Origin: a virus
Virus record (IMG/VR): IMGVR_UViG_3300034375_010899
Location: 1-64,000 of that record
DNA: 64,000 nucleotides
Strand: one strand, 5' to 3'
A program made the translations under genes and the position numbers. The notes below the pieces were generated by a model that did no database searches, was not told the origin of the DNA, and was given only the letters and a program-made list of their open reading frames with translations. Shown in pieces: positions 1 through 64,000 of the stretch; position 1 is the first letter of the stretch, and each line of letters opens with the position of its first letter.

Positions 1-29
1 AAAGAAGGATTTTTATCAAAGTATAATTT

Positions 30-347
30 ATGAGATCAATGTTAGCGCAGTGGGATGGCGTGACAACTCTTCCAAATTCTTGGTATCTTTGCCAAACAGA
101 ACAGTGGGCACAATTTAGGTATTGGTATTGGAATGAAATCATTGCTCCTGCAGTTTGCTGTGATGGTTATGTCGTAAAATGTTCTTACTGCGGTTGGAAA
201 GGTCCAAGAACAAAGGAAACTCACTTTTGTCTGGATCACATTATTCCATACGTTGAAGCACCTCACCTTGCATTTGACGTTGAAAACATCGCTATTGCAT
301 GTAACCACTGCAACAGGAAAAAGGGTAATAGTATTCTGAAGAACTGA
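30..347 (+). CDS. HNH endonuclease, small
   Basis: This 105-residue protein has an HNH nuclease core. CxxC at residues 51-54 and CxxC at 91-94 would bind structural zinc, and the LDHIIPY stretch at 68-74 supplies the catalytic His of the beta-beta-alpha-metal fold. The NIAIACNHCNRKKGN segment is the usual C-terminal half. It would cut DNA, either as a free-standing homing-type enzyme or in phage DNA metabolism. A TATAAT box lies at 22-27, only three bases before the ATG, so either transcription comes from further upstream or the start is the second ATG at 39. The 130 bases after it hold no gene that I recognise. Confidence 0.8.
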   Translation: MRSMLAQWDGVTTLPNSWYLCQTEQWAQFRYWYWNEIIAPAVCCDGYVVKCSYCGWKGPRTKETHFCLDHIIPYVEAPHLAFDVENIAIACNHCNRKKGNSILKN

Positions 348-477
348 CCCATCTCTTCGGTGTCTTGCCTGAGTCCCACTGAGAACCCAGTCCACCACTA
401 GAGCAAAAACCCAAAAAACTTGTAATTTCACCTGAAACGCCCTATGGCACCTGGACCGCAATAAAAAGGAGGATTTT

Positions 478-675
478 ATGGAAAAAGGATTTATCGTTGG
501 CAAATGGGAGGATCCGAATGTCTATGCTGCTGTACCCTTTGGTGTAGACAGCACCCAACTTATGATTATACATAAGGGGCAGCAAATTAAACTCTGCCGC
601 AATGAAAAATCTGCAAGGAACTTTATTGAAAAGCATCGTAAGGGAAAGAGTGTAGCAAAGTTGCCAATCGACTAA
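478..675 (+). CDS. Small hypothetical protein
   Basis: A 65-residue protein that I cannot assign. It opens with a strong ribosome-binding site, AAGGAGG, seven bases before the ATG, which fixes the start. The C-terminal third is basic (KSARNFIEKHRKGKSVAK) and could bind nucleic acid. No signal peptide or membrane segment is visible. It is the first of a run of small, co-directional genes. Confidence 0.7.
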   Translation: MEKGFIVGKWEDPNVYAAVPFGVDSTQLMIIHKGQQIKLCRNEKSARNFIEKHRKGKSVAKLPID

Positions 676-739
676 CTGGCACACAACATCCCACAATTCA
701 CTCAAAATCACCTAAACTTACAGGAGATTCAAAACTGGT

Positions 740-943
740 ATGACTGCAACCAAAAAGAAGTTTATTAACGTAACTCCGAAGAGTTCAAAGGCAAAGAATC
801 GTTTTTGTAACATTATGGATAGTTTCCATTCTTGCCAAATTGAACAGGAAACTGCTGATAAGTTCTTTCTAGTTTCTTTGAATCGGCAATACTGTTTCTG
901 GGTTCAGAAAAAAGGTAATGAGCATTGGACACTTCAAAAATAA
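740..943 (+). CDS. Small basic hypothetical protein
   Basis: A 67-residue protein with a lysine-rich N-terminus (about residues 4-22), followed by a more ordinary mixed segment ending in WVQKKGNEHWTLQK. An AGGAGA ribosome-binding site lies upstream. No family is recognised. The basic N-terminus suggests nucleic-acid or host-factor binding, which is only an inference. Confidence 0.6.
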   Translation: MTATKKKFINVTPKSSKAKNRFCNIMDSFHSCQIEQETADKFFLVSLNRQYCFWVQKKGNEHWTLQK

Positions 944-973
944 ATATCAATTGAAGTTGGAGGATTATTGACT

Positions 974-1141
974 ATGTTTAGCATTCTCTTGGCATCAGCA
1001 ACGTCTTTTACTCTTTCTTGCAAAGATGTAAATCAAATAGTAAACAACATCAAAAATATCGAAGATTTTTCTTCCCAAATGAAAGAAGAACTTATTGTTG
1101 AGGTTGTGAAAATTAAACCCAAAAATTGTGTAATAAGATGA
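974..1141 (+). CDS. Small protein with hydrophobic N-terminus
   Basis: This 55-residue frame begins MFSILLASATSFTLSC. A GGAGG ribosome-binding site precedes it by nine bases. The N-terminus could be a short signal or lipoprotein-like segment with Cys at residue 16. The rest is polar and charged (VNQIVNNIKNIEDF). I recall similar short proteins in cyanomyovirus genomes but know no function. Its stop overlaps the next start in an ATGA arrangement, so the two genes are translationally coupled. Confidence 0.65.
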   Translation: MFSILLASATSFTLSCKDVNQIVNNIKNIEDFSSQMKEELIVEVVKIKPKNCVIR

Positions 1142-1647
1142 AAAAATATGATTTAGAAACTCAATTCACAATCCTTCATCATTCTGCAAGGTACAAAGAA
1201 ACTACGAAGCAAACTTCTAACTGGACCTTCATTGATTACAATCTTGTTTTTACTGCCCAAAATAGCACATTTAAGAAGATGTGTCATGAATTATGTTCAG
1301 AGTGGGTAGAGAAGATCTACGTTCAAGATAAGAATGTTGCAGAAAAGTATTTTGATGGATTAGAAACTCGGAGGGATGAAGATACTGGAGAATGGGTATC
1401 TTACAACGAAGAAGGTCTAAAAAGAGATGATATATTCTTTAGGGGATGGGAGCACCAATTTCCCCATTTTGTTTACAATGAAAAGTTTGATACATTTCAA
1501 TTTAGAGACTATCTTCAGGACAACCCTGTAACTAGAGGTATCATAACTTATATTGATAATCTTAAGGATAGAATTGTTTATGGGCATTGTGAACCATTTT
1601 CGGCATTTTATTCTTGCTTAAATAACTTACAGTATTGGTGGGATTAA
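1138..1647 (+). CDS. Hypothetical protein, 169 residues
   Basis: A soluble-looking, aromatic-rich protein that I do not recognise. The start at 1138 is chosen because it forms an ATGA overlap with the upstream gene. An in-frame codon at 1126 lies inside that gene. Several HH, WEH and HFVY stretches are present, but no catalytic motif stands out. It is followed after three bases by the next small gene. Confidence 0.65.
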   Translation: MKKYDLETQFTILHHSARYKETTKQTSNWTFIDYNLVFTAQNSTFKKMCHELCSEWVEKIYVQDKNVAEKYFDGLETRRDEDTGEWVSYNEEGLKRDDIFFRGWEHQFPHFVYNEKFDTFQFRDYLQDNPVTRGIITYIDNLKDRIVYGHCEPFSAFYSCLNNLQYWWD

Positions 1648-1650
1648 CCA

Positions 1651-1860
1651 ATGAAAGACCAGAACAGCATTCCTGACGGTGAATCTAAAGAAGATAAGAT
1701 GTTGAGGGGACTTGACATCTTTATTGAATCTGTTCACAAACCAGATTCAACACTTCGCCAATGTGCACACAATCAAAAGTGCTACAATGAACTGATGGAG
1801 ATTAGGGAAGAAGTTCTTAATTATCTTCACACAATGAGGTGTAGATATGGCGGACACTGA
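1651..1860 (+). CDS. Small hypothetical protein
   Basis: A 69-residue acidic protein. It begins three bases after the previous stop and overlaps the next start by 14 bases, which is typical of the dense packing here. It has three Cys residues (CAHNQKC at about 38-44 and a C-terminal MRCRYGGH), so metal binding is conceivable. No family is recognised. Confidence 0.55.
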   Translation: MKDQNSIPDGESKEDKMLRGLDIFIESVHKPDSTLRQCAHNQKCYNELMEIREEVLNYLHTMRCRYGGH

Positions 1861-1975
1861 CCCTACAGCACCTTGGTATGAATTCATCTCTTATTTGAGA
1901 TGTTGTGAGAGTCTAGGTATTAGACCATCAATGCAAAGATTTCTATATTATCAACAAAACTACGGACACTTGTGA
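1847..1975 (+). CDS. Very small hypothetical protein
   Basis: A 42-residue frame that starts inside the end of the preceding gene and whose TGA overlaps the next ATG (TGATG). It is supported by this coupling on both sides rather than by similarity. The product contains CC at residues 19-20 and is rich in aromatics (FLYYQQNYGHL at the end). Confidence 0.5.
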   Translation: MADTDPTAPWYEFISYLRCCESLGIRPSMQRFLYYQQNYGHL

Positions 1976-2142
1976 TGACTGAAAGAACACATAAATGGAG
2001 AGAAATCTTCAGTGAAATTACAGCAGACAATGGATACTATGAGTTTGGTAAAGTAAACTTCTATAAGTTGACTTCACTAATTGAAGACCTTTATGTTAGA
2101 ATTGAAGAACTGGAGGATAAACTTAATGACAAAGGAAATTAG
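1975..2142 (+). CDS. Small hypothetical protein, coiled-coil-like C-terminus
   Basis: A 55-residue frame beginning MTERTHKWREIFSEI. It starts on the TGATG junction with the gene before and ends 17 bases inside the gene after. The C-terminal half (LIEDLYVRIEELEDKLND) has heptad spacing and could form a short coiled coil. Function unknown. Confidence 0.55.
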   Translation: MTERTHKWREIFSEITADNGYYEFGKVNFYKLTSLIEDLYVRIEELEDKLNDKGN

Positions 2143-2605
2143 TAGTGGTGATGTCGATCTTCATCGTATTCGAATGAAAGACAACATAGGTGACACAATC
2201 GCAGAATATCTTGATGATGATAACTATTCCCCTTTAACATTTTATAATGATTTGATTGATGAACTTAAGACTTGGCAAGACTATCATAAAAAGAAACTGG
2301 AAAAAGTATCAGCAATGATGCAACTGTTTACTGGTCATTCTCAGCATATAACAGGAAATTTTAGTTATCCTGATAGGAGTATCATTCAGTTCAATACTAA
2401 TACAAACTACACTGAAGAAGAACTGAACTCAATGTGCAACAAAGCAGCATCAGATCAGGAGAAGCAACAATGTCGTGAGTATAACCTGCGTGAAGCAGAA
2501 TACTATAATAAACGTGCTAAACTGGATATGGCACCAAAGTCTATACTTTCCGAAAATGTAGATCAAAAAGATTGGGATGATTTTTGGGAAAACAAGCACC
2601 TTTAA
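2126..2605 (+). CDS. Hypothetical protein, 159 residues
   Basis: The start at 2126 is preferred because GGAG lies about ten bases upstream, whereas the longer frame from 2081 would run far into the preceding gene. The protein is highly charged and helical in character, with no signal peptide or membrane segment. I do not recognise a family. It belongs to the same run of co-oriented genes with unknown roles. Confidence 0.65.
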   Translation: MTKEISSGDVDLHRIRMKDNIGDTIAEYLDDDNYSPLTFYNDLIDELKTWQDYHKKKLEKVSAMMQLFTGHSQHITGNFSYPDRSIIQFNTNTNYTEEELNSMCNKAASDQEKQQCREYNLREAEYYNKRAKLDMAPKSILSENVDQKDWDDFWENKHL

Positions 2606-2624
2606 TTTTAATTAGGAGAAAGAT

Positions 2625-2855
2625 ATGGCACTGGCAAAACAAGTAGAAGAATCACTTAAAGATGCAGAATCTAATCTAAGAAATGCTCTGGCATTTGCTG
2701 CTAGAGGTGAGCGTCCAATGGTAACAAGTGTGATTGCGGAAATGATTCATAAAATTGATTCTTTAATTTCAACGGACTCTCTTTTGGATAAGTTGGAATC
2801 AAGAAAGCCTGGTAGTAAAGGTATCTGGGGAGATTTCTTTACTGATTCTGAGTAA
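2625..2855 (+). CDS. Small helical hypothetical protein
   Basis: A 76-residue protein with AGGAGA eight bases before the ATG. The first 55 residues look like two amphipathic helices (AKQVEESLKDAESNLRNALA, then VIAEMIHKIDSLISTDSLLDKL), followed by a Gly- and Asp-rich tail. It could be a small dimeric or adaptor protein. No family is recognised. Confidence 0.7.
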   Translation: MALAKQVEESLKDAESNLRNALAFAARGERPMVTSVIAEMIHKIDSLISTDSLLDKLESRKPGSKGIWGDFFTDSE

Positions 2856-2951
2856 TTGTAAAGAATATTTTCCCAAACTTAAAGACAATATTAAAAAAAT
2901 GAGACCATTCTTCTACATATGTTAGAATATGCTCATAATTGCAGTTGGATT

Positions 2952-3149
2952 ATGACTAAAGAGGAATGGCAGGAACTTAAGGATCTCAAAGTAGCAATTA
3001 CACTTAGACCCGCATCAGTAGTTCCAGAAAAACAGGAACGATTTACAGAACTTCTAGTAAAGAGTTGGAGTTACATTGAAACTCCTTACAGTGGTCCACA
3101 AAATAAACTGTCACACCCACTTGATCAAATCGACAGACCTGCTGTATAA
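2952..3149 (+). CDS. Small hypothetical protein
   Basis: A 65-residue protein beginning MTKEEWQELKDLK. The shorter start is chosen because the upstream in-frame extension to 2919 is of poor composition; neither start has a clear ribosome-binding site. I recall similar MT.EEWQELKDLK proteins in cyanophages, without a known role. Its last 30 bases contain the promoter of the next gene. Confidence 0.6.
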   Translation: MTKEEWQELKDLKVAITLRPASVVPEKQERFTELLVKSWSYIETPYSGPQNKLSHPLDQIDRPAV

Positions 3150-3150
3150 T
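3121..3150 (+). promoter_or_regulatory. Sigma70-like promoter
   Basis: TTGATC at 3121-3126 and TATAAT at 3145-3150 are separated by 18 bases, with a TG just before the -10. It overlaps the 3' end of the preceding gene and would start RNA near 3157, giving a leader of about 17 bases to the ATG at 3174. Confidence 0.7.
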
Positions 3151-3173
3151 AAAAACAATTCAAATTTAGATCA

Positions 3174-3644
3174 ATGGCTCAGTATTCTGGTGATGTTTGG
3201 ATGGGTTCCGATGTTGGTCGTCAGACAGTTACTGTTAGTTCTAACACCGCTTATGGTGCAAAAAGAATGATGGCAGAAATTTACAATGCTGATGAAAATG
3301 ACATCTACAATGTGAGGCAAGTAAGCAACTCTTCAGATTCTTCTGGTGGAGGGTCAATGGAGGGAAGCGGTATATTGCTAGGAGGGGCAGCAATTCTATT
3401 TCTTGTTGTATTTCTTGCTCCTTGGGTTTTTATGGCAGCAGGTGGAGCACTTGGATATTGGGTCTCTAAGAAACTATGTGGTACTGGATTATCTGATGCA
3501 GTAGAAGATGAGAATGGTAAAGCAATTGCAATTATTCTTGCATCGACTCTTGCTCTTGGTGGATTTGGTTTTGTTCAAGGTAACAACTTTAAGGAAAGCA
3601 TCAACACTGAAACAACTCAAACCCAACAACTTCAGCAGCAATGA
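3174..3644 (+). CDS. Putative two-pass membrane protein
   Basis: A 156-residue protein. Residues 66-96 (GILLGGAAILFLVVFLAPWV onward) and 117-135 (AIAIILASTLALGGFGFV) are strongly hydrophobic and should span the membrane. The N-terminal 60 residues are polar with a Ser/Gly linker, and the tail is Thr/Gln-rich. It has its own promoter just upstream. Its TGA overlaps the ATG of the HNH gene (ATGA). The role is unknown; an inner-membrane effector or superinfection factor is speculation. Confidence 0.75.
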   Translation: MAQYSGDVWMGSDVGRQTVTVSSNTAYGAKRMMAEIYNADENDIYNVRQVSNSSDSSGGGSMEGSGILLGGAAILFLVVFLAPWVFMAAGGALGYWVSKKLCGTGLSDAVEDENGKAIAIILASTLALGGFGFVQGNNFKESINTETTQTQQLQQQ

Positions 3645-4114
3645 ACCATCTCAAGATACAACCATATAAGACGATATTAGTCTTAAGTTCTGGTTATATG
3701 CCAATCAACTTTACATCTTGGAAGAGAGCAGTTGTTCTCATACTGAAGGAAAAGGCACAGGTTCTTTCTTCCAAGGTAATTCGATTGGTTGAGAACATTA
3801 AGATACCATATAATTCTTTTAGTATTACAAAACCATCCCGCAGTATGATATACAAACGGGATAGAAATAAGTGTCAATATTGTGGAGCAACAAAGAAACT
3901 AACTATAGATCATGTTGTTCCACGTTCTAAAGGTGGTGGAGATACTTGGGAGAATATGGTAGTTGCTTGCTCATCCTGTAATGTCAAGAAAGGAAACAAA
4001 CTTCTTGAGCAAACTGGTATGAAACTGATGAAAGAACCAAAATCTCATTATAATGGTGTGATGCTTTCTATTCTTGACACAAATGATCCAGAATGGATTA
4101 ATTATGCTTTCTAG
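3641..4114 (+). CDS. HNH endonuclease
   Basis: A 157-residue HNH nuclease of the common phage and bacterial type. CxxC at 78-81 and CxxC at 110-113 are the zinc ligands. TIDHVVPRSKGGGDTWENMVVAC carries the catalytic DH at 90-91 and the Asn at 105. The N-terminal 65 residues are the helper domain usual for this subfamily (YMPINFTSWKRAVVLILKEKAQ). It is translationally coupled to the membrane-protein gene and stands next to the possible PD-(D/E)XK nuclease and the methyltransferase, so it may belong to the same functional cluster. It could equally be a stand-alone mobile nuclease. Confidence 0.85.
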   Translation: MNHLKIQPYKTILVLSSGYMPINFTSWKRAVVLILKEKAQVLSSKVIRLVENIKIPYNSFSITKPSRSMIYKRDRNKCQYCGATKKLTIDHVVPRSKGGGDTWENMVVACSSCNVKKGNKLLEQTGMKLMKEPKSHYNGVMLSILDTNDPEWINYAF

Positions 4115-4142
4115 TGGGACGATTTGGAAACTGGACTAGAGT

Positions 4143-4173
4143 GCCCTTGTAGGGGCACAGAGTGCCCTATAAT
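4143..4173 (+). promoter_or_regulatory. Promoter -10 with GTGCCC/GGGCAC hairpin
   Basis: TATAAT at 4168-4173 lies 22 bases before the chosen start at 4195. A perfect 6-bp inverted repeat, GTGCCC-ttgtag-GGGCAC, sits at 4141-4158 where the -35 would be. That position suggests an operator. The same GTGCC/GGCAC signature recurs in many other intergenic segments of this window. Confidence 0.5.
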
Positions 4174-4194
4174 AAGTGGATACGCAAGGCACTG

Positions 4195-4695
4195 ATGACT
4201 CCTGAAGAACGCTACCAAGCACTCTATGAAGAGATGTATAAACTTTGTGAAGAACAAGGTTGGGGTGATCCTTTCAGTTATGCTCGCTCTCGTGAAATAC
4301 ATATGGCGGGAGTGTTAGGTCATTCTATCGCTGAAGATTATAGTGGTGCTGATGCTTTTGATGAAGATGGTGGTGCAGAGTATAAGTCCACTATTGCAAA
4401 TTCTATCAATGCAACGTATAATGGCATTAGCGTTCAAGACACTTGGGAAGAACAAGAACGGTATCTGATTGAGGATAAGATTGGTAAGTATAAGAATCAC
4501 TATTATGCTCGTTATGATGGTGGTAAAATTGCGGAAGTGTGGAAGTTAGATTGTAACGACGTTCTTGCCATTCTCCTTCCCAAGGCTAAGAAACAGTATC
4601 CGAAGAAAAAGAACGGTAATGCTAAAGATCCCCGTATCGGTATCACTATTTCTAAGAAAGAGATCTATGCAGTTGGTAAATGTATTCTGGGTTGA
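4195..4695 (+). CDS. Possible PD-(D/E)XK-type nuclease
   Basis: A 166-residue protein. Residues 51-64 read GADAFDEDGGAEYK, which fits the D-(n)-E-x-K active site of restriction-like nucleases (D53, E62, K64). The upstream helix EIHMAGVLGHSIAEDY resembles the helix that precedes this motif in many restriction enzymes. The start at 4195 is chosen because the TATAAT box covers the alternative GTG at 4162. It ends two bases before the adenine methyltransferase, so the pair has the layout of a type II restriction-modification system. The motif is visible; the restriction role is inferred. It could instead be a repair or recombination nuclease. Confidence 0.55.
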   Translation: MTPEERYQALYEEMYKLCEEQGWGDPFSYARSREIHMAGVLGHSIAEDYSGADAFDEDGGAEYKSTIANSINATYNGISVQDTWEEQERYLIEDKIGKYKNHYYARYDGGKIAEVWKLDCNDVLAILLPKAKKQYPKKKNGNAKDPRIGITISKKEIYAVGKCILG

Positions 4696-4697
4696 AT

Positions 4698-5264
4698 ATG
4701 GATTCTAAAGAACTGATGTACTCTGAGGGTAACAACGATGAGTGTTACACTCCAAATTATGGTGTAACTCCTATCCTCAAATATATTCCTAAAGATGCAG
4801 TTGTCTGGTGTCCATTTGACACGATTGATAGTGAGTTTGTAAAGCAGATTAAGGAACAGAATGAGGTAGTTTTTACTCACATTAAGTATAATCAAGACTT
4901 CCTCACTTATGAACCAGAGGGTCACTGGGATGTGATTGTATCCAATCCACCATTCACAAACAAACGTAAGTTCTTTGAGAGAGCATTATCATTTAACAAA
5001 CCATTTGCATTGATTATGACTAACACTTGGTTGAATGATAGTGCTCCAAAGCAATTGTTTAAGGATAAGGATTTACAACTGTTGATGTTTGACAAGCGGA
5101 TGAAGTTTCATAGTCCTGATGGTCGTCCAAATGATAAGATTACCTTCAGTAGTAGTTACTATTGCTGGAACTTTCTACCAAAACAAATTATTATGGAGGA
5201 GTTGAGTGTACCACCTTCCAAACTGGCACAGAGATCCCCCAGTGAAGCACGGTTGCCTGTATGA
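4698..5264 (+). CDS. DNA N6-adenine methyltransferase
   Basis: A 188-residue phage-type adenine methyltransferase. NPPF at residues 83-86 is catalytic motif IV. VVWCPFD at 35-41 occupies the position of the AdoMet-binding motif I. ECYTPNYGVTPILKYI at the N-terminus is typical of the small phage Dam-like family that begins with a Y-T-P motif. It would methylate adenines in DNA using AdoMet. The ATG at 4698 is preferred over 4680 because it falls just after the previous stop. The neighbouring possible nuclease suggests a cognate protective role, but solitary methyltransferases are common in phages. The extreme C-terminus (PPSKLAQRSPSEARLPV) looks non-domain-like and overlaps the next promoter region. 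Confidence 0.8.
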   Translation: MDSKELMYSEGNNDECYTPNYGVTPILKYIPKDAVVWCPFDTIDSEFVKQIKEQNEVVFTHIKYNQDFLTYEPEGHWDVIVSNPPFTNKRKFFERALSFNKPFALIMTNTWLNDSAPKQLFKDKDLQLLMFDKRMKFHSPDGRPNDKITFSSSYYCWNFLPKQIIMEELSVPPSKLAQRSPSEARLPV

Positions 5265-5283
5265 TTACAAGGTAATCAAGAGA
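5260..5283 (+). repeat. Duplicated promoter-leader, copy 1
   Basis: A 24-base segment starting with TATGAT and containing ACAAGGTAATCAAGAGA. It matches copy 2 at 5521-5544 in 22 of 24 positions. TATGAT would act as a -10 box, and the gene start follows at 5292. Confidence 0.6.
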
Positions 5284-5291
5284 AGCACGCT

Positions 5292-5465
5292 TTGAAGGAC
5301 ATCCGAATTCAAGTTTCCACTAATGATGGATGCACGACTATTTGGTATGAGCGTGTCAAACTCAACGCAAAGGGTAATACTTGTGCCAAGATTCAAGAGC
5401 GAGTCTACAATCAGTTGTGTGGATTGAACATCAAAGAGGTCGACGTTTCTGTTATTGGTGCCTGA
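5292..5465 (+). CDS. Small hypothetical protein, probable TTG start
   Basis: A 57-residue frame (LKDIRIQVSTNDG through VDVSVIGA) with no ATG available upstream before the stop. TTG at 5292 stands at almost the same distance from the duplicated promoter-leader as the ATG of the next gene does from its own copy. This supports TTG as the real start. No family is recognised; the alternating pattern suggests a small beta-rich protein. Confidence 0.55.
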   Translation: MKDIRIQVSTNDGCTTIWYERVKLNAKGNTCAKIQERVYNQLCGLNIKEVDVSVIGA

Positions 5466-5520
5466 TGATGGACAGTTGAGGAAGTGGCACACTGCTGCTT
5501 CCACGGCACCCATTTCACCC

Positions 5521-5544
5521 TATAATAACAAGGTAATCAAGAGA
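5521..5544 (+). promoter_or_regulatory. Promoter -10 and leader, duplicated copy 2
   Basis: TATAAT at 5521-5526 is followed by ACAAGGTAATCAAGAGA, the second copy of the leader at 5260. TTCCAC at 5499 is a weak -35 with a 16-base spacer. It drives the gene at 5552. GGCAC motifs upstream (5486-5490 and 5505-5509) match the recurring intergenic signature. Confidence 0.6.
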
Positions 5545-5551
5545 ACACCCG

Positions 5552-5791
5552 ATGCAACTCCAAACCTTTGCCAATCAAATCGACTTCTACCCTTGCACTC
5601 CTGCTGCAAAGCGGTTTGTGAAGCGTGTGATCTGGCATCCTGGTGCTGAGAGTGAGATGATCTCTTTCTCTACCGTTGTCAAGAGCGATGCTCTGTATTC
5701 CATCAGCAATCTGATTGCTAATGGTGCTACGGTGACTGACTTCAATCTCCATTCTTACACTGGTGATGATTATTCTCCTGTGATGTGCTGA
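5552..5791 (+). CDS. Small hypothetical protein
   Basis: A 79-residue protein beginning MQLQTFANQIDFYPCTPAAK. Its start is fixed by the promoter-leader just upstream. It has mixed alpha/beta character (VIWHPGAESEMISFSTVVKSDALYSISNLIANGATVTDFNLHSY) and no membrane segment. No family is recognised. A hairpin follows directly after its stop. Confidence 0.65.
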   Translation: MQLQTFANQIDFYPCTPAAKRFVKRVIWHPGAESEMISFSTVVKSDALYSISNLIANGATVTDFNLHSYTGDDYSPVMC

Positions 5792-5801
5792 TATGATATA
5801 A

Positions 5802-5830
5802 AAGTGGGAGGTATTGATTTCCTCTCACTT
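5802..5830 (+). terminator. Hairpin between genes
   Basis: AAGTGGGAGG at 5802-5811 pairs with CCTCTCACTT at 5821-5830 (10 bp with one G-U) around a nine-base loop. No T-run follows, so it may be an mRNA-end hairpin rather than a strong intrinsic terminator. It overlaps the -35 of the next promoter. Confidence 0.5.
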
Positions 5831-5841
5831 TATGGTATAAT
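5814..5841 (+). promoter_or_regulatory. Sigma70-like promoter
   Basis: TTGATT at 5814-5819 and TATAAT at 5836-5841 with a 16-base spacer. It would serve the genes from 5868 onward. The -35 lies in the loop of the preceding hairpin. Confidence 0.6.
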
Positions 5842-5867
5842 TGTAATGTAAATCACCAAAACAATCA

Positions 5868-6023
5868 ATGCTGATGCAACAACAATTGATTATCGACAAC
5901 CTTGCATATGAGGAACTTGTACTTCTTCAACAAATTATGATTGATCTACGGGACAGTGGTATGTACGCAAGGTATGATCAAGATGTATTTGATGAACTCT
6001 TTGAAAAAATTATGGTTTCTTGA
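5868..6023 (+). CDS. Small hypothetical protein
   Basis: A 51-residue, mostly helical frame (MLMQQQLIIDNLAYEELVLL and on), 27 bases downstream of a good -10 box. It ends three bases before the next ATG. A short leucine-rich amphipathic helix is the only visible feature. No family is recognised. Confidence 0.55.
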   Translation: MLMQQQLIIDNLAYEELVLLQQIMIDLRDSGMYARYDQDVFDELFEKIMVS

Positions 6024-6026
6024 TCA

Positions 6027-6266
6027 ATGAAGTATTTGTATCTTGTTAATTACTGGGTTCCTTTTCCAAGTTCTGAGTATGGAGGATTGATTGCAGTTGT
6101 TGCTGAGAATGACAATCAGTGCCATGATGTTTTGATTGATTGGCGTGATGAATGTGAGAGTTCTTATGATGATCGGATTCAGGAAAATGTTTACAAAGCA
6201 ACTCGTTTAATGTTAAGTAATGAAGAAGACGAAGAAATCGGAATCGTTGATTCTTTCCTTACCTGA
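6027..6266 (+). CDS. Hypothetical protein, 79 residues
   Basis: Begins MKYLYLVNYWVPFPSSEYGG. It appears to be a small alpha/beta protein with a beta-hairpin start and a central acidic helix. I recall similar short proteins in cyanophages, function unknown. Its last 47 bases overlap the next frame. Confidence 0.6.
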   Translation: MKYLYLVNYWVPFPSSEYGGLIAVVAENDNQCHDVLIDWRDECESSYDDRIQENVYKATRLMLSNEEDEEIGIVDSFLT

Positions 6267-6540
6267 ATCATTTCAACACACAGCACCAGAGGGTTACAGT
6301 TATGAAGTTGAAGAATTTAAACGCAACATCATTGCTATTTGGATTCGCAATCATTATAAATTTGTTTACAACGATGGTGCTAGTGCGCGAAGTATTTGGG
6401 GATTCTTCAACACCAAAACCGAATCCTATCACGCCCCTATTAACTCCTCCAAGTGCGGAGATTCGGTAGAGTTTGGGGATACAACTCCATACTCTGCAAT
6501 GCAACTCAAACTATCAATTTTAGAACAATGTTTTCACTGA
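6220..6540 (+). CDS. Hypothetical protein, about 106 residues
   Basis: A frame with plausible protein composition (PEGYSYEVEEFKRNIIAIWI, then SIWGFFNTKTESYHAP). The start is uncertain. The ATG at 6220 overlaps the upstream gene by 47 bases and gives a lysine-rich leader; a TTG at 6247 is an alternative. No family is recognised. Confidence 0.55.
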   Translation: MKKTKKSESLILSLPESFQHTAPEGYSYEVEEFKRNIIAIWIRNHYKFVYNDGASARSIWGFFNTKTESYHAPINSSKCGDSVEFGDTTPYSAMQLKLSILEQCFH

Positions 6541-6551
6541 GCAACGATCGA

Positions 6552-6719
6552 ATGAAAGAAAAGCAAATTATCAATCTGGAGGCATATTGGAGTGAGCGAA
6601 TGTGTGAACTTGTCACTGCCGATCGAATTGATGATTCTGATGCATTGTATCAGGAGTTTGTAGTTGATGGTGAGGAACCAAGTGAGTGGGTATTTCTGGA
6701 GGATATGAGTGATATTTGA
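6552..6719 (+). CDS. Small acidic hypothetical protein
   Basis: A 55-residue frame, MKEKQIINLEAYWSERM to EDMSDI, strongly acidic in its second half. The ATG at 6552 avoids overlap with the preceding gene; 6528 is the alternative. Strong negative charge is common in DNA-mimic or adaptor proteins, but nothing specific supports that here. Confidence 0.5.
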   Translation: MKEKQIINLEAYWSERMCELVTADRIDDSDALYQEFVVDGEEPSEWVFLEDMSDI

Positions 6720-6726
6720 ACAGGGA

Positions 6727-6885
6727 ATGATGGTTCTCTATGAGAATCAGGTTGGATTCATTAATTTTGTTTCAGAGTATTATTGCACTGTGACAGTTTA
6801 TTATGGAGAGCATCGTTCTCAGGATGTAAATATTGTAGTTGTTCCTGATAAGTATGAAAAAATCAAAATCTTTAAAGAAGGATGA
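6727..6885 (+). CDS. Very small hypothetical protein
   Basis: A 52-residue beta-rich frame (MMVLYENQVGFINFVSEYYC onward) beginning eight bases after the previous stop. No family is recognised. It overlaps the following frame by 32 bases. Confidence 0.45.
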   Translation: MMVLYENQVGFINFVSEYYCTVTVYYGEHRSQDVNIVVVPDKYEKIKIFKEG

Positions 6886-7084
6886 TTTAATTGTTGTTAA
6901 ACCATTTCACAAAACATTTCCTTATGGATTAAGTTGGACAACACAATTCGGAAAGAAAACTTTAGAACACTTTGCTTACTTCCCTTATGACGACTACCGA
7001 ACCAAATACATCCAACAATACAAAAGAGATGGCGGAAAACGATTCAAAAAGTTCAAAACAAAACCAAGAGATACAGTGGATTGA
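6854..7084 (+). CDS. Small basic hypothetical protein
   Basis: A 76-residue, very basic frame (KKSKSLKKDDLIVVKPFHK at the start, KRDGGKRFKKFKTKPRD at the end). It overlaps neighbours by 32 and 95 bases, so one of these frames may not be real. If real, the charge suggests nucleic-acid binding. Confidence 0.4.
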   Translation: MKKSKSLKKDDLIVVKPFHKTFPYGLSWTTQFGKKTLEHFAYFPYDDYRTKYIQQYKRDGGKRFKKFKTKPRDTVD

Positions 7085-7280
7085 TGATGCCTTTCAGGTG
7101 TATAAGACACGATTTGGTTTATGGCATAGTGAAGCAAAGAATGGTGAGAAATTGATTAGTTCCTTAAGTGAGGAGCAATGTGTAAAAGCAACGCGCTTTT
7201 ATCTGAAAGGAAGGCAAGAAGGATGGGATGGAAGTAATAGCAATGTGATGAATGATGGCATTGTTGGTGGTAAACTGTAA
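6990..7280 (+). CDS. Hypothetical protein, 96 residues
   Basis: Begins MTTTEPNTSNNTKEM with a disordered N-terminus. The conserved-looking core VYKTRFGLWHSEAKNGEKLISSLSEEQCVKATRFYLKG follows. I recall the SLSEEQC..ATRFYLKG pattern in cyanophage hypothetical proteins. Function unknown. Confidence 0.65.
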   Translation, partial: TTTEPNTSNNTKEMAENDSKSSKQNQEIQWIDDAFQVYKTRFGLWHSEAKNGEKLISSLSEEQCVKATRFYLKGRQEGWDGSNSNVMNDGIVGGKL

Positions 7281-7303
7281 TTAAAAAAAAGGAGAACAAA
7301 GTT

Positions 7304-7435
7304 ATGGCAATTCGAACTTATGAAAGCACCAAAGGTGAGATTTGGGAATGGGAAGAGACACCAGAAAGTGTCAAAGCACTTGAGATCTATTGGCACAATG
7401 TAGAGTTAAATCGAAAACAAAATGAAGAGGTATAG
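7304..7435 (+). CDS. Very small hypothetical protein
   Basis: A 43-residue frame with AAGGAGAA ten bases before the ATG, a clear ribosome-binding site. The product is acidic and Trp-rich (GEIWEWEETPESVKALEIYW). It overlaps the next start by 14 bases. Confidence 0.6.
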   Translation: MAIRTYESTKGEIWEWEETPESVKALEIYWHNVELNRKQNEEV

Positions 7436-7577
7436 AGTTGGATTTCGATGGGTAGATGGTAGAGAAGAATATATAGAGTTTGAAAGTTCTCTTTCTTCGA
7501 CTGAACTTGCAGAAGAACTGAAGAGATCTGATCACACTGGTCAATTAGAAACTGTTTACGTTAAATCACTGTCATGA
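7422..7577 (+). CDS. Very small hypothetical protein
   Basis: A 51-residue frame (MKRYRVGFRWVDGREEYIEF). It starts inside the previous gene and its TGA overlaps the next ATG (ATGA). Support comes from this coupling on both sides. No family is recognised. Confidence 0.55.
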   Translation: MKRYRVGFRWVDGREEYIEFESSLSSTELAEELKRSDHTGQLETVYVKSLS

Positions 7578-7978
7578 AATTTCTAGCACTTGCATTTGCT
7601 GCTGCCACTCTTATGCCTACTGCTGCACTTGCCGAACACCGCCGCTCTGCATATACTCATCGAACTGAATACTGTCAAAGGTTTCAGGTGAGAGAGGAGT
7701 ATATTCCTGGAAGGTATGATGCTCACGGTAGGTATCAAAAAGGGTATGTACAAATCTTCCGCGACGAAGCACCTTGTTGGAAGAATCGCTATACTGATGA
7801 AAGAAGGAATGAACATCGTCAAGAAAGGTATGAACATTCTTCCTGTCGCACAACTCCTACAGTTCTAGGTGGATTGTTAGGTGGTGGTATTGCTGCTGGA
7901 GTCTCAAAACCAGATGCTTATGTTTGGTCAGTTCCCGTAGGTGCTGCTGTTGGTGGTGCACTGATTGGATGCACATAA
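7574..7978 (+). CDS. Secreted glycine-zipper protein
   Basis: A 134-residue protein. Residues 1-20 (MKFLALAFAAATLMPTAALA) form a textbook signal peptide with an ALA cleavage site. The middle is basic and Tyr/His-rich with three Cys. The C-terminal 38 residues (VLGGLLGGGIAAGV, then SVPVGAAVGGALIGCT) form a two-segment glycine zipper like those of small outer-membrane or periplasmic proteins. It would act in the host envelope. Its last 61 bases overlap the minus-strand endonuclease gene in antisense. The zipper and signal are visible; the role is not known. Confidence 0.8.
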   Translation: MKFLALAFAAATLMPTAALAEHRRSAYTHRTEYCQRFQVREEYIPGRYDAHGRYQKGYVQIFRDEAPCWKNRYTDERRNEHRQERYEHSSCRTTPTVLGGLLGGGIAAGVSKPDAYVWSVPVGAAVGGALIGCT

Positions 7979-8706
7979 AACCAATAACACCCACACCAAC
8001 TGTACTTATGTGGATGCTTCAATGATTTGTGACATCCACTCTGACAACCTTCTAATGTTTCACAAGCTTCCCTGATACTGTTAAATGTAAATCGTATCCT
8101 ATTGGTGCGCTTATCTAATCCATATATTTGTTTTGATATAGGACGATCATCTAATTTAATGATACGGTGACCTTTAACTTTCCATCCATTATTCATTGAA
8201 CGTGAAAGGTTAGAAGGAATCACACCTAATGCTTCTGCACATTCAACTAAACTCTCATACACATTCTCTTCAAGTGTATCGACGTTTATTGTCTTAATTG
8301 CTCTTTTATGATGTATTCCACAATGCTTATATGTTCTATTACCAAAAGGTGATTTCTTTTTCTTAGGTTTGACTTCAACTATAGGTTCTGATATAATAGG
8401 AGAAGGATCAATGATAGGAGAAGGTATATCCTTAGGTTTAATGTTATATCCTTTATTGTAAGCATCATACTGTTCTATCCAATAAGATAGTTTCTCATTC
8501 AATAAGGATTCATGACATTCTTCTAAGACCTTTAAAGTAAAACTACCAGCACCATATTTCCTTATTGCTTTATATAAGTGTTTAGAAGACATTCTGTTTG
8601 CTTTATCTAAATGTTCCTTCCATTCCTTATTCAATGGTTTGGTAGTTGATCCAATGTAGTGCTTATCTGTGTCTCTAGAGTAGATAGAGTATATTAATCC
8701 TTGCAT
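7918..8706 (-). CDS. GIY-YIG homing-type endonuclease
   Basis: A 262-residue protein. The GIY-YIG nuclease domain occupies residues 3-90: LIYSIY, then HYIGS at 16-20, with Glu at 71 in NEKLSYWIEQ matching the metal-binding Glu of I-TevI. The position of the catalytic Arg (R27 of I-TevI) reads K-E-W-K, so Glu28 replaces Arg. A linker follows. Then two NUMOD1-like DNA-binding segments appear at about 137-195 (AIKTINVDTLEENVYESLVE onward) and 196-245 (YGLDKRTNRIRFTFNSIREA onward). It is the only convincing minus-strand gene. Its C-terminus overlaps the convergent glycine-zipper gene. It is likely a mobile free-standing endonuclease, possibly inactive. Confidence 0.85.
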   Translation of the reverse strand: MQGLIYSIYSRDTDKHYIGSTTKPLNKEWKEHLDKANRMSSKHLYKAIRKYGAGSFTLKVLEECHESLLNEKLSYWIEQYDAYNKGYNIKPKDIPSPIIDPSPIISEPIVEVKPKKKKSPFGNRTYKHCGIHHKRAIKTINVDTLEENVYESLVECAEALGVIPSNLSRSMNNGWKVKGHRIIKLDDRPISKQIYGLDKRTNRIRFTFNSIREACETLEGCQSGCHKSLKHPHKYSWCGCYWFYVHPISAPPTAAPTGTDQT

Positions 8707-8804
8707 AGACTGATAGGGTAATTCTACTATACTGATACTCTATTTAATATACTGATAGGATACTAATACTTGGGTGTATTCTGGTATACTTATTCTCCGG
8801 ATCG

Positions 8805-8812
8805 TATAAATA
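8805..8812 (+). promoter_or_regulatory. Orphan T4-type late promoter
   Basis: An exact TATAAATA late-promoter octamer on the plus strand with no gene until 9572. It would transcribe the repeat arrays. T4-type late promoters need the phage sigma gp55. A chance match in AT-rich DNA is possible. Confidence 0.45.
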
Positions 8813-8852
8813 ACTTCTTGTCTTTTATATGGTTCTTAATATCTTTTTAATA

Positions 8853-9109
8853 CCTTATTAATCCTTCTTAATCCCTTCTAATACCCTTAGGAAACCTTCA
8901 GATAATCCCTTCTAATACCCTTAGAAATCCTTCAGAAACCTTCAGATAATCCCTTTAGAAACCTTCAGATAATCCCTTTAGAAACCTTCAGAAACCTTCA
9001 GATAATCCCTTTAGAAACCTTCAGATAATCCCTTCTAATACCCTTAGAAATCCTTCAGAAACCTTCAGATAATCCCTTCTAATACCCTTAGAAATCCTTC
9101 AGAAACCTT
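8853..9109 (+). repeat. CCTT array phased at 10-13 bp
   Basis: Twenty-four CCTT tetramers occur at spacings of 10, 11 or 13 bases. They are built from 23-, 33- and 44-bp units that begin ATCCCTT and end CTTCAGATA. Every reading frame is interrupted, so it is non-coding. The spacing is close to the DNA helical repeat, which suggests a bent or protein-wrapped site. Confidence 0.85.
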
Positions 9110-9210
9110 CAGATTCTTGTGATTTTAGACCGCATTCTAACACGAGGGCACGAAAAAGTCAAGGGGGCGCGAAATAAAAATTCACAGGGGACTTCGTTAT
9201 ACTCTAAGGC

Positions 9211-9431
9211 ACTACGAGATCATGTACGAGATGTGCACTACGAGATCATGTGCGAGATATACACATAATAACAATATACAATATACACATATAAGATCAC
9301 ATACGAGATATAACATGATACGAGATCCTGTGTGCCTTATACAATAACAAATATACAATATAAGCACCTTATACAATGCTTACGAGACTGTGTGTGTGCT
9401 TGTGCGAGATATGTGCATATGAACACGAGAT
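9211..9431 (+). repeat. CGAGAY direct-repeat array
   Basis: Nine CGAGAY hexamers at 9215, 9227, 9241, 9253, 9304, 9321, 9383, 9405 and 9426. The first four form a 26-bp tandem duplication beginning ACTACGAGATCATGT (9211 and 9237). They lie in very AT-rich DNA, an iteron-like arrangement. Confidence 0.75.
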
Positions 9432-9571
9432 ATGCACACAATTACACATAACATAATATATACAAATAAGAGACCCACACAGATATGTGCCAGTTCTAGA
9501 AGTGGTTTCTAGACATTGACTTCCTGATGCCCATCCAGTATACTTAACAAAGTTAAGGAGCACTAGACCCA

Positions 9572-9745
9572 ATGCCCAGCATCCACTCAACAAGTTCTAA
9601 GGTAAAGTATCGCATTACTCTAGAACTTGATGTTTTCCAAGATATGAACCCACATCAGATTCAATGGGGAAAGGTTCTAGATCTTGAACCTGCTGAAAAG
9701 GTTAAGGCATATGTGGAGGATTTGTCAACCCCTGATAGATGGTAA
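9572..9745 (+). CDS. Small hypothetical protein
   Basis: A 57-residue protein beginning MPSIHSTSSKVKYRITLELD, with AAGGAG upstream. It ends in AYVEDLSTPDRW. I recall similar proteins in cyanomyoviruses. The alternating hydrophobic pattern KYRITLELDVF suggests a beta strand. Function unknown. Confidence 0.7.
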   Translation: MPSIHSTSSKVKYRITLELDVFQDMNPHQIQWGKVLDLEPAEKVKAYVEDLSTPDRW

Positions 9746-9760
9746 GTTTCATTAAGTGAC

Positions 9761-9789
9761 TTGCAAAATGGATCAAAATCCATTATAAT
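9761..9789 (+). promoter_or_regulatory. Sigma70 promoter with palindromic spacer
   Basis: TTGCAA at 9761-9766 and TATAAT at 9784-9789, spacer 17. The spacer is a perfect 7-bp inverted repeat, AATGGAT-CAAA-ATCCATT (9767-9784), which looks like an operator. It serves the gene at 9825. Confidence 0.75.
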
Positions 9790-9824
9790 TTCATTATTCC
9801 TTAAGATTTGAGGAGATTTCTAAA

Positions 9825-10001
9825 ATGAATCAAGAACGCCATTATCACACAGAATCTGAGCGTAGGCAACTCGATGGTGTGATTGTAGATAGTGACCTTA
9901 ATGGTTGGAGGATTTCTAAACGAAACCGTATCACCTCTCGAACTAATAATCTTCCTGATAATTCTCTGGTAGATACACACGATTACCCAGATGTTGCCTG
10001 A
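9825..10001 (+). CDS. Small hypothetical protein
   Basis: A 58-residue polar protein (MNQERHYHTESERRQLDGVI and on) with GAGGAG upstream and a good promoter 36 bases before the ATG. It is rich in Arg, Asp and Asn with few hydrophobics, so it is probably largely disordered. No family is recognised. From here on the genes use CGN Arg codons. Confidence 0.7.
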   Translation: MNQERHYHTESERRQLDGVIVDSDLNGWRISKRNRITSRTNNLPDNSLVDTHDYPDVA

Positions 10002-10013
10002 ATTCGTGACACC

Positions 10014-10044
10014 TTGTGCCAATATCTAAAGTGCACACTATAAT
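10014..10044 (+). promoter_or_regulatory. Promoter upstream of a hairpin
   Basis: TTGTGC at 10014-10019 and TATAAT at 10039-10044 with a 19-base spacer. RNA would start near 10051, at the foot of a long hairpin. Confidence 0.5.
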
Positions 10045-10048
10045 CCCC

Positions 10049-10103
10049 AAAGATGCCTTCGGCGTGGTAGTGTATACACATCCTCGAAAAAGGCATCTTT
10101 TTT
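10049..10103 (+). ncRNA. Candidate short hairpin RNA or attenuator
   Basis: AAAGATGCC at 10049-10057 pairs perfectly with GGCATCTTT at 10092-10100, followed by TTT. The 34-base apical part contains the self-complementary GTGTATACAC (10070-10079). With a promoter directly upstream, this could be a roughly 50-base self-terminating RNA. It could also be a simple terminator or attenuator before the gene at 10165. Confidence 0.45.
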
Positions 10104-10164
10104 GTTCTATTCTGCTCTGAAATCTTTGCCCCAGTTCGTTATACAAACTCAGGCAGATTGGTGT

Positions 10165-10260
10165 ATGGTTTATGACTTTATGGAATCTCAATGTGGCGAA
10201 CTTCGTGATGAGCATTGGGAGGAAGTTGCCCGAGTGTATAGAGAACTCTCTCGGGACTAA
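10165..10260 (+). CDS. Tiny hypothetical protein
   Basis: A 31-residue frame (MVYDFMESQCGELRDEHWEE to RELSRD) with no clear ribosome-binding site. I recall short cyanophage proteins ending in a similar VY.ELSRD pattern. It lies between two regulatory hairpins. Acidic and helical. Confidence 0.45.
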   Translation: MVYDFMESQCGELRDEHWEEVARVYRELSRD

Positions 10261-10268
10261 ATTATACC

Positions 10269-10294
10269 TTGTGCCAAAAGTATTAGTGGCACAA
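10269..10294 (+). promoter_or_regulatory. TTGTGCC/GGCACAA inverted repeat
   Basis: TTGTGCC (10269-10275) and GGCACAA (10288-10294) form a perfect 7-bp inverted repeat with a 12-base gap. The same palindrome recurs at 10732-10757. Its position upstream of a start suggests an operator or a promoter-linked hairpin. Confidence 0.5.
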
Positions 10295-10351
10295 TAAAAG
10301 AGCACAGCGCCCAAAATCGTGTATTGTAGTTAAATGTTCAGGAATTCACCA

Positions 10352-10540
10352 ATGCCTACTGCCTCCGAAGTTCATCAGTTCGATCTTGAAATTGCACCTG
10401 CACTTCGTGAATTTATGTGCAACTATCACACCGATCTGAATGATTGCGTCGATTGGGTTTGTGACGTGTTTAACATTGATGCCACCGATTTTATCATCGA
10501 TCGTGTTGCTGATGAGTTTGAAGAATTCTTCGGTTCGTGA
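10352..10540 (+). CDS. Small acidic hypothetical protein
   Basis: A 62-residue acidic protein (MPTASEVHQFDLEIAPALRE to EEFFGS). The ATG at 10352 has AGGAA eight bases upstream and is preferred to 10334. It is preceded by AATCGTGTATTGTA (10317-10330), a motif also found at 12467. A strong terminator follows. No family is recognised. Confidence 0.65.
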   Translation: MPTASEVHQFDLEIAPALREFMCNYHTDLNDCVDWVCDVFNIDATDFIIDRVADEFEEFFGS

Positions 10541-10545
10541 CACCT

Positions 10546-10574
10546 AAGGGGGATTAATCCTTCCCCCTTTTTTT
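10546..10574 (+). terminator. Intrinsic terminator
   Basis: AAGGGGGA at 10546-10553 pairs with TCCCCCTT at 10562-10569, followed by a T-run. It lies just after the stop at 10540. Confidence 0.85.
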
Positions 10575-10594
10575 GTACCTTTCGTTTAAAACCA

Positions 10595-10723
10595 ATGGGT
10601 AAATTTCTTTTCGGAATCGTAACTGGAATTGTGATTGCAACCGTTGGGTTCAATGGTATTGCAGCAATTGGCAATCGTGCCGTGCAAGGTATACAGGACT
10701 TTGCAGAAAACGCATCTAATTAA
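10595..10723 (+). CDS. Small membrane protein
   Basis: A 42-residue protein. Residues 4-26 (FLFGIVTGIVIATVGFNGIA) form a single membrane span, followed by a short polar tail ending DFAENASN. I recall similar MGKF...GI.TGIVIATVGF peptides in cyanophages; function unknown. It lies between a terminator and an inverted-repeat operator. Confidence 0.65.
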   Translation: MGKFLFGIVTGIVIATVGFNGIAAIGNRAVQGIQDFAENASN

Positions 10724-10731
10724 TATTTTTC

Positions 10732-10757
10732 TTGTGCCAGTCCACAAGGTGGCACAA
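10732..10757 (+). promoter_or_regulatory. TTGTGCCA/TGGCACAA inverted repeat
   Basis: A perfect 8-bp inverted repeat with a 10-base gap (10732-10739 and 10750-10757). It is the longest of the GTGCC/GGCAC palindromes in this part of the window and lies 100 bases upstream of the next gene. Confidence 0.5.
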
Positions 10758-10857
10758 ACCCCCCTTGTGGATCCCCCCAAAATGTTCTAGGTTGGATTCG
10801 TGGTTGAGAAACGCATTCTCCCACAATCAAATTCGTTCCTTTCTCTACACTCGAACA

Positions 10858-11223
10858 ATGAACATTTCTTCTATCGCTCCTGCCATTGAGGCAATCGAAA
10901 CTGTTGCTACTTACGGAACCAAAGTTTACATGTTTGCATCTGAAATCTTCACCATTTCTGCACTCCTGTGGTGCCTGAATGCCCTTGCTACGGGTATTGA
11001 AAAGGTATACAATGCTGGTTACATTGTGGGCACATTCTACCGCCACCATCTACATGCTACGGTGAAAGAATGGACCATTAAGTTCATTGCTGCCGTGATC
11101 TTCGTGAGCATTCTGTTCTGGGAAGGTTGCGTGGTTCTTTATACCCGCCGCAATCAAATCCTGGCAACTCTGAATGATTATCGTAACAAGATTGGTGGTG
11201 CATTTGTGTATGCCTATGCGTGA
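10858..11223 (+). CDS. Putative two-pass membrane protein
   Basis: A 121-residue protein with hydrophobic segments at about 25-46 (MFASEIFTISALLWCLNALA) and 74-95 (IKFIAAVIFVSILFWEGCVV), and a basic loop and tail. ATG 10858 is chosen because the upstream extension to 10732 covers the palindromic operator and is of poor composition. Function unknown; an envelope-directed early protein is an inference. A terminator hairpin follows. Confidence 0.7.
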   Translation: MNISSIAPAIEAIETVATYGTKVYMFASEIFTISALLWCLNALATGIEKVYNAGYIVGTFYRHHLHATVKEWTIKFIAAVIFVSILFWEGCVVLYTRRNQILATLNDYRNKIGGAFVYAYA

Positions 11224-11238
11224 GTTCTAGACAACAAC

Positions 11239-11266
11239 GGGAGGTGAAATATCCTCCCATTCTTTA
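11239..11266 (+). terminator. Hairpin followed by TCTTTAT
   Basis: GGGAGG at 11239-11244 pairs with CCTCCC at 11253-11258, followed by a short T-rich tract. This tract is also the beginning of the recurring CTTTATAC element. Confidence 0.6.
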
Positions 11267-11279
11267 TACCCAGGTCGGC
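11261..11279 (+). repeat. CTTTATAC element, copy A
   Basis: CTTTATACCCAGGTCGGC, immediately after a terminator hairpin, followed by a GTGCCAGTTGGCAGA segment. Related copies lie at 12595, 13022 and 14322. Confidence 0.65.
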
Positions 11280-11339
11280 TGCCCGTGTGCCAGTTGGCAG
11301 ACTGTCCACTCCTGCCCCGAAACCGCCCTACCCCGTGCC

Positions 11340-11345
11340 TATAAT
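11340..11345 (+). promoter_or_regulatory. Promoter -10 box
   Basis: TATAAT at 11340-11345 in a GC-rich context (CCCCGTGCC directly before). No good -35 is visible. RNA would start near 11352. It covers an in-frame ATG at 11344, which argues for the downstream start at 11368. Confidence 0.5.
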
Positions 11346-11367
11346 GACTGAAGTTCAAACGAAACCA

Positions 11368-11529
11368 ATGACCGAATGGTTCAGTGATGCCTACTGGCAC
11401 TGGCGTAATGTATTTTACTTCAGGTTCAGTGAATACAATGACAACATTGATCGTTGTGCATTCTTTGAAGAATTGAACTATGGTTGGCATCAAATGTATG
11501 CTGATGATGAATTTTGGGGACGCCAATGA
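11368..11529 (+). CDS. Small hypothetical protein
   Basis: A 53-residue, aromatic-rich protein (MTEWFSDAYWHWRNVFYFRF and on). The start is chosen from the promoter position: the earlier ATG at 11344 would lie inside the -10 box. No family is recognised. It is followed ten bases later by the 83-nt pseudoknot-like element. Confidence 0.6.
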   Translation: MTEWFSDAYWHWRNVFYFRFSEYNDNIDRCAFFEELNYGWHQMYADDEFWGRQ

Positions 11530-11538
11530 CTGACCTTA

Positions 11539-11621
11539 GTGCCAATCGGGGGAGTGCCCACCATTCCCCCCAAAGGGCACCTCGACCGACTATTGTTACA
11601 AAGTAACGGACAAACGGAACC
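11539..11621 (+). repeat. 83-nt intergenic element, copy 1
   Basis: Begins GTGCCAATCGGGGGAGTGCC and ends at the start of the next gene. The first 43 bases are identical to copy 2 at 13051; overall about 77 of 83 match. GGGGGA pairs with TCCCCC, and the loop GTGCCC can pair with GGGCAC downstream, an H-type pseudoknot. A GTTAC-aaa-GTAAC hairpin and a TATTGT box follow. Confidence 0.75.
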
Positions 11622-11622
11622 G

Positions 11623-11862
11623 ATGACTGCAACTTCCACTAGATTTAATGGTTGGGCAAACTACGAAACATGGAATGTTTCATTATGGATCCAGAACGAT
11701 TATGAAACCTATCGTAAGTGTCTGGGTGAAACTTCCTATGATTCGTGCATTCCCCGCCTTGAACTTTTGTGGGGTCAGATGACTCCTGATGGTGTACGTT
11801 GGATGGATGGACTCATCAATACTCAAGAACTTGATGAGATGCTGACTGAAATGAAGGGGTAA
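11623..11862 (+). CDS. DUF7249-like small protein
   Basis: A 79-residue protein whose N-terminus RFNGWANYETWNVSLWIQND matches, from memory, the G-W-x-N-Y-E-T-W-x-V-x-L-W-I signature of a family (DUF7249-like) common in phages and plasmids. The role of that family is unknown to me. The start follows directly after the 83-nt element. Its stop codon lies inside a hairpin (GAAGGGG-taaat-CCCCTTC, 11853-11871) that may protect or terminate the mRNA. Confidence 0.75.
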   Translation: MTATSTRFNGWANYETWNVSLWIQNDYETYRKCLGETSYDSCIPRLELLWGQMTPDGVRWMDGLINTQELDEMLTEMKG

Positions 11863-11905
11863 ATCCCCTTCGTTAATTAACTCAAACCCCTTTTCCTATT
11901 CTACA

Positions 11906-12223
11906 ATGTTTGATGAACTTTGGCAAGAGATTCAAGACATGCCTGGTGAAATCTTTGACATTCCCGAACGAAAATTGAGTATGCAATTTCAAATCACCAA
12001 CATTGAGTTCGATTGTAGTCTTGATGAAGACATCTTTAATGAAGGTGCAAACCCTGAAGATTACTGGTCTGAGAGTGATAGAATCTGCACCGAAGAAAAA
12101 CTTGCTCAAGAATACATTGGGCAAATCTTGGAGGTAGACAATGAAGAAGATTTAGTTGATGGGATTAGTGATGCTACAGGTTGGTGCATCAAATCTATTG
12201 ACTACCGTACCATTCTCAAATGA
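11906..12223 (+). CDS. Acidic hypothetical protein, 105 residues
   Basis: Begins MFDELWQEIQDMPGEIFDIP. Strongly acidic (many D/E) with a mixed alpha/beta pattern, ending GWCIKSIDYRTILK. A DNA-mimic role is conceivable from charge alone. It overlaps the next gene by ATGA, so the pair is coupled. No family is recognised. Confidence 0.65.
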   Translation: MFDELWQEIQDMPGEIFDIPERKLSMQFQITNIEFDCSLDEDIFNEGANPEDYWSESDRICTEEKLAQEYIGQILEVDNEEDLVDGISDATGWCIKSIDYRTILK

Positions 12224-12411
12224 CAATGAACCGCAAAGACCTCCAAGATCAAATGGTCCAGCAAATAATTGATGACATGGACCTTAAGACAATGACCTGC
12301 CTTTGTTATGACTACCTGATGGAAGGTTATGATAAGTATTCGGATGATGAATTGACTGAAGAAGTTAATGAATACTACCCACACATTTTGGAGGAAAGTA
12401 ACACTAACTGA
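12220..12411 (+). CDS. Small acidic helical protein
   Basis: A 63-residue protein (MTMNRKDLQDQMVQQIIDDM and on) with two predicted helices and a CLCYDYLMEGYD middle. I recall similar R.DLQDQ...I.D.MD.KT proteins in cyanophages; function unknown. It is coupled to the upstream acidic gene through an ATGA overlap. Confidence 0.65.
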   Translation: MTMNRKDLQDQMVQQIIDDMDLKTMTCLCYDYLMEGYDKYSDDELTEEVNEYYPHILEESNTN

Positions 12412-12466
12412 GTCGGATGCCCGAACAGTTGGCAAGGTGTCCACTATTTCAACACAGGGCACCTAA

Positions 12467-12480
12467 ATCGTGTATTGTAT
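12467..12480 (+). promoter_or_regulatory. Candidate promoter AATCGTGTATTGTA
   Basis: The same 14-base motif occurs at 10317-10330 before a gene. TATTGT resembles a -10 box. Here it would start the structured RNA at about 12485. Confidence 0.4.
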
Positions 12481-12484
12481 AGAA

Positions 12485-12600
12485 GTTGAGAGGGGCACAG
12501 GACACCCGATCACCACTCCTAGTGAGTCAGTTGGCAACTCTACTGCTGGTGATAAACTCTCAACACTCTACATCAGGGGAGGATTAACTCCCCTTTCTTT
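12485..12600 (+). ncRNA. Candidate structured small RNA
   Basis: Three nested helices: GTTGAGAG (12485-12492) with CTCTCAAC (12557-12564); ATCACCA (12509-12515) with TGGTGAT (12547-12553); AGTGAGT (12521-12527) with ACTC-t-ACT (12537-12544). An intrinsic terminator follows at 12575-12600 and a candidate promoter precedes. There is no ATG between them. The nested perfect pairing in a gene-free gap, ended by a terminator, suggests a phage small RNA of about 115 bases. Confidence 0.55.
12575..12600 (+). terminator. Intrinsic terminator
   Basis: AGGGGAG (12575-12581) pairs with CTCCCCT (12588-12594) around a six-base loop, followed by TTCTTT. It ends the candidate structured RNA. Confidence 0.75.
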
Positions 12601-12616
12601 ATACTCAGGTCAGCCG
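12595..12616 (+). repeat. CTTTATAC element, copy B
   Basis: CTTTATACTCAGGTCAGCCG, overlapping the T-run of the terminator and followed by CCAGTTGGCAGAGTGGCAC. It is the second copy of the element first seen at 11261. Confidence 0.65.
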
Positions 12617-12684
12617 CCGCAACCAGTTGGCAGAGTGGCACAAGAGCGGTTGAAATTGGCGGCGATCTGTGCAATTATAGGATC

Positions 12685-13002
12685 ATGGAAAACAACGCAA
12701 CTCAAATGTCACTTTTCTCCCAAGGTTGGAAGGCAGAGCAACACTTTGGCAGTGAGTTGACTGCTCATCACCTGAACACTCGTTCAGTGTATCGTTTCAA
12801 GGAGAATAGCGCCATTGCTATCACTCACTCTGCAAAGTACGTTGACAACGGAACTGTGGATGTGTTCGCAGTTTCTTATCGTAAAGAGGTGAATTCTCGC
12901 CACTCTGTTACTGAAACTGTTGAATTTTTCTCTAACTGGTTGGATGCATACTATTGCGGTGTTCAGTGTGTGAATAACCTGAACATGGAGTTGGTTTGCT
13001 GA
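12685..13002 (+). CDS. Hypothetical protein, 105 residues
   Basis: Begins MENNATQMSLFSQGWKAEQH. The C-terminal part (SVTETVEFFSNWLDAYYCGV and on) looks helical; the middle (SAIAITHSAKYVDNGTVDVF AVSY) looks like beta strands. No family is recognised. It is flanked by recurring intergenic elements on both sides, so it is probably an independent transcription unit. Confidence 0.65.
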   Translation: MENNATQMSLFSQGWKAEQHFGSELTAHHLNTRSVYRFKENSAIAITHSAKYVDNGTVDVFAVSYRKEVNSRHSVTETVEFFSNWLDAYYCGVQCVNNLNMELVC

Positions 13003-13021
13003 CACTAACCGTGCCCCTGAG

Positions 13022-13043
13022 TTCTTTATACTCAGGTCGGCCG
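13022..13043 (+). repeat. CTTTATAC element, copy C
   Basis: CTTTATACTCAGGTCGGCCG, eight bases upstream of the second copy of the 83-nt element. Confidence 0.65.
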
Positions 13044-13050
13044 ACCCCCT

Positions 13051-13133
13051 GTGCCAATCGGGGGAGTGCCCACCATTCCCCCCAAAGGGCACCGTGATCG
13101 ACTATTGTTACGAAGTAACGAACAAAGGGAACC
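13051..13133 (+). repeat. 83-nt intergenic element, copy 2
   Basis: Second copy of the element at 11539, identical over its first 43 bases. Its differences preserve the GTTAC/GTAAC hairpin (gaa instead of aaa in the loop). It stands 15 bases before the ligase-fold gene start at 13148. Confidence 0.75.
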
Positions 13134-13147
13134 TCACTGACACTCAA

Positions 13148-14047
13148 ATGCAAAATCTCCACCTCGAACACCCTGAAGATACGGTTCTCTCGGGTGACCT
13201 TAAAGCACTTGATTGTCTGCTCCATGAGGGTCACCTCTCCGTCAAACTTGACGGAGCACCTGCAATCGTTTGGGGGATTAACCCCGCCAATGGTCTTCGT
13301 TTCGTAGGAACTAAGGCAGTTTTTAACAAGGTTAAAATCCGAATTGCACACTCTCATGAAGAAATTGACCAGTTCTATTCGGGTGAGGTTGCGGTTATTC
13401 TGCATTGCTGCTTTGATTGTCTTCCTCACACCGATTCTATCATCCAAGGTGATTTTATTGGGTTTGGCGATAGCGATGAGTTTACTCCCAACACGATCAC
13501 TTACAAGTTTGGTGAGGTAATCGATCAGCAAATCATTATTGCTCCCCATACCGAATACTTCGCAGAAAATGACCTTCGTGACGCTGTATGTTACCCTTTG
13601 GTTGATAACCTTTCTTCCACTGAAACGTGTTACTTTCTGAAACCAGAGTGCTACGTTCAGCACAGTGATTCCAACCAGTTTCATGACCTTAAGGAAGTTA
13701 TTGGTTTCGCTAAGCAAATGGCACAACTTGTGAATTTTGCAACTCCTAAGGAAGCAATCAAGATCACAAGGCAACTCAACAAGTGCATTCGTGAGGGTCA
13801 GGAAATCGATGCAAAAGACTTCGATTGTGATCACCTTCTGATTGAATTCTGGAAACTCGTTAAGTCCATCAAAGAAGATGCTCTATTCCTCTGCCGTAAC
13901 TTGGGTCCTGCTGCTTACATTGGTTATGATCGAATTGATGCCGAAGGTTACGTCTTTTCTAATGCCTTGGGGTCAATTAAGTTGGTAAATCGTGAAGTGT
14001 TCAGTATGGCAAACTTCAACAACTCTAAGTTCTCTGTTTCTAGTTAA
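13148..14047 (+). CDS. Ligase/nucleotidyltransferase-fold protein
   Basis: A 299-residue protein with nucleotidyltransferase motif I at residues 33-36 (K-L-D-G, in SVKLDGAPAIVWG); Lys33 would take AMP. Further family traits are FVGTKAVFNK at 52-61, QGDFIGFG near 100, EGYV near 265 (motif IV-like) and SIKLVNREVF near 275 (motif V-like). I recall a cyanophage and pelagiphage family with KWDGAPA and GTK..FNK motifs (DUF6267-like); this looks like a divergent member. Joining or capping nucleic acid ends is inferred. ATG 13148 is preferred to GTG 13094 because the latter lies inside the repeated regulatory element. Confidence 0.65.
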   Translation: MQNLHLEHPEDTVLSGDLKALDCLLHEGHLSVKLDGAPAIVWGINPANGLRFVGTKAVFNKVKIRIAHSHEEIDQFYSGEVAVILHCCFDCLPHTDSIIQGDFIGFGDSDEFTPNTITYKFGEVIDQQIIIAPHTEYFAENDLRDAVCYPLVDNLSSTETCYFLKPECYVQHSDSNQFHDLKEVIGFAKQMAQLVNFATPKEAIKITRQLNKCIREGQEIDAKDFDCDHLLIEFWKLVKSIKEDALFLCRNLGPAAYIGYDRIDAEGYVFSNALGSIKLVNREVFSMANFNNSKFSVSS

Positions 14048-14107
14048 CTTAGAGTCTTGATTGTCATCATTGGTGACAAGGCACATTATACATCAAAAGG
14101 AGACCCT

Positions 14108-14263
14108 ATGTCAAGTCTGAATCAGAAATCTTGGATGAGTGACTCTACTCTAGACCTGTTCATTAAGCATCATGAAGAGTCCGAAGAATTCTGGACTCAA
14201 GTTAACAAGATGGCAGAAGAGTATGAGTTGCCGACAGACTACATTCTGATGGAATTCGTGTGA
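14108..14263 (+). CDS. Small acidic hypothetical protein
   Basis: A 51-residue protein (MSSLNQKSWMSDSTLDLFIK to LMEFV) with a strong AAAAGGAGA ribosome-binding site, which rules out the longer frame from 14057. Mostly helical, acidic. No family is recognised. Two hairpins follow its stop. Confidence 0.65.
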   Translation: MSSLNQKSWMSDSTLDLFIKHHEESEEFWTQVNKMAEEYELPTDYILMEFV

Positions 14264-14268
14264 AGACA

Positions 14269-14329
14269 CCCTGAGAATGTTTCAGGGGCATTGTAGCGCC
14301 TTCTAGAGGCATCTCTGGGCGTTTCTTTA
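14269..14329 (+). terminator. Double hairpin, terminator-like
   Basis: CCCTGA (14269-14274) pairs with TCAGGG (14282-14287). A second stem, CGCC-ttct-AGA-ggca-TCT-ctg-GGCG (14297-14321), is followed by TTTCTTT. This resembles an intrinsic terminator. Confidence 0.5.
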
Positions 14330-14344
14330 TACTTAAGTCAGCCG
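14322..14344 (+). repeat. CTTTATAC element, copy D
   Basis: CTTTATACTTAAGTCAGCCG, again on the T-run of a terminator hairpin and followed by GTGTGCCAATTCCC. Confidence 0.6.
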
Positions 14345-14389
14345 CCCGTGTGCCAATTCCCGAACTGGACCCAAATGCCCTGAAACCCC

Positions 14390-14418
14390 TTGACCTGCCC
14401 CCCCAAAAATCCTATATT
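14390..14418 (+). promoter_or_regulatory. Sigma70-like promoter
   Basis: TTGACC at 14390-14395 and TATATT at 14413-14418 with a 17-base spacer. RNA would start near 14425, about 55 bases before the ArdA-like gene. The best -35 match in this region. Confidence 0.75.
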
Positions 14419-14478
14419 GGTTTCAACGGGGGGAGGGAAACGAACCCCGCCTCACTGCTCACCTCTTAACTAACTCAA

Positions 14479-14916
14479 ATGACCGTGACTCTGACTGCAA
14501 ACTATCGTGAAATGCTTGCCGCTAACACTGTGAGCAAGATCGACGAATTGCTGGATGAGAACTATGAACTGGCAGCAATGCTAGAGTTCATTGATGAGCA
14601 AAATGAGTCCGATTTCGTGACTTATTATGAAGAATATGTGCGCTGTGGTGAAGCAATCGGTTATGAAGCGGTTGACGCTTTGATCGAAGAAATGGGGTGC
14701 ATCTCCTACATTCAGGACTGCGACGATCGCTACCGTGGACATTATCAATCTGAGGCAGATTTTGCCGAAGAATATACCGTTGAAGTTTACGGTGACGTTC
14801 CTTCCTATGTTGTTGTCGATTGGCAAGCAACTTGGGACACCAATCTTCGCTATGATTTCACTGCCTGCAATGACGGTGATACCTATTGCCCCATCCACAT
14901 TTTCTCCGATAACTGA
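14479..14916 (+). CDS. ArdA-like antirestriction protein
   Basis: A 145-residue, very acidic protein. GYEAVDALIEEMG (61-73), DRYRGHYQSEADFAEEY (83-99), VVVDWQATWDTNL (111-123) and the C-terminal HIF (140-142) follow the order of the second half of ArdA proteins (…Y.G.Y.S.EDFA…IDWEA…HVF). ArdA mimics DNA and blocks type I restriction enzymes. This copy lacks most of the N-terminal ArdA domain (typical length about 165-170), but so do several phage versions. It has its own good promoter and a strong terminator, as expected for an early anti-defence gene. Confidence 0.65.
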   Translation: MTVTLTANYREMLAANTVSKIDELLDENYELAAMLEFIDEQNESDFVTYYEEYVRCGEAIGYEAVDALIEEMGCISYIQDCDDRYRGHYQSEADFAEEYTVEVYGDVPSYVVVDWQATWDTNLRYDFTACNDGDTYCPIHIFSDN

Positions 14917-14928
14917 TCACTAAGGGTT

Positions 14929-14960
14929 GCAGAGTTCCCTACATCAACTCTGCCTTTCTT
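14929..14960 (+). terminator. Intrinsic terminator
   Basis: GCAGAGTT (14929-14936) pairs with AACTCTGC (14946-14953), an 8-bp perfect stem, followed by CTTTCTT. Confidence 0.8.
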
Positions 14961-15012
14961 CTCTGCTCTGGTGACACTTAACGGTGTGAGAGTTCGATTC
15001 TCTCAGCAGGGC
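14961..15012 (+). ncRNA. tRNA-like element with T-arm
   Basis: A canonical T-arm, GAGAG-TTCGATT-CTCTC (14988-15004), is closed by a 7-bp acceptor-like stem, CTCTGCT (14961-14967) with AGCAGGG (15005-15011, one G-U). A small ACAC-ttaacg-GTGT hairpin (14974-14987) lies where a long variable arm would be. D-arm and anticodon arm are missing and no CCA is encoded, so it is not a working tRNA. It may be a tRNA relic or a tRNA mimic. Confidence 0.45.
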
Positions 15013-15045
15013 AAATCCCCAAAACGTTGTTTCTTTCTTTCTCAA

Positions 15046-15216
15046 ATGTTCGATCGTTCGACCTCTATCGGTATGCTTCGCCAAGGTGCTAACGGAACTC
15101 AAATTCTTGAAATTCTTGACACTTTGGTTGATGCAATCGTAGAAGAGAACATTAACGATTGCGCTGCACATTATGCGGCAATTTCGTCTCCTACTCTTGA
15201 GCAGATTGCATTCTGA
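15046..15216 (+). CDS. Small hypothetical protein
   Basis: A 56-residue protein (MFDRSTSIGMLRQGANGTQI and on). I recall similar ANG..IL.ILD.L peptides in cyanophages. It is mostly helical. The longer frame from 14971 is rejected because it runs through the tRNA-like element. No clear ribosome-binding site, only a CT-rich leader. Confidence 0.65.
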   Translation: MFDRSTSIGMLRQGANGTQILEILDTLVDAIVEENINDCAAHYAAISSPTLEQIAF

Positions 15217-15244
15217 TTTCTCTGTAACTTTTACCTGAATTCCT

Positions 15245-15421
15245 ATGGCACTCTGGTCGCAAGCAACTGACATCAAAACCCGCCAAACTATCTGGGTGGG
15301 GACTAATGTTTCAAAGGGCAAATCTCAAGCGAATTCCCATACCCGTGGTTGGAAAATCGATGGTTACCCTACTGCTGAACTTGCAGGGTTGCATACAGAC
15401 TACGTTGGGAAGCAAGGTTAA
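15245..15421 (+). CDS. Small hypothetical protein
   Basis: A 58-residue basic protein (MALWSQATDIKTRQTIWVGT and on) with a likely beta-rich fold. It begins 28 bases after the previous stop. No family is recognised and no ribosome-binding site is evident. Confidence 0.55.
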   Translation: MALWSQATDIKTRQTIWVGTNVSKGKSQANSHTRGWKIDGYPTAELAGLHTDYVGKQG

Positions 15422-15458
15422 CTCTTTCCCATACATCTCCCATTCGTTGACACTTAAG

Positions 15459-15638
15459 ATGATTTCAACTCCTATCTCTCTCAGCAACATTTTCTACGTT
15501 GCGCTAGATCGCACCGCACGCACAGGTGACGAATTCTTCGCCATTTCTGTGGGGCGCTGTTACTTTGGAATCTATCCTGCTGTCAACGGAGTGGACATTT
15601 GTTGGGGCATTCTAGACGATAAGGGATGCCTAGATTGA
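15459..15638 (+). CDS. Small hypothetical protein
   Basis: A 59-residue protein (MISTPISLSNIFYVALDRTA to DDKGCLD). ATG 15459 is chosen because the longer frame from 15306 overlaps the preceding gene in another frame. The sequence alternates beta-strand-like segments (FFAISVGRCYFGIY) and has no recognised family. Confidence 0.6.
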   Translation: MISTPISLSNIFYVALDRTARTGDEFFAISVGRCYFGIYPAVNGVDICWGILDDKGCLD

Positions 15639-15683
15639 TCGGGTTCCTTTATACTCTCATTCATTCCTAAACGACACTCACTG

Positions 15684-15920
15684 ATGACCGACATTTCGAC
15701 ACTTGCTGCTGCATCCTCCACTGACCTTCTCATCGCTGAGATTCAAGGGAAGGTGAAGGTTACTCGTTTGCCGCAACGTAAACCCCGCCGCAGTGAATTG
15801 GTGATGAGTCGTGTAGGCGGTGCTGGCACCCGTTGGAATAACTCTACGGGTGGCAATGGTAGACTCAAAGCAGGGCAACTCCGCCCTGAAGAGATTGCAC
15901 TTAAGTCTGCCCTTCGTTGA
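15684..15920 (+). CDS. Basic hypothetical protein
   Basis: A 78-residue protein with a basic middle (KVKVTRLPQRKPRRSELVMS) and a Gly-rich segment (VGGAGTRWNNSTGGNGR). Probably nucleic-acid binding by charge. A TATACT box at 15650-15655 lies 28 bases before the ATG. It ends the block with C-containing Arg codons. Confidence 0.6.
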   Translation: MTDISTLAAASSTDLLIAEIQGKVKVTRLPQRKPRRSELVMSRVGGAGTRWNNSTGGNGRLKAGQLRPEEIALKSALR

Positions 15921-15934
15921 CACTTAGCGATGCA

Positions 15935-15965
15935 CGAACGAATGGGGATATTCCTTATTCGTTCG
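15935..15965 (+). terminator. Hairpin after the small-gene block
   Basis: CGAACGAAT (15935-15943) pairs perfectly with ATTCGTTCG (15957-15965) around a 13-base loop. No T-run follows. The rest of the gap to 16166 is AT-rich and carries three CCCCTTAAG/CCCCTAAG motifs near 16002, 16047 and 16068, which could be protein sites. Confidence 0.5.
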
Positions 15966-16166
15966 GAGCATTCGTGATAGGCAGTTAGAAAAAAGTTTGC
16001 CCCTTAAGTATAAGGCGGCCCTCGTATATTATTTTCTTAAGGTACCCCTAAGCTATAAAAGTATGCCCCTAAGAGATCTATATCACTCTAAGACTTTTTT
16101 CAAAAGACCTCGAAGGGTATCAAATAAAATAAAAAAAATCCCGGAAAAATTTTTTGGTATGTAGAG

Positions 16167-16322
16167 ATGAGTAAACGTAAACCGTATTGGAGTTTTTGGA
16201 AAGTTATTTTTGCGGGGTGGATCATAAGATATCCTGAAAGATTTTTTGATGTATTCCGATTTCCGCTGATGGTCTTATTTGGGGCAGTTGTAGTGATGAT
16301 ATATAATGCATTGAAACAATAA
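16167..16322 (+). CDS. Small single-pass membrane protein
   Basis: A 51-residue protein. A basic, aromatic N-terminus (MSKRKPYWSFWKVIFAGWII) and a hydrophobic C-terminal segment (FPLMVLFGAVVVMIYNAL) suggest one or two membrane contacts. No family is recognised. From here on the DNA is AT-rich with AGA as the main Arg codon. Confidence 0.55.
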   Translation: MSKRKPYWSFWKVIFAGWIIRYPERFFDVFRFPLMVLFGAVVVMIYNALKQ

Positions 16323-16331
16323 GAATTCAAT

Positions 16332-16526
16332 ATGTTAGAAAAGGTATATCACATATACGCAAAGGAGAAATGTTTGTATCACTCACTCAAGGAAGAGGAG
16401 TTTTACAAGACTTGGAACACTCTACTTACACTTGTAGATTTGACTTCAAGCGAGTATCAGAAAGAGGATTTAAATTACGAAGAATTAATCGTAAATAAAA
16501 AATCAGTATCTGAGTCTTCGTTTTGA
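16332..16526 (+). CDS. Conserved small protein
   Basis: A 64-residue protein, MLEKVYHIYAKEKCLYHSLK EEEFYKTWNTL and on. I recall VYHIYAK..CL.HSL.EEEF..TW proteins in cyanomyoviruses, lying near the virion block. Probably alpha-helical; function unknown. Confidence 0.7.
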   Translation: MLEKVYHIYAKEKCLYHSLKEEEFYKTWNTLLTLVDLTSSEYQKEDLNYEELIVNKKSVSESSF

Positions 16527-16540
16527 AGGGGTTTACAAAA

Positions 16541-16548
16541 GATAAATA
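16541..16548 (+). promoter_or_regulatory. T4-type late promoter
   Basis: GATAAATA, one base from the T4 late octamer, 36 bases before the glycosyltransferase-like gene. Confidence 0.55.
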
Positions 16549-16583
16549 ACACGATAAAATTGATCTGAAGGATTTTATTACTC

Positions 16584-17384
16584 ATGGCAAAAGGATTTAC
16601 AGTTAAAGCAAAACCTCCCACAGCACAGGAATCTGGGGATTGGGATATTGATGCAATCAAGGCAAGAATGCGAGGTAAGAGCATTGTGTTCTGTCTACCA
16701 GGACGTGGATGTTCTTTTACATTCTTGAAGGCATTTGTTCAACTCTGTTTTGATCTTGTACAAAATGGATGTGGAATTCAAATTTCTCAAGATTATTCAT
16801 CAATGGTAAACTTCGCACGTTGTAAGTGTCTTGGTGCAAATGTTCTGAGGGGTCCGAAACAGATTCCCTGGGATGGTAAGTTGCAATATGATTATCAACT
16901 ATGGATTGATAGTGATATTGTTTTCAACACTGAGAAGTTTTGGCAACTTTGTGATTTGGCATTCCCTGCTGAAGCAATTGATGAAGAGGGAGTTGTTGAT
17001 GAATCGAAGAAGCGTGGTATTGTTGCTGGATGGTATGCTACAGAGGATGGGCGCACGACTTCTGTTGCTCATTGGTTGGAGGAAGATGATTTCCGTAACA
17101 ATGGTGGTGTGATGAATCATGAAACCGTTGATAGTATGGGTAAGCGTAAGAAACCATTTACTGTTGATTACACAGGATTTGGTTGGGTATTGATTCAGAA
17201 GGGAGTCTTTGAGAATCTTGAATATCCTTGGTTTGCTCCGAAGATGCAAGTTTTTGAATCTGGTGCAGTACAAGATATGTGTGGAGAGGATGTTTCCTTC
17301 TGTCTCGATGCAAAAGATCAGGGATATGAGATTTGGTGTGATCCTCGCATTCGCGTTGGGCACGAAAAGACTCGTGTTATCTGA
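16584..17384 (+). CDS. GT-A-fold glycosyltransferase-like protein
   Basis: A 266-residue protein. LWIDSDIVF carries the metal-binding DxD at D109-D111. VDYTGFGWVLIQKGVFE and GEDVSFCLDAKDQGYEIWCD PRIRVGHEK form the acceptor and C-terminal motifs seen in GT-A-type glycosyltransferases of large phages. It would transfer a sugar to an unknown acceptor, perhaps DNA, virion protein or cell surface. A late promoter precedes it, which favours a virion or late role. The family call is from motifs only. Confidence 0.7.
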   Translation: MAKGFTVKAKPPTAQESGDWDIDAIKARMRGKSIVFCLPGRGCSFTFLKAFVQLCFDLVQNGCGIQISQDYSSMVNFARCKCLGANVLRGPKQIPWDGKLQYDYQLWIDSDIVFNTEKFWQLCDLAFPAEAIDEEGVVDESKKRGIVAGWYATEDGRTTSVAHWLEEDDFRNNGGVMNHETVDSMGKRKKPFTVDYTGFGWVLIQKGVFENLEYPWFAPKMQVFESGAVQDMCGEDVSFCLDAKDQGYEIWCDPRIRVGHEKTRVI

Positions 17385-17416
17385 TAATGTTTAATATTCT
17401 CTACAAGGGAGAAATA

Positions 17417-17539
17417 ATGTACACAGGGCTTTCGTATGAAGAATGTGCGGAAGTCCTTTCAGAACTCTCATATGAATTTTATGAGGGTAGTGAAATTGAT
17501 CCGAATGAACTTAAATTGGAGGAAATTGTAAATGGCTAG
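17417..17539 (+). CDS. Very small acidic protein
   Basis: A 40-residue acidic frame (MYTGLSYEECAEVLSELSYE and on) with AGGGAG upstream. It overlaps the next gene by eight bases, so the two are coupled. No family is recognised. Confidence 0.55.
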   Translation: MYTGLSYEECAEVLSELSYEFYEGSEIDPNELKLEEIVNG

Positions 17540-17678
17540 GCGACCTTCTTTTAGCGGTGGAGATCTTATTGAATCAAAACCCAAGAAAACACGGCAGGGT
17601 TCTGGTAAACACACCAAGTATGCCGCAACGTCTCGTAATAAAGCACGTAAGCGTAGTAGAGGGCAAGGGCAGGGTTAA
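17532..17678 (+). CDS. Conserved small basic protein
   Basis: A 48-residue, strongly basic and Gly/Ser-rich protein (RPSFSGGDLIESKPKKTRQ GSGKHTKYAATSRNKARKRS). I recall a nearly identical short protein in many cyanomyoviruses close to the baseplate genes. Function unknown; charge suggests nucleic acid or capsid association. GGAGG lies upstream. Confidence 0.7.
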   Translation: MARRPSFSGGDLIESKPKKTRQGSGKHTKYAATSRNKARKRSRGQGQG

Positions 17679-17739
17679 TCCTTATATCCGGTCATCCAAA
17701 GTCTCTCATATGAGGCAAAAGTAGAAGGGAAAATCCAAA

Positions 17740-18195
17740 ATGAAGGAAATTGAAGAACATATCCAGAATTGGATCCTCAAAATATCAAAATTAAGACCCG
17801 AATTGGGTAATTTTGCGATTTGCCCCTTCTCTTCAACTGCTTCTTATAAGATTGTACTATCAAATATTGACGATATTATGCCTTTAAAGGGGTATGATGT
17901 CGTCATTTTTGTTGTTGAGGACTATCTAGATGCCTCTGCAATCCAATTGTGGTGTGAAATCTACAATAACATCTACAAAGACTACATATTTTTAGAGGAT
18001 TGTGGTCGTTATAAAACCTTTATACAAGGTATTCAAACAAATAATGGCAAATATAATTTAATTTTATGCCAATCTAGAGAAAAATTAGAAAAATCGAGAG
18101 AAAATCTATCAAAAACTGAATATTACGAACATTGGGACAAGGAAATGCTTGAGGAAATTTTGGGTAAGGACCATAAAATACCTCAAAAGGGATAG
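17740..18195 (+). CDS. Hypothetical protein, 151 residues
   Basis: Begins MKEIEEHIQNWILKISKLRP. A CPFSST motif near residue 28 and VIFVVEDYLD near 64 are the most distinctive parts; LILCQSREKLEKSRENLSK closes the core. It looks like a compact alpha/beta protein. I recall similar proteins in cyanophages without assigned function. Confidence 0.65.
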   Translation: MKEIEEHIQNWILKISKLRPELGNFAICPFSSTASYKIVLSNIDDIMPLKGYDVVIFVVEDYLDASAIQLWCEIYNNIYKDYIFLEDCGRYKTFIQGIQTNNGKYNLILCQSREKLEKSRENLSKTEYYEHWDKEMLEEILGKDHKIPQKG

Positions 18196-18242
18196 AAACC
18201 CCTTAAAAAGTTCTGTTTTACCCTCAAAAAAGGAACAAACAG

Positions 18243-18503
18243 ATGGCAATTCAACCAAATCCAGATAGGGACGTAAATTATATGAAAGAAGTTTGGGGAA
18301 CAACGAGTCTAATTACTGATTATTGGAGCAAAACTCCTGGAGACTCGAAAAAACAGATGCTCAGGGAGATTAATAACGATGATATTACTCCAAAAAAGCA
18401 TGATTTTTCTCTTCAGAATGAAATTCATGAGAAAATTCGCAATGACAATGATTATGATGATTGGTCTTATGGAACTGAACCATTTTATGGTCAAAATCCT
18501 TAA
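18243..18503 (+). CDS. Conserved hypothetical protein before gp25
   Basis: An 86-residue polar, acidic protein (MAIQPNPDRDVNYMKEVWGT to WSYGTEPFYGQNP) with AAAGGA upstream. It lacks hydrophobic segments. It lies directly before the baseplate wedge operon. No family is recognised. Confidence 0.65.
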   Translation: MAIQPNPDRDVNYMKEVWGTTSLITDYWSKTPGDSKKQMLREINNDDITPKKHDFSLQNEIHEKIRNDNDYDDWSYGTEPFYGQNP

Positions 18504-18509
18504 TAAATA
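18502..18509 (+). promoter_or_regulatory. T4-type late promoter
   Basis: AATAAATA at the junction before gp25, 25 bases upstream of its ATG. It would start the wedge operon. Confidence 0.5.
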
Positions 18510-18533
18510 ACTTGAGACTATATCTTTTCATAA

Positions 18534-18935
18534 ATGCCTGTAGAGAGAATTAGTAAATCATTTAAGGATATTAGTTTATCTCTTCAGGTCAATCCATTGA
18601 CTTATGATATTTTAGCGATTAAAAATGAAACCGCGATTGCAAGATCGGTTCGTAATCTGGTTTTAACTTTGCCAGGTGAAAGGTTTTTTAATCCAGATGT
18701 TGGATCTGATATTGGTAGATCTTTATTTGAAAATATTGATTCAATTTCTGCAGATGGTATTAAATCCCAAATTGAAAATACAATTAGAAATTATGAACCA
18801 AGAGTTTCATTAATTGATGTTATTGTAAATCCAATTTATGATAATAATGAATTTAACGTTACTATAAAATATAATATTATAGGTATAGATGTTCCACCAC
18901 AAAAGTTAGTTTTTGTATTACAGCCAACCCGATAA
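18534..18935 (+). CDS. 25: Baseplate wedge protein gp25
   Basis: A 133-residue protein, the same length as T4 gp25 (132). The family core is visible: NPLTYDILAIKNETAIARSV, then NLVLTLPGERFFNPDVGSDI, the gpW/gp25 lysozyme-like fold with its LPGERFF signature. In the virion it nucleates wedge assembly and contacts the first sheath ring. It abuts gp6 with no gap. Confidence 0.95.
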   Translation: MPVERISKSFKDISLSLQVNPLTYDILAIKNETAIARSVRNLVLTLPGERFFNPDVGSDIGRSLFENIDSISADGIKSQIENTIRNYEPRVSLIDVIVNPIYDNNEFNVTIKYNIIGIDVPPQKLVFVLQPTR

Positions 18936-20849
18936 ATGGCAATAGTAAATTTTACAGACTTAGATTTTGATCAATTAAGGCAATCTATTAAGGATTACCT
19001 AGGATCAAGTTCAGATTTCACGGATTATGATTTTGAAGGATCGAATTTGTCGGTCTTGATAGATATTCTTGCATATAATACGTATATTTCCTCGTATAAC
19101 GCTAATATGATTAGCGGTGAGGTTTTTATTGATAGTGCAACACTAAGAGAAAATATTGTTTCCCTTGCAAGGAATATTGGATATGTTCCAAGATCAAGAA
19201 CTGCAGCAAGAGCAAATATATCCTTTTTTGTTGATGTTTCAAATTACGCATCAATTCCAAGAGTTATAACCTTAAATAGGGGTATAGTTTGTACTACGGA
19301 ATCTGAGTTTAGTGGAGAAAGTTATACATTTGTTACTACAGAAGATATTTCAGTTCCTGTGGTAAATGGAGTTGCATTTTTTGAAAATATTGAAGTTTAT
19401 GAAGGAACTTTAGTAAGTTCAGAGTTTTTCGTAAATTCTCAGATACCAAACCCACCACAAAGATATATTATTGATAATGTAAATGTTGACATTAGCACTT
19501 TATCAGTTCGTGTATATACTAGTCCTTTATCCAGTCTTTCTACAAAATATTCTTTAGCACAGGATATTATTGATGTTGGATCGGATTCCAAGATTTTCTT
19601 TATTCAAGAAATACAAAATCAGTACTATGAAATAATCTTTGGTGATGGTATTTTTGGTGATAAATTACAAGAATCTAATTTGATTAATGCATCGTATGTG
19701 GTTTCGAATGGATCATTGGGAAATAATCTTTCACAATTTGCATTTGCTGGTAAGTTAGACTCTAATATTGGAATTATTACTCGCGGAATCTCAAATATTG
19801 TAACAAACACCAATTCATTTGGTGGATCTGAGATTGAATCTGTACAATCAATTAGAAATTACGCACCAAAATACTACTCTTCTCAAAATAGAGCAGTAAC
19901 CGCGAATGATTTTAAGGCAATTATCCCAAGAATATATCCAGAACTGGAGTCTGTTAATGTTTTTGGTGGTGAAGACTTAAATCCACCAAGATATGGAAAG
20001 GTTTTTGTTGCAGTTAAACCACAGAGTGGTACTTTTATATCTTCAAGTGCTGCTCAAAATTTGAAAAATCTTCTAAGAAAATATACAGTTGCTGGTATTG
20101 TAGTTGAAGTTATTGATTTGAAAAACTTATTCATTGAACTGGATACTACAATTTATTATAATGAAAATTTAACTAATAATGATCAAGTACCAAAAAATAA
20201 AGTAATATCCAATTTAGAAAAGTACTCAAAATCTCTTGAATCTGATAGTAGTGATATTAGATTTAAGTATAGTAAAGTTTTAAATATTATTGACGAAAGC
20301 GATGCTTCTATTACTTCAAACATTACTAAAGTCTCTTTGAGAAGAGATTTTAGGGCATCTATTAATCAATTTGCAGAATATGAAATTTGCTTTGGTAACG
20401 AACTTTTTGTAAGAAATAGAGATGGGTTTAATATAAAAACATCTGGATTTAGTGTTGCTGGAATTAGTGGAACGGTTTACATTTCTGATAAACCAAATGC
20501 AAATTTAAAAACGGGAAGTTTATTCTTATTCAAAATATCAACAGAATCTGATGAACCTGTCCAGGTTAGACAATCTATTGGAACTGTAGATTATGTGAAA
20601 GGGGAAATTATATTGAATCCAATTAACATTGTTTCTACGATTATAGATAGTGGAGAATCTATTGTGGAAATTTCTGCCACACCAAAATCAAATGATGTTA
20701 TTGGTTTACAGGATCTTTATTTACAGCTTGATACCAATAAAATAACCGTTACTGCAGTTCGTGACAATATTTCTTCTGGAAATGATATTTCTGGAAGTAA
20801 TTATATTACAACCTCAAGTTATACGAATGGAAAATTAATTAGAGATTAA
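18936..20849 (+). CDS. 6: Baseplate wedge protein gp6
   Basis: A 637-residue protein, close to T4 gp6 (660). The N-terminal FTDLDFDQLRQSIKDYL and DYDFEGSNLSVLIDILAYNT are hallmarks of the baseplate J/gp6 family, as is the central NRAVTANDFKAIIPRIYPEL. Two copies per wedge form the ring that joins the baseplate wedges. It starts directly after the gp25 stop and ends five bases before gp7. Confidence 0.95.
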   Translation: MAIVNFTDLDFDQLRQSIKDYLGSSSDFTDYDFEGSNLSVLIDILAYNTYISSYNANMISGEVFIDSATLRENIVSLARNIGYVPRSRTAARANISFFVDVSNYASIPRVITLNRGIVCTTESEFSGESYTFVTTEDISVPVVNGVAFFENIEVYEGTLVSSEFFVNSQIPNPPQRYIIDNVNVDISTLSVRVYTSPLSSLSTKYSLAQDIIDVGSDSKIFFIQEIQNQYYEIIFGDGIFGDKLQESNLINASYVVSNGSLGNNLSQFAFAGKLDSNIGIITRGISNIVTNTNSFGGSEIESVQSIRNYAPKYYSSQNRAVTANDFKAIIPRIYPELESVNVFGGEDLNPPRYGKVFVAVKPQSGTFISSSAAQNLKNLLRKYTVAGIVVEVIDLKNLFIELDTTIYYNENLTNNDQVPKNKVISNLEKYSKSLESDSSDIRFKYSKVLNIIDESDASITSNITKVSLRRDFRASINQFAEYEICFGNELFVRNRDGFNIKTSGFSVAGISGTVYISDKPNANLKTGSLFLFKISTESDEPVQVRQSIGTVDYVKGEIILNPINIVSTIIDSGESIVEISATPKSNDVIGLQDLYLQLDTNKITVTAVRDNISSGNDISGSNYITTSSYTNGKLIRD

Positions 20850-20854
20850 TAGAA

Positions 20855-23800
20855 ATGCAAAGCACAAGAGTTAAAATTAGTAATGTTGTAAAGAATCAAC
20901 TCCCAAATTTTGTTAGGGAGACTTACCCTTTAGTTGAAAAACTATTCCAAGAATATTACGCTGGATTAGAATATCAGGGTGGTGTACTGGACATACTTCA
21001 AAATATTGATAAGTATGTAAAACTTGACAATATTGCATCTCTAATTGAATATACGGAATTAACTCAAGATATTTCTTTTGCTGATGATAGTATTCGCGTA
21101 TCTAGTACTAGAGGATTTCCTGATAGTTATGGATTGATTCAAATCGATTCTGAGGTTATTTTATACAAGTCAAAAACATATAATACATTTAATGATTGTG
21201 TTAGAGGTTTTAGTGCGATTACCTCATATGAAGATGGTCTAGATTTTCAAAAAACTAATGCAAGCGATCATTTAAATTCTGCATCTGTCAAAAATTTAAA
21301 TATTTTATTCTTAAATGAGTTCTTTAAGAAAATAAAAACTCAATTTGCACCAGGATTTGAGAATAGAAAGTTTTTTTCTAGCGATACTCTAAGCGTAAAT
21401 AAAAATCTTTTGATCAAACAGTTAAAAGATTTTTATACTTCTAAAGGAACTGATGCTTCCTATAAAATTTTATTTAAAGCATTATTTGGGGATGATGTTA
21501 AAGTCATCAAACCAAGAGATTATTTGATTAGACCTTCAGATGCTCAATATAGAATTAATCAGGAATTAGTTATTGAAGCAATTGAAGGAGATCCAAAAGA
21601 CTTAGTTAATACTACAATTTTCCAAAATACTCTATCAATTGATGGTGAAGAATTTATATCCTCTGCATATGGAACTGTAAATAAAGTTGAAACAATTACA
21701 AGAAAGGATAAAACTTACTATACCATAGGTCTTGACTTTGATTTCAATAAAGATATTAATCTTAGAGGATCGGTCTATGGTGAATTTGTTATCGGTCCAA
21801 AAACTATTATTTTGGAAAGAATTGACATCGGATCTTCGTCAATTACCGTAGATTCTACATATGGATTTCCAGAAACTAATGGAAAGTTGGTTGTATATTA
21901 TGAAGATGGTACAACTCAACAAATCGATTATCAAAGAAAAAATTTGAATCAGTTTTTGGGTTGCTCTGGAATCAATAGAAATATTGATTCTAAAACGGAA
22001 ATTTACTTGGATTATGTTTGTGAAGGTGGATTAACGGTTGGTAATGATGAAAATCCAATTAAGTTTAGAATTACTGGAGTTTTATCAGATCCTGTAGTTG
22101 ATAAAAATTCTCGTTATATTGTTCCTGGAAATAGAATAAATTTAAGAACTTTAGGAAAAGATATTAAAGATCCTCAATTTAACTGTTGGAGATTGAATAT
22201 ATCACCATCTTATAAAATAAAAAATTTATCATTAATCAATACACTAAACAATATTTTTAGAGTTCAATTAAGTGACAAACATCTTTTCAATTTGGGAGAT
22301 GGTGCAAGATTAATATCAACTTCCGGATTGCTTAATGAGTATAAAGCTGTAGTTGAATCCATTGTCGATGATTTTTCTATAAATGTTTCATTGCCATTTA
22401 ATTTTGATTCTACGCAAGAATATAATATTGAAAGAGAAATTTCTAAATTCACTTACAATTATAATTCTGAAGTATTTGATAATAATGATATCTACATTAC
22501 TGACACTCAAAATACTTATAGAGATTCTGGTGGAAGTTTATATCTTGCATCACAATCTTTACCAAAATATGGAAAGGAATCATTAATTATTACTGATGAT
22601 ACTGTTGTTTTGGGTGAAGATTTCTTTATTAGTGAAGAACAAAACCCAAGCAATCCTCAAATTTTAGATAAGGTTTTAAATATTGGAAAAAATGCCTTTG
22701 TTACTGGGGATGCTTTGTATTATCAAAGTGGAGAAGGAGTCAATTCTTTAAATATTGCAAATGGAGTTTACTATGTCAAAGCATTGGGTACATTTAGTAA
22801 TTCCACAAAAATAAAACTTTCAAGTAGTAGAAGTAATCTTGATAATAATATTTTTATTGATGTTTCAGTAAATTCTCCAACTTCTAAACTTACTGGAAAT
22901 CAGAATAAAATATTTAAGTCTACCAATGAATTAATATTTTTCCAAAATCAAAGTGAAAATTCTAATCAGAATTTTTCTAGAAAAATTTCTCCAAAAAATA
23001 TTTTCAAAAAAGTATCTTCTCCAGAAATACCTAAAGAAAAAACTTTAACACCTTCGGGAACTATTGGCGTTTTGGCAAATGGAGTTGAGATTGCTAATTA
23101 TAAGTCAAATGATTTTATATATTATGGATCTATACAAAAAATTGATGTAAAGTCTTTGGGTTCTGGATATGATGTAATAAATCCACCAATTTTAAATATT
23201 TCTGACAAATCAGGAACTGGAGCTTCTGTAATATCTCATGTTCAAGGATTTTTGGAAAAAATTGACGTTTTAGGGGGTGGTTTTGATTGGGATGGAATTC
23301 CTGAAATAAAAATATCAGGAGGAAATGGATTTGGTGCAATAGCAATTCCTGAAATGACAGTTTTTGATCATTTTGTAGAATTTGTTGCAAATACTAATCA
23401 AATAGATGTTACGACTGCAACTCCAACATCAGGAAATATAACTTTTAGTATAAAACATAAATTTTATGAGGGTGAAAGAATTTTATATGATTACACCGAC
23501 GCTCCTCTTGAAGGATTGGAAAGAGAAATTGATTATTTTGTTTCTCCGGAAACAGATTTTACTCTAAAGGTATATAAAAACTTTACAGATTCTATTAATA
23601 GAGAAAATGCAATTGAGTTTGAATTAGATTCTCTTGCTTCAGGAAAGCACTTTTTGAAAAGTGCTAACAAAAAATCAACTATAGGTTCTATAAAAATTAC
23701 AAGAACCGGAGAAAATTATACCAATAAAAAGATCGTATTTTCAAATTCGAATGTAGATTTATATAAAAATTCTATAAAAATTGAAGATCATGGATATAAA

Positions 23801-26800
23801 ACGGGAGAGGTTATAGTATATAATTCTAGTGGATCTCCCATATCTGGATTATCAACAAATACAGAATATTATGTAAATGTAATAAATTCTAACGAATTTA
23901 ATTTGTGTGGAATTAATACAGTTCCAGGAAATCCGCCAGATTTCAACTTAAAAAGAAGTATTTTTGTAAACTTTGAAAATTTTGGTTCTGGTTCTTATGA
24001 AATAAACTATAGACCAATAAGAGTTGATATTGTTGGTAATTTTAAGAATAAGTCTTTACCTCTTGATGATATTAAACCAAATATTATTCCCGCATTTAGG
24101 GGTTCTATTGTATCGACTTGCATCGAAAATTCTGGTTTAAATTATGGTTCTTCTGATATATTAAATTATAACAGACAGCCAAATATTGAGGTTAGAAATG
24201 GTTCGGGCGCTGAGTTGAAAGCAATTATTTCAAATGGACAAATAAAGAGAGTATTGATTGTTAATGGTGGTTCATTTTACAATTCAACTCCTACTATAGA
24301 AATACAAGGTGAGGGGAGTGGGGCAAAACTAGTACCAATTATTTCCAATGGAAGAATTGTTGAAGTAAATGTAATTTCTGAAGGTATAAACTATAAAACC
24401 AATGGAACACTTTTAAATGTTATTTCTTCAGGTTCTGGCGCTTCTTTTGATGCGGTAATTCAAAAGTGGAATGTCAATTCTGTTGAAAGAGCAATTCTGA
24501 AAAAGCAAATATTGAATAATGATGTATTTTTACTTGATACTAAAAATGAATATGGCGAAAGAATTACTCAAATAACTCATTCATATGCTCCAAGAAGACT
24601 AAGAGAAGACTTACTTGTTTCTAAAAGAATTGGTGGTAATGATTTTTATAAAAAAGATCTTGAGATTGTTGATGGAAGAGAATCTATAACATCAGAATAT
24701 CACTCTCCTATTATTGGGTGGGCATATGACGGAAATCCAATTTATGGTCCATTTGGATTTGCAAATCCTTCTGGTGGAGGTTCAATTAAAAAATTAAGTA
24801 CAGGTTATCGAACAATATCTGGTACAAATAGACCAAGTTTGAATGATTTTCCTTTAGGATTTTTTGTTGAGGACTATGTTTTTGTTGGAGATGGTGATCT
24901 TGATGATTATAATGGAAGATTTTGTGTAACACCAGAGTTTCCAAATGGAATATATGCATATTTTTCATCTTTGGGTGGATATGATGCTCAATTCAGCACA
25001 ACTTACCTTAGACCTAGTTTCCCATATTTTATTGGAAATTATTTTAAGTCGAAAGTAATAGACTTTAATTTTGATATAAGTGCAAATCAAAATATAATTT
25101 CATTTGAAGAAAATCAACTTATAAGAAATACAAACCAATACAATTTACTTAGCGATACTTCTACTTATAATTACATTTTTAATCCAATTGAATATGAAAA
25201 TCAACTGAATAGTGTTTCTAGAACTCAAAGAGGTATAATTGAAACAGTTGATGTCATATCTGGTGGAGAAAATTATAAGGTAGGAGATATTATAGAATTT
25301 GGTGAAGATGAAAATGGGAATAAATCTTTTGCCGAGGTTTCTGAAGTAAAGGGTAAGGACGTTACTTCGATTATATTGGATTCATTTGGAATAGAGAATG
25401 TTGAATTTGGGACATCAAATAATAAAAACACTATTATTGGAATATCCTCTTCACCACATGGTTTAAACGATAATGATGTTGTAAATATTATTGGTCTGAA
25501 TGAACTCCTTACAAATAAAGAAAAAAACGTAACGTCTATTGTTGATGTTACCTCAAATAGACTTGTATTAAATCAAGAACTTGGAGTGTCTACTCCAAAT
25601 GAATCTGAAAAAATAACAGTTGTTGGCAATTTAAAGCCAACAGCAATTAGATCTAATGATGTATATAAGATATTTAATGGAAATGATGTAGAATTTTTCA
25701 AAATCTTAAATGTAGACCCAATAAATTCTCAAATTAGAGTTTTGAGAAGTGGTGTTACAACATCATATCCTTCGGGAACCAGTCTTATTGAAGACCCTAG
25801 AGTTATTAGTGTTTCATCTGTTGATAATAACTCAACAATTACATATTCTGGAGAAAAGGATTATCCCGTAAATAAAGAATTATATTTTAATCCAGAAATT
25901 TCTGTTGGTGTTGGAACTACTACAACAAATGCATTTATTGAAAAAAATTCATCAAACTACCAATGCGGAATTTCTTCTGATAGTTTAGTTGCAAATGATC
26001 CAAATTTTAAAGTTGGTTTGGTGTTTAACAATTTAACAAATGTATCTGCATTTAGAGTTGGAGATTATGTTTCTCTGACAGGATCTACAGATACTACTTT
26101 CAATTCAATAATTGATAAGATAAAAGTTCTTAATGTTGGTATAAATTCAATTGTTTTAGATTATAATGTATCTTCCCTTACTACTGATCAAATAATTTCA
26201 ATTGCGGGTTCTGGTGTTACTTCTTATGTAGATAAATGGATTACTAGAAGCATTCCTTCAAGAAGTATATACTTAAAGGACCACAGAATTAAGACTGGGG
26301 ATAGGTTATTATACAAAAATAATGGTGGATCATCAATTTTAGTAAGTGGTCCCGTTGCTTTAGATGATTTTGATAATCTTTATGCATATGCATTTGATGA
26401 AAATCATATTGGAATTTCTACACAATATGTTGGTTTGAGTACAACAGGAGAATATTTAAATCCAGAAACTAATGAGTCGTTATTATATTTTGTATCTTCG
26501 GGAACTAGAGATTATCATAGCTTTAGAACTGATTTGGAAGTTCAAAAAGGTATTTTGACTAGAAATATTGCTAGAGTAAATACTTCATCAGATCCATCAC
26601 TATTTTACAATGAAAATATTTTTGTCAATCTTAAATCGAATGAACAAATAAGTGTAAAAGTAAAATATAATGATGCAAATAGAAGACTAGTATTTAATCC
26701 CAAATCTTATAATAATACCAACCTCGATAAAAATACATTAATTATTAATAATCATGGTTACTTTACAGGACAAAAGATTATTCATAATACATTATCTCCA

Positions 26801-29800
26801 ACAGACCTTGAGAATGATAAAATTTATTATGTTGTTGTGGAAAATGAAAATGAATTTAAATTATCACTTACATATGAGGAGTCTATTAGAAGGAATCCAG
26901 TAGTTATTGATCTTACAACTCCATTATTTGGGGAAATATCCGAAGTTAATCCAAACATAAACCTTTATAGAAATGATACTGTCAATTTTGATTTGACCGA
27001 TTCTTCACTTTCTTTCATAAGCAATCAATCAAGTGTTCCTGCATTTGACTTTGACATTTATGAAGATGAAAATTTCTTGCAAAAGTTTTTAAAGACTAAA
27101 GATGATTCATCTTTTGAAGTAACTAAAACTGGTGTTATAGGAGTTACAAATAATGCAAAAGTAACTTTATCAATAAATGACACCACACCTAAAAAATTAT
27201 ATTATAAGCTTACACTAGTTAATACTTCATTAAGCGTTCCAATTTCAAAAACTGAATATAGAATTGATGATGATAATATTAAAGAAAATAGCACAATAAC
27301 TATTTTGGATAGTGTATATTCTGGTCATAATAAAGTTTCTTTTACAGGAACTTCATTTTTTGATTATTTCTTAAAAAAGAAACCTGAAAAATCTTTTTAT
27401 TCTGGAACAAATGCATCTATTTTATATACTACAGACTCTTATTCAACTCTTGGGGAAATAACAAAAGCTTCTGTTCTTTCTAGAGATAGAAAGTACAGAG
27501 TTTTGCCAGGAATTACTTCTATTACCTCTAAAACAGGTACAGGTGCATTATTATTCCCATCCAGTAATAAGATTGGATCTGTGGCAAAAGTAGATCTTAA
27601 GAATATCGGATTTGATTATAGTGTTGACTATAGTTTACGTCCCACTGGAAATCTTCCTCAATTGATTAATGTTGAGCCTTTAAGTATTTTTGAAAGTATT
27701 AAGGTTGTTTCTACTGGTAAGGATTATACTCTTACTCCAAATCTAGTCGTTATTGATGGGTTGTCTGGAAAGGTCGATACTCAATCTGAGTTAAAATTTG
27801 TTCCTGAAGAAGTTAAGGTTGAAATAATTCAAAATAGTTCTGGATTGTTTAATAAAACTCCTATAATTATTCCAATTAACAATTCCAATGGAATTACTGT
27901 AAGTTCTGTAAGTTACGTTCCTGAAGATAAGATTTTAACATTTACTTTAAATCAAGGGTTTAGTTCAACTGCAGATTTTCCTTTCGATGATGGAGATAGA
28001 GTTCTATTAGAAAACTTCAAAGTAAATGATGTCAATGTAGATCCAATAACAAATGAAGTAACCTTTAATGAAAATGTTAAGGGAATTAATTCTTCAAATT
28101 ATAATTATGCATTATTCACAGTCAGTAATGTTGCTAAGGGTATTGGTGGAAATGTTTCTAGATTTTCTATTGATATGTCAGAATATCTTGAAGGAGATGA
28201 AATTCCTGGAGAATATAGACCTGTAAATACGTTTGGATATTTTGTTCCAGAAAAATATTTCCCAACTTTTAATATAACTCTTCAGAAAAATAACTTTATT
28301 CTTGGAGAAGAGGTATTTACTTCTAGTGGATTTACTGGAATAGTAGAATATTGGGATAGAGACAATGAATTTGTAAGCGTTCTTTCTGGGGATAAATTTA
28401 TAACTGGTGACAGAATTACGGGAAGAACATCAAATTTGAGTGGAATAGTTGGAAAAGTTCAGTTCTATGATGCAGAATATAAGGTTGGGTCTTCTTCCGT
28501 GGTATCTAGAGGATGGGATACCAGAGTTGGATTCTTGAATGATAATACTCAAAGAATACAAGATAGTTTTTACTATCAATATTTCTCATATGACCTGAAA
28601 TCAAAAACTCAGTTTTCTGAATGGCAAGATGCTGTATCAAGTTTAAATCATGCTTCCGGATTTAAAAAGTTTTCAACTTTTGAAGTTGAATCTACACCAG
28701 ATGAAGTAAACAGAACTTCAATTTCATATTCCGAATTGAACTCAGTTTCTGATATATTCTCAATTGTTGATATCAATTCATATGTTGATTTTGATATGGT
28801 TTCAGAAAATACATACCTTCTTGATGGTAGAACTGTATCTGACCAAGTGGTATTTAATACAATACCTGTTCAAGACTATGCAGAATCTATTAATAATAGA
28901 GTTTTGGTGATTGAGGATATTAGTAGTCAATTTAATAATGTACCAAGAGATGAGAGATTTGTTGTTGTTGACAAATTCCCAATATTCCAGACTAGATATA
29001 GAAAATACTTTGCATATGTTAAAGATAAACTATTCTTTAATGAAAGGCAATTTGGTTTAATTTCTTTAATTCATGATGATTTGGAAGGTTATATTGGACA
29101 ATATGGTCAAGTAGAAACTTTTGGGGAGTTGGGGACATTTGAATTTAGAATTAGAGGATTCTTTGGAGAAATTACATTCAATCCATTTGACTTTGAATTT
29201 AATGATTTTGATATTGAACTTGTATCTTATAGTTTATTTGATACATTTGTTGGATTGGGGTCAACTTCTCAAGAAACTTATTCTTTAGGTACAGTTGTTA
29301 CTTTTACAAACCAAACTGCATCAATTTCCGCCGGAACCACATCTGCAATTGAAATTGCTAGAGTTGGAACTGAATACAAAGCAAATAAATTGCTGACAAC
29401 ATTAAATGATGAAAATGGTGATTATAGAGAATCTGTGGAACTTAATATTGTTAGTGATGGTAATGATGTTTATATAACAGAATATGGAAAATTATTTACA
29501 AAAGCATTAAATCCTCCAATTGGATATGCGGCATATTCTGCAAGAATTTCTGGAGACGATATTATCGTAGAAGCAACTCCTTCAGTATCTTATGGTGCCA
29601 CACTAGAAGTTAATACGGTATCAACCTCCATTGATACTGACTTTGATGCTATTGATACAGATCTTCTAGTTCTTTCAAATACTAGACTTGAAAGTGGAAT
29701 TGTAAATATTGGAATAACAACAAATACTGCTGAAGTTCATCGTCATAATAGAGTTTATGGTGGAGCATATTATTATGCTGTTGTCACTTCAAATTTTGGA

Positions 29801-32800
29801 GGATTTAATTCAAAACTCCAAGCTCTTGAAATTGTAACTGTTAATAATGATTCTGATGCATATATTACTGTTTATGGTAGTGTTTTAAATGATCCAACCG
29901 TAAATACACTTGGAGATTTTAGTGTTTCCGTTTCCGGTAAAAATTGCATATTATCATTTACACCTGCAGTTGCTGGTGAAAATATTGCTATTAAGTTTTT
30001 CTATCAAGGCGTTAAGACTATTACGGAAAATCCAGAAAATCCTGATGAATTGATTTTAGATTTAAATGAATCACAAATTAATTCATATACCACGGATTAT
30101 ATTGGAACTCAGAATGAAATTAAAAGAAAGTTTGATTTATTCTATGATGGATATCCTATTTTAAGAAGAACTTTTAATGCATCAAGTTTTACATCAGTTG
30201 ATCTTAATAATGATAAGTTGATTATTCCAAATCATTACTTCAGTACTGGTGAAGAAGTTACTTATGATACTAATGGTGATGATCCAATTGGAATTGCTTT
30301 AACTTCAGTTCCTGGAATAGGATTGACTGATATACTACCTACAAAACTTTACATTATTAAAGATAATAATTTAAGTGTTAGAGTCGCAGCTTCTGCATCT
30401 CAAGCACTAAAATCTGTTCCAGATTATCTTGATTTGATTTCATATGGAACAGGAACAACTCATACTTTAACTGGAAAAAGAGGGAATGAAAGATCATTAA
30501 TTACTATTGACAATATGATCCAATCTCCTATAGTTTCAACTTCATTTGAAACTACTTTGGCAGAACCTTTGGGTCTAAAAGATGTTAGGGTAAAAGTTAC
30601 AAATCCAGATGTTTTTGTTGGTGGTGACGTATTTAGAGTTGATGATGAAATACTCCGCGTTAAAGTTGTTGGATTTGGTGCAACTAATACATTATTGGTA
30701 AATAGATTCTGGTTGGGAACATTGCCATCCACTCATGATATTGGTGCTGGATGTACAAAATATTCTGGAGATTATAATATTGTTGATAATACAATTCATT
30801 TTTATGATGCTCCATATGGTAAAGTTCCCATCACACCAAAAGATCCTAAACCAGATGAGGTTGATTTTGTAGGAATTTCGACAAGTTCATCTTTCTCTGG
30901 AAGGATATTTAATAAATCAGGTCAAATTAATGGATTGAGTCCAACATATTCCGATAATGTTTTAGTTGATGATATTTCCGAGCAGTTTACTGGTATTAGA
31001 AGTGAGTTTACACTAACATCAACCGATCCAGCTCTCAGCGGAGTTTCTACTTCGAATTTATTTGTTCTCATTAAAAATATTCTACAGATACCTTTTGATG
31101 AACAGAGAAATATAGATGGAGCATTTACTTTAGGTCAAACTCCTGGTGGAGATCCAACAATAATATTCAAACAATCTCAAGAAGTTTCTAATCTTGAAGA
31201 TATAAATTCAACAAATTTACCTTCTGGTGGAATAATAGTCAGTACTGGATCAACATTTGGGCATGGATATCAGACATTGAGGACTCCAGGAGCATCAGTT
31301 ACTATTGATAACACTGGATCAATTTCGAATATAACAATCGGATCAACTGGAAGTGGTTATAGATTGGTTGATGGGAAGGAAATTTTTGTTACTACTTCAA
31401 CAATTTCTTCTTCCGGTTCAAATATATTAACTATAAACGAAGAAAGAAGTTTGTTTGATAAACTTCCATATTCATCAAGACCTTTATGCAGTACTGGAAT
31501 AGGAACTATTTGCAATGATTTGGAAATCTCATCATACGATCCTATTACTTCTACTATTACACTATCTGATAATTTGGATGAAGATATTCCTTCAGGTTCT
31601 ATAGTTTCTATAAAATTAACTGAATTGACTTCTGAAATTGTAGATATTGGAATTAGAACTGAAAGTACTGTAGATTATGATGTAAACTATATTGGATTTA
31701 CCACGGTAATTTCCGGTTCAATTTCAACAAATATAAATTTTGTCAATCCTGGAATATCATTTACTAGTTTTTATGATGTATTTGAAACTTTATCTTCAGA
31801 ACCATCATCTATTGGTTCTACTGTAGTTTATGTAAACACTGTAAGAAATATAAACAATATAAACAATTATATTTCAATAAACAATGATAAAAATGTAAAA
31901 ATTGTGGGAATTGGAAATACTTTTATAACTATAGATACTCCATTAACTTCCAATATTTTATCTAATGAAAAGGTAACTATAAGAAGATTTTCTCCTCCAG
32001 AAATTGTATTTGATTCTCCAATAGGATATTATGAAATTCCGTTAATTTATAGTTCAACTTCACCTTCTATTGGAATAGGAACTGGAGCAAAAATTAATTT
32101 GGTTGTTGGAGAGGAAGGCAGAGTTATTGACTTTAAATTTACAAATAATGGATATGGATATAGACCATTTGAGGTATTGACTGTACCAACTGGAGGACTA
32201 ACTGGAATACCTCTTGATCAGTCAACTGCATTTGAAGAATTCAAATTGTTTATCGATGATGTATATGATACAAAATTCTCTGCTTGGTCTATAGGAGATT
32301 TGCAAGTTATTGATAATTTTGATGATTTATTTGATAATTCTAGAAGAGTTTTCCCAATCAAAATTAATGGTGAGCAAAAATCAATTAGAGCTAAAAAAGG
32401 TTCTAACATTGATATTCAAGCAGTATTATTAGTTTTATATAATGACATTTTACAAGTTCCAGGAAAGGGATATACTTTTACTGGTGGAAGTATTATTACT
32501 TTCCCCGAAGCTCCCAAATTTGGAGACACTGTTTCCATAATATTCTATAGAGGAAATGGTGACACTGATGTTGTAGATGTTGATGTATTAGAGTCGGTAA
32601 AAATTGGAGATTCTATATTCATTACTAGTGACGATAAGAAACTCATTCAAAATGAAAGAATTGTTTCAGATGTTGTATCTTCTGATTTTGTAAACACATT
32701 AATTTATAATGATAGGGGAATAAGTAATGACTTTGAATTACTTAGACCAATAACTATCGCAAAACAAACTGAAGATTTTGTTATTGATAATCAATTTATT

Positions 32801-34405
32801 GGTAAAGATAGAGTATATTATGAACCAAGTATTTTACCCTCAGCAAATCTTATTAGTGATATTGAATTAAATAGCACTAAATTCTATGTTGATACACTAA
32901 AACCATTTTTTGACAATGCAGCTGAACAAATAGATGAAAATGAAAGAAATGTTATTAAAATTATAGATTCTAGAGAAAAGACTCCAGCAATAGCAGGAAC
33001 ATGTCAAGTTTCTAATGGTGAAATTATAAGTATTCCCGTTATTGATGGTGGAAGTGGATATGAGAGTGTTCCAAATGTTACTATTCAATATCCATTCTTA
33101 TCAAATCCATTACCAAGAACAATTGAATTGGTAAATATTGCAAATATTACAGGAACTATATCTACTGTTGGAGTTTCAACTGCTATTATAGGGGAACAAA
33201 TTTTAGGAAGTATTAGTGGAGCATCTGGAATTCTTGCGGGAATAACTACAGATAATGTTATTGAAGTTCTTCCCACTAATTTACATTCATTTGTTATTGG
33301 AGAGGAAGTAAGTTTATTTGAGTCGGGATTTAGTGCGGAAGTTTCTTCGACAGATTCTTTAGAATATGCCACAGCAACTGCAAATATCAGCGCAGGGCAA
33401 GTTGATAGCATTACAGTCACAAATTCTGGAGTTGGGTATACTTATGGTCCAATAAAGAAACTGAGAGTTGTGAAGAATGGTACTGGATATCCTCCGGTAA
33501 TAAATGAGGGTAATGGAACTTTTAGTGGCGCAAGACTTAATAGTCAAACTGGAATTGGTTTAAATGCCTCAATTGATGTTAATTTAATTGTTGATCCAAT
33601 CACTGAAAATTTAATTATTGACTCTGCAAATATTGATATAGTAAATGCAGGATTTAGATATTCTGTTGGCGATATTGTTTACGTAGATACTTTTGATAAT
33701 CCTGGAATTGGACAAACATTTAGAAACTATCGTTTGAAAACTCCAATAATATATGAGGTCATTGAAATTAATGAACCAAAAGTGTCAATTGATCCACCAA
33801 CTTCAATTACTGAAGTCATAAGAGATGTTCAATTTGCAGGTGATTATGGAGTTGTTGTTGGAATATCTACAGTCGATAGGGTTACAATACCTGGAGAACC
33901 ACCCGGAATTTCATTGGATTTATATATTCCAGAAGATTCGATTCTGAGAGATGAAGTTTATATTGGAGATACTGTTGTTGGTTCTGCAATAACAATAAGT
34001 CAACTACAAGCAGGAGACTATTTGCGTTTATACAATTCAAGAGTTGGAAATTCTCCAAACTCTTCTTTCAAGAATACTGGATCTATACTATCAAATTCTT
34101 CCAATTTAGATAATGTCTATCAAGTCATAGACTCGCAAATTATTACAGTTAATTCCAATTTTTATGGATCTCTATTATTTGTCAATAGAATTCTTTGTGC
34201 AGTTGCTAATTTGGATTCCGTACCAACTTTACCTGCGAATGATATTTCGATAGATGGTAATATTGCTGAATTTAGTTGGGGAAAAATTGATAATTTGGAT
34301 AAGAGAGTATTTCCAAAAGAGTTTAATATTGACCAAACGATAAATCAAAACAATCCAGTTGTTCAAAGATTTAATGCTCTAAAATTTTCAAATTATGATT
34401 ATTGA
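20855..34405 (+). CDS. 7: Giant baseplate wedge protein gp7
   Basis: A 4516-residue protein. Residues about 188-220 (KDFYTSKGTDASYKILFKAL, then GDDVKV) match the FYSTKGIEASYKFLFKVL region of T4 gp7. Its position between gp6 and gp8 agrees. T4 gp7 has 1032 residues, so this one is four times as long. Added parts include many G-x-G-Y beta modules, GEEV.TS.GF.G segments, and a YHYH-like domain at about 1284-1397 (GWAYDGNPIYGPFGFANP, then DDYNGRFCVTPEFPNGIYAY). It would form the wedge core, with extensions probably reaching the baseplate surface. Codon use is uniform throughout and no frameshift is seen. Confidence 0.85.
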   Translation: MQSTRVKISNVVKNQLPNFVRETYPLVEKLFQEYYAGLEYQGGVLDILQNIDKYVKLDNIASLIEYTELTQDISFADDSIRVSSTRGFPDSYGLIQIDSEVILYKSKTYNTFNDCVRGFSAITSYEDGLDFQKTNASDHLNSASVKNLNILFLNEFFKKIKTQFAPGFENRKFFSSDTLSVNKNLLIKQLKDFYTSKGTDASYKILFKALFGDDVKVIKPRDYLIRPSDAQYRINQELVIEAIEGDPKDLVNTTIFQNTLSIDGEEFISSAYGTVNKVETITRKDKTYYTIGLDFDFNKDINLRGSVYGEFVIGPKTIILERIDIGSSSITVDSTYGFPETNGKLVVYYEDGTTQQIDYQRKNLNQFLGCSGINRNIDSKTEIYLDYVCEGGLTVGNDENPIKFRITGVLSDPVVDKNSRYIVPGNRINLRTLGKDIKDPQFNCWRLNISPSYKIKNLSLINTLNNIFRVQLSDKHLFNLGDGARLISTSGLLNEYKAVVESIVDDFSINVSLPFNFDSTQEYNIEREISKFTYNYNSEVFDNNDIYITDTQNTYRDSGGSLYLASQSLPKYGKESLIITDDTVVLGEDFFISEEQNPSNPQILDKVLNIGKNAFVTGDALYYQSGEGVNSLNIANGVYYVKALGTFSNSTKIKLSSSRSNLDNNIFIDVSVNSPTSKLTGNQNKIFKSTNELIFFQNQSENSNQNFSRKISPKNIFKKVSSPEIPKEKTLTPSGTIGVLANGVEIANYKSNDFIYYGSIQKIDVKSLGSGYDVINPPILNISDKSGTGASVISHVQGFLEKIDVLGGGFDWDGIPEIKISGGNGFGAIAIPEMTVFDHFVEFVANTNQIDVTTATPTSGNITFSIKHKFYEGERILYDYTDAPLEGLEREIDYFVSPETDFTLKVYKNFTDSINRENAIEFELDSLASGKHFLKSANKKSTIGSIKITRTGENYTNKKIVFSNSNVDLYKNSIKIEDHGYKTGEVIVYNSSGSPISGLSTNTEYYVNVINSNEFNLCGINTVPGNPPDFNLKRSIFVNFENFGSGSYEINYRPIRVDIVGNFKNKSLPLDDIKPNIIPAFRGSIVSTCIENSGLNYGSSDILNYNRQPNIEVRNGSGAELKAIISNGQIKRVLIVNGGSFYNSTPTIEIQGEGSGAKLVPIISNGRIVEVNVISEGINYKTNGTLLNVISSGSGASFDAVIQKWNVNSVERAILKKQILNNDVFLLDTKNEYGERITQITHSYAPRRLREDLLVSKRIGGNDFYKKDLEIVDGRESITSEYHSPIIGWAYDGNPIYGPFGFANPSGGGSIKKLSTGYRTISGTNRPSLNDFPLGFFVEDYVFVGDGDLDDYNGRFCVTPEFPNGIYAYFSSLGGYDAQFSTTYLRPSFPYFIGNYFKSKVIDFNFDISANQNIISFEENQLIRNTNQYNLLSDTSTYNYIFNPIEYENQLNSVSRTQRGIIETVDVISGGENYKVGDIIEFGEDENGNKSFAEVSEVKGKDVTSIILDSFGIENVEFGTSNNKNTIIGISSSPHGLNDNDVVNIIGLNELLTNKEKNVTSIVDVTSNRLVLNQELGVSTPNESEKITVVGNLKPTAIRSNDVYKIFNGNDVEFFKILNVDPINSQIRVLRSGVTTSYPSGTSLIEDPRVISVSSVDNNSTITYSGEKDYPVNKELYFNPEISVGVGTTTTNAFIEKNSSNYQCGISSDSLVANDPNFKVGLVFNNLTNVSAFRVGDYVSLTGSTDTTFNSIIDKIKVLNVGINSIVLDYNVSSLTTDQIISIAGSGVTSYVDKWITRSIPSRSIYLKDHRIKTGDRLLYKNNGGSSILVSGPVALDDFDNLYAYAFDENHIGISTQYVGLSTTGEYLNPETNESLLYFVSSGTRDYHSFRTDLEVQKGILTRNIARVNTSSDPSLFYNENIFVNLKSNEQISVKVKYNDANRRLVFNPKSYNNTNLDKNTLIINNHGYFTGQKIIHNTLSPTDLENDKIYYVVVENENEFKLSLTYEESIRRNPVVIDLTTPLFGEISEVNPNINLYRNDTVNFDLTDSSLSFISNQSSVPAFDFDIYEDENFLQKFLKTKDDSSFEVTKTGVIGVTNNAKVTLSINDTTPKKLYYKLTLVNTSLSVPISKTEYRIDDDNIKENSTITILDSVYSGHNKVSFTGTSFFDYFLKKKPEKSFYSGTNASILYTTDSYSTLGEITKASVLSRDRKYRVLPGITSITSKTGTGALLFPSSNKIGSVAKVDLKNIGFDYSVDYSLRPTGNLPQLINVEPLSIFESIKVVSTGKDYTLTPNLVVIDGLSGKVDTQSELKFVPEEVKVEIIQNSSGLFNKTPIIIPINNSNGITVSSVSYVPEDKILTFTLNQGFSSTADFPFDDGDRVLLENFKVNDVNVDPITNEVTFNENVKGINSSNYNYALFTVSNVAKGIGGNVSRFSIDMSEYLEGDEIPGEYRPVNTFGYFVPEKYFPTFNITLQKNNFILGEEVFTSSGFTGIVEYWDRDNEFVSVLSGDKFITGDRITGRTSNLSGIVGKVQFYDAEYKVGSSSVVSRGWDTRVGFLNDNTQRIQDSFYYQYFSYDLKSKTQFSEWQDAVSSLNHASGFKKFSTFEVESTPDEVNRTSISYSELNSVSDIFSIVDINSYVDFDMVSENTYLLDGRTVSDQVVFNTIPVQDYAESINNRVLVIEDISSQFNNVPRDERFVVVDKFPIFQTRYRKYFAYVKDKLFFNERQFGLISLIHDDLEGYIGQYGQVETFGELGTFEFRIRGFFGEITFNPFDFEFNDFDIELVSYSLFDTFVGLGSTSQETYSLGTVVTFTNQTASISAGTTSAIEIARVGTEYKANKLLTTLNDENGDYRESVELNIVSDGNDVYITEYGKLFTKALNPPIGYAAYSARISGDDIIVEATPSVSYGATLEVNTVSTSIDTDFDAIDTDLLVLSNTRLESGIVNIGITTNTAEVHRHNRVYGGAYYYAVVTSNFGGFNSKLQALEIVTVNNDSDAYITVYGSVLNDPTVNTLGDFSVSVSGKNCILSFTPAVAGENIAIKFFYQGVKTITENPENPDELILDLNESQINSYTTDYIGTQNEIKRKFDLFYDGYPILRRTFNASSFTSVDLNNDKLIIPNHYFSTGEEVTYDTNGDDPIGIALTSVPGIGLTDILPTKLYIIKDNNLSVRVAASASQALKSVPDYLDLISYGTGTTHTLTGKRGNERSLITIDNMIQSPIVSTSFETTLAEPLGLKDVRVKVTNPDVFVGGDVFRVDDEILRVKVVGFGATNTLLVNRFWLGTLPSTHDIGAGCTKYSGDYNIVDNTIHFYDAPYGKVPITPKDPKPDEVDFVGISTSSSFSGRIFNKSGQINGLSPTYSDNVLVDDISEQFTGIRSEFTLTSTDPALSGVSTSNLFVLIKNILQIPFDEQRNIDGAFTLGQTPGGDPTIIFKQSQEVSNLEDINSTNLPSGGIIVSTGSTFGHGYQTLRTPGASVTIDNTGSISNITIGSTGSGYRLVDGKEIFVTTSTISSSGSNILTINEERSLFDKLPYSSRPLCSTGIGTICNDLEISSYDPITSTITLSDNLDEDIPSGSIVSIKLTELTSEIVDIGIRTESTVDYDVNYIGFTTVISGSISTNINFVNPGISFTSFYDVFETLSSEPSSIGSTVVYVNTVRNINNINNYISINNDKNVKIVGIGNTFITIDTPLTSNILSNEKVTIRRFSPPEIVFDSPIGYYEIPLIYSSTSPSIGIGTGAKINLVVGEEGRVIDFKFTNNGYGYRPFEVLTVPTGGLTGIPLDQSTAFEEFKLFIDDVYDTKFSAWSIGDLQVIDNFDDLFDNSRRVFPIKINGEQKSIRAKKGSNIDIQAVLLVLYNDILQVPGKGYTFTGGSIITFPEAPKFGDTVSIIFYRGNGDTDVVDVDVLESVKIGDSIFITSDDKKLIQNERIVSDVVSSDFVNTLIYNDRGISNDFELLRPITIAKQTEDFVIDNQFIGKDRVYYEPSILPSANLISDIELNSTKFYVDTLKPFFDNAAEQIDENERNVIKIIDSREKTPAIAGTCQVSNGEIISIPVIDGGSGYESVPNVTIQYPFLSNPLPRTIELVNIANITGTISTVGVSTAIIGEQILGSISGASGILAGITTDNVIEVLPTNLHSFVIGEEVSLFESGFSAEVSSTDSLEYATATANISAGQVDSITVTNSGVGYTYGPIKKLRVVKNGTGYPPVINEGNGTFSGARLNSQTGIGLNASIDVNLIVDPITENLIIDSANIDIVNAGFRYSVGDIVYVDTFDNPGIGQTFRNYRLKTPIIYEVIEINEPKVSIDPPTSITEVIRDVQFAGDYGVVVGISTVDRVTIPGEPPGISLDLYIPEDSILRDEVYIGDTVVGSAITISQLQAGDYLRLYNSRVGNSPNSSFKNTGSILSNSSNLDNVYQVIDSQIITVNSNFYGSLLFVNRILCAVANLDSVPTLPANDISIDGNIAEFSWGKIDNLDKRVFPKEFNIDQTINQNNPVVQRFNALKFSNYDY

Positions 34406-34425
34406 TTTTTATCCACAAATCGCTT

Positions 34426-34433
34426 TATAAATA
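34426..34433 (+). promoter_or_regulatory. T4-type late promoter
   Basis: Exact TATAAATA in the 46-base gap before gp8, 18 bases upstream of its ATG. Confidence 0.75.
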
Positions 34434-34451
34434 ATCAAAAAATGTTAAAAA

Positions 34452-35969
34452 ATGTCGGCAATTATAACTGACCAACTTAGAATATCTAATGCTTTGGGAT
34501 TTATTGATAAAGTAAATTCTGTGGACAATGCATATTATGTTTTTCTAGGTCTTTCAAATTCAACTGAATATTCCAGCACCTGGGAAATTAACCCACCTTT
34601 CCCAAGAGATAATTTTAATGAAGAAAACAAAATTTGGGATACTATGTTTTCTTTGAAAAAAATTTCACCAGGTGATGTTTCTCCCGTTATTAGAAGAGTT
34701 AACTGGGAATCCGGAAGAACCTATGATATGTATCGCCATGATATTAGTATTGATAAGCGTGCAAATCAAACAGATTCCACTACTCTATATTCTTCGGATT
34801 ATTATGTAATAACCCAAGATTATAGAGTATACATATGCTTACAAAATGGAACTACTCCAGAATCTCCTAGAGGAAATCCATCTTTAGACGAACCAACATT
34901 TACTGATTTGGAACCAAGAGCTGCTGGAACTAGCGGTGATGGATATATATGGAAATATCTTTACACTATAAGACCAAGTGAAATTATAAAATTCGATAGC
35001 ACAAATTTTATTCCTGTTCCTAGGGATTGGACTACAAACGGAGATTATTCTTCAATAATACAGAATGCTTCAACTAGCGGACAATTAAAAATAGTAAATG
35101 TTTTAGATAGAGGTACTAACTTAGGAGCACCTGGATTATATCAAAATATTCCAATTAGGGGTGATGGAGATGGAGCTACCGTTACAATCATTATTGGGAC
35201 TGATAGAACTGTAGATAGTGTATTTGTTTCTAATGGTGGTAGTGGTTACACATATGGAACAGTTGATTTATCAAATTCTGGATTATTTTTAACAGATGCT
35301 CCAGCATTTGATGTAATTATTCCCCCAAAGGGTGGTCATGGATTTGATATTTATAGAGAACTTGGTTCCACCAACGTCCTTTTATATTCTAGAATTGAAA
35401 ATGATATTGGAAATCCAGATTTTATCGTTGGCAATAAAGTTGCTAGAGTTGGAATTGTAAAAAATCCAGAGGCATTTGATTCAACTTCAATTTTAAATAT
35501 TGAAAAGGCAAGTTCTGTTTATGCTTTAAAATTGGAACCAAATACTCAAACTATTTCATCAAATGAGACTTTCGTTCAAACAATTGTTGGAGTTGGAACT
35601 GCAGTTGGAAGAGTGGTTTCTTATGATGTGGAAACCAGAGTTCTAAAATATTGGCAAGATAGAACATTTTATGGATATACAACATCCGGAATAACAACAA
35701 ATGCACCAAATGGATATGAGCAAATTGAGTTTTCAACAGATAATAATATACAAATTAACTCCGTGACTATTCCAGTGGATAATAATTTTAGTGGTATATC
35801 TACTGTAATAAATAATGGTACTGTATACCTTGGTCAAAATTTTGAAAATGGATTTGCTAATCCGGAGGTAAAAAAATATACAGGTGACATTATCTACGTT
35901 GATAATAGACCTTCAATTAGTAGATCTTCAAACCAGAAAGAAGATATTAAAGTCGTTTTACAATTCTAA
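34452..35969 (+). CDS. 8: Baseplate wedge protein gp8
   Basis: A 505-residue protein (T4 gp8 has 334). GDGYIWKYLYTIRPSEIIKF near residue 160 matches the GDGYVWEYLFEI segment of T4 gp8. The C-terminus, GDIIYVDNRPSISR and EDIKVVLQF, matches GEMIYMENRPPI...EEINILF. The N-terminal WEINPPFPRDNFNEENKIWD also aligns. The extra length is a central insertion that contains G-x-G-Y beta modules (NGGSGYTYGTVDLS). It is part of the wedge, bridging gp7 and gp6. Confidence 0.92.
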   Translation: MSAIITDQLRISNALGFIDKVNSVDNAYYVFLGLSNSTEYSSTWEINPPFPRDNFNEENKIWDTMFSLKKISPGDVSPVIRRVNWESGRTYDMYRHDISIDKRANQTDSTTLYSSDYYVITQDYRVYICLQNGTTPESPRGNPSLDEPTFTDLEPRAAGTSGDGYIWKYLYTIRPSEIIKFDSTNFIPVPRDWTTNGDYSSIIQNASTSGQLKIVNVLDRGTNLGAPGLYQNIPIRGDGDGATVTIIIGTDRTVDSVFVSNGGSGYTYGTVDLSNSGLFLTDAPAFDVIIPPKGGHGFDIYRELGSTNVLLYSRIENDIGNPDFIVGNKVARVGIVKNPEAFDSTSILNIEKASSVYALKLEPNTQTISSNETFVQTIVGVGTAVGRVVSYDVETRVLKYWQDRTFYGYTTSGITTNAPNGYEQIEFSTDNNIQINSVTIPVDNNFSGISTVINNGTVYLGQNFENGFANPEVKKYTGDIIYVDNRPSISRSSNQKEDIKVVLQF

Positions 35970-35975
35970 TCAATC

Positions 35976-38900
35976 ATGCCACAAGAAACTAATTTGAATG
36001 TAACCCCATATTTTGATGATTTTGACGACAGGAAAAATTTTTACAAAGTTCTTTTTAAACCAGGGTATCCTATTCAATCAAGGGAATTGACAACACTTCA
36101 GTCAATTCTTCAAAATCAAATTGAAAAATTTGGATCTCATATTTTTAAAGAGGGTTCTCCCGTTCTTGGTGGCAATGTTGTTTATAATAATTACTATGAA
36201 GGAATTCAAGTAGAATCAAATTATCTTGGAATTTCTGTAGATTCTTATTTGGAAAATTTTGTCGGAAAATATCTTATTGGACAAGATTCTCAAGTAAAGG
36301 CTAGAGTAGAATTTATTTTACCTGCAGATGAGTCTCCAACTGCAAATACAATAATTTATGTCTCTTATAGAGATTCTAGTTTAACTGAGAATACTAGAGA
36401 GTTTAGTCCCGGAGAAGTTTTACTTTCCGAAGAAGATGTTCCATTCATATCTGGTGGAGTCACCAGTATTCAATCTGGTCAAGGAGTTTCTAGAGTAACT
36501 CCCCAAGATTCTTCTATTATTGGATCTTCAGTAACTATTGCTTCTGGAGTTTATTTTATTAGAGGTTATTTTATAAATGTTAATGAAGAAACTATATTAT
36601 TAGATCCAATATCAAATAATGTAACTTATAGTGTTGGATTAAAAGTTACCGAAGATATTGTTACTTCAGATGATGATGAATCTTTAGTAGATAATTCTCA
36701 AGGATTTACAAATTTTGCAGCACCTGGTGCAGATAGACTTTCAATTTCAGTCTCTTTGGCAAAATATTCAATTACAGAAACCCAAGATGAAGGATATATT
36801 GAGTTATTTAAGGTAGTTGATGGATCACCAGATAAAGTTCAAAGAGATGCTGAATATAACCTATTAGCAAATGAATTTGCTAGAAGAACTTATGATGAAT
36901 CTGGAGATTATTATGTAACTCCATTTAAAGTTGATGTTAAAGAGTCTTTAGATAACCTTAAAGGTAATAAAGGTGTATTTAAGCAGGGACAAATAACATA
37001 TGGAAATAATACTGCAGATGAATCTTTGGGGATTTATAAAGTATCTCCAGGAAAGGCATATATTAGAGGATTTGAGGTAGAAATTCCAAATCCAACATTT
37101 ATTGATTTTGCAAAACCAAGAATCACAAAAACTTTACAAAATCAAAGTATTGTATATGAAACTGGAGCAACTTTCACATTAAACAGAGTTAATGGAACCC
37201 CTTCTTTGGGAATTTCGACTGATTATACAGTAACTTTAAGATCTGAAAGATTGGGTTCAGATATAAATGCAGAACCTGGAAAAGAAATTGGTCTTGCTAG
37301 AGTTTATGATTTTGCTTTAGAGTCTGGTTCTTACAATTCAGTATTTCCATTTTCAAATGAGTGGGATATTACTTTATTTGATGTGCAACCTTACATTGAA
37401 TTAAATTTAAATAATCCAATTACTTTAGATGTTCCTACCTTTATTAAAGGTAGTTCTAGTGGTGCTTCGGCATTTTTAAAAGAGTCTGTAGTAAATTCTG
37501 GAATTATTACTGCGTACAATGTTGAAGGAAAGTTTTTGAGAGGTGAAAAATTAAGTTTTGATGGAATTCAAAATAATAGAATTATCAAATCATTTACAGA
37601 ATATGATATTAATGATTTCAAATCAATTTATGCATCTCCAGTTGGATCTGGAGTAACTTTTAGTGCAGATTTAGTACAAAGACCAAAATCATTTGCCGGT
37701 TCTGTGTCTATTTCTGATGGATCATCAGGAATTAGCACTGTAACAAGTTCTGATTTTGTATTTTTTGGTAATGTAAAAGAAAATGACATTGTAGCATATT
37801 CAACACCAGGAGATATTGTACCTACTTATGCAAAGGTAAATTCAGTTTCTGAAAAGTCTTTGGTAATCGAATCTGTTACACCAGTTGATGGAGTTTGCGT
37901 ATCTTCTCTCCCAACTTCAAATCTAAATGTTTCTGATTTTAGAATTTTAAAATCAGGACTGCAAGATTCTTCGGATAATACATTATATACTGTATTTCCA
38001 AAAGATAAAATTTCTTCTGTTGATTTAGAAGATTCTGAAATTATTATTAGAAAGCAAAGGATAATAAACATTTCAAACAATTCTTCAGGTACTATTATTC
38101 TTCCTGCAAATGAAAGATTCTTGCCATATGATGAAGAAAGATATTCTGTTGTGTACACTGGAGACGGGGCTACAGATCCTCTTACAGAAGATAAGTTTCT
38201 ATTTACTCTCGGATCTCAAAGTTTACAAATTAATGGGTTAGAAGTTTCAAGTGGAACTGCAATTTTAACTTATACCATTAAAAAATTAAAAGTAAGTTCT
38301 AAGGTTAAGAAAAGAAATAGAGTAAATTCAATTATAGTTGACAAATCCAAGTATGATTATTCTGGAGTTGGACAAACTACAATTAATGATGGTTTAGAAT
38401 TTGGTAATTATCCTTATGGAACAAGAGTGCAAGATGAGGATATTTGTCTAAACTTCCCAGATGTTACAAAATTATTGGGAGTATTTGAAACATCAAGTGC
38501 TACAGATGCTCCAACTCTTAAATCAATTACTTTAGATTTGGGAGCACTTTCAACTGCAAATCTAATATTGGGAGAAGAAATTGTTGGTCAAACTAGTAAT
38601 TGTGTAGCAATTCTGGTAGAAAGAATTAATTCAAATACTGTAAGTTATATTAGTTTAAATTCTTCAGAATTTACTTCTGGTGAAGGAGTATCTTTCTCAG
38701 ATTCAAATGTAATTTCAACAATTAGTTCTTTGAATAGAGGTAATTGTAAAGATATTACCGACAATTTTACATTTAATAATGGTCAGAAAAGTACTTTCTA
38801 TGATTATGGAAGAATTATCAGAAAAGAAAGATCTAGAGAACCTATCAAAAAATTAAAAATTGTTTTTGAATCAACTTCTATAGATCCAGCAGATGAAGGA

Positions 38901-41900
38901 AGTTTCTTTACTACAAATTCTTATGAACAATTTAATTACTGCAACATTCCGGCATATGATGGTTTAAGAAACTATAATATTTTAGATTTAAGACCAAGAG
39001 TAACTCCTTATACAGTCACTGCTGGAGCAAGGTCTCCATTTGAATCACTATCAAATAATTTTATTAATGTTGACAACCAAAATACTCCAATTTTGGCATC
39101 CGATGAAGATATTATATTAGATTTCTCATATTATCTACCAAGAATTGATAAAATTATTTTATCAAAAGAGGGTCAATTTGAATTAATGATTGGAGATCCT
39201 GCAGAAAATCCCCAGGCTCCATTAAATCTTTCAGAGTCTCTTGATATTGCTACAATAACTCTTCCTGCTTATTTCTGTACTAATGATGAGGTTAGAATTG
39301 ATCTTGCTAAGCACAAGAGATATAGAATGGTCGACATTAAAAAATTGGAAGATAGAATAAAAAATCTTGAGTATTATACAACTCTTTCACTTTTAGAAAA
39401 AGAGACTGCTAGTTTTACTATAAAAGATTCCAATGGTCTCGATAGATTTAAATCTGGATTCTTTGTAGACAATTTTACAACTTTAATTTCACAAAAATCT
39501 TCATCTGTTGCAAAAAATTCAATTGACGTAGAAAATTCTCAATTGAGACCTTCTGTTTATACGACATCAATAGATTTAATTCTTGGACATACAAATTCCA
39601 ATGGTTCAATTAATTTCAATGATGAAGATTTTGATTATAAGTCAAATCAATCTATTGTCGGAGAAAATGTTAGAAAATCTGTCGGTTCTGTTGGAAAGGG
39701 AATTTTAACATTAGATTATTCCGAAACTGAAGAAATAGTTCAACCATATGCAACTAGAGTTGAAAATGTAACTCCATATTTGGTCACTTTCTATGGTGGA
39801 GTTGCTTCTTTAAATCCATCTTCCGATATTTGGTTGGATCCTATTGTTTTAGATCCAATTGATTTAGGTGTTCAACAAGGAGAAACTCAAATTGTTGAAG
39901 TTGAATTGGATGAAATTCCAGATCCAAACTCCGGATGGGCTCCAGTTATATTTGGTGCTTGGGAAACTTCATGGACAACAATATCTGCCCCAAGAGAAGT
40001 TTCTAGAGGTCCAAAATATGAAAAGAATGGAAAGTGGTATCAAGATGTTGTTTACGCTAGAGATAAAGAAGGTTTTAAAACTAGAATTGGTGATACCAAC
40101 AGAATTACATTCTCAGATACTTCAGTATCATATGGAGAAAATATAGTAAGTATTGATATTGCAACATACTGCAGATCTAGAAATATTGAGTTGGTTTCTA
40201 AGAAATTGAAACCTTATACTCAAATGTATACTTTCTTTGATGGTCAAAGAGTTGATGAATTTGTAGTTCCAAAACTTTTGGAAGTTGAAATGATATCTGG
40301 TATTTTCCAAATCGGAGAGACTGTTAGAACTCTCAAAGCACAAGATGCAACTGGAAATGCAAATATTAGATTCCGTCTTTGCCAACCAGATCATAGAGGT
40401 GGTAGATATGATTCTCCAACAGAAGTATATTCTTTTAATCCATATACAAGAACTGCAGATGTTCCAACAAGTTATTCTGAGTCATCAACATTTTTAAATA
40501 TTGATACATTTTTATTGGCTGAAGAGGCAATTGGAGAATCTTTTGGATATGTTTCTTCTGGAATGCTTTTAATTGGTAACACTAGTAATGCTATTGCTAG
40601 AGTTCAACCTGTAAGATTGGTCACGGATAATGTTGGAACAGTAATTGCATCTTTATATATTCCAGATCCATCTGTTCCAAAGAATCCAAAATTCACTACT
40701 GGTGCAAAGATTGTAAGACTTTCAAGTTCTCAGAGCATTTCCACTGTTCCAGGACTTCTAAACAGTTTGGCTGAAGCAGCATTCTTTTCAAAAGGTACTA
40801 TTAAGACAACTCAAGATTCCTTTGCAACCATTAGAGATACTATAAAAGAAGTTGGAACATTATCGCAAACAATTCCAATTTCAACAACAGATTTTTCACA
40901 ACCTGTTTCGGTTGAGGTTCCTGCTCCCCCACCAAAACCACAACCACAACCATATCCAACACCAAAACCAGAACCATCACCATCACCAGAACCAAAACCT
41001 GGTCCAAAACCATCTCCTGGTCCAAAACCTGGTCCAAAACCATCCCCTGGTCCAAAACCATCTCCTGGTCCAAAACCATCCCCTGGTCCGAAACCATCTC
41101 CTGGTCCAAAACCAGCATCAAAGAAAATTGAACAATTTAAATTATATACAGTTCCAGGAACATATACATTTACTGTTCCAAAGGGCGTAACTTCTATTGA
41201 AGCTTCTGGAGTTGGTGCCGGTGGTGGCGGTGGATATGGTAAAGGAAACAAGCCTGGTGGCGGTGGTGGAGGTGGTGGAGTTTGCTCCAAGAAAATTTCG
41301 GTAAATCCTGGAGAAGTTTTAACGATTCAAGTTGGATCTGGAGGAAGAGGTGCATCTTCAGATAATAAGGCAACTAATGGAGAATCAAGTTTTGTCTTAG
41401 GTAAAAATATAGTTGCTAGAGGTGGTGTTGGTGGATCTAGCACTTCTAAAGGTAAAGGTGGAAGTAATAGTGGTGGTGGTGGAAAAGGTGAAGATGGTAG
41501 ATATGATAGAGATGATGATGATAGAAAAGGTGGATATGGTGGAGGTGCAGGTCGTAGAGGTGGCGGAAACTGCGGTCACCCCAAAGATAAAGATTGTTCT
41601 TCGGCAACTGGCGGAGTTGGTGGAAATGGTATAGAATTTGCAGGATCTGGTGGAACTAATGGTGAAGTTCCCGATTGTGGAGATAGAGATGGTGGAAGAG
41701 GTGGAACTTTTGGTGGTGGCGGCGGCGGTGGCGTCAAAAACGGAGCAGGTGCAGATGGTTCTCCTGGCGCATTCTTATTGAAGTGGAAAGAATCTAAAGA
41801 TACTGCATCATCATCACTAATTCCACCTGTAGGATTAGATCCATTAGCACAATCATTTACTATTAGTGCCAAAGAGGGAAGATTCGTAACTGCAATTGAT

Positions 41901-44339
41901 TTATTCTTCCAATCTAAAGATGATACTTTACCAATTATTGTAGAGTTGAGACCAATGTCTCTTGGATTACCAACTGGAGAAATTTATCCATTCTCACAAA
42001 TTGTTGTATTCCCCGATGATATTGAAATTTCCGAAGATGCTTCAATTCCAACAAGAGTTCAATTTGATGCTCCAGTTTATCTAAAGGGAGAAACTGAACA
42101 TGCAGTTGTTATCAAATCTGATTCTACAAATTACTATGCTTGGATTTCTAGACTAGGTGAAGTTGATATTACTACAGCTTCTTTACCAGAATCTGGAAGA
42201 ACTATAGTTGCAAGTCAACCAGATATTAGCACAATTGGATCTCTATTCAAGTCACAAAATGCTTCAACTTGGACTCCAAGTCAATTTGAGGACCTGAAGT
42301 TTACATTATATTCTGCAGTATTTGAGACTGAAGGAAATGCAAGTTTCTTCAATCCAAATCTCACTAAAAAGAATAAACAGTTCTCAAGATTAAGTAATAA
42401 TCCTTTAGAAATTTACTCCAGAAAAATAAAAGTTGATATTTCTGAAACTTTAAATGATGTTGGATTCACTTTTGGCAACACTGTTGTTCAAACAGGAACC
42501 AATGCAACTGGAAATTATGTAGGTGCTACTGGATCTATCGTAAGTATTTCTATTACTAATAGTGGAATTGGTTATACTCCTGCAAATGGAACATCTTTCA
42601 CATATTTTAATGTTCCTTTGGCAAATTCATCATCAGAAGGGAAATTGGCAACAGCGGATATTACTATTGGAAGAGAAGTTTTACCTGATGGATCTTTTAA
42701 TGATGGAGTTGCTATTGCTGCAACAATTACATCAACTGGAGTTGGATATCAGAAAGGTGATGTTTTATCCGTTGATCAGTTAGGAAATCAACAATTGGGT
42801 AGGAACTTACTACTAACTGTTGATGATGTTACTGACTTTAATCAAATTATTATTGACAATGTTCAAGGTAATTTCCAAACGGGAATTGGATTTACTTTAA
42901 CTTATACAAATCCATCGGGAATTAATGTCAATATTAATAATGGCACAACTCCTCCAGTCAATATCACCGAAATAACTGAAATTACAGATGGATTGCATAT
43001 CAAAGTAAATCATCAAAATCATGGAATGCATTCGGAAGTAAATCTTGTTGAATTGTCAAATATTAAACCTGATATTGACCCAGTTTCTTTATCGGAAAAT
43101 ATCCCATCAAGTGACACTACTTTATCAGCAATTACTGTTTCATCAACCTCGATATTCACAACTTTTGAAAATGAGTTAGTAAGTTCAACAAATCCGGGTT
43201 ATGTGTTAATTGATAGAGAGATTATTAAGTATACTGGTGTTTCTGGCAACCAATTGACTGGTATTGAACGTAAAATTGATTCTCCAGATGGTTCAATTTT
43301 AAGAATATCTTCACCACACTTTGTAGGAGATGATGTATATAAGTATGAGTTGAATGGAGTTTCTTTACTTAGAATTAACAAAACTCATACTTTACAAGAT
43401 ACTGTAGTTTTGGATCCAATTGGACTAGACTATTATACATTGTACATTGATACTGTGAGACCTGATCCTACATTAAAACCATTATATTTTGCAGAAACTA
43501 AGTCAACTGGAGGATCTACTGTTCTAGCATCAAGCAACATTCAATTTGAAATTATCAAACCAAACGTTGAGACATTTATTCTCCCAAGAACAGGAATATC
43601 TGCAGACTTGAGAACAGTTTCTGCAACAAGCATTGGTGGTGTTGAACCTTCCTTTGTTGATCAAGGGTATCAGAGAGTTGATTTGAATGTAAACAATAAT
43701 ATGAACACAAGTAGATTAATTTGCTCACTAATCAATGAGCAGACCTATTTGCAAGACCAACCTGCAAATAAATCTCTTGAACTAAGAACTTTCTTGACTA
43801 CAGAAAATGATAGAATCAGTCCTGTTATTGATTTGGATAGAGTTGGTGCAATTTTAGTTTCCAATAGAGTCAATAGACCTATTGAAGATTATATAAATGA
43901 TTCTAGAATTTCTACATTGCAAAAAGATCCTATAGCATTTTATTATGCAACAAAACCAATTTCTCTAGAAGTTCCAGCGACTTCGATAAGAACTTATATT
44001 GCTGCATATATTAATAGAAATGCTGATATTAGAGCATTTTATGCTTTAATGAAGGATCCAACTGAAACTCCAATTTATTATCCATTCCCAGGATATTCAA
44101 ACAAATTAGTATCTGGAGAAATTATTGATATTACCGACAGTGATGGAACTCCAGATAAATTCGTTCCAAATAATGAGTTATTTGGAAATGGAGATACTGA
44201 AAATTATTTCAAAGATTATGAATTTAGTGTGGATAATTTGGCAGAATTTAGATATTTTAGTATTAAATTGACAGTATCATCCAACATTCAAGTATATCCA
44301 CCAAAACTAAGAGATCTTAGAGTAATTGCATTGGCATAA
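35976..44339 (+). CDS. Giant DUF4815-type virion structural protein
   Basis: A 2787-residue protein. The N-terminus (NLNVTPYFDDFDDRKNFYKVLFKPGYPIQSRELTTLQSI LQNQIEKFG) is the DUF4815 signature of phage baseplate proteins. It lies where T4 has gp9 and gp10. Around residues 1648-1715 is a Pro-rich linker with (PSPGPK) repeats, then a Gly-rich domain at about 1717-1944 (TVPGTYTFTVPKGVTSIEAS start, GSPGAFLLKW end). The C-terminal part has one G-x-G-Y module and conserved-looking receptor-proximal repeats. It is probably the baseplate periphery or the fibre-attachment protein. Its stop overlaps the next ATG. Confidence 0.8.
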   Translation: MPQETNLNVTPYFDDFDDRKNFYKVLFKPGYPIQSRELTTLQSILQNQIEKFGSHIFKEGSPVLGGNVVYNNYYEGIQVESNYLGISVDSYLENFVGKYLIGQDSQVKARVEFILPADESPTANTIIYVSYRDSSLTENTREFSPGEVLLSEEDVPFISGGVTSIQSGQGVSRVTPQDSSIIGSSVTIASGVYFIRGYFINVNEETILLDPISNNVTYSVGLKVTEDIVTSDDDESLVDNSQGFTNFAAPGADRLSISVSLAKYSITETQDEGYIELFKVVDGSPDKVQRDAEYNLLANEFARRTYDESGDYYVTPFKVDVKESLDNLKGNKGVFKQGQITYGNNTADESLGIYKVSPGKAYIRGFEVEIPNPTFIDFAKPRITKTLQNQSIVYETGATFTLNRVNGTPSLGISTDYTVTLRSERLGSDINAEPGKEIGLARVYDFALESGSYNSVFPFSNEWDITLFDVQPYIELNLNNPITLDVPTFIKGSSSGASAFLKESVVNSGIITAYNVEGKFLRGEKLSFDGIQNNRIIKSFTEYDINDFKSIYASPVGSGVTFSADLVQRPKSFAGSVSISDGSSGISTVTSSDFVFFGNVKENDIVAYSTPGDIVPTYAKVNSVSEKSLVIESVTPVDGVCVSSLPTSNLNVSDFRILKSGLQDSSDNTLYTVFPKDKISSVDLEDSEIIIRKQRIINISNNSSGTIILPANERFLPYDEERYSVVYTGDGATDPLTEDKFLFTLGSQSLQINGLEVSSGTAILTYTIKKLKVSSKVKKRNRVNSIIVDKSKYDYSGVGQTTINDGLEFGNYPYGTRVQDEDICLNFPDVTKLLGVFETSSATDAPTLKSITLDLGALSTANLILGEEIVGQTSNCVAILVERINSNTVSYISLNSSEFTSGEGVSFSDSNVISTISSLNRGNCKDITDNFTFNNGQKSTFYDYGRIIRKERSREPIKKLKIVFESTSIDPADEGSFFTTNSYEQFNYCNIPAYDGLRNYNILDLRPRVTPYTVTAGARSPFESLSNNFINVDNQNTPILASDEDIILDFSYYLPRIDKIILSKEGQFELMIGDPAENPQAPLNLSESLDIATITLPAYFCTNDEVRIDLAKHKRYRMVDIKKLEDRIKNLEYYTTLSLLEKETASFTIKDSNGLDRFKSGFFVDNFTTLISQKSSSVAKNSIDVENSQLRPSVYTTSIDLILGHTNSNGSINFNDEDFDYKSNQSIVGENVRKSVGSVGKGILTLDYSETEEIVQPYATRVENVTPYLVTFYGGVASLNPSSDIWLDPIVLDPIDLGVQQGETQIVEVELDEIPDPNSGWAPVIFGAWETSWTTISAPREVSRGPKYEKNGKWYQDVVYARDKEGFKTRIGDTNRITFSDTSVSYGENIVSIDIATYCRSRNIELVSKKLKPYTQMYTFFDGQRVDEFVVPKLLEVEMISGIFQIGETVRTLKAQDATGNANIRFRLCQPDHRGGRYDSPTEVYSFNPYTRTADVPTSYSESSTFLNIDTFLLAEEAIGESFGYVSSGMLLIGNTSNAIARVQPVRLVTDNVGTVIASLYIPDPSVPKNPKFTTGAKIVRLSSSQSISTVPGLLNSLAEAAFFSKGTIKTTQDSFATIRDTIKEVGTLSQTIPISTTDFSQPVSVEVPAPPPKPQPQPYPTPKPEPSPSPEPKPGPKPSPGPKPGPKPSPGPKPSPGPKPSPGPKPSPGPKPASKKIEQFKLYTVPGTYTFTVPKGVTSIEASGVGAGGGGGYGKGNKPGGGGGGGGVCSKKISVNPGEVLTIQVGSGGRGASSDNKATNGESSFVLGKNIVARGGVGGSSTSKGKGGSNSGGGGKGEDGRYDRDDDDRKGGYGGGAGRRGGGNCGHPKDKDCSSATGGVGGNGIEFAGSGGTNGEVPDCGDRDGGRGGTFGGGGGGGVKNGAGADGSPGAFLLKWKESKDTASSSLIPPVGLDPLAQSFTISAKEGRFVTAIDLFFQSKDDTLPIIVELRPMSLGLPTGEIYPFSQIVVFPDDIEISEDASIPTRVQFDAPVYLKGETEHAVVIKSDSTNYYAWISRLGEVDITTASLPESGRTIVASQPDISTIGSLFKSQNASTWTPSQFEDLKFTLYSAVFETEGNASFFNPNLTKKNKQFSRLSNNPLEIYSRKIKVDISETLNDVGFTFGNTVVQTGTNATGNYVGATGSIVSISITNSGIGYTPANGTSFTYFNVPLANSSSEGKLATADITIGREVLPDGSFNDGVAIAATITSTGVGYQKGDVLSVDQLGNQQLGRNLLLTVDDVTDFNQIIIDNVQGNFQTGIGFTLTYTNPSGINVNINNGTTPPVNITEITEITDGLHIKVNHQNHGMHSEVNLVELSNIKPDIDPVSLSENIPSSDTTLSAITVSSTSIFTTFENELVSSTNPGYVLIDREIIKYTGVSGNQLTGIERKIDSPDGSILRISSPHFVGDDVYKYELNGVSLLRINKTHTLQDTVVLDPIGLDYYTLYIDTVRPDPTLKPLYFAETKSTGGSTVLASSNIQFEIIKPNVETFILPRTGISADLRTVSATSIGGVEPSFVDQGYQRVDLNVNNNMNTSRLICSLINEQTYLQDQPANKSLELRTFLTTENDRISPVIDLDRVGAILVSNRVNRPIEDYINDSRISTLQKDPIAFYYATKPISLEVPATSIRTYIAAYINRNADIRAFYALMKDPTETPIYYPFPGYSNKLVSGEIIDITDSDGTPDKFVPNNELFGNGDTENYFKDYEFSVDNLAEFRYFSIKLTVSSNIQVYPPKLRDLRVIALA
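40998..41111 (+). repeat. (PSPGPK)n coding tandem repeat
   Basis: An 18-base repeat encoding PSPGPK, five copies interleaved with two PGPK units, 38 codons in frame. It forms a stiff Pro-rich linker in front of the glycine-rich domain. Such repeats expand and contract by slippage. Confidence 0.9.
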
Positions 44340-44557
44340 TGAAATACAGTAAAATAAAGGGTCACGAGAATCTAATTCGTGACGAAAAAACCAAATCAAT
44401 CATTAATACTAATATTAATGAATATGAAAATTATATTAAAATGAGAAATATAAAACAAACTGAGGTGAAAAGAATTGAAAACATTGAAAATGATTTAAAT
44501 TCCTTAAAAAATGATATTAATGAAATTAAAAATCTATTAAGGAGTGCTCTAAAATGA
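44339..44557 (+). CDS. Small coiled-coil protein
   Basis: A 72-residue Lys-, Asn- and Ile-rich protein. Residues 40-70 (KRIENIENDLNSLKNDINEI KNLL) show clear heptads, so it is a probable trimeric or dimeric coiled coil. Its start overlaps the stop of the DUF4815 gene and its stop forms ATGA with the next gene. It may be a small virion or assembly protein. No family is recognised. Confidence 0.65.
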   Translation: MKYSKIKGHENLIRDEKTKSIINTNINEYENYIKMRNIKQTEVKRIENIENDLNSLKNDINEIKNLLRSALK

Positions 44558-44724
44558 TTGATTTGGATTTAGTTGAACTTGAAAATTTCAGTAAAATGTT
44601 TGAGTATGAGAAACTTGCTAGAGATATAGATAGTATAGAAAATATTGAGCAAGCAAAGCATATTGCAAAAGCATTTGTCAAATTATATTTCAAGCAACAA
44701 GAAATCGTATCTAAATTTACCTAG
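44554..44724 (+). CDS. Small helical protein before gp13
   Basis: A 56-residue frame (MIDLDLVELENFSKMFEYEK and on) with GGAG upstream and an ATGA overlap with the previous gene. It is acidic and helical throughout. No family is recognised; its position between DUF4815 and the neck genes suggests a structural or assembly role. Confidence 0.65.
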   Translation: MIDLDLVELENFSKMFEYEKLARDIDSIENIEQAKHIAKAFVKLYFKQQEIVSKFT

Positions 44725-44730
44725 ATTCTA

Positions 44731-45564
44731 ATGGCAAAACCATCCACAAGACAACAATTAATTGATTATTGTCTACGAAAATTGGGTTATCCAGTTTTGG
44801 AAATTAACATTGCAGATGAACAGATTGATGATCTTGTGGATGATGCCCTTCAGTTTTTCTACGAAAGGCATTTTGATGGAGTCATTCAGAATTATTTGAA
44901 GTATCAAGTAACTCAAGAAGATATTGATAGGGGAAAGGGAAAGGTTGGTATAACTACAACTTCAGTCAATAACACCATTAATGCTGTAACTACTCAGTTT
45001 GACTATAAAGAAAATAGCAATTATCTACCAATACCCACAAACGTAATTGGAGTTAATAAAATTTTCAAATATGAGGGTGAAAATACTATTTCTGGAAATC
45101 TTTTTGGTGTAAAATATCAATTATTTTTAAATGATTTTTATCAGTGGGGATCTTTAGAACTTCTCACATATTCGATGATAAAAACAAAACTTCAAGACAT
45201 TGAGTTTTTATTGAATACTGATAAGCAAATTAGATTTAATAAGAGACAAGATAGATTGTATCTTGATATTGATTGGAATTCTATCAATGTTGGTGATTAC
45301 CTTGTTATTGATTGTTATCAAATAATGGATCCAACTAGTTATAGTGAAGTTTGGAATGATTCTTTCCTAAAACCATATTTAACTGCACTTATGAAGAGGC
45401 AGTGGGGATATAATATTTCTAATAAATTCAGAGGTCTCAAACTTCCAGGGGGAGTTGAGTTAGATGGCAGAACTCTTGTTGAAGATGCTCAGAGAGAAAT
45501 TGATTCTTTAATGGACAAGATGTCTTCAACTTATGAACTTCCACCTTTAGATATGATAGGATAA
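44731..45564 (+). CDS. 13: Neck protein gp13
   Basis: A 277-residue protein (T4 gp13 has 309). LIDYCLRKLGYPVLEINIAD EQIDDLVDDALQFFYERHFD matches the N-terminus of T4 gp13 (ILRRLGAPIINVELTPDQI...YGEYHFDG). The C-terminal GLKLPGGVELDGRTLVEDAQ matches MMLPGGVTIDGQRLIEEA. It forms part of the head-tail neck that closes the filled capsid. Confidence 0.93.
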   Translation: MAKPSTRQQLIDYCLRKLGYPVLEINIADEQIDDLVDDALQFFYERHFDGVIQNYLKYQVTQEDIDRGKGKVGITTTSVNNTINAVTTQFDYKENSNYLPIPTNVIGVNKIFKYEGENTISGNLFGVKYQLFLNDFYQWGSLELLTYSMIKTKLQDIEFLLNTDKQIRFNKRQDRLYLDIDWNSINVGDYLVIDCYQIMDPTSYSEVWNDSFLKPYLTALMKRQWGYNISNKFRGLKLPGGVELDGRTLVEDAQREIDSLMDKMSSTYELPPLDMIG

Positions 45565-45568
45565 ACTT

Positions 45569-46981
45569 ATGCTTAATCCATTTCTACTAAACGGTTCTAA
45601 AAGTGAGCAGGGAATGCTCCAAGACTTAATCAATGAGTCTCTTAGAATGTATGGTATTGATGTTTACTATTTGCCAAGGCAATTTGTAAATGAGAAATCA
45701 ATAATAAAAGAAGTTGTTGAGTCTGAATTTAATACAGCATTTCCAATTGAAGCATATGTAGAATCATATGATGGTTATTCTGGACAAGGAACAATTCTTT
45801 CAAAATTTGGAATCCAAGAGTTGGATGATTTAACTCTTACAATTTCAAAAGAAAGATATGAAAATTATATTCAAAATTTGATACATAAAATTCCAAATTC
45901 AAAATTAACATCTAGACCAAAGGAAGGAGATTTGATTTATTTTCCTCTTGGTGATAGATTGTTTGAGATTAAATATGTAGAGCATGAAAAACCATTTTAT
46001 CAACTTCAGAAAAATTACGTTTATCAATTGACTTGCGAACTCTTCAGATATGAAGATGAGGTCATTGATACTGATATTGATATTATTGATGATAATGTTC
46101 AGGATTATGGTTACATTCAAACTTTAAATATGATTGGTGCTGGCGTGACTGCCACTGCAACTACAACAGTAGTTAATGGTGGAGTAAGGTCTGTAACAAT
46201 AACCAATAGAGGATCTGGATATACAAGTGCTCCTATAGTTAAGTTTTCTTCTCCACCATCGGGAGGAATAAGAGCAACAGGTATTGCTGAAATGATTAGT
46301 GGAATAGTTGATTTTTGTGAGTCTAATCCAAATTTACTAAGAGTTCAAAAGATTTTAATTACAAATCCAGGATCTGGATATGTAAGTGCTCCACAAATTA
46401 GTTTTGTTGGTGGAGAAGGATCTGGTGTTGAAGCAACTGCAGTTATCGGTGATGGAATTATTGGTCCAATAACAGTTACAGAACCAGGATCTGGATACCT
46501 AACTCAACCAACAATTACTTTTACAGGAATATCTACAGTTTCTGCTGCAGCAACAGCAGTATTGTCCAATGGAACAGTAAGTAGTATTCAAATTACCAAT
46601 GCTGGACTTGGTTATAATTCTGCACCAGATATTGAAATCAGTGCTCCAAATACTTCAAGTGGAACAGGTACATTTAAATTTAATGAAATAGTTACTGGAA
46701 GCGTTTCTGGAACAACTGGAAGAGTTAAGTATTGGAATATAACATCAAATATTTTAGAAGTTTCAAATATTACAGGAGACTTTAAAGTTGGTGAAACAAT
46801 TACTGGTTCAGAATCTAGTGCATCTTATGTTTTAAGAAAAATAAATACAGACAATCTTCCAGATTCTGAGTCTCTAAATAATTCAAATACTGGCGATAAA
46901 TTTGCAGATAATCTTGAAATTGAAACTGAGGCAGATTTAATTTTAGATTTTAGCGAAAAAAATCCATTTGGAACTCCATAA
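45569..46981 (+). CDS. 14: Neck protein gp14 with inserted modules
   Basis: A 470-residue protein, much longer than T4 gp14 (256). The N-terminal 185 residues match T4 gp14: LINESLRMYGIDVYYLPRQF, VESYDGYSGQGTILSKFGIQ and EGDLIYFPLGDRLFEIKYVE. Four tandem G-x-G-Y beta modules (about residues 196-370) and a FNEIVTGSVSGTTGRVKYWN module (about 370-420) are inserted before a conserved short tail ending EKNPFGTP, like the ESNPF of T4. The modules likely decorate the neck collar. Confidence 0.92.
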   Translation: MLNPFLLNGSKSEQGMLQDLINESLRMYGIDVYYLPRQFVNEKSIIKEVVESEFNTAFPIEAYVESYDGYSGQGTILSKFGIQELDDLTLTISKERYENYIQNLIHKIPNSKLTSRPKEGDLIYFPLGDRLFEIKYVEHEKPFYQLQKNYVYQLTCELFRYEDEVIDTDIDIIDDNVQDYGYIQTLNMIGAGVTATATTTVVNGGVRSVTITNRGSGYTSAPIVKFSSPPSGGIRATGIAEMISGIVDFCESNPNLLRVQKILITNPGSGYVSAPQISFVGGEGSGVEATAVIGDGIIGPITVTEPGSGYLTQPTITFTGISTVSAAATAVLSNGTVSSIQITNAGLGYNSAPDIEISAPNTSSGTGTFKFNEIVTGSVSGTTGRVKYWNITSNILEVSNITGDFKVGETITGSESSASYVLRKINTDNLPDSESLNNSNTGDKFADNLEIETEADLILDFSEKNPFGTP

Positions 46982-46995
46982 TTTAAGAGGTTAAT

Positions 46996-48015
46996 ATGTT
47001 TGAATATTACTATAATGAAATATTTCGAAAAACAATTATTGGATTCGGAACTCTTTTTAATGCAATAAACATCAAGCATTTTGATGATTCCGGTAATGTT
47101 GATTCTGTTATTAAAGTCCCTCTTGCATATGGACCGATTCAAAAGTTTCTTGCAAGAATTGAGCAGCAACCAGATTTGAATACTCCAGTTCAAATGACTT
47201 TGCCTAGAATGTCATTTGAATTTGTTGGTCTTTCTTATGACCCAACAAGAAAACTTACAACAACACAGACATTTATATCAAAATCTTCAACAGACTCTAC
47301 CGATTTGAAGAAGACATATATGCCTGTTCCTTATACTATGCAATTTGAACTTAGTATTATGACTAAGTTGAACGATGATATGCTTCAAATAATTGAGCAA
47401 ATTTTACCATATTTTCAACCCTCTTATAATTTAACTATAGACTTGGTAAAATCAATTGGAGAAAAAAGAGATATTTCTGTAGTTTTGGATTCCATTAATA
47501 TGGAAGATAATTATGAGGGAGACTATACAACAAGAAGAGCACTCGTTTATACACTAAGATTTAGTGCAAAGACTTATCTATTTGGTCCCACTTCTTCCGC
47601 AAACAAAGATATTATCAAAAAAGCAACTGTCAATCTTGTTTCTGGACATTCAAACTCACTATCAAGAGATCTTACATATACAGTTACACCAGTTGCAACT
47701 AAGAGTTACAGTGATTTAGTAATCACAACATTAAATTCTGATATGACAGAATCATCTACAGAAATCACTGTGCAGCAAGCTTCAAATGTTCCAGTAGATG
47801 CATATATTACAATTGATAATGAGACTATGAAAGTCGTTAATAAGATTGATAGAACAGATGTTGTTGGACAAGATACTTTAGTTGTTTCTAGAGGACAATA
47901 TGGGACAACTATCACATCACACGTAAGTGGAACTCCAATTGAATTAATTACTCAAGCAGATAATGCATTAATTCAACCTGGAGATGATTTTGGATTTGAT
48001 GGAAATCTATTCTAA
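46996..48015 (+). CDS. 15: Tail terminator gp15
   Basis: A 339-residue protein (T4 gp15 has 272). MFEYYYNEIFRKTIIGFGTL FNAINIKHFDDSG matches MFGYFYNSSFRRYATLMGDL FSNIQIKRQLESG of T4. YTMQFELSIMTKLNDDMLQI IEQILPYFQP is also conserved. It caps the completed tube and sheath and joins the neck. The C-terminal 90 residues (about 247-339, DLVITTLNSDMTESSTEITV on) are extra, a beta module. Confidence 0.95.
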   Translation: MFEYYYNEIFRKTIIGFGTLFNAINIKHFDDSGNVDSVIKVPLAYGPIQKFLARIEQQPDLNTPVQMTLPRMSFEFVGLSYDPTRKLTTTQTFISKSSTDSTDLKKTYMPVPYTMQFELSIMTKLNDDMLQIIEQILPYFQPSYNLTIDLVKSIGEKRDISVVLDSINMEDNYEGDYTTRRALVYTLRFSAKTYLFGPTSSANKDIIKKATVNLVSGHSNSLSRDLTYTVTPVATKSYSDLVITTLNSDMTESSTEITVQQASNVPVDAYITIDNETMKVVNKIDRTDVVGQDTLVVSRGQYGTTITSHVSGTPIELITQADNALIQPGDDFGFDGNLF

Positions 48016-48023
48016 GTAAAGAT

Positions 48024-48473
48024 ATGAAAGATTATGATAAGTTGGATGATGTTTTCAATGTTTCTGGGGACATAGTACCTAAAGAGGTTGATATTGAAAT
48101 TGAAAAATCTGAAATTGAACCAACTCCAATAGTAGAGAATAAAAGATCTACAGATATTCAAAGAGATTATGAATATGCAAGAGGTACAATATACTCCCTT
48201 TTAGAAAAGGGGCAAGAGGCAATAAATGGTGCTTTAGAACTTGCTCAAGAGACCGAATCTGCTAGGGCATATGAAGTTGCTGGACAGATAATCAAAAGTG
48301 TTTCAGATACAGCAGATAAACTAATGAATCTGCATAAAGACATTAAAGAAGTTGAAACTGATAAGGCGAAAGGTCCAACCAATGTAACAAATAATGCACT
48401 GTTCATTGGATCAACTGCAGAGTTGTCAAAATTATTAAAACAACAATCAAAAGATGCTGAGCAAGATAAATAG
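48024..48473 (+). CDS. 16: Small terminase subunit gp16
   Basis: A 149-residue protein (T4 gp16 has 164). The family core is visible: IQRDYEYARGTIYSLLEKGQ EAINGALELAQETESARAYE VAGQIIKSVSDTADKLMNLH KDIK, a long coiled-coil helix, then NNALFIGSTAELSKLLKQ, matching QNATVFMGSPTELMDEI of T4. It recognises and regulates DNA packaging. The large subunit gp17 is not the next gene; instead a fibre cassette follows. Confidence 0.92.
   Translation: MKDYDKLDDVFNVSGDIVPKEVDIEIEKSEIEPTPIVENKRSTDIQRDYEYARGTIYSLLEKGQEAINGALELAQETESARAYEVAGQIIKSVSDTADKLMNLHKDIKEVETDKAKGPTNVTNNALFIGSTAELSKLLKQQSKDAEQDK
48465..48472 (+). promoter_or_regulatory. Possible late promoter
   Basis: GATAAATA at the very end of gp16, 18 bases before the next ATG. 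Confidence 0.45.
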
Positions 48474-48489
48474 TTAAAAAAGTAAGAAA

Positions 48490-48843
48490 ATGTCTGTTGC
48501 TCAAATTAATACGATAACTATTGAAAGAGGAACTGATTTTGAGGTTACTTTTGATATTTTTGGCGCAGATTTGTCACCAAACAGTTTTACTAATGGATAT
48601 ACCGGAATTTTTTCACTGAAAAAATATCCAGGGTCATCTGCAGGGTTTGAAAAGCCAGTAGTTTTTGAACCTGGAACAAATGATATCAAAGTTTCTTTGG
48701 CAAAAACTGAAACCGCAACATTAAAACCTGGTAGAAATTATTTTCAAGTAAGTATAGTTTCTTCTCCATCAGCAGGTTCTCTTACCAATAGAGTTGTAGA
48801 AGGTACACTCATAGTTTCTGAGGAAATTACGAACCATGGCTAG
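48490..48843 (+). CDS. Ig-like virion-associated protein
   Basis: A 117-residue all-beta protein (TITIERGTDFEVTFDIFGAD to VVEGTLIVSEEITNHG). The RGTDFEVTFDI start and the closing RVVEGTLIVSEE strand suggest an immunoglobulin-like fold as in BppU-type appendage proteins. Probably a fibre or baseplate decoration. It overlaps the next gene by eight bases. Confidence 0.6.
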   Translation: MSVAQINTITIERGTDFEVTFDIFGADLSPNSFTNGYTGIFSLKKYPGSSAGFEKPVVFEPGTNDIKVSLAKTETATLKPGRNYFQVSIVSSPSAGSLTNRVVEGTLIVSEEITNHG

Positions 48844-49171
48844 TTTTAATGTCAAACTAAAGTCGGCAAGTAAATTTAAAGTAGTTTCAAATATTGGAGG
48901 TGTTCAAGTGCCTGCTAGTTTTTCGGATTTGATAGATTTTGATGATGGAAATAGTGGTAATGGAGTTATTGATCAATATGTTCTGATGTATGATGCTAGC
49001 AGTCAAAAATGGATTGCAAAAAATCCAGATGAAGTTCTCCAATCAGCAGCATTAGAACCTGTACAACCAGGTCTAGTAAATCCAAACCAATTTGGTCCAT
49101 CTTATGCTGATGAGTTTGTTGATGAAATTCAGAGAGAATTGGATCCAAATATTGACGGTGGAACTTTTTAA
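48836..49171 (+). CDS. Small appendage-cassette protein
   Basis: A 111-residue protein (MASFNVKLKSASKFKVVSNI and on). GNGVIDQYVLMYDASSQKWI AKNPDEVL resembles the G..L.YDS...W.....V short motif common in cyanophage fibre proteins. It may be a chaperone or a connector of the next gene's fibre. Coupled to the Ig-like gene. Confidence 0.55.
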   Translation: MASFNVKLKSASKFKVVSNIGGVQVPASFSDLIDFDDGNSGNGVIDQYVLMYDASSQKWIAKNPDEVLQSAALEPVQPGLVNPNQFGPSYADEFVDEIQRELDPNIDGGTF

Positions 49172-49186
49172 TTGAGATACATTTTA

Positions 49187-49193
49187 CTAAATA
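49187..49193 (+). promoter_or_regulatory. Possible late promoter
   Basis: CTAAATA, 25 bases before the fibre gene at 49219. Confidence 0.45.
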
Positions 49194-49218
49194 ATAGTAG
49201 TAAAATTGTATAAAAGAA

Positions 49219-51393
49219 ATGGCATCACCCAAGATTCAATTTAAAAGGGGTGCGGCTGGAATTGCAGGAACAGTTCCAGCGTTACACCCAGGTGAACCAG
49301 CGTTTTCGACAAACAATTTTGATTTTTTTATTGGATTTGATACTTCTGTAACTGGAAACAAGTTTTTCGGATCGCATAGATATTGGACTAGAGAGAATGG
49401 AACCAGGTCAGCTGGTCTTAATTTAGTTGATAACGCAGGAACAAATTATATTCAACTAAAGTCGCCAGATTCTGTTTCTGGTATTGGAACATATATTCTT
49501 CCAGATACTAGCAGCATTACAGATGGATATTTTCTCAAGGTTGCTGCGGATGGAACTCTTTCTTGGGATACTGCTGGCGGAACAAATGGAACATTTACAA
49601 ATCCCACCCTACAAGGGATTACAACAATAACTTCCAATGGAGGAGATGCTTTCCTTGATGTAAATGTTCTTGCAGATTTTAGTGCAGGTGCAAATTTCAC
49701 TAATGCTGGCGTTACTACAATCGCAACTGCCGATATAAATGGTGGTAACATTGATGGAACTATAATCGGTGCGGCTACAAGTGCTGCAGGCACATTTACA
49801 AATCTAATAGGTGGTGCTACAACACTTACATCTTTGACATTAGATGGTGGCACTGCAATTACATCAGTAGATACAGATTTAAGTTCCGTATCAAGTTCAG
49901 ATGATACTCTTGCTTCTGCTAAGGCAATCAAAACATATGTCGATGAACAGATAACAGCACAAGATCTTGACTTCGCTGGTGACAGCGGAAATGGTGCTGT
50001 TGATCTTGACTCTCAATCACTGACAATTTCTGGTACTGCCAACGAAATAGAAACAACTGGTGCTGGAACCACACTCACAATTGGTCTTCCAAACGCTGTT
50101 TCAGTTACAACATCATTAACTGTTGGCGCTGCCGTCACAATTAGTTCTTCTGGTGTTAATGCTGGAGTTAATAGTATTACAGCACAAGATCTTTATGGAC
50201 ATCTTGATGCTGGTTATTTAGATATTGTTAATTCGGGATTAAGTACTTTAACTGCACTTGCAGATCAAGATGATTTTGTAGTATTTGATCTTGATGGAAC
50301 AGTTAATAAACTAATTTCTGCAGAATATATTCGTAAATATGTTTACGATAATCTTAGCGGAGACATTAGTGTTGATGGATTAACTGGTATAACTACTATT
50401 GCAAATGACGCAGTTGGACTTGGAACTCAAACAACTGGTCAGTATGCCAAAACCGTTGTTGGTGGTGAGGGTCTGACTGCCACTACAGCAAACTCTGATG
50501 ATGCTACTAACTATACAATTGACGTTAATGTTGGAACTGGTATCACCATTACATCTGATGCAGTTACATTAAAAGGTGCTGCTTCTTTAACAGATAATAC
50601 TGTTCCATTTTGGGATGATACGAACGGTCAATTGTCTGATAGCATTATAAGTACAGCGACTGTTGGAGGAGCTACAACAATTACAATTGGTGGTCACCTC
50701 AACGTAACTGGAGATTTTAATGGTGTTATTACTGCAGCGTCTCGTGCTGATAGGGTAGATACCACTGGAGATACTACTGATGCAACTTATTACATGCTCT
50801 TTGCAGATACTTCTGCAGGAGAAGTGGGCGAGACTGTAAGAGTTAGTGCTGCTGCATCACTCAATCCAAGTGGAACTGGCACATTTAGTGTTGGAACAAT
50901 TCAAGCAGGATCTATTAAGTCAACGACTGGATCTAATGCAATTACAATCAATACTTCCGGATCTGTTGAAACTGCAGGAGATTTAACTGTTGCTGGAAAC
51001 TTGATTGTTAATGGATCAACAACTCAAGTAAATACATCAGAAATTACAGTTGAAGATCGCACCATTGAACTTGGTGTTGTTAATGGAGCACTTCCAACAG
51101 ATACCACTTGGGATCTTGGAATTCTGATGAATTATGGTGATGCTGGAGTTGGAAAAACTTCTGCTGTTATTTGGGAAGCAACTTCTGGAAGATTTAAACT
51201 TGCCGCTGATTTGGATGAGACTGTTGGAATTACTACAAACGCTCCACAGATTAATGTTTCAACATATGCACCAATTGAGATTTCAGAACTTTGGATTAAT
51301 AATTCCTGCACGGGTGGGTCATCGCAAGTAATTGCTTGTTCTGGTTCCGAATTGGTTCTTCAAAACATTACAGTTGACGGTGGATCATTCTGA
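49219..51393 (+). CDS. Tail fibre-like protein
   Basis: A 724-residue protein. The N-terminus (KIQFKRGAAGIAGTVPALHP GEPAFSTN) is the common KRG...P.L..GE.A attachment domain of cyanophage fibres (major-tropism-determinant-like). A low-complexity Thr/Ala/Gly/Ser-rich shaft follows (VDTDLSSVSSSDDTLASAKA and on). The C-terminal part has GNLIVNGSTTQVNTSEITVE DRTIELGVV, a module that recurs in the giant fibre at 53941. It is likely a host-recognition fibre. Codon use is richer in ACA/GCA/GGA repeats than the baseplate genes, which reflects composition. Confidence 0.75.
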   Translation: MASPKIQFKRGAAGIAGTVPALHPGEPAFSTNNFDFFIGFDTSVTGNKFFGSHRYWTRENGTRSAGLNLVDNAGTNYIQLKSPDSVSGIGTYILPDTSSITDGYFLKVAADGTLSWDTAGGTNGTFTNPTLQGITTITSNGGDAFLDVNVLADFSAGANFTNAGVTTIATADINGGNIDGTIIGAATSAAGTFTNLIGGATTLTSLTLDGGTAITSVDTDLSSVSSSDDTLASAKAIKTYVDEQITAQDLDFAGDSGNGAVDLDSQSLTISGTANEIETTGAGTTLTIGLPNAVSVTTSLTVGAAVTISSSGVNAGVNSITAQDLYGHLDAGYLDIVNSGLSTLTALADQDDFVVFDLDGTVNKLISAEYIRKYVYDNLSGDISVDGLTGITTIANDAVGLGTQTTGQYAKTVVGGEGLTATTANSDDATNYTIDVNVGTGITITSDAVTLKGAASLTDNTVPFWDDTNGQLSDSIISTATVGGATTITIGGHLNVTGDFNGVITAASRADRVDTTGDTTDATYYMLFADTSAGEVGETVRVSAAASLNPSGTGTFSVGTIQAGSIKSTTGSNAITINTSGSVETAGDLTVAGNLIVNGSTTQVNTSEITVEDRTIELGVVNGALPTDTTWDLGILMNYGDAGVGKTSAVIWEATSGRFKLAADLDETVGITTNAPQINVSTYAPIEISELWINNSCTGGSSQVIACSGSELVLQNITVDGGSF

Positions 51394-51416
51394 TAATTTA
51401 ATTAAATAATTTCAAT

Positions 51417-51448
51417 AAATACACTCAGTTTACTGGGTGTATTTTTTT
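51417..51448 (+). terminator. Strong intrinsic terminator
   Basis: AAATACACTCAG (51417-51428) pairs with CTGGGTGTATTT (51433-51444, one G-U) around TTTA, followed by a run of T. It ends the fibre transcript and directly abuts the ATG at 51449. Confidence 0.9.
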
Positions 51449-51640
51449 ATGTCTGAAGAAGATTTAAAAGCAATAGTAGCAAAATATCAACAAAAAGCAT
51501 TTGACCTTTTTAATAAGACAATAGTGTTAGAAACTCAGGTAGAGACTCTGACACAGGCAAATACATCTCTACAAAATGAGTTGGAAAAATTAAAAAAAAC
51601 GAAAAGAACAACTAAAACAGGATCTGAAGATTTTCAATAA
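51449..51640 (+). CDS. Small coiled-coil protein
   Basis: A 63-residue protein (MSEEDLKAIVAKYQQKAFDL and on), entirely helical with heptads (LETQVETLTQANTSLQNELE KL) and a basic tail. ATG 51449 lies at the end of the terminator T-run, so its ribosome-binding site is unclear and translation would need read-through or an internal promoter. Function unknown. Confidence 0.6.
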   Translation: MSEEDLKAIVAKYQQKAFDLFNKTIVLETQVETLTQANTSLQNELEKLKKTKRTTKTGSEDFQ

Positions 51641-51658
51641 TCTGAATTAGTTTGACAC

Positions 51659-51666
51659 TATAAATA
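51659..51666 (+). promoter_or_regulatory. T4-type late promoter
   Basis: Exact TATAAATA, 54 bases before the beta-helix gene. Confidence 0.75.
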
Positions 51667-51720
51667 ATAGAGATTCTTATATAAGAATCTATACGGTTTC
51701 TACCAACTATGAGAGGTTGA

Positions 51721-53586
51721 ATGGCAGATCCAAATATTAGAATTAAAAGGTCTTCTGTACCTGGAAAAATACCAACGTTGGGGCAACTACCTCTAGGTGA
51801 GCTAGCCCTCAACACATATGACGCCGACCTCTTAGTTAGAAGAGAAAGAACCGGAATAGGCACTGACATTGTAAGAGTCGGTGCTGGGGCAACAGTATCT
51901 AATGTTTATTATGTCACAAAAGACGGAAGCGATACAAATACAGGAAAAAAACTCGGAGACGCAAAAGGAACCCTCAAAGGAGCCCTTGCAATCGCAGAAG
52001 AAGGATCCATTATTAGAATTACTGCTGGATCTTATATAGAAGATAATCCTTTAACTATACCAAAAAAAGTTTCTATAATTGGAGATAGTTTAAGAGAAGT
52101 AACTATTACTCCACAGAATTCCAATCAAGATCTTTTTTATGTAAGAGAAGGTGCTTATGTTTCGGACATGTCTTTTAAAGGATCTGTAGATTCTGGAAAG
52201 GCTTGTGTTAGATTCGACCCTACAGTTGTTGGATTTACTTCACAATCTCCATACATTAGAAATTGTACAAACTTCATTTCCAATAGTATTGGAATGTTAA
52301 TTGATGGTTCTGATTGTATCGGCAAATTGAAGAGTATGGTTGTAGACTCTTTTACACAATACAATCAAGGTGGCATTGGAGTCTCGATTACAAATGAAGG
52401 TTATGCTCAATTAGTTTCATTATTTACCATTTGTAATGATATTTCTGTTTACTGCGGTTCTGGTGGTGCTTGTGATTTAACAAACTCCAACTCATCATTT
52501 GGAAATTATGCTCTTATTGCTGATGGAGTAGGTCCTAAAAAATATACTGGGATTATTACCAGTGCTGCTTCAGCAAATTCCGATACATTTGTTTTGGATT
52601 TAAATGTTCCAACATTTAATGTTACGAATGCACTATACGATAATACAACTGGTCTTACAACGATAACGGTCAATTCCAATCACAACTTTAATGTTGGTAT
52701 GGGACTGACCATTTCTGGTCTTGGATTTACTTGCACATCTGATGGTGGAGTAACTACAGTAACATATCCATCAGGAAACAGTGGATATATTTTTGAAGTG
52801 GTTTCTATTCCAAGTTCCACATCGTTTGAAGTTTATGTTGGAGCATCAACTCTTCCCCACACATACACATCTGGAGGAACAGTTGCAATAAATGCAGTAA
52901 GACCATTTGATGGGCAAGTGATTTATATTGAAGATTTATACTATACTGTCGATGATATCATTATTACTAATGGTGGTAGTGGATATACTGAAAACGTTTC
53001 AATTAGTATTGATGGACCTTTAACTTCTTGGGGAGTTCCTGCAACAGCAGTTGCTGAAGTTAAAAATGGTCAAGTTGTTGATGTTGAAATTGTTTCTAAT
53101 GGTAGAGGATACACCCATACTCCATCAATTACTATTGCAGATCCTCAAGGAGCAGGAACAACTGCCATTGGAACTGCGGTTTTAATTCCAACATATTATT
53201 CTATTAAAGAATCTACACCAGTTGTTTCTGGCATTTGCACTATTACAGTAACTGAAAACGTTCCATATTCTGTTGGAGTTGGATCTACTGCGGTTTTCTT
53301 CAAACAAAGTAGAGTTCTTGCATCAGGTCATTCAATGGAATATATAGGTACAGGAACTGATATTGATACCGCATTTCCCCAAGCTGGAGGAATTCCAATT
53401 CAAGAGCAGGAAACTGATTCAAGAAATGGAGGACTTGTTGTATATACTTCAACAGATCAAGCAGGTAATTTTAGAATTGGTGATGGTGTTGTAGTTGACC
53501 AACAAACCGGAACTATTTCTGGGAGATTTTATTCTAAGAGTTTGTTTTCTACATTAACCCCATTCATTCTAGCATTAGGAGAATAA
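51721..53586 (+). CDS. Beta-helix appendage protein
   Basis: A 621-residue protein. It starts with the RIKRSSVPGKIPTLGQLPLG ELALNT attachment domain. A pectin-lyase-like beta-helix follows at about 60-270 (YYVTKDGSDTNTGKKLGDAK GTLKGALAIAEEGSIIRITA GSY start). Then two G-x-G-Y modules (NGGSGYTENVSISIDGPLTS, NGRGYTHTPSITIADPQGAG) and a C-terminal domain (SRNGGLVVYTSTDQAGNFRI GDGVVVDQQTG) that recalls cyanophage structural proteins. It may be a tailspike or a short fibre; no catalytic residues for polysaccharide cleavage can be named. Confidence 0.75.
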   Translation: MADPNIRIKRSSVPGKIPTLGQLPLGELALNTYDADLLVRRERTGIGTDIVRVGAGATVSNVYYVTKDGSDTNTGKKLGDAKGTLKGALAIAEEGSIIRITAGSYIEDNPLTIPKKVSIIGDSLREVTITPQNSNQDLFYVREGAYVSDMSFKGSVDSGKACVRFDPTVVGFTSQSPYIRNCTNFISNSIGMLIDGSDCIGKLKSMVVDSFTQYNQGGIGVSITNEGYAQLVSLFTICNDISVYCGSGGACDLTNSNSSFGNYALIADGVGPKKYTGIITSAASANSDTFVLDLNVPTFNVTNALYDNTTGLTTITVNSNHNFNVGMGLTISGLGFTCTSDGGVTTVTYPSGNSGYIFEVVSIPSSTSFEVYVGASTLPHTYTSGGTVAINAVRPFDGQVIYIEDLYYTVDDIIITNGGSGYTENVSISIDGPLTSWGVPATAVAEVKNGQVVDVEIVSNGRGYTHTPSITIADPQGAGTTAIGTAVLIPTYYSIKESTPVVSGICTITVTENVPYSVGVGSTAVFFKQSRVLASGHSMEYIGTGTDIDTAFPQAGGIPIQEQETDSRNGGLVVYTSTDQAGNFRIGDGVVVDQQTGTISGRFYSKSLFSTLTPFILALGE

Positions 53587-53587
53587 T

Positions 53588-53917
53588 ATGGCATTAGCAC
53601 TAAATGTATTCCAAACAGTAACTGCTGTAGTTTCTTTAACGGAAACTGAGGTATATTCAGCACCAACTGGATATACTGGTGTTGTTCTTTTGGCACAAAT
53701 TGCAAATATTGGATCAACATCTGAAGATATTACATTAGTACATAGAAGAAGCACAACTGATACGGAATTATTGAAGGATTTTCCAATTTCCGGAAATGAT
53801 ACTGCAAATTTATTAACTGGAAAATTGGTCCTTGAAAGTGGAGATAAATTAGTATTATCTGGCAGTAATGCTTCAAATTTAAAATTTGTTACAAGTATTT
53901 TAGAATCATTAAATTAA
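53588..53917 (+). CDS. Small beta-rich appendage protein
   Basis: A 109-residue, all-beta protein (TETEVYSAPTGYTGVVLLAQ IANIGSTSEDITLVHRR and on). It begins one base after the beta-helix gene and ends 23 bases before the giant fibre, so it is co-transcribed with both. It resembles a small cyanophage tail-decoration protein, from memory; function unknown. Confidence 0.6.
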   Translation: MALALNVFQTVTAVVSLTETEVYSAPTGYTGVVLLAQIANIGSTSEDITLVHRRSTTDTELLKDFPISGNDTANLLTGKLVLESGDKLVLSGSNASNLKFVTSILESLN

Positions 53918-53940
53918 TCAATACATTTTTTTAACTCAAA

Positions 53941-56900
53941 ATGTCAAAGTATCTTAGCAATCGTCAAAAGAATTTAAAAGTCGGCATAAGTTCTTATTCC
54001 GAGAACAAAACAACTGTTGAAGTTGTCGGTAAGGTTGGTATTGGGACTGCAGCAGCAACTGCTGACTTGGACATTAATGGCGATCTAAGATTGCGCGGAA
54101 GTTTATATGATAGAGATAATCAAGTAGGTTCTCAGGGTCAAGTTTTAGTTTCTACTGGAGCAGGTGCAACTTGGACAAATATTGATGGAATAGAAACTAT
54201 TGAAAATATTATAAATACTACATTAACTGGTGTTGAAATTGAGGAAGAAGGTGTAGGTATTGGTACTGGTTACCATACCATAAATTTTGTTGGAGCAGGA
54301 GTTACTGCAACTGGTGCTGGAACAACAGCAACTATCACCTTTACTCAGCAAGTAGGAATTCAAGGTACTCAAGGTGTTCAAGGCACTCAAGGTATCCAAG
54401 GTACTCAAGGTATCCAAGGTACTCAAGGAACACAAGGCACTCAGGGTGTTGATGGAATACAAGGTACTCAAGGCGTTCAAGGAACACAAGGTACTCAAGG
54501 TCTCCAAGGTACTCAGGGTGTTGATGGAATACAAGGTACTCAGGGCACTCAGGGGGTTCAGGGCACTCAAGGTGTTCAAGGAACACAGGGTACTCAGGGG
54601 GTTCAGGGCACTCAAGGTACTCAAGGTATTCAAGGGACTCAAGGTATTCAAGGGACTCAAGGTACTCAAGGTATTCAAGGGACTCAAGGAACACAGGGAA
54701 CTCAAGGTACTCAAGGTACTCAAGGGACTCAAGGTATTCAAGGTATTCAAGGGACTCAAGGAACACAGGGAACTCAAGGTACTCAAGGTCTCCAAGGTAC
54801 TCAGGGTCTTGATGGAATACAAGGTACTCAGGGTGTTCAAGGGACTCAAGGAACACAGGGAACTCAAGGTGTTCAAGGAACACAGGGAACTCAGGGGGTT
54901 CAGGGCACTCAGGGAGTTCAGGGCACTCAAGGTACTCAGGGCATTCAAGGGACTCAAGGAACACAGGGAACTCAAGGTGTTCAAGGAACACAGGGTACTC
55001 AGGGGGTTCAGGGCACTCAAGGAACTCAAGGTACTCAAGGTGTTCAGGGAACGACTGGTCCTGTAGCTGGATCTGCGGAACAAGTTGTATATAAAGATGG
55101 TTCGAATAATCCAGCAGGATCGGATAATTTAACCTTTAATGGCAATGATTTATTTGTCGGTAGAGATGTTACTATAGGTAGAGATTTATATGTTGATGGA
55201 AGTGTAACAATTGGTGGTACTTCTGCAACATTATTCACAGAAACTCTCAGAATCAGTGATGCGGACATTATTCTTGGATATAGAACTGATTCAAATGGAA
55301 ATGATGCATCAACTGATACAACAGCAAATCATGGTGGTGTTGCACTTGCATCAACAGAAGGTACTCCATTAGTCAGTCTTAATGTAGCAGGAATTGAAAC
55401 TCTTCCTCCCACATATAAGAAGATTATGTGGTTCAAAGAAGGAACCTTCTCTGGTCTTGGAACTGATGCCTGGTTGACTAACTATGCTCTTGGAATTGGT
55501 CTGACTGATATGCTTTCCGGAACTGCTTTGGCAGTTGGTGGTGATATTGATATTCATGGTGCACTATATGATACAAACCACCTTAAGGGAGATTCTGGAG
55601 ATATTCTAGTTTCGACTGGAACAGGTATATCTTGGACAGACCCATACGCAGCAGGAATACAGGGAACTCAAGGTGTTCAGGGTACTCAAGGTACTCAAGG
55701 TACTCAAGGTGTTCAGGGAACACAAGGAACTCAGGGTACACAAGGAACTCAGGGTACACAAGGTGCCCAAGGAACTCAAGGTACTCAAGGTGTTCAGGGA
55801 ACACAAGGTATTCAAGGCACTCAAGGTATTCAAGGTACTCAGGGAACTCAAGGTGTTCAGGGAACTCAAGGTGTTCAGGGAACACAAGGTACTCAAGGTA
55901 CTACAGGTGTCCAAGGCACTCAAGGTGTCCAAGGCACTCAAGGTGTCCAAGGAACTCAGGGTGTTCAAGGAACACAAGGTACTCAAGGCACTCAGGGCAT
56001 TCAAGGAACTCAAGGTGTCCAAGGAACTCAAGGTGTTCAGGGAACACAAGGTACTCAAGGCACTCAGGGCATTCAAGGAACTCAAGGTGTCCAAGGAACT
56101 CAAGGTGTTCAGGGAACACAAGGTACTCAGGGCATTCAAGGAACTCAAGGTACTCAAGGTACTCAAGGCACTCAGGGTACACAAGGCATCCAAGGCATCC
56201 AAGGCACTCAAGGTACTCAAGGAACTCAAGGTACTCAGGGTACACAAGGTACTCAGGGCATTCAAGGTACTCAAGGTACTCAAGGTACTCAGGGTACACA
56301 AGGCATCCAAGGTATCCAAGGTATCCAAGGAACTCAAGGAACTCAGGGCATTCAAGGAACGCAAGGAACTCAAGGAACTCAAGGAACTCAAGGAACTCAA
56401 GGAACTCAGGGCATTCAAGGAACTCAAGGTACTCAAGGTACTCAAGGTACTCAAGGCATCCAAGGTATCCAAGGTACTCAAGGTACTCAAGGTACTCAAG
56501 GCATCCAAGGTATCCAAGGTACCCAAGGAACTCAAGGTGTCCAAGGAACTCAAGGTACTCAAGGAACTCAAGGTACTCAGGGTACACAAGGCATCCAAGG
56601 CATCCAAGGCACTCAAGGTACTCAAGGAACTCAAGGTACTCAGGGTACACAAGGCATCCAAGGCATCCAAGGCACTCAAGGTGTTCAAGGAAGACAAGGA
56701 ACTCAGGGTATTCAAGGTACTCAGGGAACTCAAGGTACTCAAGGCACTCAGGGTACAACGGGACCAGTAGCTGGATCAGCAAATCAAGTTGTTTACAAAA
56801 ATAGTTCTAATATTGCAACAGGTTCTACAAATTTAACTTTTGATGGAACTTCTCTATATGCAAATCAGATTAATGGACCAGCAACCTTTGTAATTGATCC

Positions 56901-59900
56901 AACAACAATCGGTGACAACTCAGGAACTGTTGTTATAAAAGGTGACCTTCAAGTTGATGGACAAACAACAACAATAAATTCAACAGAACTTATTGTAGAT
57001 GACTTAAATATCACTCTAGCTTCTGGTGCAGCAGATTCTTCCGCAGCAGATGGAGGTGGTATTACTCTTGATGGTGCAAATGCAAGTTTAACGTATGCAT
57101 CCACTGGAGATAAGTGGGTATTCAATAAAGCACCTTATTACAATGCTGCTAGGTTACTTACAACTTCCGATGAAGGAAGTGGAAATGGTTTAGATGCAGA
57201 CACTGTAGATGGTCTTGAGGCATCATCATTCTTCAGAGCAGATACTTCAAACTCTGTGGATGTAAGATTGTCAATTGGAAATGGTAGAGGTGTTAGATTC
57301 TTTGACAGTGATAACTATAAAATTTGGATGTCATCAAGTAATGATAGTACTTGGGGAGGAAGACTAGATTCGACTTCCGATTTTAATATGTACTTCAGGA
57401 TGACTGGAGGTACAAACAGAGGATTCGTATTCCAAAATGGAACTTCTGAGTTGTTCCAGATTGAATCGGACGGTCAAGTAAGAGTTGCTTCTAATAACAT
57501 TTATGCAGGTAATGCTAATACGGTATGGCACGCTGGTAATGATGGAGCATCATCAGGTTTAGATGCAGACTTGCTTGATGGACAAGAAGGTTCTTACTAC
57601 ATCAATACATCGGCAAATTCTCAAACTAAAACTGGAGATTTGACCTTAAGTGGTAATTTAACCCTTTCAGGATCATTTATTGATTCGACAGTAAGTTCTG
57701 GAACTACAGGATACGTTTTACAGTCAACTTTAAGTGGAACTGAGTGGGTTGATCCCACGACTGTTGCTGGACTTCAAGGCATCCAAGGCACTCAAGGTAT
57801 TCAAGGAACTCAGGGAACTCAAGGTACTCAGGGAACTCAAGGTACTCAGGGAACTCAAGGTACTACAGGTGTCCAAGGAACACAAGGTACTCAAGGTCTT
57901 CAAGGAACACAAGGTACTACAGGTGTCCAAGGAACTCAAGGTGTTCAGGGAACTCAAGGTACTCAAGGTCTTCAAGGAACTCAAGGAACTCAAGGCACTC
58001 AGGGCATTCAAGGAACTCAAGGTGTCCAAGGAACTCAAGGTGTTCAGGGAACACAAGGTACTCAAGGCACTCAGGGTACACAAGGCATCCAAGGCATCCA
58101 AGGCATCCAAGGTACCCAAGGAACTCAAGGTGTCCAAGGAACTCAAGGTACTACAGGTGTCCAAGGTACTCAAGGTACTCAAGGCACTCAGGGCATTCAA
58201 GGAACACAAGGTACTACAGGTGTCCAAGGAACTCAAGGTACTCAGGGAACTCAGGGTGTTCAAGGAACACAAGGTACTACAGGTGTCCAAGGTACTCAAG
58301 GTACTCAAGGCACTCAGGGAACTCAGGGTGTTCAAGGAACACAAGGTACTACAGGTGTCCAAGGTACTCAAGGTACTCAAGGCACTCAGGGCATTCAAGG
58401 AACTCAAGGAACTCAGGGAACTCAAGGTGTTCAAGGCAGACAAGGTACTACTGGACCAGTAGCAGGTTCTGCAAATCAGGTTGTATATAAGGATGCATCA
58501 AATAACCCAGCAGGTTCAGCAAACCTTACTTTTGATGGTGGAACACTTACTGCAAGCAATTTAACAGTTACTGGTGCTTCTACATTCCAAGGTAATGTAG
58601 ATCTTGGTGATAATGATAGATTGAGATTTGGTGATAGTCAAGACTTACAGATTTATCATAATGGATCTAATAGTGTTATTCAGGATACCGGAACTGGTTC
58701 TTTAATACTGGGCGGTTCAAATTCTGTAGAAATTAGAAATGGTGCAGTAAATGAAACTGCAGCAAAATTCATTACAGATGGAGCAGTAGAACTCTACTAC
58801 GACAACTCCAAGAAATTTGAAACCACTGCTGATGGTATTTTAGTTAATCCAAATGTAGGTCTCGGAACAACAGCAGGAAATGCTGATGCAACTCAAGACC
58901 TTGCAGTATTCAAAACTACAAATAGCAATTCATCACTACTCAAAATTACCGAAACAAGAGATGTAGATGGAACTAATTGGATTTCTGCTTATACCAGAAT
59001 TCAGAAGACCACTGATGTAACCGACCAGGCATATATCCAGTTCAATGGTGATGGTAATACCTATGGAATGGAATTTGGGACAATAGATGATGAAAAGTTT
59101 GCAGTATTCAGACGAGATGCAGAAGTAGAACTCTACTATGATAACTCTCTGAAATTTGAAACCACTGACTATGGAATCTATGTAACGGGTGCTGGGAATA
59201 CATCAACAATTGCAGGTGCAGCAAACCTTGTTCTTGATCCAACTGCTGTAGGTGATAATACAGGAACAGTTATCATCAAAGGCGATCTTCAAGTTGATGG
59301 AGATACCACAACAATCAACTCTACAACTTTAACAGTAGACGATAAGAATATTACTCTTGCTTCTGGAGCAGTTAATGCTGCATCTGCAGATGGTGCAGGA
59401 ATTACAGTCGATGGTTCCAATGCAACATTGACTTATGCATCCACTGGAGATAAGTGGGTATTCAATAAAGCACCTTATTACAATGCTGCAAGATTACTGA
59501 CAACTTCAGATGAAGGAAGTGGAAACGGACTTGATGCAGATACTGTAGATGGTCTTGAGGCATCATCATTCTTTAGAGCAGATGCTGGAAATACTGTAGA
59601 TGCAAGAATTGCCGCTGCTAATGGTAGAGGAATTAGATTCTATGATAATGATGGATATAAGATCTATATGTCATCATCGGCAGATGCAACTTGGGGAGGA
59701 AGATTAGATACAACTTCAGACTTTAATATGTACTTCAGAATGACTGGAGGTACAAACAGAGGATTCGTATTCCAAAATGGAACTTCTGAGTTGTTCCAAA
59801 TTGAATCAACAGGTCAATTAAGAGTTGCATCAAATAACATTTATGCAGGTAATGCTAATATCGTATGGCACGCAGGCAATGATGGGGCAAGTAGTGGATT

Positions 59901-62900
59901 AGATGCAGACTTGCTTGATGGTCAGCAAGGTTCTTATTATATTAATACATCGGCAAATTCTCAAACTAAAACTGGAGATTTGACCTTAAGTGGCAATTTA
60001 ACTCTATCTGGATCATTTACCGATTCTGCAGCAAGTTCTGGAACTTCAGGTTATGTTTTAAAATCAACCTCTACAGGAACTGAATGGGTTGATCCAACAA
60101 CTGTTGCTGGACTTCAAGGCATCCAAGGCACTCAAGGTATTCAAGGAACTCAAGGAACTCAAGGAACACAAGGTACTCAAGGTCTTCAAGGAACACAAGG
60201 TACTACAGGTGTCCAAGGAACTCAAGGAACACAAGGTACTCAAGGTCTTCAAGGAACACAAGGTACTACAGGTGTCCAAGGAACTCAAGGAACTCAGGGA
60301 ACTCAAGGCATTCAAGGCACTCAGGGTACACAGGGCATCCAAGGAACACAGGGTACTCAGGGAACACAAGGTGTTCAAGGAACACAAGGTACTACAGGTG
60401 TCCAAGGTACTCAAGGTACTCAAGGCACTCAGGGAATTCAAGGTACTCAGGGTATTCAAGGTACTCAGGGCATTCAAGGAACACAAGGAACACAAGGAAC
60501 TACAGGTACTACAGGTGTCCAAGGAACTCAAGGAACACAAGGTACTCAAGGTCTTCAAGGAACACAAGGTACTACAGGTGTCCAAGGAACTCAAGGAACA
60601 CAAGGTACTCAAGGTCTTCAAGGAACACAAGGTACTACAGGTGTCCAAGGAACTCAAGGAACTCAGGGAACTCAAGGTCTTCAAGGAATACAAGGTACTA
60701 CAGGTGTCCAAGGAACACAAGGTACTCAAGGTACTCAAGGTAGACAAGGTACTACAGGTACTACAGGTACTACAGGTGTCCAAGGTACTCAGGGAACTCA
60801 GGGAACTCAAGGAACTCAAGGTATTCAAGGAAGACAAGGAACTCAAGGTGTCCAAGGAACTCAAGGTACTCAGGGAACTCAGGGAACTCAAGGTACTACA
60901 GGACCAGTAGCTGGATCAGCAAATCAAGTTGTTTACAAAAATAGTTCCAATATTGCAACAGGTTCTGCAAATCTGACCTTTGATGGAACTTCTTTATATG
61001 CAAATCAGATTAATGGACCAGCAACCTTTGTAATTGATCCAACAACAATCGGTGACAACTCAGGAACTGTTGTAGTTAAAGGTAATTTGCAGATTGATGG
61101 TACAACAACAACTGTAAATTCAACCACAGTAACTATTGATGATAAGAATATTACTCTTGCTTCTGGTGCTGCCAATGCTGCAGCTTCTGATGGTGGTGGT
61201 ATTACGCTTGATGGTTCTAGTGCTTCTATTACATATGCATCCACTGGAGATAAGTGGGTATTCAATAAAGCACCTTATTACAATGCTGCTAGGTTACTTA
61301 CAACTTCCGATGAAGGTTCTGGAAATGGTATCGATGCGGACACTGTAGATGGTCTTCAGGCATCATCATTCTTCAGAGCAGATGCTGGAAACAGTGTAGA
61401 CGCAAGAATTGCTGCCGCAGACGGACGGGGAATTAGATTCTATGATAATGATGCATATAAGGTCTATATGTCTGCTTCAGGAAATACAACCTGGGGTGGT
61501 AGATTAGATACAACTTCAGACTTTAATATGTACTTCAGAATGACTGGAGGTACAAACAGAGGATTCGTATTCCAAAATGGAACTTCGGAACTGTTCCAGA
61601 TTGAATCTACTGGACAACTAAGAGTTGCATCAAATAACATTTATGCAGGTAATGCTAATATCGTATGGCACGCTGGTAATGATGGATCGGGAAGCGGATT
61701 GGATGCGGATTTACTAGATGGGCAGCAAGGTTCTTATTATATTAATACATCAGGAACTGCGCAGACAAAGACTGGTAATTTGACAATTAGTGGAGAAATT
61801 ATTGCAAATACAGGAAACTTTATTTCGACGGTAGGTATTGGAACAATCATAGATATTATTCCTTATGATACTTTAAATTCTGGAACACTTTCCTTTGAAG
61901 CTTCTGCGGGACAGTTGTTCTCCATTACAAATAATCTCACATCAGGATCTATTTTCTCAGTTAATGATGTTTCTGGACTACCAAGCATTGATGTTAATGC
62001 TGATGGAACAGTACAATTAGCACCTTTTGGATCTAATGAATATGTTGGAGTTGGAGTAACAAATCCAACACAAAAACTTCATGTAAATGGAAACCTAAGA
62101 GTTACTGGAGCATATTATGATTCCAATAATGATGCGGGAACATCGGGATACGTTCTCAAGTCAACTGCTACAGGAACTGACTGGGTAGATCCAACAACGG
62201 TTGCTGGATTGCAGGGTATTCAAGGTACTCAGGGTATTCAAGGAACTCAGGGAACTCAGGGCACTCAGGGAACTCAAGGTAGACAAGGTACTACAGGTAT
62301 TCAGGGCACTCAGGGCACTCAGGGAACTCAAGGTAGACAAGGTACTACAGGTACTACAGGTACTCAGGGAACTCAAGGCACTCAAGGTATTCAAGGCACT
62401 CAGGGAACTCAAGGTAGACAAGGTACTACAGGTACTACAGGTACTCAGGGAACTCAAGGCACTCAAGGTATTCAAGGCACTCAGGGAACTCAAGGTAGAC
62501 AAGGTACTACAGGTACTACAGGTACTCAGGGAACTCAAGGTATTCAAGGTAGACAAGGTACTACAGGTACTACAGGTACTCAGGGAACTCAGGGAACTCA
62601 GGGCACTCAAGGTAGACAAGGTACTACGGGTACTACAGGTACTCAGGGCACTCAGGGCACTCAGGGAACTCAAGGTAGACAAGGTACTACAGGACCAGTA
62701 GCAGGTTCAGCAAATCAAGTTGTTTATAAAAATTCATCAAATGTTCCAACAGGTTCTTCCAATTTTACATTTGATGGTGATACTTTAACGGTAAATGGTG
62801 ACGTTTCAATTGCATCTACGGTTAGCATTGGTACAAGCATTGATATTATTCCAGATAATAGTACAGGAACACTTTCATTTGAAGGTTCTGCTGGACAATT

Positions 62901-64000
62901 ATTCTCCATTACAAATAATCTGACTACAGGTTCTATCTTTGCTGTTGGTGATGTTACGGGCATTCCAAGCATTGATGTTGATGCTGATGGAACAATTCAA
63001 TTAGCACCTTACGGTTCAACTGAGTATGTTGGTGTTGGTGAAACAAATCCAACACAAAAACTTCATGTAAATGGAAACCTAAGAGTTACTGGAGCATATT
63101 ATGATTCTAATAATGATGCAGGAACATCTGGATATGTTCTTAAATCAACTGCTACAGGAACTGACTGGGTAGATCCAACAACGGTTGCTGGATTGCAGGG
63201 CACTCAGGGCACTCAGGGAACTCAAGGTAGACAAGGTACTACAGGTACTACAGGTACTACAGGTACTCAGGGAACTCAAGGTATTCAAGGTAGACAAGGT
63301 ACTACAGGTACTACAGGTACTCAGGGAACTCAAGGTATTCAAGGTAGACAAGGTACTACAGGTACTACAGGTACTCAGGGAACTCAAGGTATCCAAGGTC
63401 CTGGAGGATTGACAACAACAAATGCAGATACTTTAGATAATTTAGATTCTACAGCATTCTTTAGAGCAAATACTGGAAATACTGTAGATGCTAGATTTGC
63501 TTCAGCAGATGGAAGAGGTGTTAGATTCTATGATAATGATGCATATAAGGTCTATATGTCTACTTCAGGAAATACAACCTGGGGAGGAAGACTAGATTCG
63601 ACTTCCGATTTTAATATGTACTTCAGGATGACTGGAGGTACAAACAGAGGATTCGTATTCCAAAATGGAACTTCGGAACTGTTCCAAATTGAATCAACAG
63701 GTCAATTAAGAGTTGCATCAAATAATATCTACGCAGGCAATGCTAATACGGTATGGCACGCTGGTAATGATGGATCAGGTTCAGGACTTGATGCAGACTT
63801 ACTTGATGGTTATTCAGCAAGTACTACAAGAAATGCCGCAAATACAATTCCAGTTAGAGACGGCAATGGTTATCTTCAGTTAGGGTGGATAAACACTACT
63901 AGCGGCGCAACAACTTCAACTATAAACAAAATTTATGCTTCAAATGATGATTATATAAGGTATGTTACACCTGCCACTCTTATCAGTCAGTTGGGTATTT
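53941..64000 (+). CDS. Giant collagen-like tail fibre, 3' end outside window
   Basis: An open frame of at least 3353 codons without a stop at the window edge. An N-terminal domain (MSKYLSNRQKNLKVGISSYS to about residue 138) is followed by six collagen-like blocks of Gly-X-Gln triplets, 443 in total. They are separated by globular stretches with recurring modules: GPVAGSANQVVYK after most blocks, VDGQTTTINSTELIVDDLNI TLASGA, YASTGDKWVFNKAPYYNAAR L and FNMYFRMTGGTNRGFVFQNG. Frame 1 was checked at several points and holds to 64000. It is likely a long trimeric fibre or whisker for host contact. The six blocks have no proline-hydroxyproline pattern, so stability must come from Thr/Gln. Confidence 0.85.
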   Translation, partial: MSKYLSNRQKNLKVGISSYSENKTTVEVVGKVGIGTAAATADLDINGDLRLRGSLYDRDNQVGSQGQVLVSTGAGATWTNIDGIETIENIINTTLTGVEIEEEGVGIGTGYHTINFVGAGVTATGAGTTATITFTQQVGIQGTQGVQGTQGIQGTQGIQGTQGTQGTQGVDGIQGTQGVQGTQGTQGLQGTQGVDGIQGTQGTQGVQGTQGVQGTQGTQGVQGTQGTQGIQGTQGIQGTQGTQGIQGTQGTQGTQGTQGTQGTQGIQGIQGTQGTQGTQGTQGLQGTQGLDGIQGTQGVQGTQGTQGTQGVQGTQGTQGVQGTQGVQGTQGTQGIQGTQGTQGTQGVQGTQGTQGVQGTQGTQGTQGVQGTTGPVAGSAEQVVYKDGSNNPAGSDNLTFNGNDLFVGRDVTIGRDLYVDGSVTIGGTSATLFTETLRISDADIILGYRTDSNGNDASTDTTANHGGVALASTEGTPLVSLNVAGIETLPPTYKKIMWFKEGTFSGLGTDAWLTNYALGIGLTDMLSGTALAVGGDIDIHGALYDTNHLKGDSGDILVSTGTGISWTDPYAAGIQGTQGVQGTQGTQGTQGVQGTQGTQGTQGTQGTQGAQGTQGTQGVQGTQGIQGTQGIQGTQGTQGVQGTQGVQGTQGTQGTTGVQGTQGVQGTQGVQGTQGVQGTQGTQGTQGIQGTQGVQGTQGVQGTQGTQGTQGIQGTQGVQGTQGVQGTQGTQGIQGTQGTQGTQGTQGTQGIQGIQGTQGTQGTQGTQGTQGTQGIQGTQGTQGTQGTQGIQGIQGIQGTQGTQGIQGTQGTQGTQGTQGTQGTQGIQGTQGTQGTQGTQGIQGIQGTQGTQGTQGIQGIQGTQGTQGVQGTQGTQGTQGTQGTQGIQGIQGTQGTQGTQGTQGTQGIQGIQGTQGVQGRQGTQGIQGTQGTQGTQGTQGTTGPVAGSANQVVYKNSSNIATGSTNLTFDGTSLYANQINGPATFVIDPTTIGDNSGTVVIKGDLQVDGQTTTINSTELIVDDLNITLASGAADSSAADGGGITLDGANASLTYASTGDKWVFNKAPYYNAARLLTTSDEGSGNGLDADTVDGLEASSFFRADTSNSVDVRLSIGNGRGVRFFDSDNYKIWMSSSNDSTWGGRLDSTSDFNMYFRMTGGTNRGFVFQNGTSELFQIESDGQVRVASNNIYAGNANTVWHAGNDGASSGLDADLLDGQEGSYYINTSANSQTKTGDLTLSGNLTLSGSFIDSTVSSGTTGYVLQSTLSGTEWVDPTTVAGLQGIQGTQGIQGTQGTQGTQGTQGTQGTQGTTGVQGTQGTQGLQGTQGTTGVQGTQGVQGTQGTQGLQGTQGTQGTQGIQGTQGVQGTQGVQGTQGTQGTQGTQGIQGIQGIQGTQGTQGVQGTQGTTGVQGTQGTQGTQGIQGTQGTTGVQGTQGTQGTQGVQGTQGTTGVQGTQGTQGTQGTQGVQGTQGTTGVQGTQGTQGTQGIQGTQGTQGTQGVQGRQGTTGPVAGSANQVVYKDASNNPAGSANLTFDGGTLTASNLTVTGASTFQGNVDLGDNDRLRFGDSQDLQIYHNGSNSVIQDTGTGSLILGGSNSVEIRNGAVNETAAKFITDGAVELYYDNSKKFETTADGILVNPNVGLGTTAGNADATQDLAVFKTTNSNSSLLKITETRDVDGTNWISAYTRIQKTTDVTDQAYIQFNGDGNTYGMEFGTIDDEKFAVFRRDAEVELYYDNSLKFETTDYGIYVTGAGNTSTIAGAANLVLDPTAVGDNTGTVIIKGDLQVDGDTTTINSTTLTVDDKNITLASGAVNAASADGAGITVDGSNATLTYASTGDKWVFNKAPYYNAARLLTTSDEGSGNGLDADTVDGLEASSFFRADAGNTVDARIAAANGRGIRFYDNDGYKIYMSSSADATWGGRLDTTSDFNMYFRMTGGTNRGFVFQNGTSELFQIESTGQLRVASNNIYAGNANIVWHAGNDGASSGLDADLLDGQQGSYYINTSANSQTKTGDLTLSGNLTLSGSFTDSAASSGTSGYVLKSTSTGTEWVDPTTVAGLQGIQGTQGIQGTQGTQGTQGTQGLQGTQGTTGVQGTQGTQGTQGLQGTQGTTGVQGTQGTQGTQGIQGTQGTQGIQGTQGTQGTQGVQGTQGTTGVQGTQGTQGTQGIQGTQGIQGTQGIQGTQGTQGTTGTTGVQGTQGTQGTQGLQGTQGTTGVQGTQGTQGTQGLQGTQGTTGVQGTQGTQGTQGLQGIQGTTGVQGTQGTQGTQGRQGTTGTTGTTGVQGTQGTQGTQGTQGIQGRQGTQGVQGTQGTQGTQGTQGTTGPVAGSANQVVYKNSSNIATGSANLTFDGTSLYANQINGPATFVIDPTTIGDNSGTVVVKGNLQIDGTTTTVNSTTVTIDDKNITLASGAANAAASDGGGITLDGSSASITYASTGDKWVFNKAPYYNAARLLTTSDEGSGNGIDADTVDGLQASSFFRADAGNSVDARIAAADGRGIRFYDNDAYKVYMSASGNTTWGGRLDTTSDFNMYFRMTGGTNRGFVFQNGTSELFQIESTGQLRVASNNIYAGNANIVWHAGNDGSGSGLDADLLDGQQGSYYINTSGTAQTKTGNLTISGEIIANTGNFISTVGIGTIIDIIPYDTLNSGTLSFEASAGQLFSITNNLTSGSIFSVNDVSGLPSIDVNADGTVQLAPFGSNEYVGVGVTNPTQKLHVNGNLRVTGAYYDSNNDAGTSGYVLKSTATGTDWVDPTTVAGLQGIQGTQGIQGTQGTQGTQGTQGRQGTTGIQGTQGTQGTQGRQGTTGTTGTQGTQGTQGIQGTQGTQGRQGTTGTTGTQGTQGTQGIQGTQGTQGRQGTTGTTGTQGTQGIQGRQGTTGTTGTQGTQGTQGTQGRQGTTGTTGTQGTQGTQGTQGRQGTTGPVAGSANQVVYKNSSNVPTGSSNFTFDGDTLTVNGDVSIASTVSIGTSIDIIPDNSTGTLSFEGSAGQLFSITNNLTTGSIFAVGDVTGIPSIDVDADGTIQLAPYGSTEYVGVGETNPTQKLHVNGNLRVTGAYYDSNNDAGTSGYVLKSTATGTDWVDPTTVAGLQGTQGTQGTQGRQGTTGTTGTTGTQGTQGIQGRQGTTGTTGTQGTQGIQGRQGTTGTTGTQGTQGIQGPGGLTTTNADTLDNLDSTAFFRANTGNTVDARFASADGRGVRFYDNDAYKVYMSTSGNTTWGGRLDSTSDFNMYFRMTGGTNRGFVFQNGTSELFQIESTGQLRVASNNIYAGNANTVWHAGNDGSGSGLDADLLDGYSASTTRNAANTIPVRDGNGYLQLGWINTTSGATTSTINKIYASNDDYIRYVTPATLISQLGI
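54355..55056 (+). repeat. Collagen-like block 1
   Basis: 78 Gly-X-Y triplets, mostly GTQ, GVQ, GIQ, with a few GVD and GLQ. Ends in GTTGPVAGSAEQVVYK. Confidence 0.95.
55654..56760 (+). repeat. Collagen-like block 2
   Basis: 123 triplets, the longest block. X is Thr, Ile, Val or Ala; Y is nearly always Gln. Confidence 0.95.
57769..58452 (+). repeat. Collagen-like block 3
   Basis: 76 triplets with several GTT interruptions (GTTGVQ). Confidence 0.95.
60109..60900 (+). repeat. Collagen-like block 4
   Basis: 88 triplets; its start (GLQGIQGTQGIQGTQGTQ) matches the start of block 3. Confidence 0.95.
62206..62691 (+). repeat. Collagen-like block 5
   Basis: 54 triplets in higher-order repeats of about 63 bases containing GRQGTTGTTGTQ. 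Confidence 0.95.
63190..63405 (+). repeat. Collagen-like block 6
   Basis: 24 triplets, ending in GIQGPG and then LTTTNADTLDNLDSTAFF. Confidence 0.95.

Follow-up and report, generated by a model that had tools for sequence, protein, structure and literature searches.

Cyanophages are major killers of ocean picocyanobacteria, and the RNA elements at work when infection begins are poorly known. Stabilizing stem-loops at the 5′ end of a transcript exist, for example in the ompA leader. The RNAs named in the literature on cyanophages are wcaG, manA, PhotoRC-II, glnA, CfrI and abiF. The first four are structured cis RNAs in the 5′ UTRs of T4-like cyanophage genes (Weinberg 2010, PMC2864571), and their downstream genes are described as metabolic. 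T4-like phages also carry promoter-early-stem-loop (PeSL) cassettes (Arbiol 2010 and Comeau 2014, as cited in PMC4503421), whose stem-loops are described in that source as terminators. Our comparative analysis indicates that the element considered here is a noncoding RNA of T4-like cyanophages with five helices, and that it usually stands right at the 5′ terminus of an early mRNA. Like the four cis RNAs, it is a structured RNA 5′ of T4-like cyanophage genes; however, the genes that follow it are small and have no assigned function. It shares with the PeSLs, as they are outlined in PMC4503421, the combination of an early promoter and a stem-loop in a shuffled gene region with differing neighbor genes, but it is a multibranched RNA with a conserved core that lies 3′ of the promoter. 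As in leaders of the ompA type, its terminal stem would lie at, or a few nucleotides from, the transcript start, while the element has an extra conserved domain and any stabilizing effect is putative.

The window, the whole stretch of 64,000 nucleotides that was analyzed, is part of a 70,309-base IMG/VR virus record, and the closest annotated DNA to this record is that of Synechococcus phages. The sequence at 12485-12600 lies in the gap between a gene for a 63-residue protein (end 12411) and a gene for a 105-residue protein (start 12685), the latter without a match in Pfam or PHROGs. It contains no ATG, as the earlier note on this DNA had observed, and is spanned by a GTG-start open reading frame of 96 codons at 12470-12760. 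The features of the locus are collected in the table.

Table. Features of the RNA locus and its surroundings in the window.
Feature	Position	Strand	Remark
Upstream promoter region, repeated: CAGTTGGCA..TGTCCAC box and GGTGTCC..GGGCACC inverted repeat	12426..12463	+	Copies of the box elsewhere
Early-promoter -10 region AATCGTGTATTGTATAG, a few nt 5′ of the RNA	12466..12481	+	Putative promoter
Structured RNA element	12483..12567	+	Covariance-model match, 101.4 bits
P1 5′ strand GUUGAGAG	12485..12492	+	Pairs with 12557-12564
P2 hairpin GGGCACAGGACACCC (GGG / CCC)	12493..12507	+	Paired in 28 of 28 sequences
P3 domain: P3 stem 12510-12514 / 12548-12552, around P4 and P5	12510..12552	+	RNAalifold consensus
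P4	12515-12518 / 12524-12527	+	Inside P3
P5	12533-12536 / 12544-12547	+	Inside P3
P1 3′ strand CUCUCAAC	12557..12564	+	Partner of P1 5′ strand
Intrinsic terminator AGGGGAG-GATTAA-CTCCCCT, then TTCTTT	12575..12600	+	Specific to window lineage
Own promoter region of the gene that follows, CCAGTTGGCAGAGTGGCAC...GATCTGTGCAATTATAGGATC	12622..12684	+	Resembles DNA 5′ of RNA-less homologues
Next gene, 105-residue protein	12685..13002	+	Open reading frame

The promoter-like motif AATCGTGTATTGTA, correctly described in the earlier note as reused, is present at two positions of the window only, 10315 and 12466, and the -10 region has an exact second copy at 10315. Some 26-27 nt of this promoter region are identical in about 60 GenBank cyanophages, and in the relatives described below an equivalent TGTATATTA lies upstream of the RNA at an equal distance. 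Further upstream, the CAGTTGGCA..TGTCCAC box has an exact copy at 11291, with related boxes at 11571 and 13083; DNA resembling the region at 12426..12463 also precedes the leaders of S-SCSM1, S-SKS1 and S-BM3.

A search of IMG/VR with a 20-base core of the element returned 26 contigs, and with further patterns that covered the core and each of the two halves the family grew to 46 members, comprising 44 IMG/VR contigs, the isolate S-SCSM2R (GenBank PQ898602.1) and the window. S-SCSM2R is a cultured carrier, on Synechococcus WH7803. Since the exact patterns by which the members were gathered prescribe parts of P3-P5, some of the constancy within the patterns follows from the search itself; two final scans, with one half relaxed in each, recovered no further members, which limits this concern and implies a sharp edge to the family at this sensitivity. 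A covariance model built from the 28 distinct rows scores the members at 73-112 bits and everything else at ≤19 bits. Candidate remote copies in L010, L105, S-RIM32 and L175 (13-19 bits) were judged to be chance or too weak. When 28 records were searched whole, 25 gave one strong match each, S-SCSM1 and S-BM3 gave none and S-RIM32 only its weak match; many of the searched records are fragments, so that S-SCSM2R, which is complete, is the only genome for which a single copy is established. Two contig-pattern searches of genomes for a host origin yielded no exact match to the core, and the model recognizes neither the Cytophagaceae nor the Bacillota MAG pattern matches.

In the RNAalifold consensus of this family P1 closes the element, P2 follows directly on the 5′ strand of P1, and P3 surrounds P4 and P5. 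None of the 22 pairs is missing from any of the 28 distinct sequences (616 of 616 pair cells are standard), and sliding the partners by 1-3 columns cuts pairing to 30-50%. Changes on both sides of a pair occur at three pairs of P1 and one of P3, as the earlier note had demanded of relatives in its own test. P1 is found as GUGGAG, GUGUGAG, GUUGAG or, in the window, GUUGAGAG, each with its own complement, and one pair of P3 appears as U-A, U-G and C-G. Covariation is confined to four pairs because the family is so conserved; two of the three pairs of P2 are invariant across the 28 sequences, and the P3-P5 domain, of about 46 nt, is nearly so. This fold retains two of the three nested stems originally proposed, namely the outer 8-bp stem GTTGAGAG/CTCTCAAC, which is P1, and a middle stem that is predicted at about 12509-12515 / 12547-12553. 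The innermost one (alignment columns 38-46 with 56-64) has a pair broken in 11 of the 28 distinct relatives, and the P4 and P5 hairpins, formed in every one of them, fit better.

Members of the family differ by a single A after CUCCU, present in some and absent in others, and by a 14-nt insertion near P2 in L019 and L064 (14-16 nt in the element overall, the loop region of P5 being longer by two bases in L064). These indels would break any frame and thus rule out a conserved reading frame, and a coding explanation was rejected. The compensatory changes and the absence of coding constraint together identify a structured RNA family. Among known RNAs, a hammerhead ribozyme was considered and set aside; some copies read CUGAUGA, the invariant core of that ribozyme, but the window and others read CUGGUGA, the segment is a strand of the covarying P3, and there is no Rfam ribozyme match. 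ARAGORN did not recognize a tRNA or tmRNA. At the Rfam gathering score the element is unmatched in the window and its relatives, at E≤5 only unrelated sub-threshold matches appear, and at E≤0.5 there are none in four phage loci. Nor does it match the covariance models of wcaG, manA, PhotoRC-II or glnA; S-SCSM2R carries wcaG at a locus other than that of the element. We found no description of the element in the literature on cyanophage RNAs, although further papers could describe it.

It had been argued that such nesting of stems is unlikely by chance. Folding energy gives no such support; the 85-nt element has a z-score of -1.7, which is equalled or exceeded by 469 of the 3196 windows of the scan, its raw folding energy ranks about 33rd of 3196, and the z-score scan across the window does not single it out. 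With the terminator included, the z-score is -3.0. The case for the element rests on conservation and covariation in relatives. The unremarkable energy of the element by itself would suit fortuitous stems between genes, in the absence of a conserved RNA, but a near-identical element in 46 records, with unrelated gene contexts and covariation, refutes that explanation, to which we assign next to no probability.

In most relatives the RNA stands directly after an early promoter and shortly 5′ of small phage genes that differ between loci, with no terminator. Conservation is bounded by P1 at both ends, and the promoter DNA before P1 is of several types; in some a -10-like element, TATATTA or TATTGTATAG, lies a few bases ahead of the RNA, and others have a differing AAAGTGTCCTAATAGT sequence. 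Given this boundary and the variety of promoters, the RNA probably starts within a few bases of P1. The downstream genes are of the phrog_1987 type at 14 loci and of the Kyano_Gp96 (PF23790, phrog_554) type at 10, a 42-residue MDDLW-type gene lies downstream at nine, and the rest are of other kinds. In leader copies with a nearby gene, about 24-38 nt separate the conserved core from the start codon.

An element that travels with early promoters among small shuffled genes could be a PeSL-like shuffling cassette at the DNA level, with no RNA function, the repeat persisting by promoting recombination; such cassettes are described for T4-like phages (cited in PMC4503421). The early promoter and the intergenic stem-loop among shuffled genes are present, but several copies per genome are not. 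Each record has one strong match, only the promoter boxes being repeated, and a single copy offers no substrate for recombination within a genome. Furthermore, the compensatory changes in P1 and P3 keep RNA pairing rather than DNA identity, and conservation tracks the boundaries of the RNA rather than the promoter. We consider this explanation very improbable.

Many leaders contain a second conserved hairpin after the element, GAGAGGUAAA..AAAUGUGU(UCY)..(GRA)ACCGCCUCUC. It is located at about 1600-1660 in L004, at 612-656 in L191 and at 601-646 in L192, and is also found in L068, L016, L020, L053, L057, L062, L066, L067 and L070. Its inner stem has paired changes, it contains an SD-like GAGAGG and an AUG, and it occurs without the element in S-SM2 and ACG-2014h. 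Rfam gave no match to it in the loci scanned.

The window and four contigs with an identical element form a lineage in which the RNA is followed by an intrinsic terminator, whose presence the earlier note had recognized; the hairpin (12575-12594, with a T-rich tail) begins 10 nt after P1. Homologues of the gene at 12685 in L038, L039, L045-L047 and L049 have a similar promoter directly upstream and lack the RNA. With its own terminator, and with a promoter for the next gene that is independent of the RNA, the RNA appears to be a unit of its own in this lineage. In sequence architecture this is a small RNA gene, with its own promoter, RNA and terminator followed by a gene with another promoter. 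We infer that the transcript starts at about 12483-12485 and ends at about 12600, and the predicted product is a free RNA of about 115 nt. The proposal of a small RNA made for this DNA thus holds for the layout of the window lineage but not for most relatives, in which the element is a 5′ leader with no terminator, and the small RNA is a local form of a leader-RNA family.

This free-standing unit raises the alternative that the RNA acts in trans, with a released RNA operating by base pairing or by binding or titrating a protein; leader copies would be freed by processing or termination, and the window lineage would represent the free form. The single strong match in each of 25 records, including the whole S-SCSM2R genome, the interchangeable gene context and the promoter-RNA-terminator layout are consistent with this, as are the terminator that follows the element by 14 nt in L065 and the conserved loops, which could pair with as yet hypothetical targets. 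Conversely, in most copies the next start codon is reached without a terminator, as would be the case for a leader, and the minimal relatives described below are plain leader hairpins. A trans-acting role appears unlikely on balance, if a serious contender.

A terminator after the element is found in only two lineages. In L065 (element at 3440-3524), L057 and L067 it is unrelated to that of the window, with a hairpin ACTGGGCACGTTAGCTTGCATCGGTAAGTCCCAGT and seven or more T between the element and the start codon, and the space before the gene is too short for a new promoter. The other distinct copies gave no terminator 3′ of the element, except for a marginal match downstream in L054. The layout of L065, L057 and L067 would fit an attenuator, and with the multibranched fold and nearly invariant core it would be consistent with a cis-acting switch that senses a ligand or protein and regulates either termination or translation of the early gene downstream, in the manner of a riboswitch or attenuator. 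The second hairpin over an SD-like GAGAGG and AUG, which follows many copies, could serve the same end. Nevertheless, the downstream genes share no pathway and have no assigned functions, most copies have neither a terminator nor an obvious SD to hide, and any conserved alternative pairing between element and terminator is hypothetical. We therefore regard a switch as a rather doubtful explanation.

The promoters of cultured cyanophages provide a further comparison. At the same distance from the promoter several of them have an unannotated minimal leader hairpin, GUGG-a-GGGG...CCCC-a-CCAC, which corresponds to P1 and P2; we found it in S-SM2, S-SCSM1, S-BM3, S-SKS1, S-MbCM6, ACG-2014f and others. 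A BLAST search with promoter and hairpin gave 76 places in 74 records, mostly cyanophages. Only promoter-adjacent matches to the word GTGGAGGGG were used, as it recurs by chance elsewhere in genomes. The minimal hairpins precede Gp96-type genes in S-SCSM1, S-BM3, S-MbCM6, S-SKS1 and S-ShM2, a phrog_1987-like gene in Sf-FS3 and other genes in ACG-2014f and Sf-CH5. For the phrog_1987-type gene of S-SM2, the second hairpin is the same and the AAAGTGTCCTTATAGT promoter region is similar, and the leader begins with GTGTGGAGGGGAGACCCGACAC, a simple hairpin. Minimal and full forms therefore share the promoter distance, P1 and P2, and some downstream gene families, but the minimal form lacks the P3-P5 domain; in sequence, the full element differs from the minimal hairpin by about 46 additional nt, which lie between the 3′ strands of P2 and P1.

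That the terminal stem contributes to the stability of the transcript is favored by its location at the 5′ end, by a P1 that changes while its pairing is kept, and by the existence of minimal versions. We tentatively propose, with slightly less than even confidence, that the element is a mobile 5′-leader RNA that shields early transcripts from decay at the 5′ end and has an added domain that binds a partner. The P1/P2 hairpin at the 5′ end would hinder 5′-end-dependent decay of the early phage transcript by RNase E or RNase J, and the nearly invariant P3-P5 domain would bind a protein, a small molecule or an RNA. The element would move between loci during gene shuffling, behind differing promoters, and in the window lineage the terminator and the separate downstream promoter would yield a free RNA. 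Host RNase E rises when cyanophage P-SSP7 infects the cell, and phage transcripts are reportedly shielded from this enzyme by antisense RNA (PMC9692554, PMC10989914). These findings make 5′-end protection plausible in this biology, and we infer by analogy that they may carry over to the present phage. The near-invariance of P3-P5 points to a specific partner, and is compatible with a trans-acting RNA or a switch too; it needs a function beyond that of a simple protective stem. A pure mRNA stabilizer would be expected at many promoters per genome, against the one strong match per searched record. It is possible, and we hold this open with some reserve, that the element represents an undescribed class of marine-cyanophage RNA that engages a specific host or phage partner in early infection, as a leader or as a free sRNA, its domain having been added to a simple hairpin. 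The defined fold, the cultured carrier, the minimal versions 5′ of the same genes and the free-standing form make up a natural comparison series. With this series one could ask by what means phage transcripts persist in a host with RNase E raised by infection, and whether a regulatory RNA can arise from a phage leader.

Several repeats were observed in and around the locus. The P2 sequence CACAGGACACC (12496-12506) resembles the promoter box CACAGGGCACC (12453-12463), and CAGTTGGCAACT is similar to the upstream box CAGTTGGCA..TGTCCAC; duplicated promoter boxes may have given rise to the RNA. A 25-nt repeat, TTCTTTATACTCAGGTCGGCC, is present in four intergenic gaps of the window (11260, 12595, 13022 and 14323), 5′ of promoter-like boxes, and its copy at 13022 forms CCTGAG-TTCTTTATA-CTCAGG. 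An intergenic block of 83 nt, with GTGCC...GGGCACC inverted repeats and a promoter-like CGACTATTGTTAC end, is duplicated at 93% identity (11539-11621 and 13051-13133). Tandem 44-nt direct repeats, CCTTTAGAAACCTTCAGATAATCCCTTCTAATACCCTTAGAAAT, followed by a cluster of TACGAGATCATG-type repeats, occupy 9008-9114 and 9209-9446 of the window.
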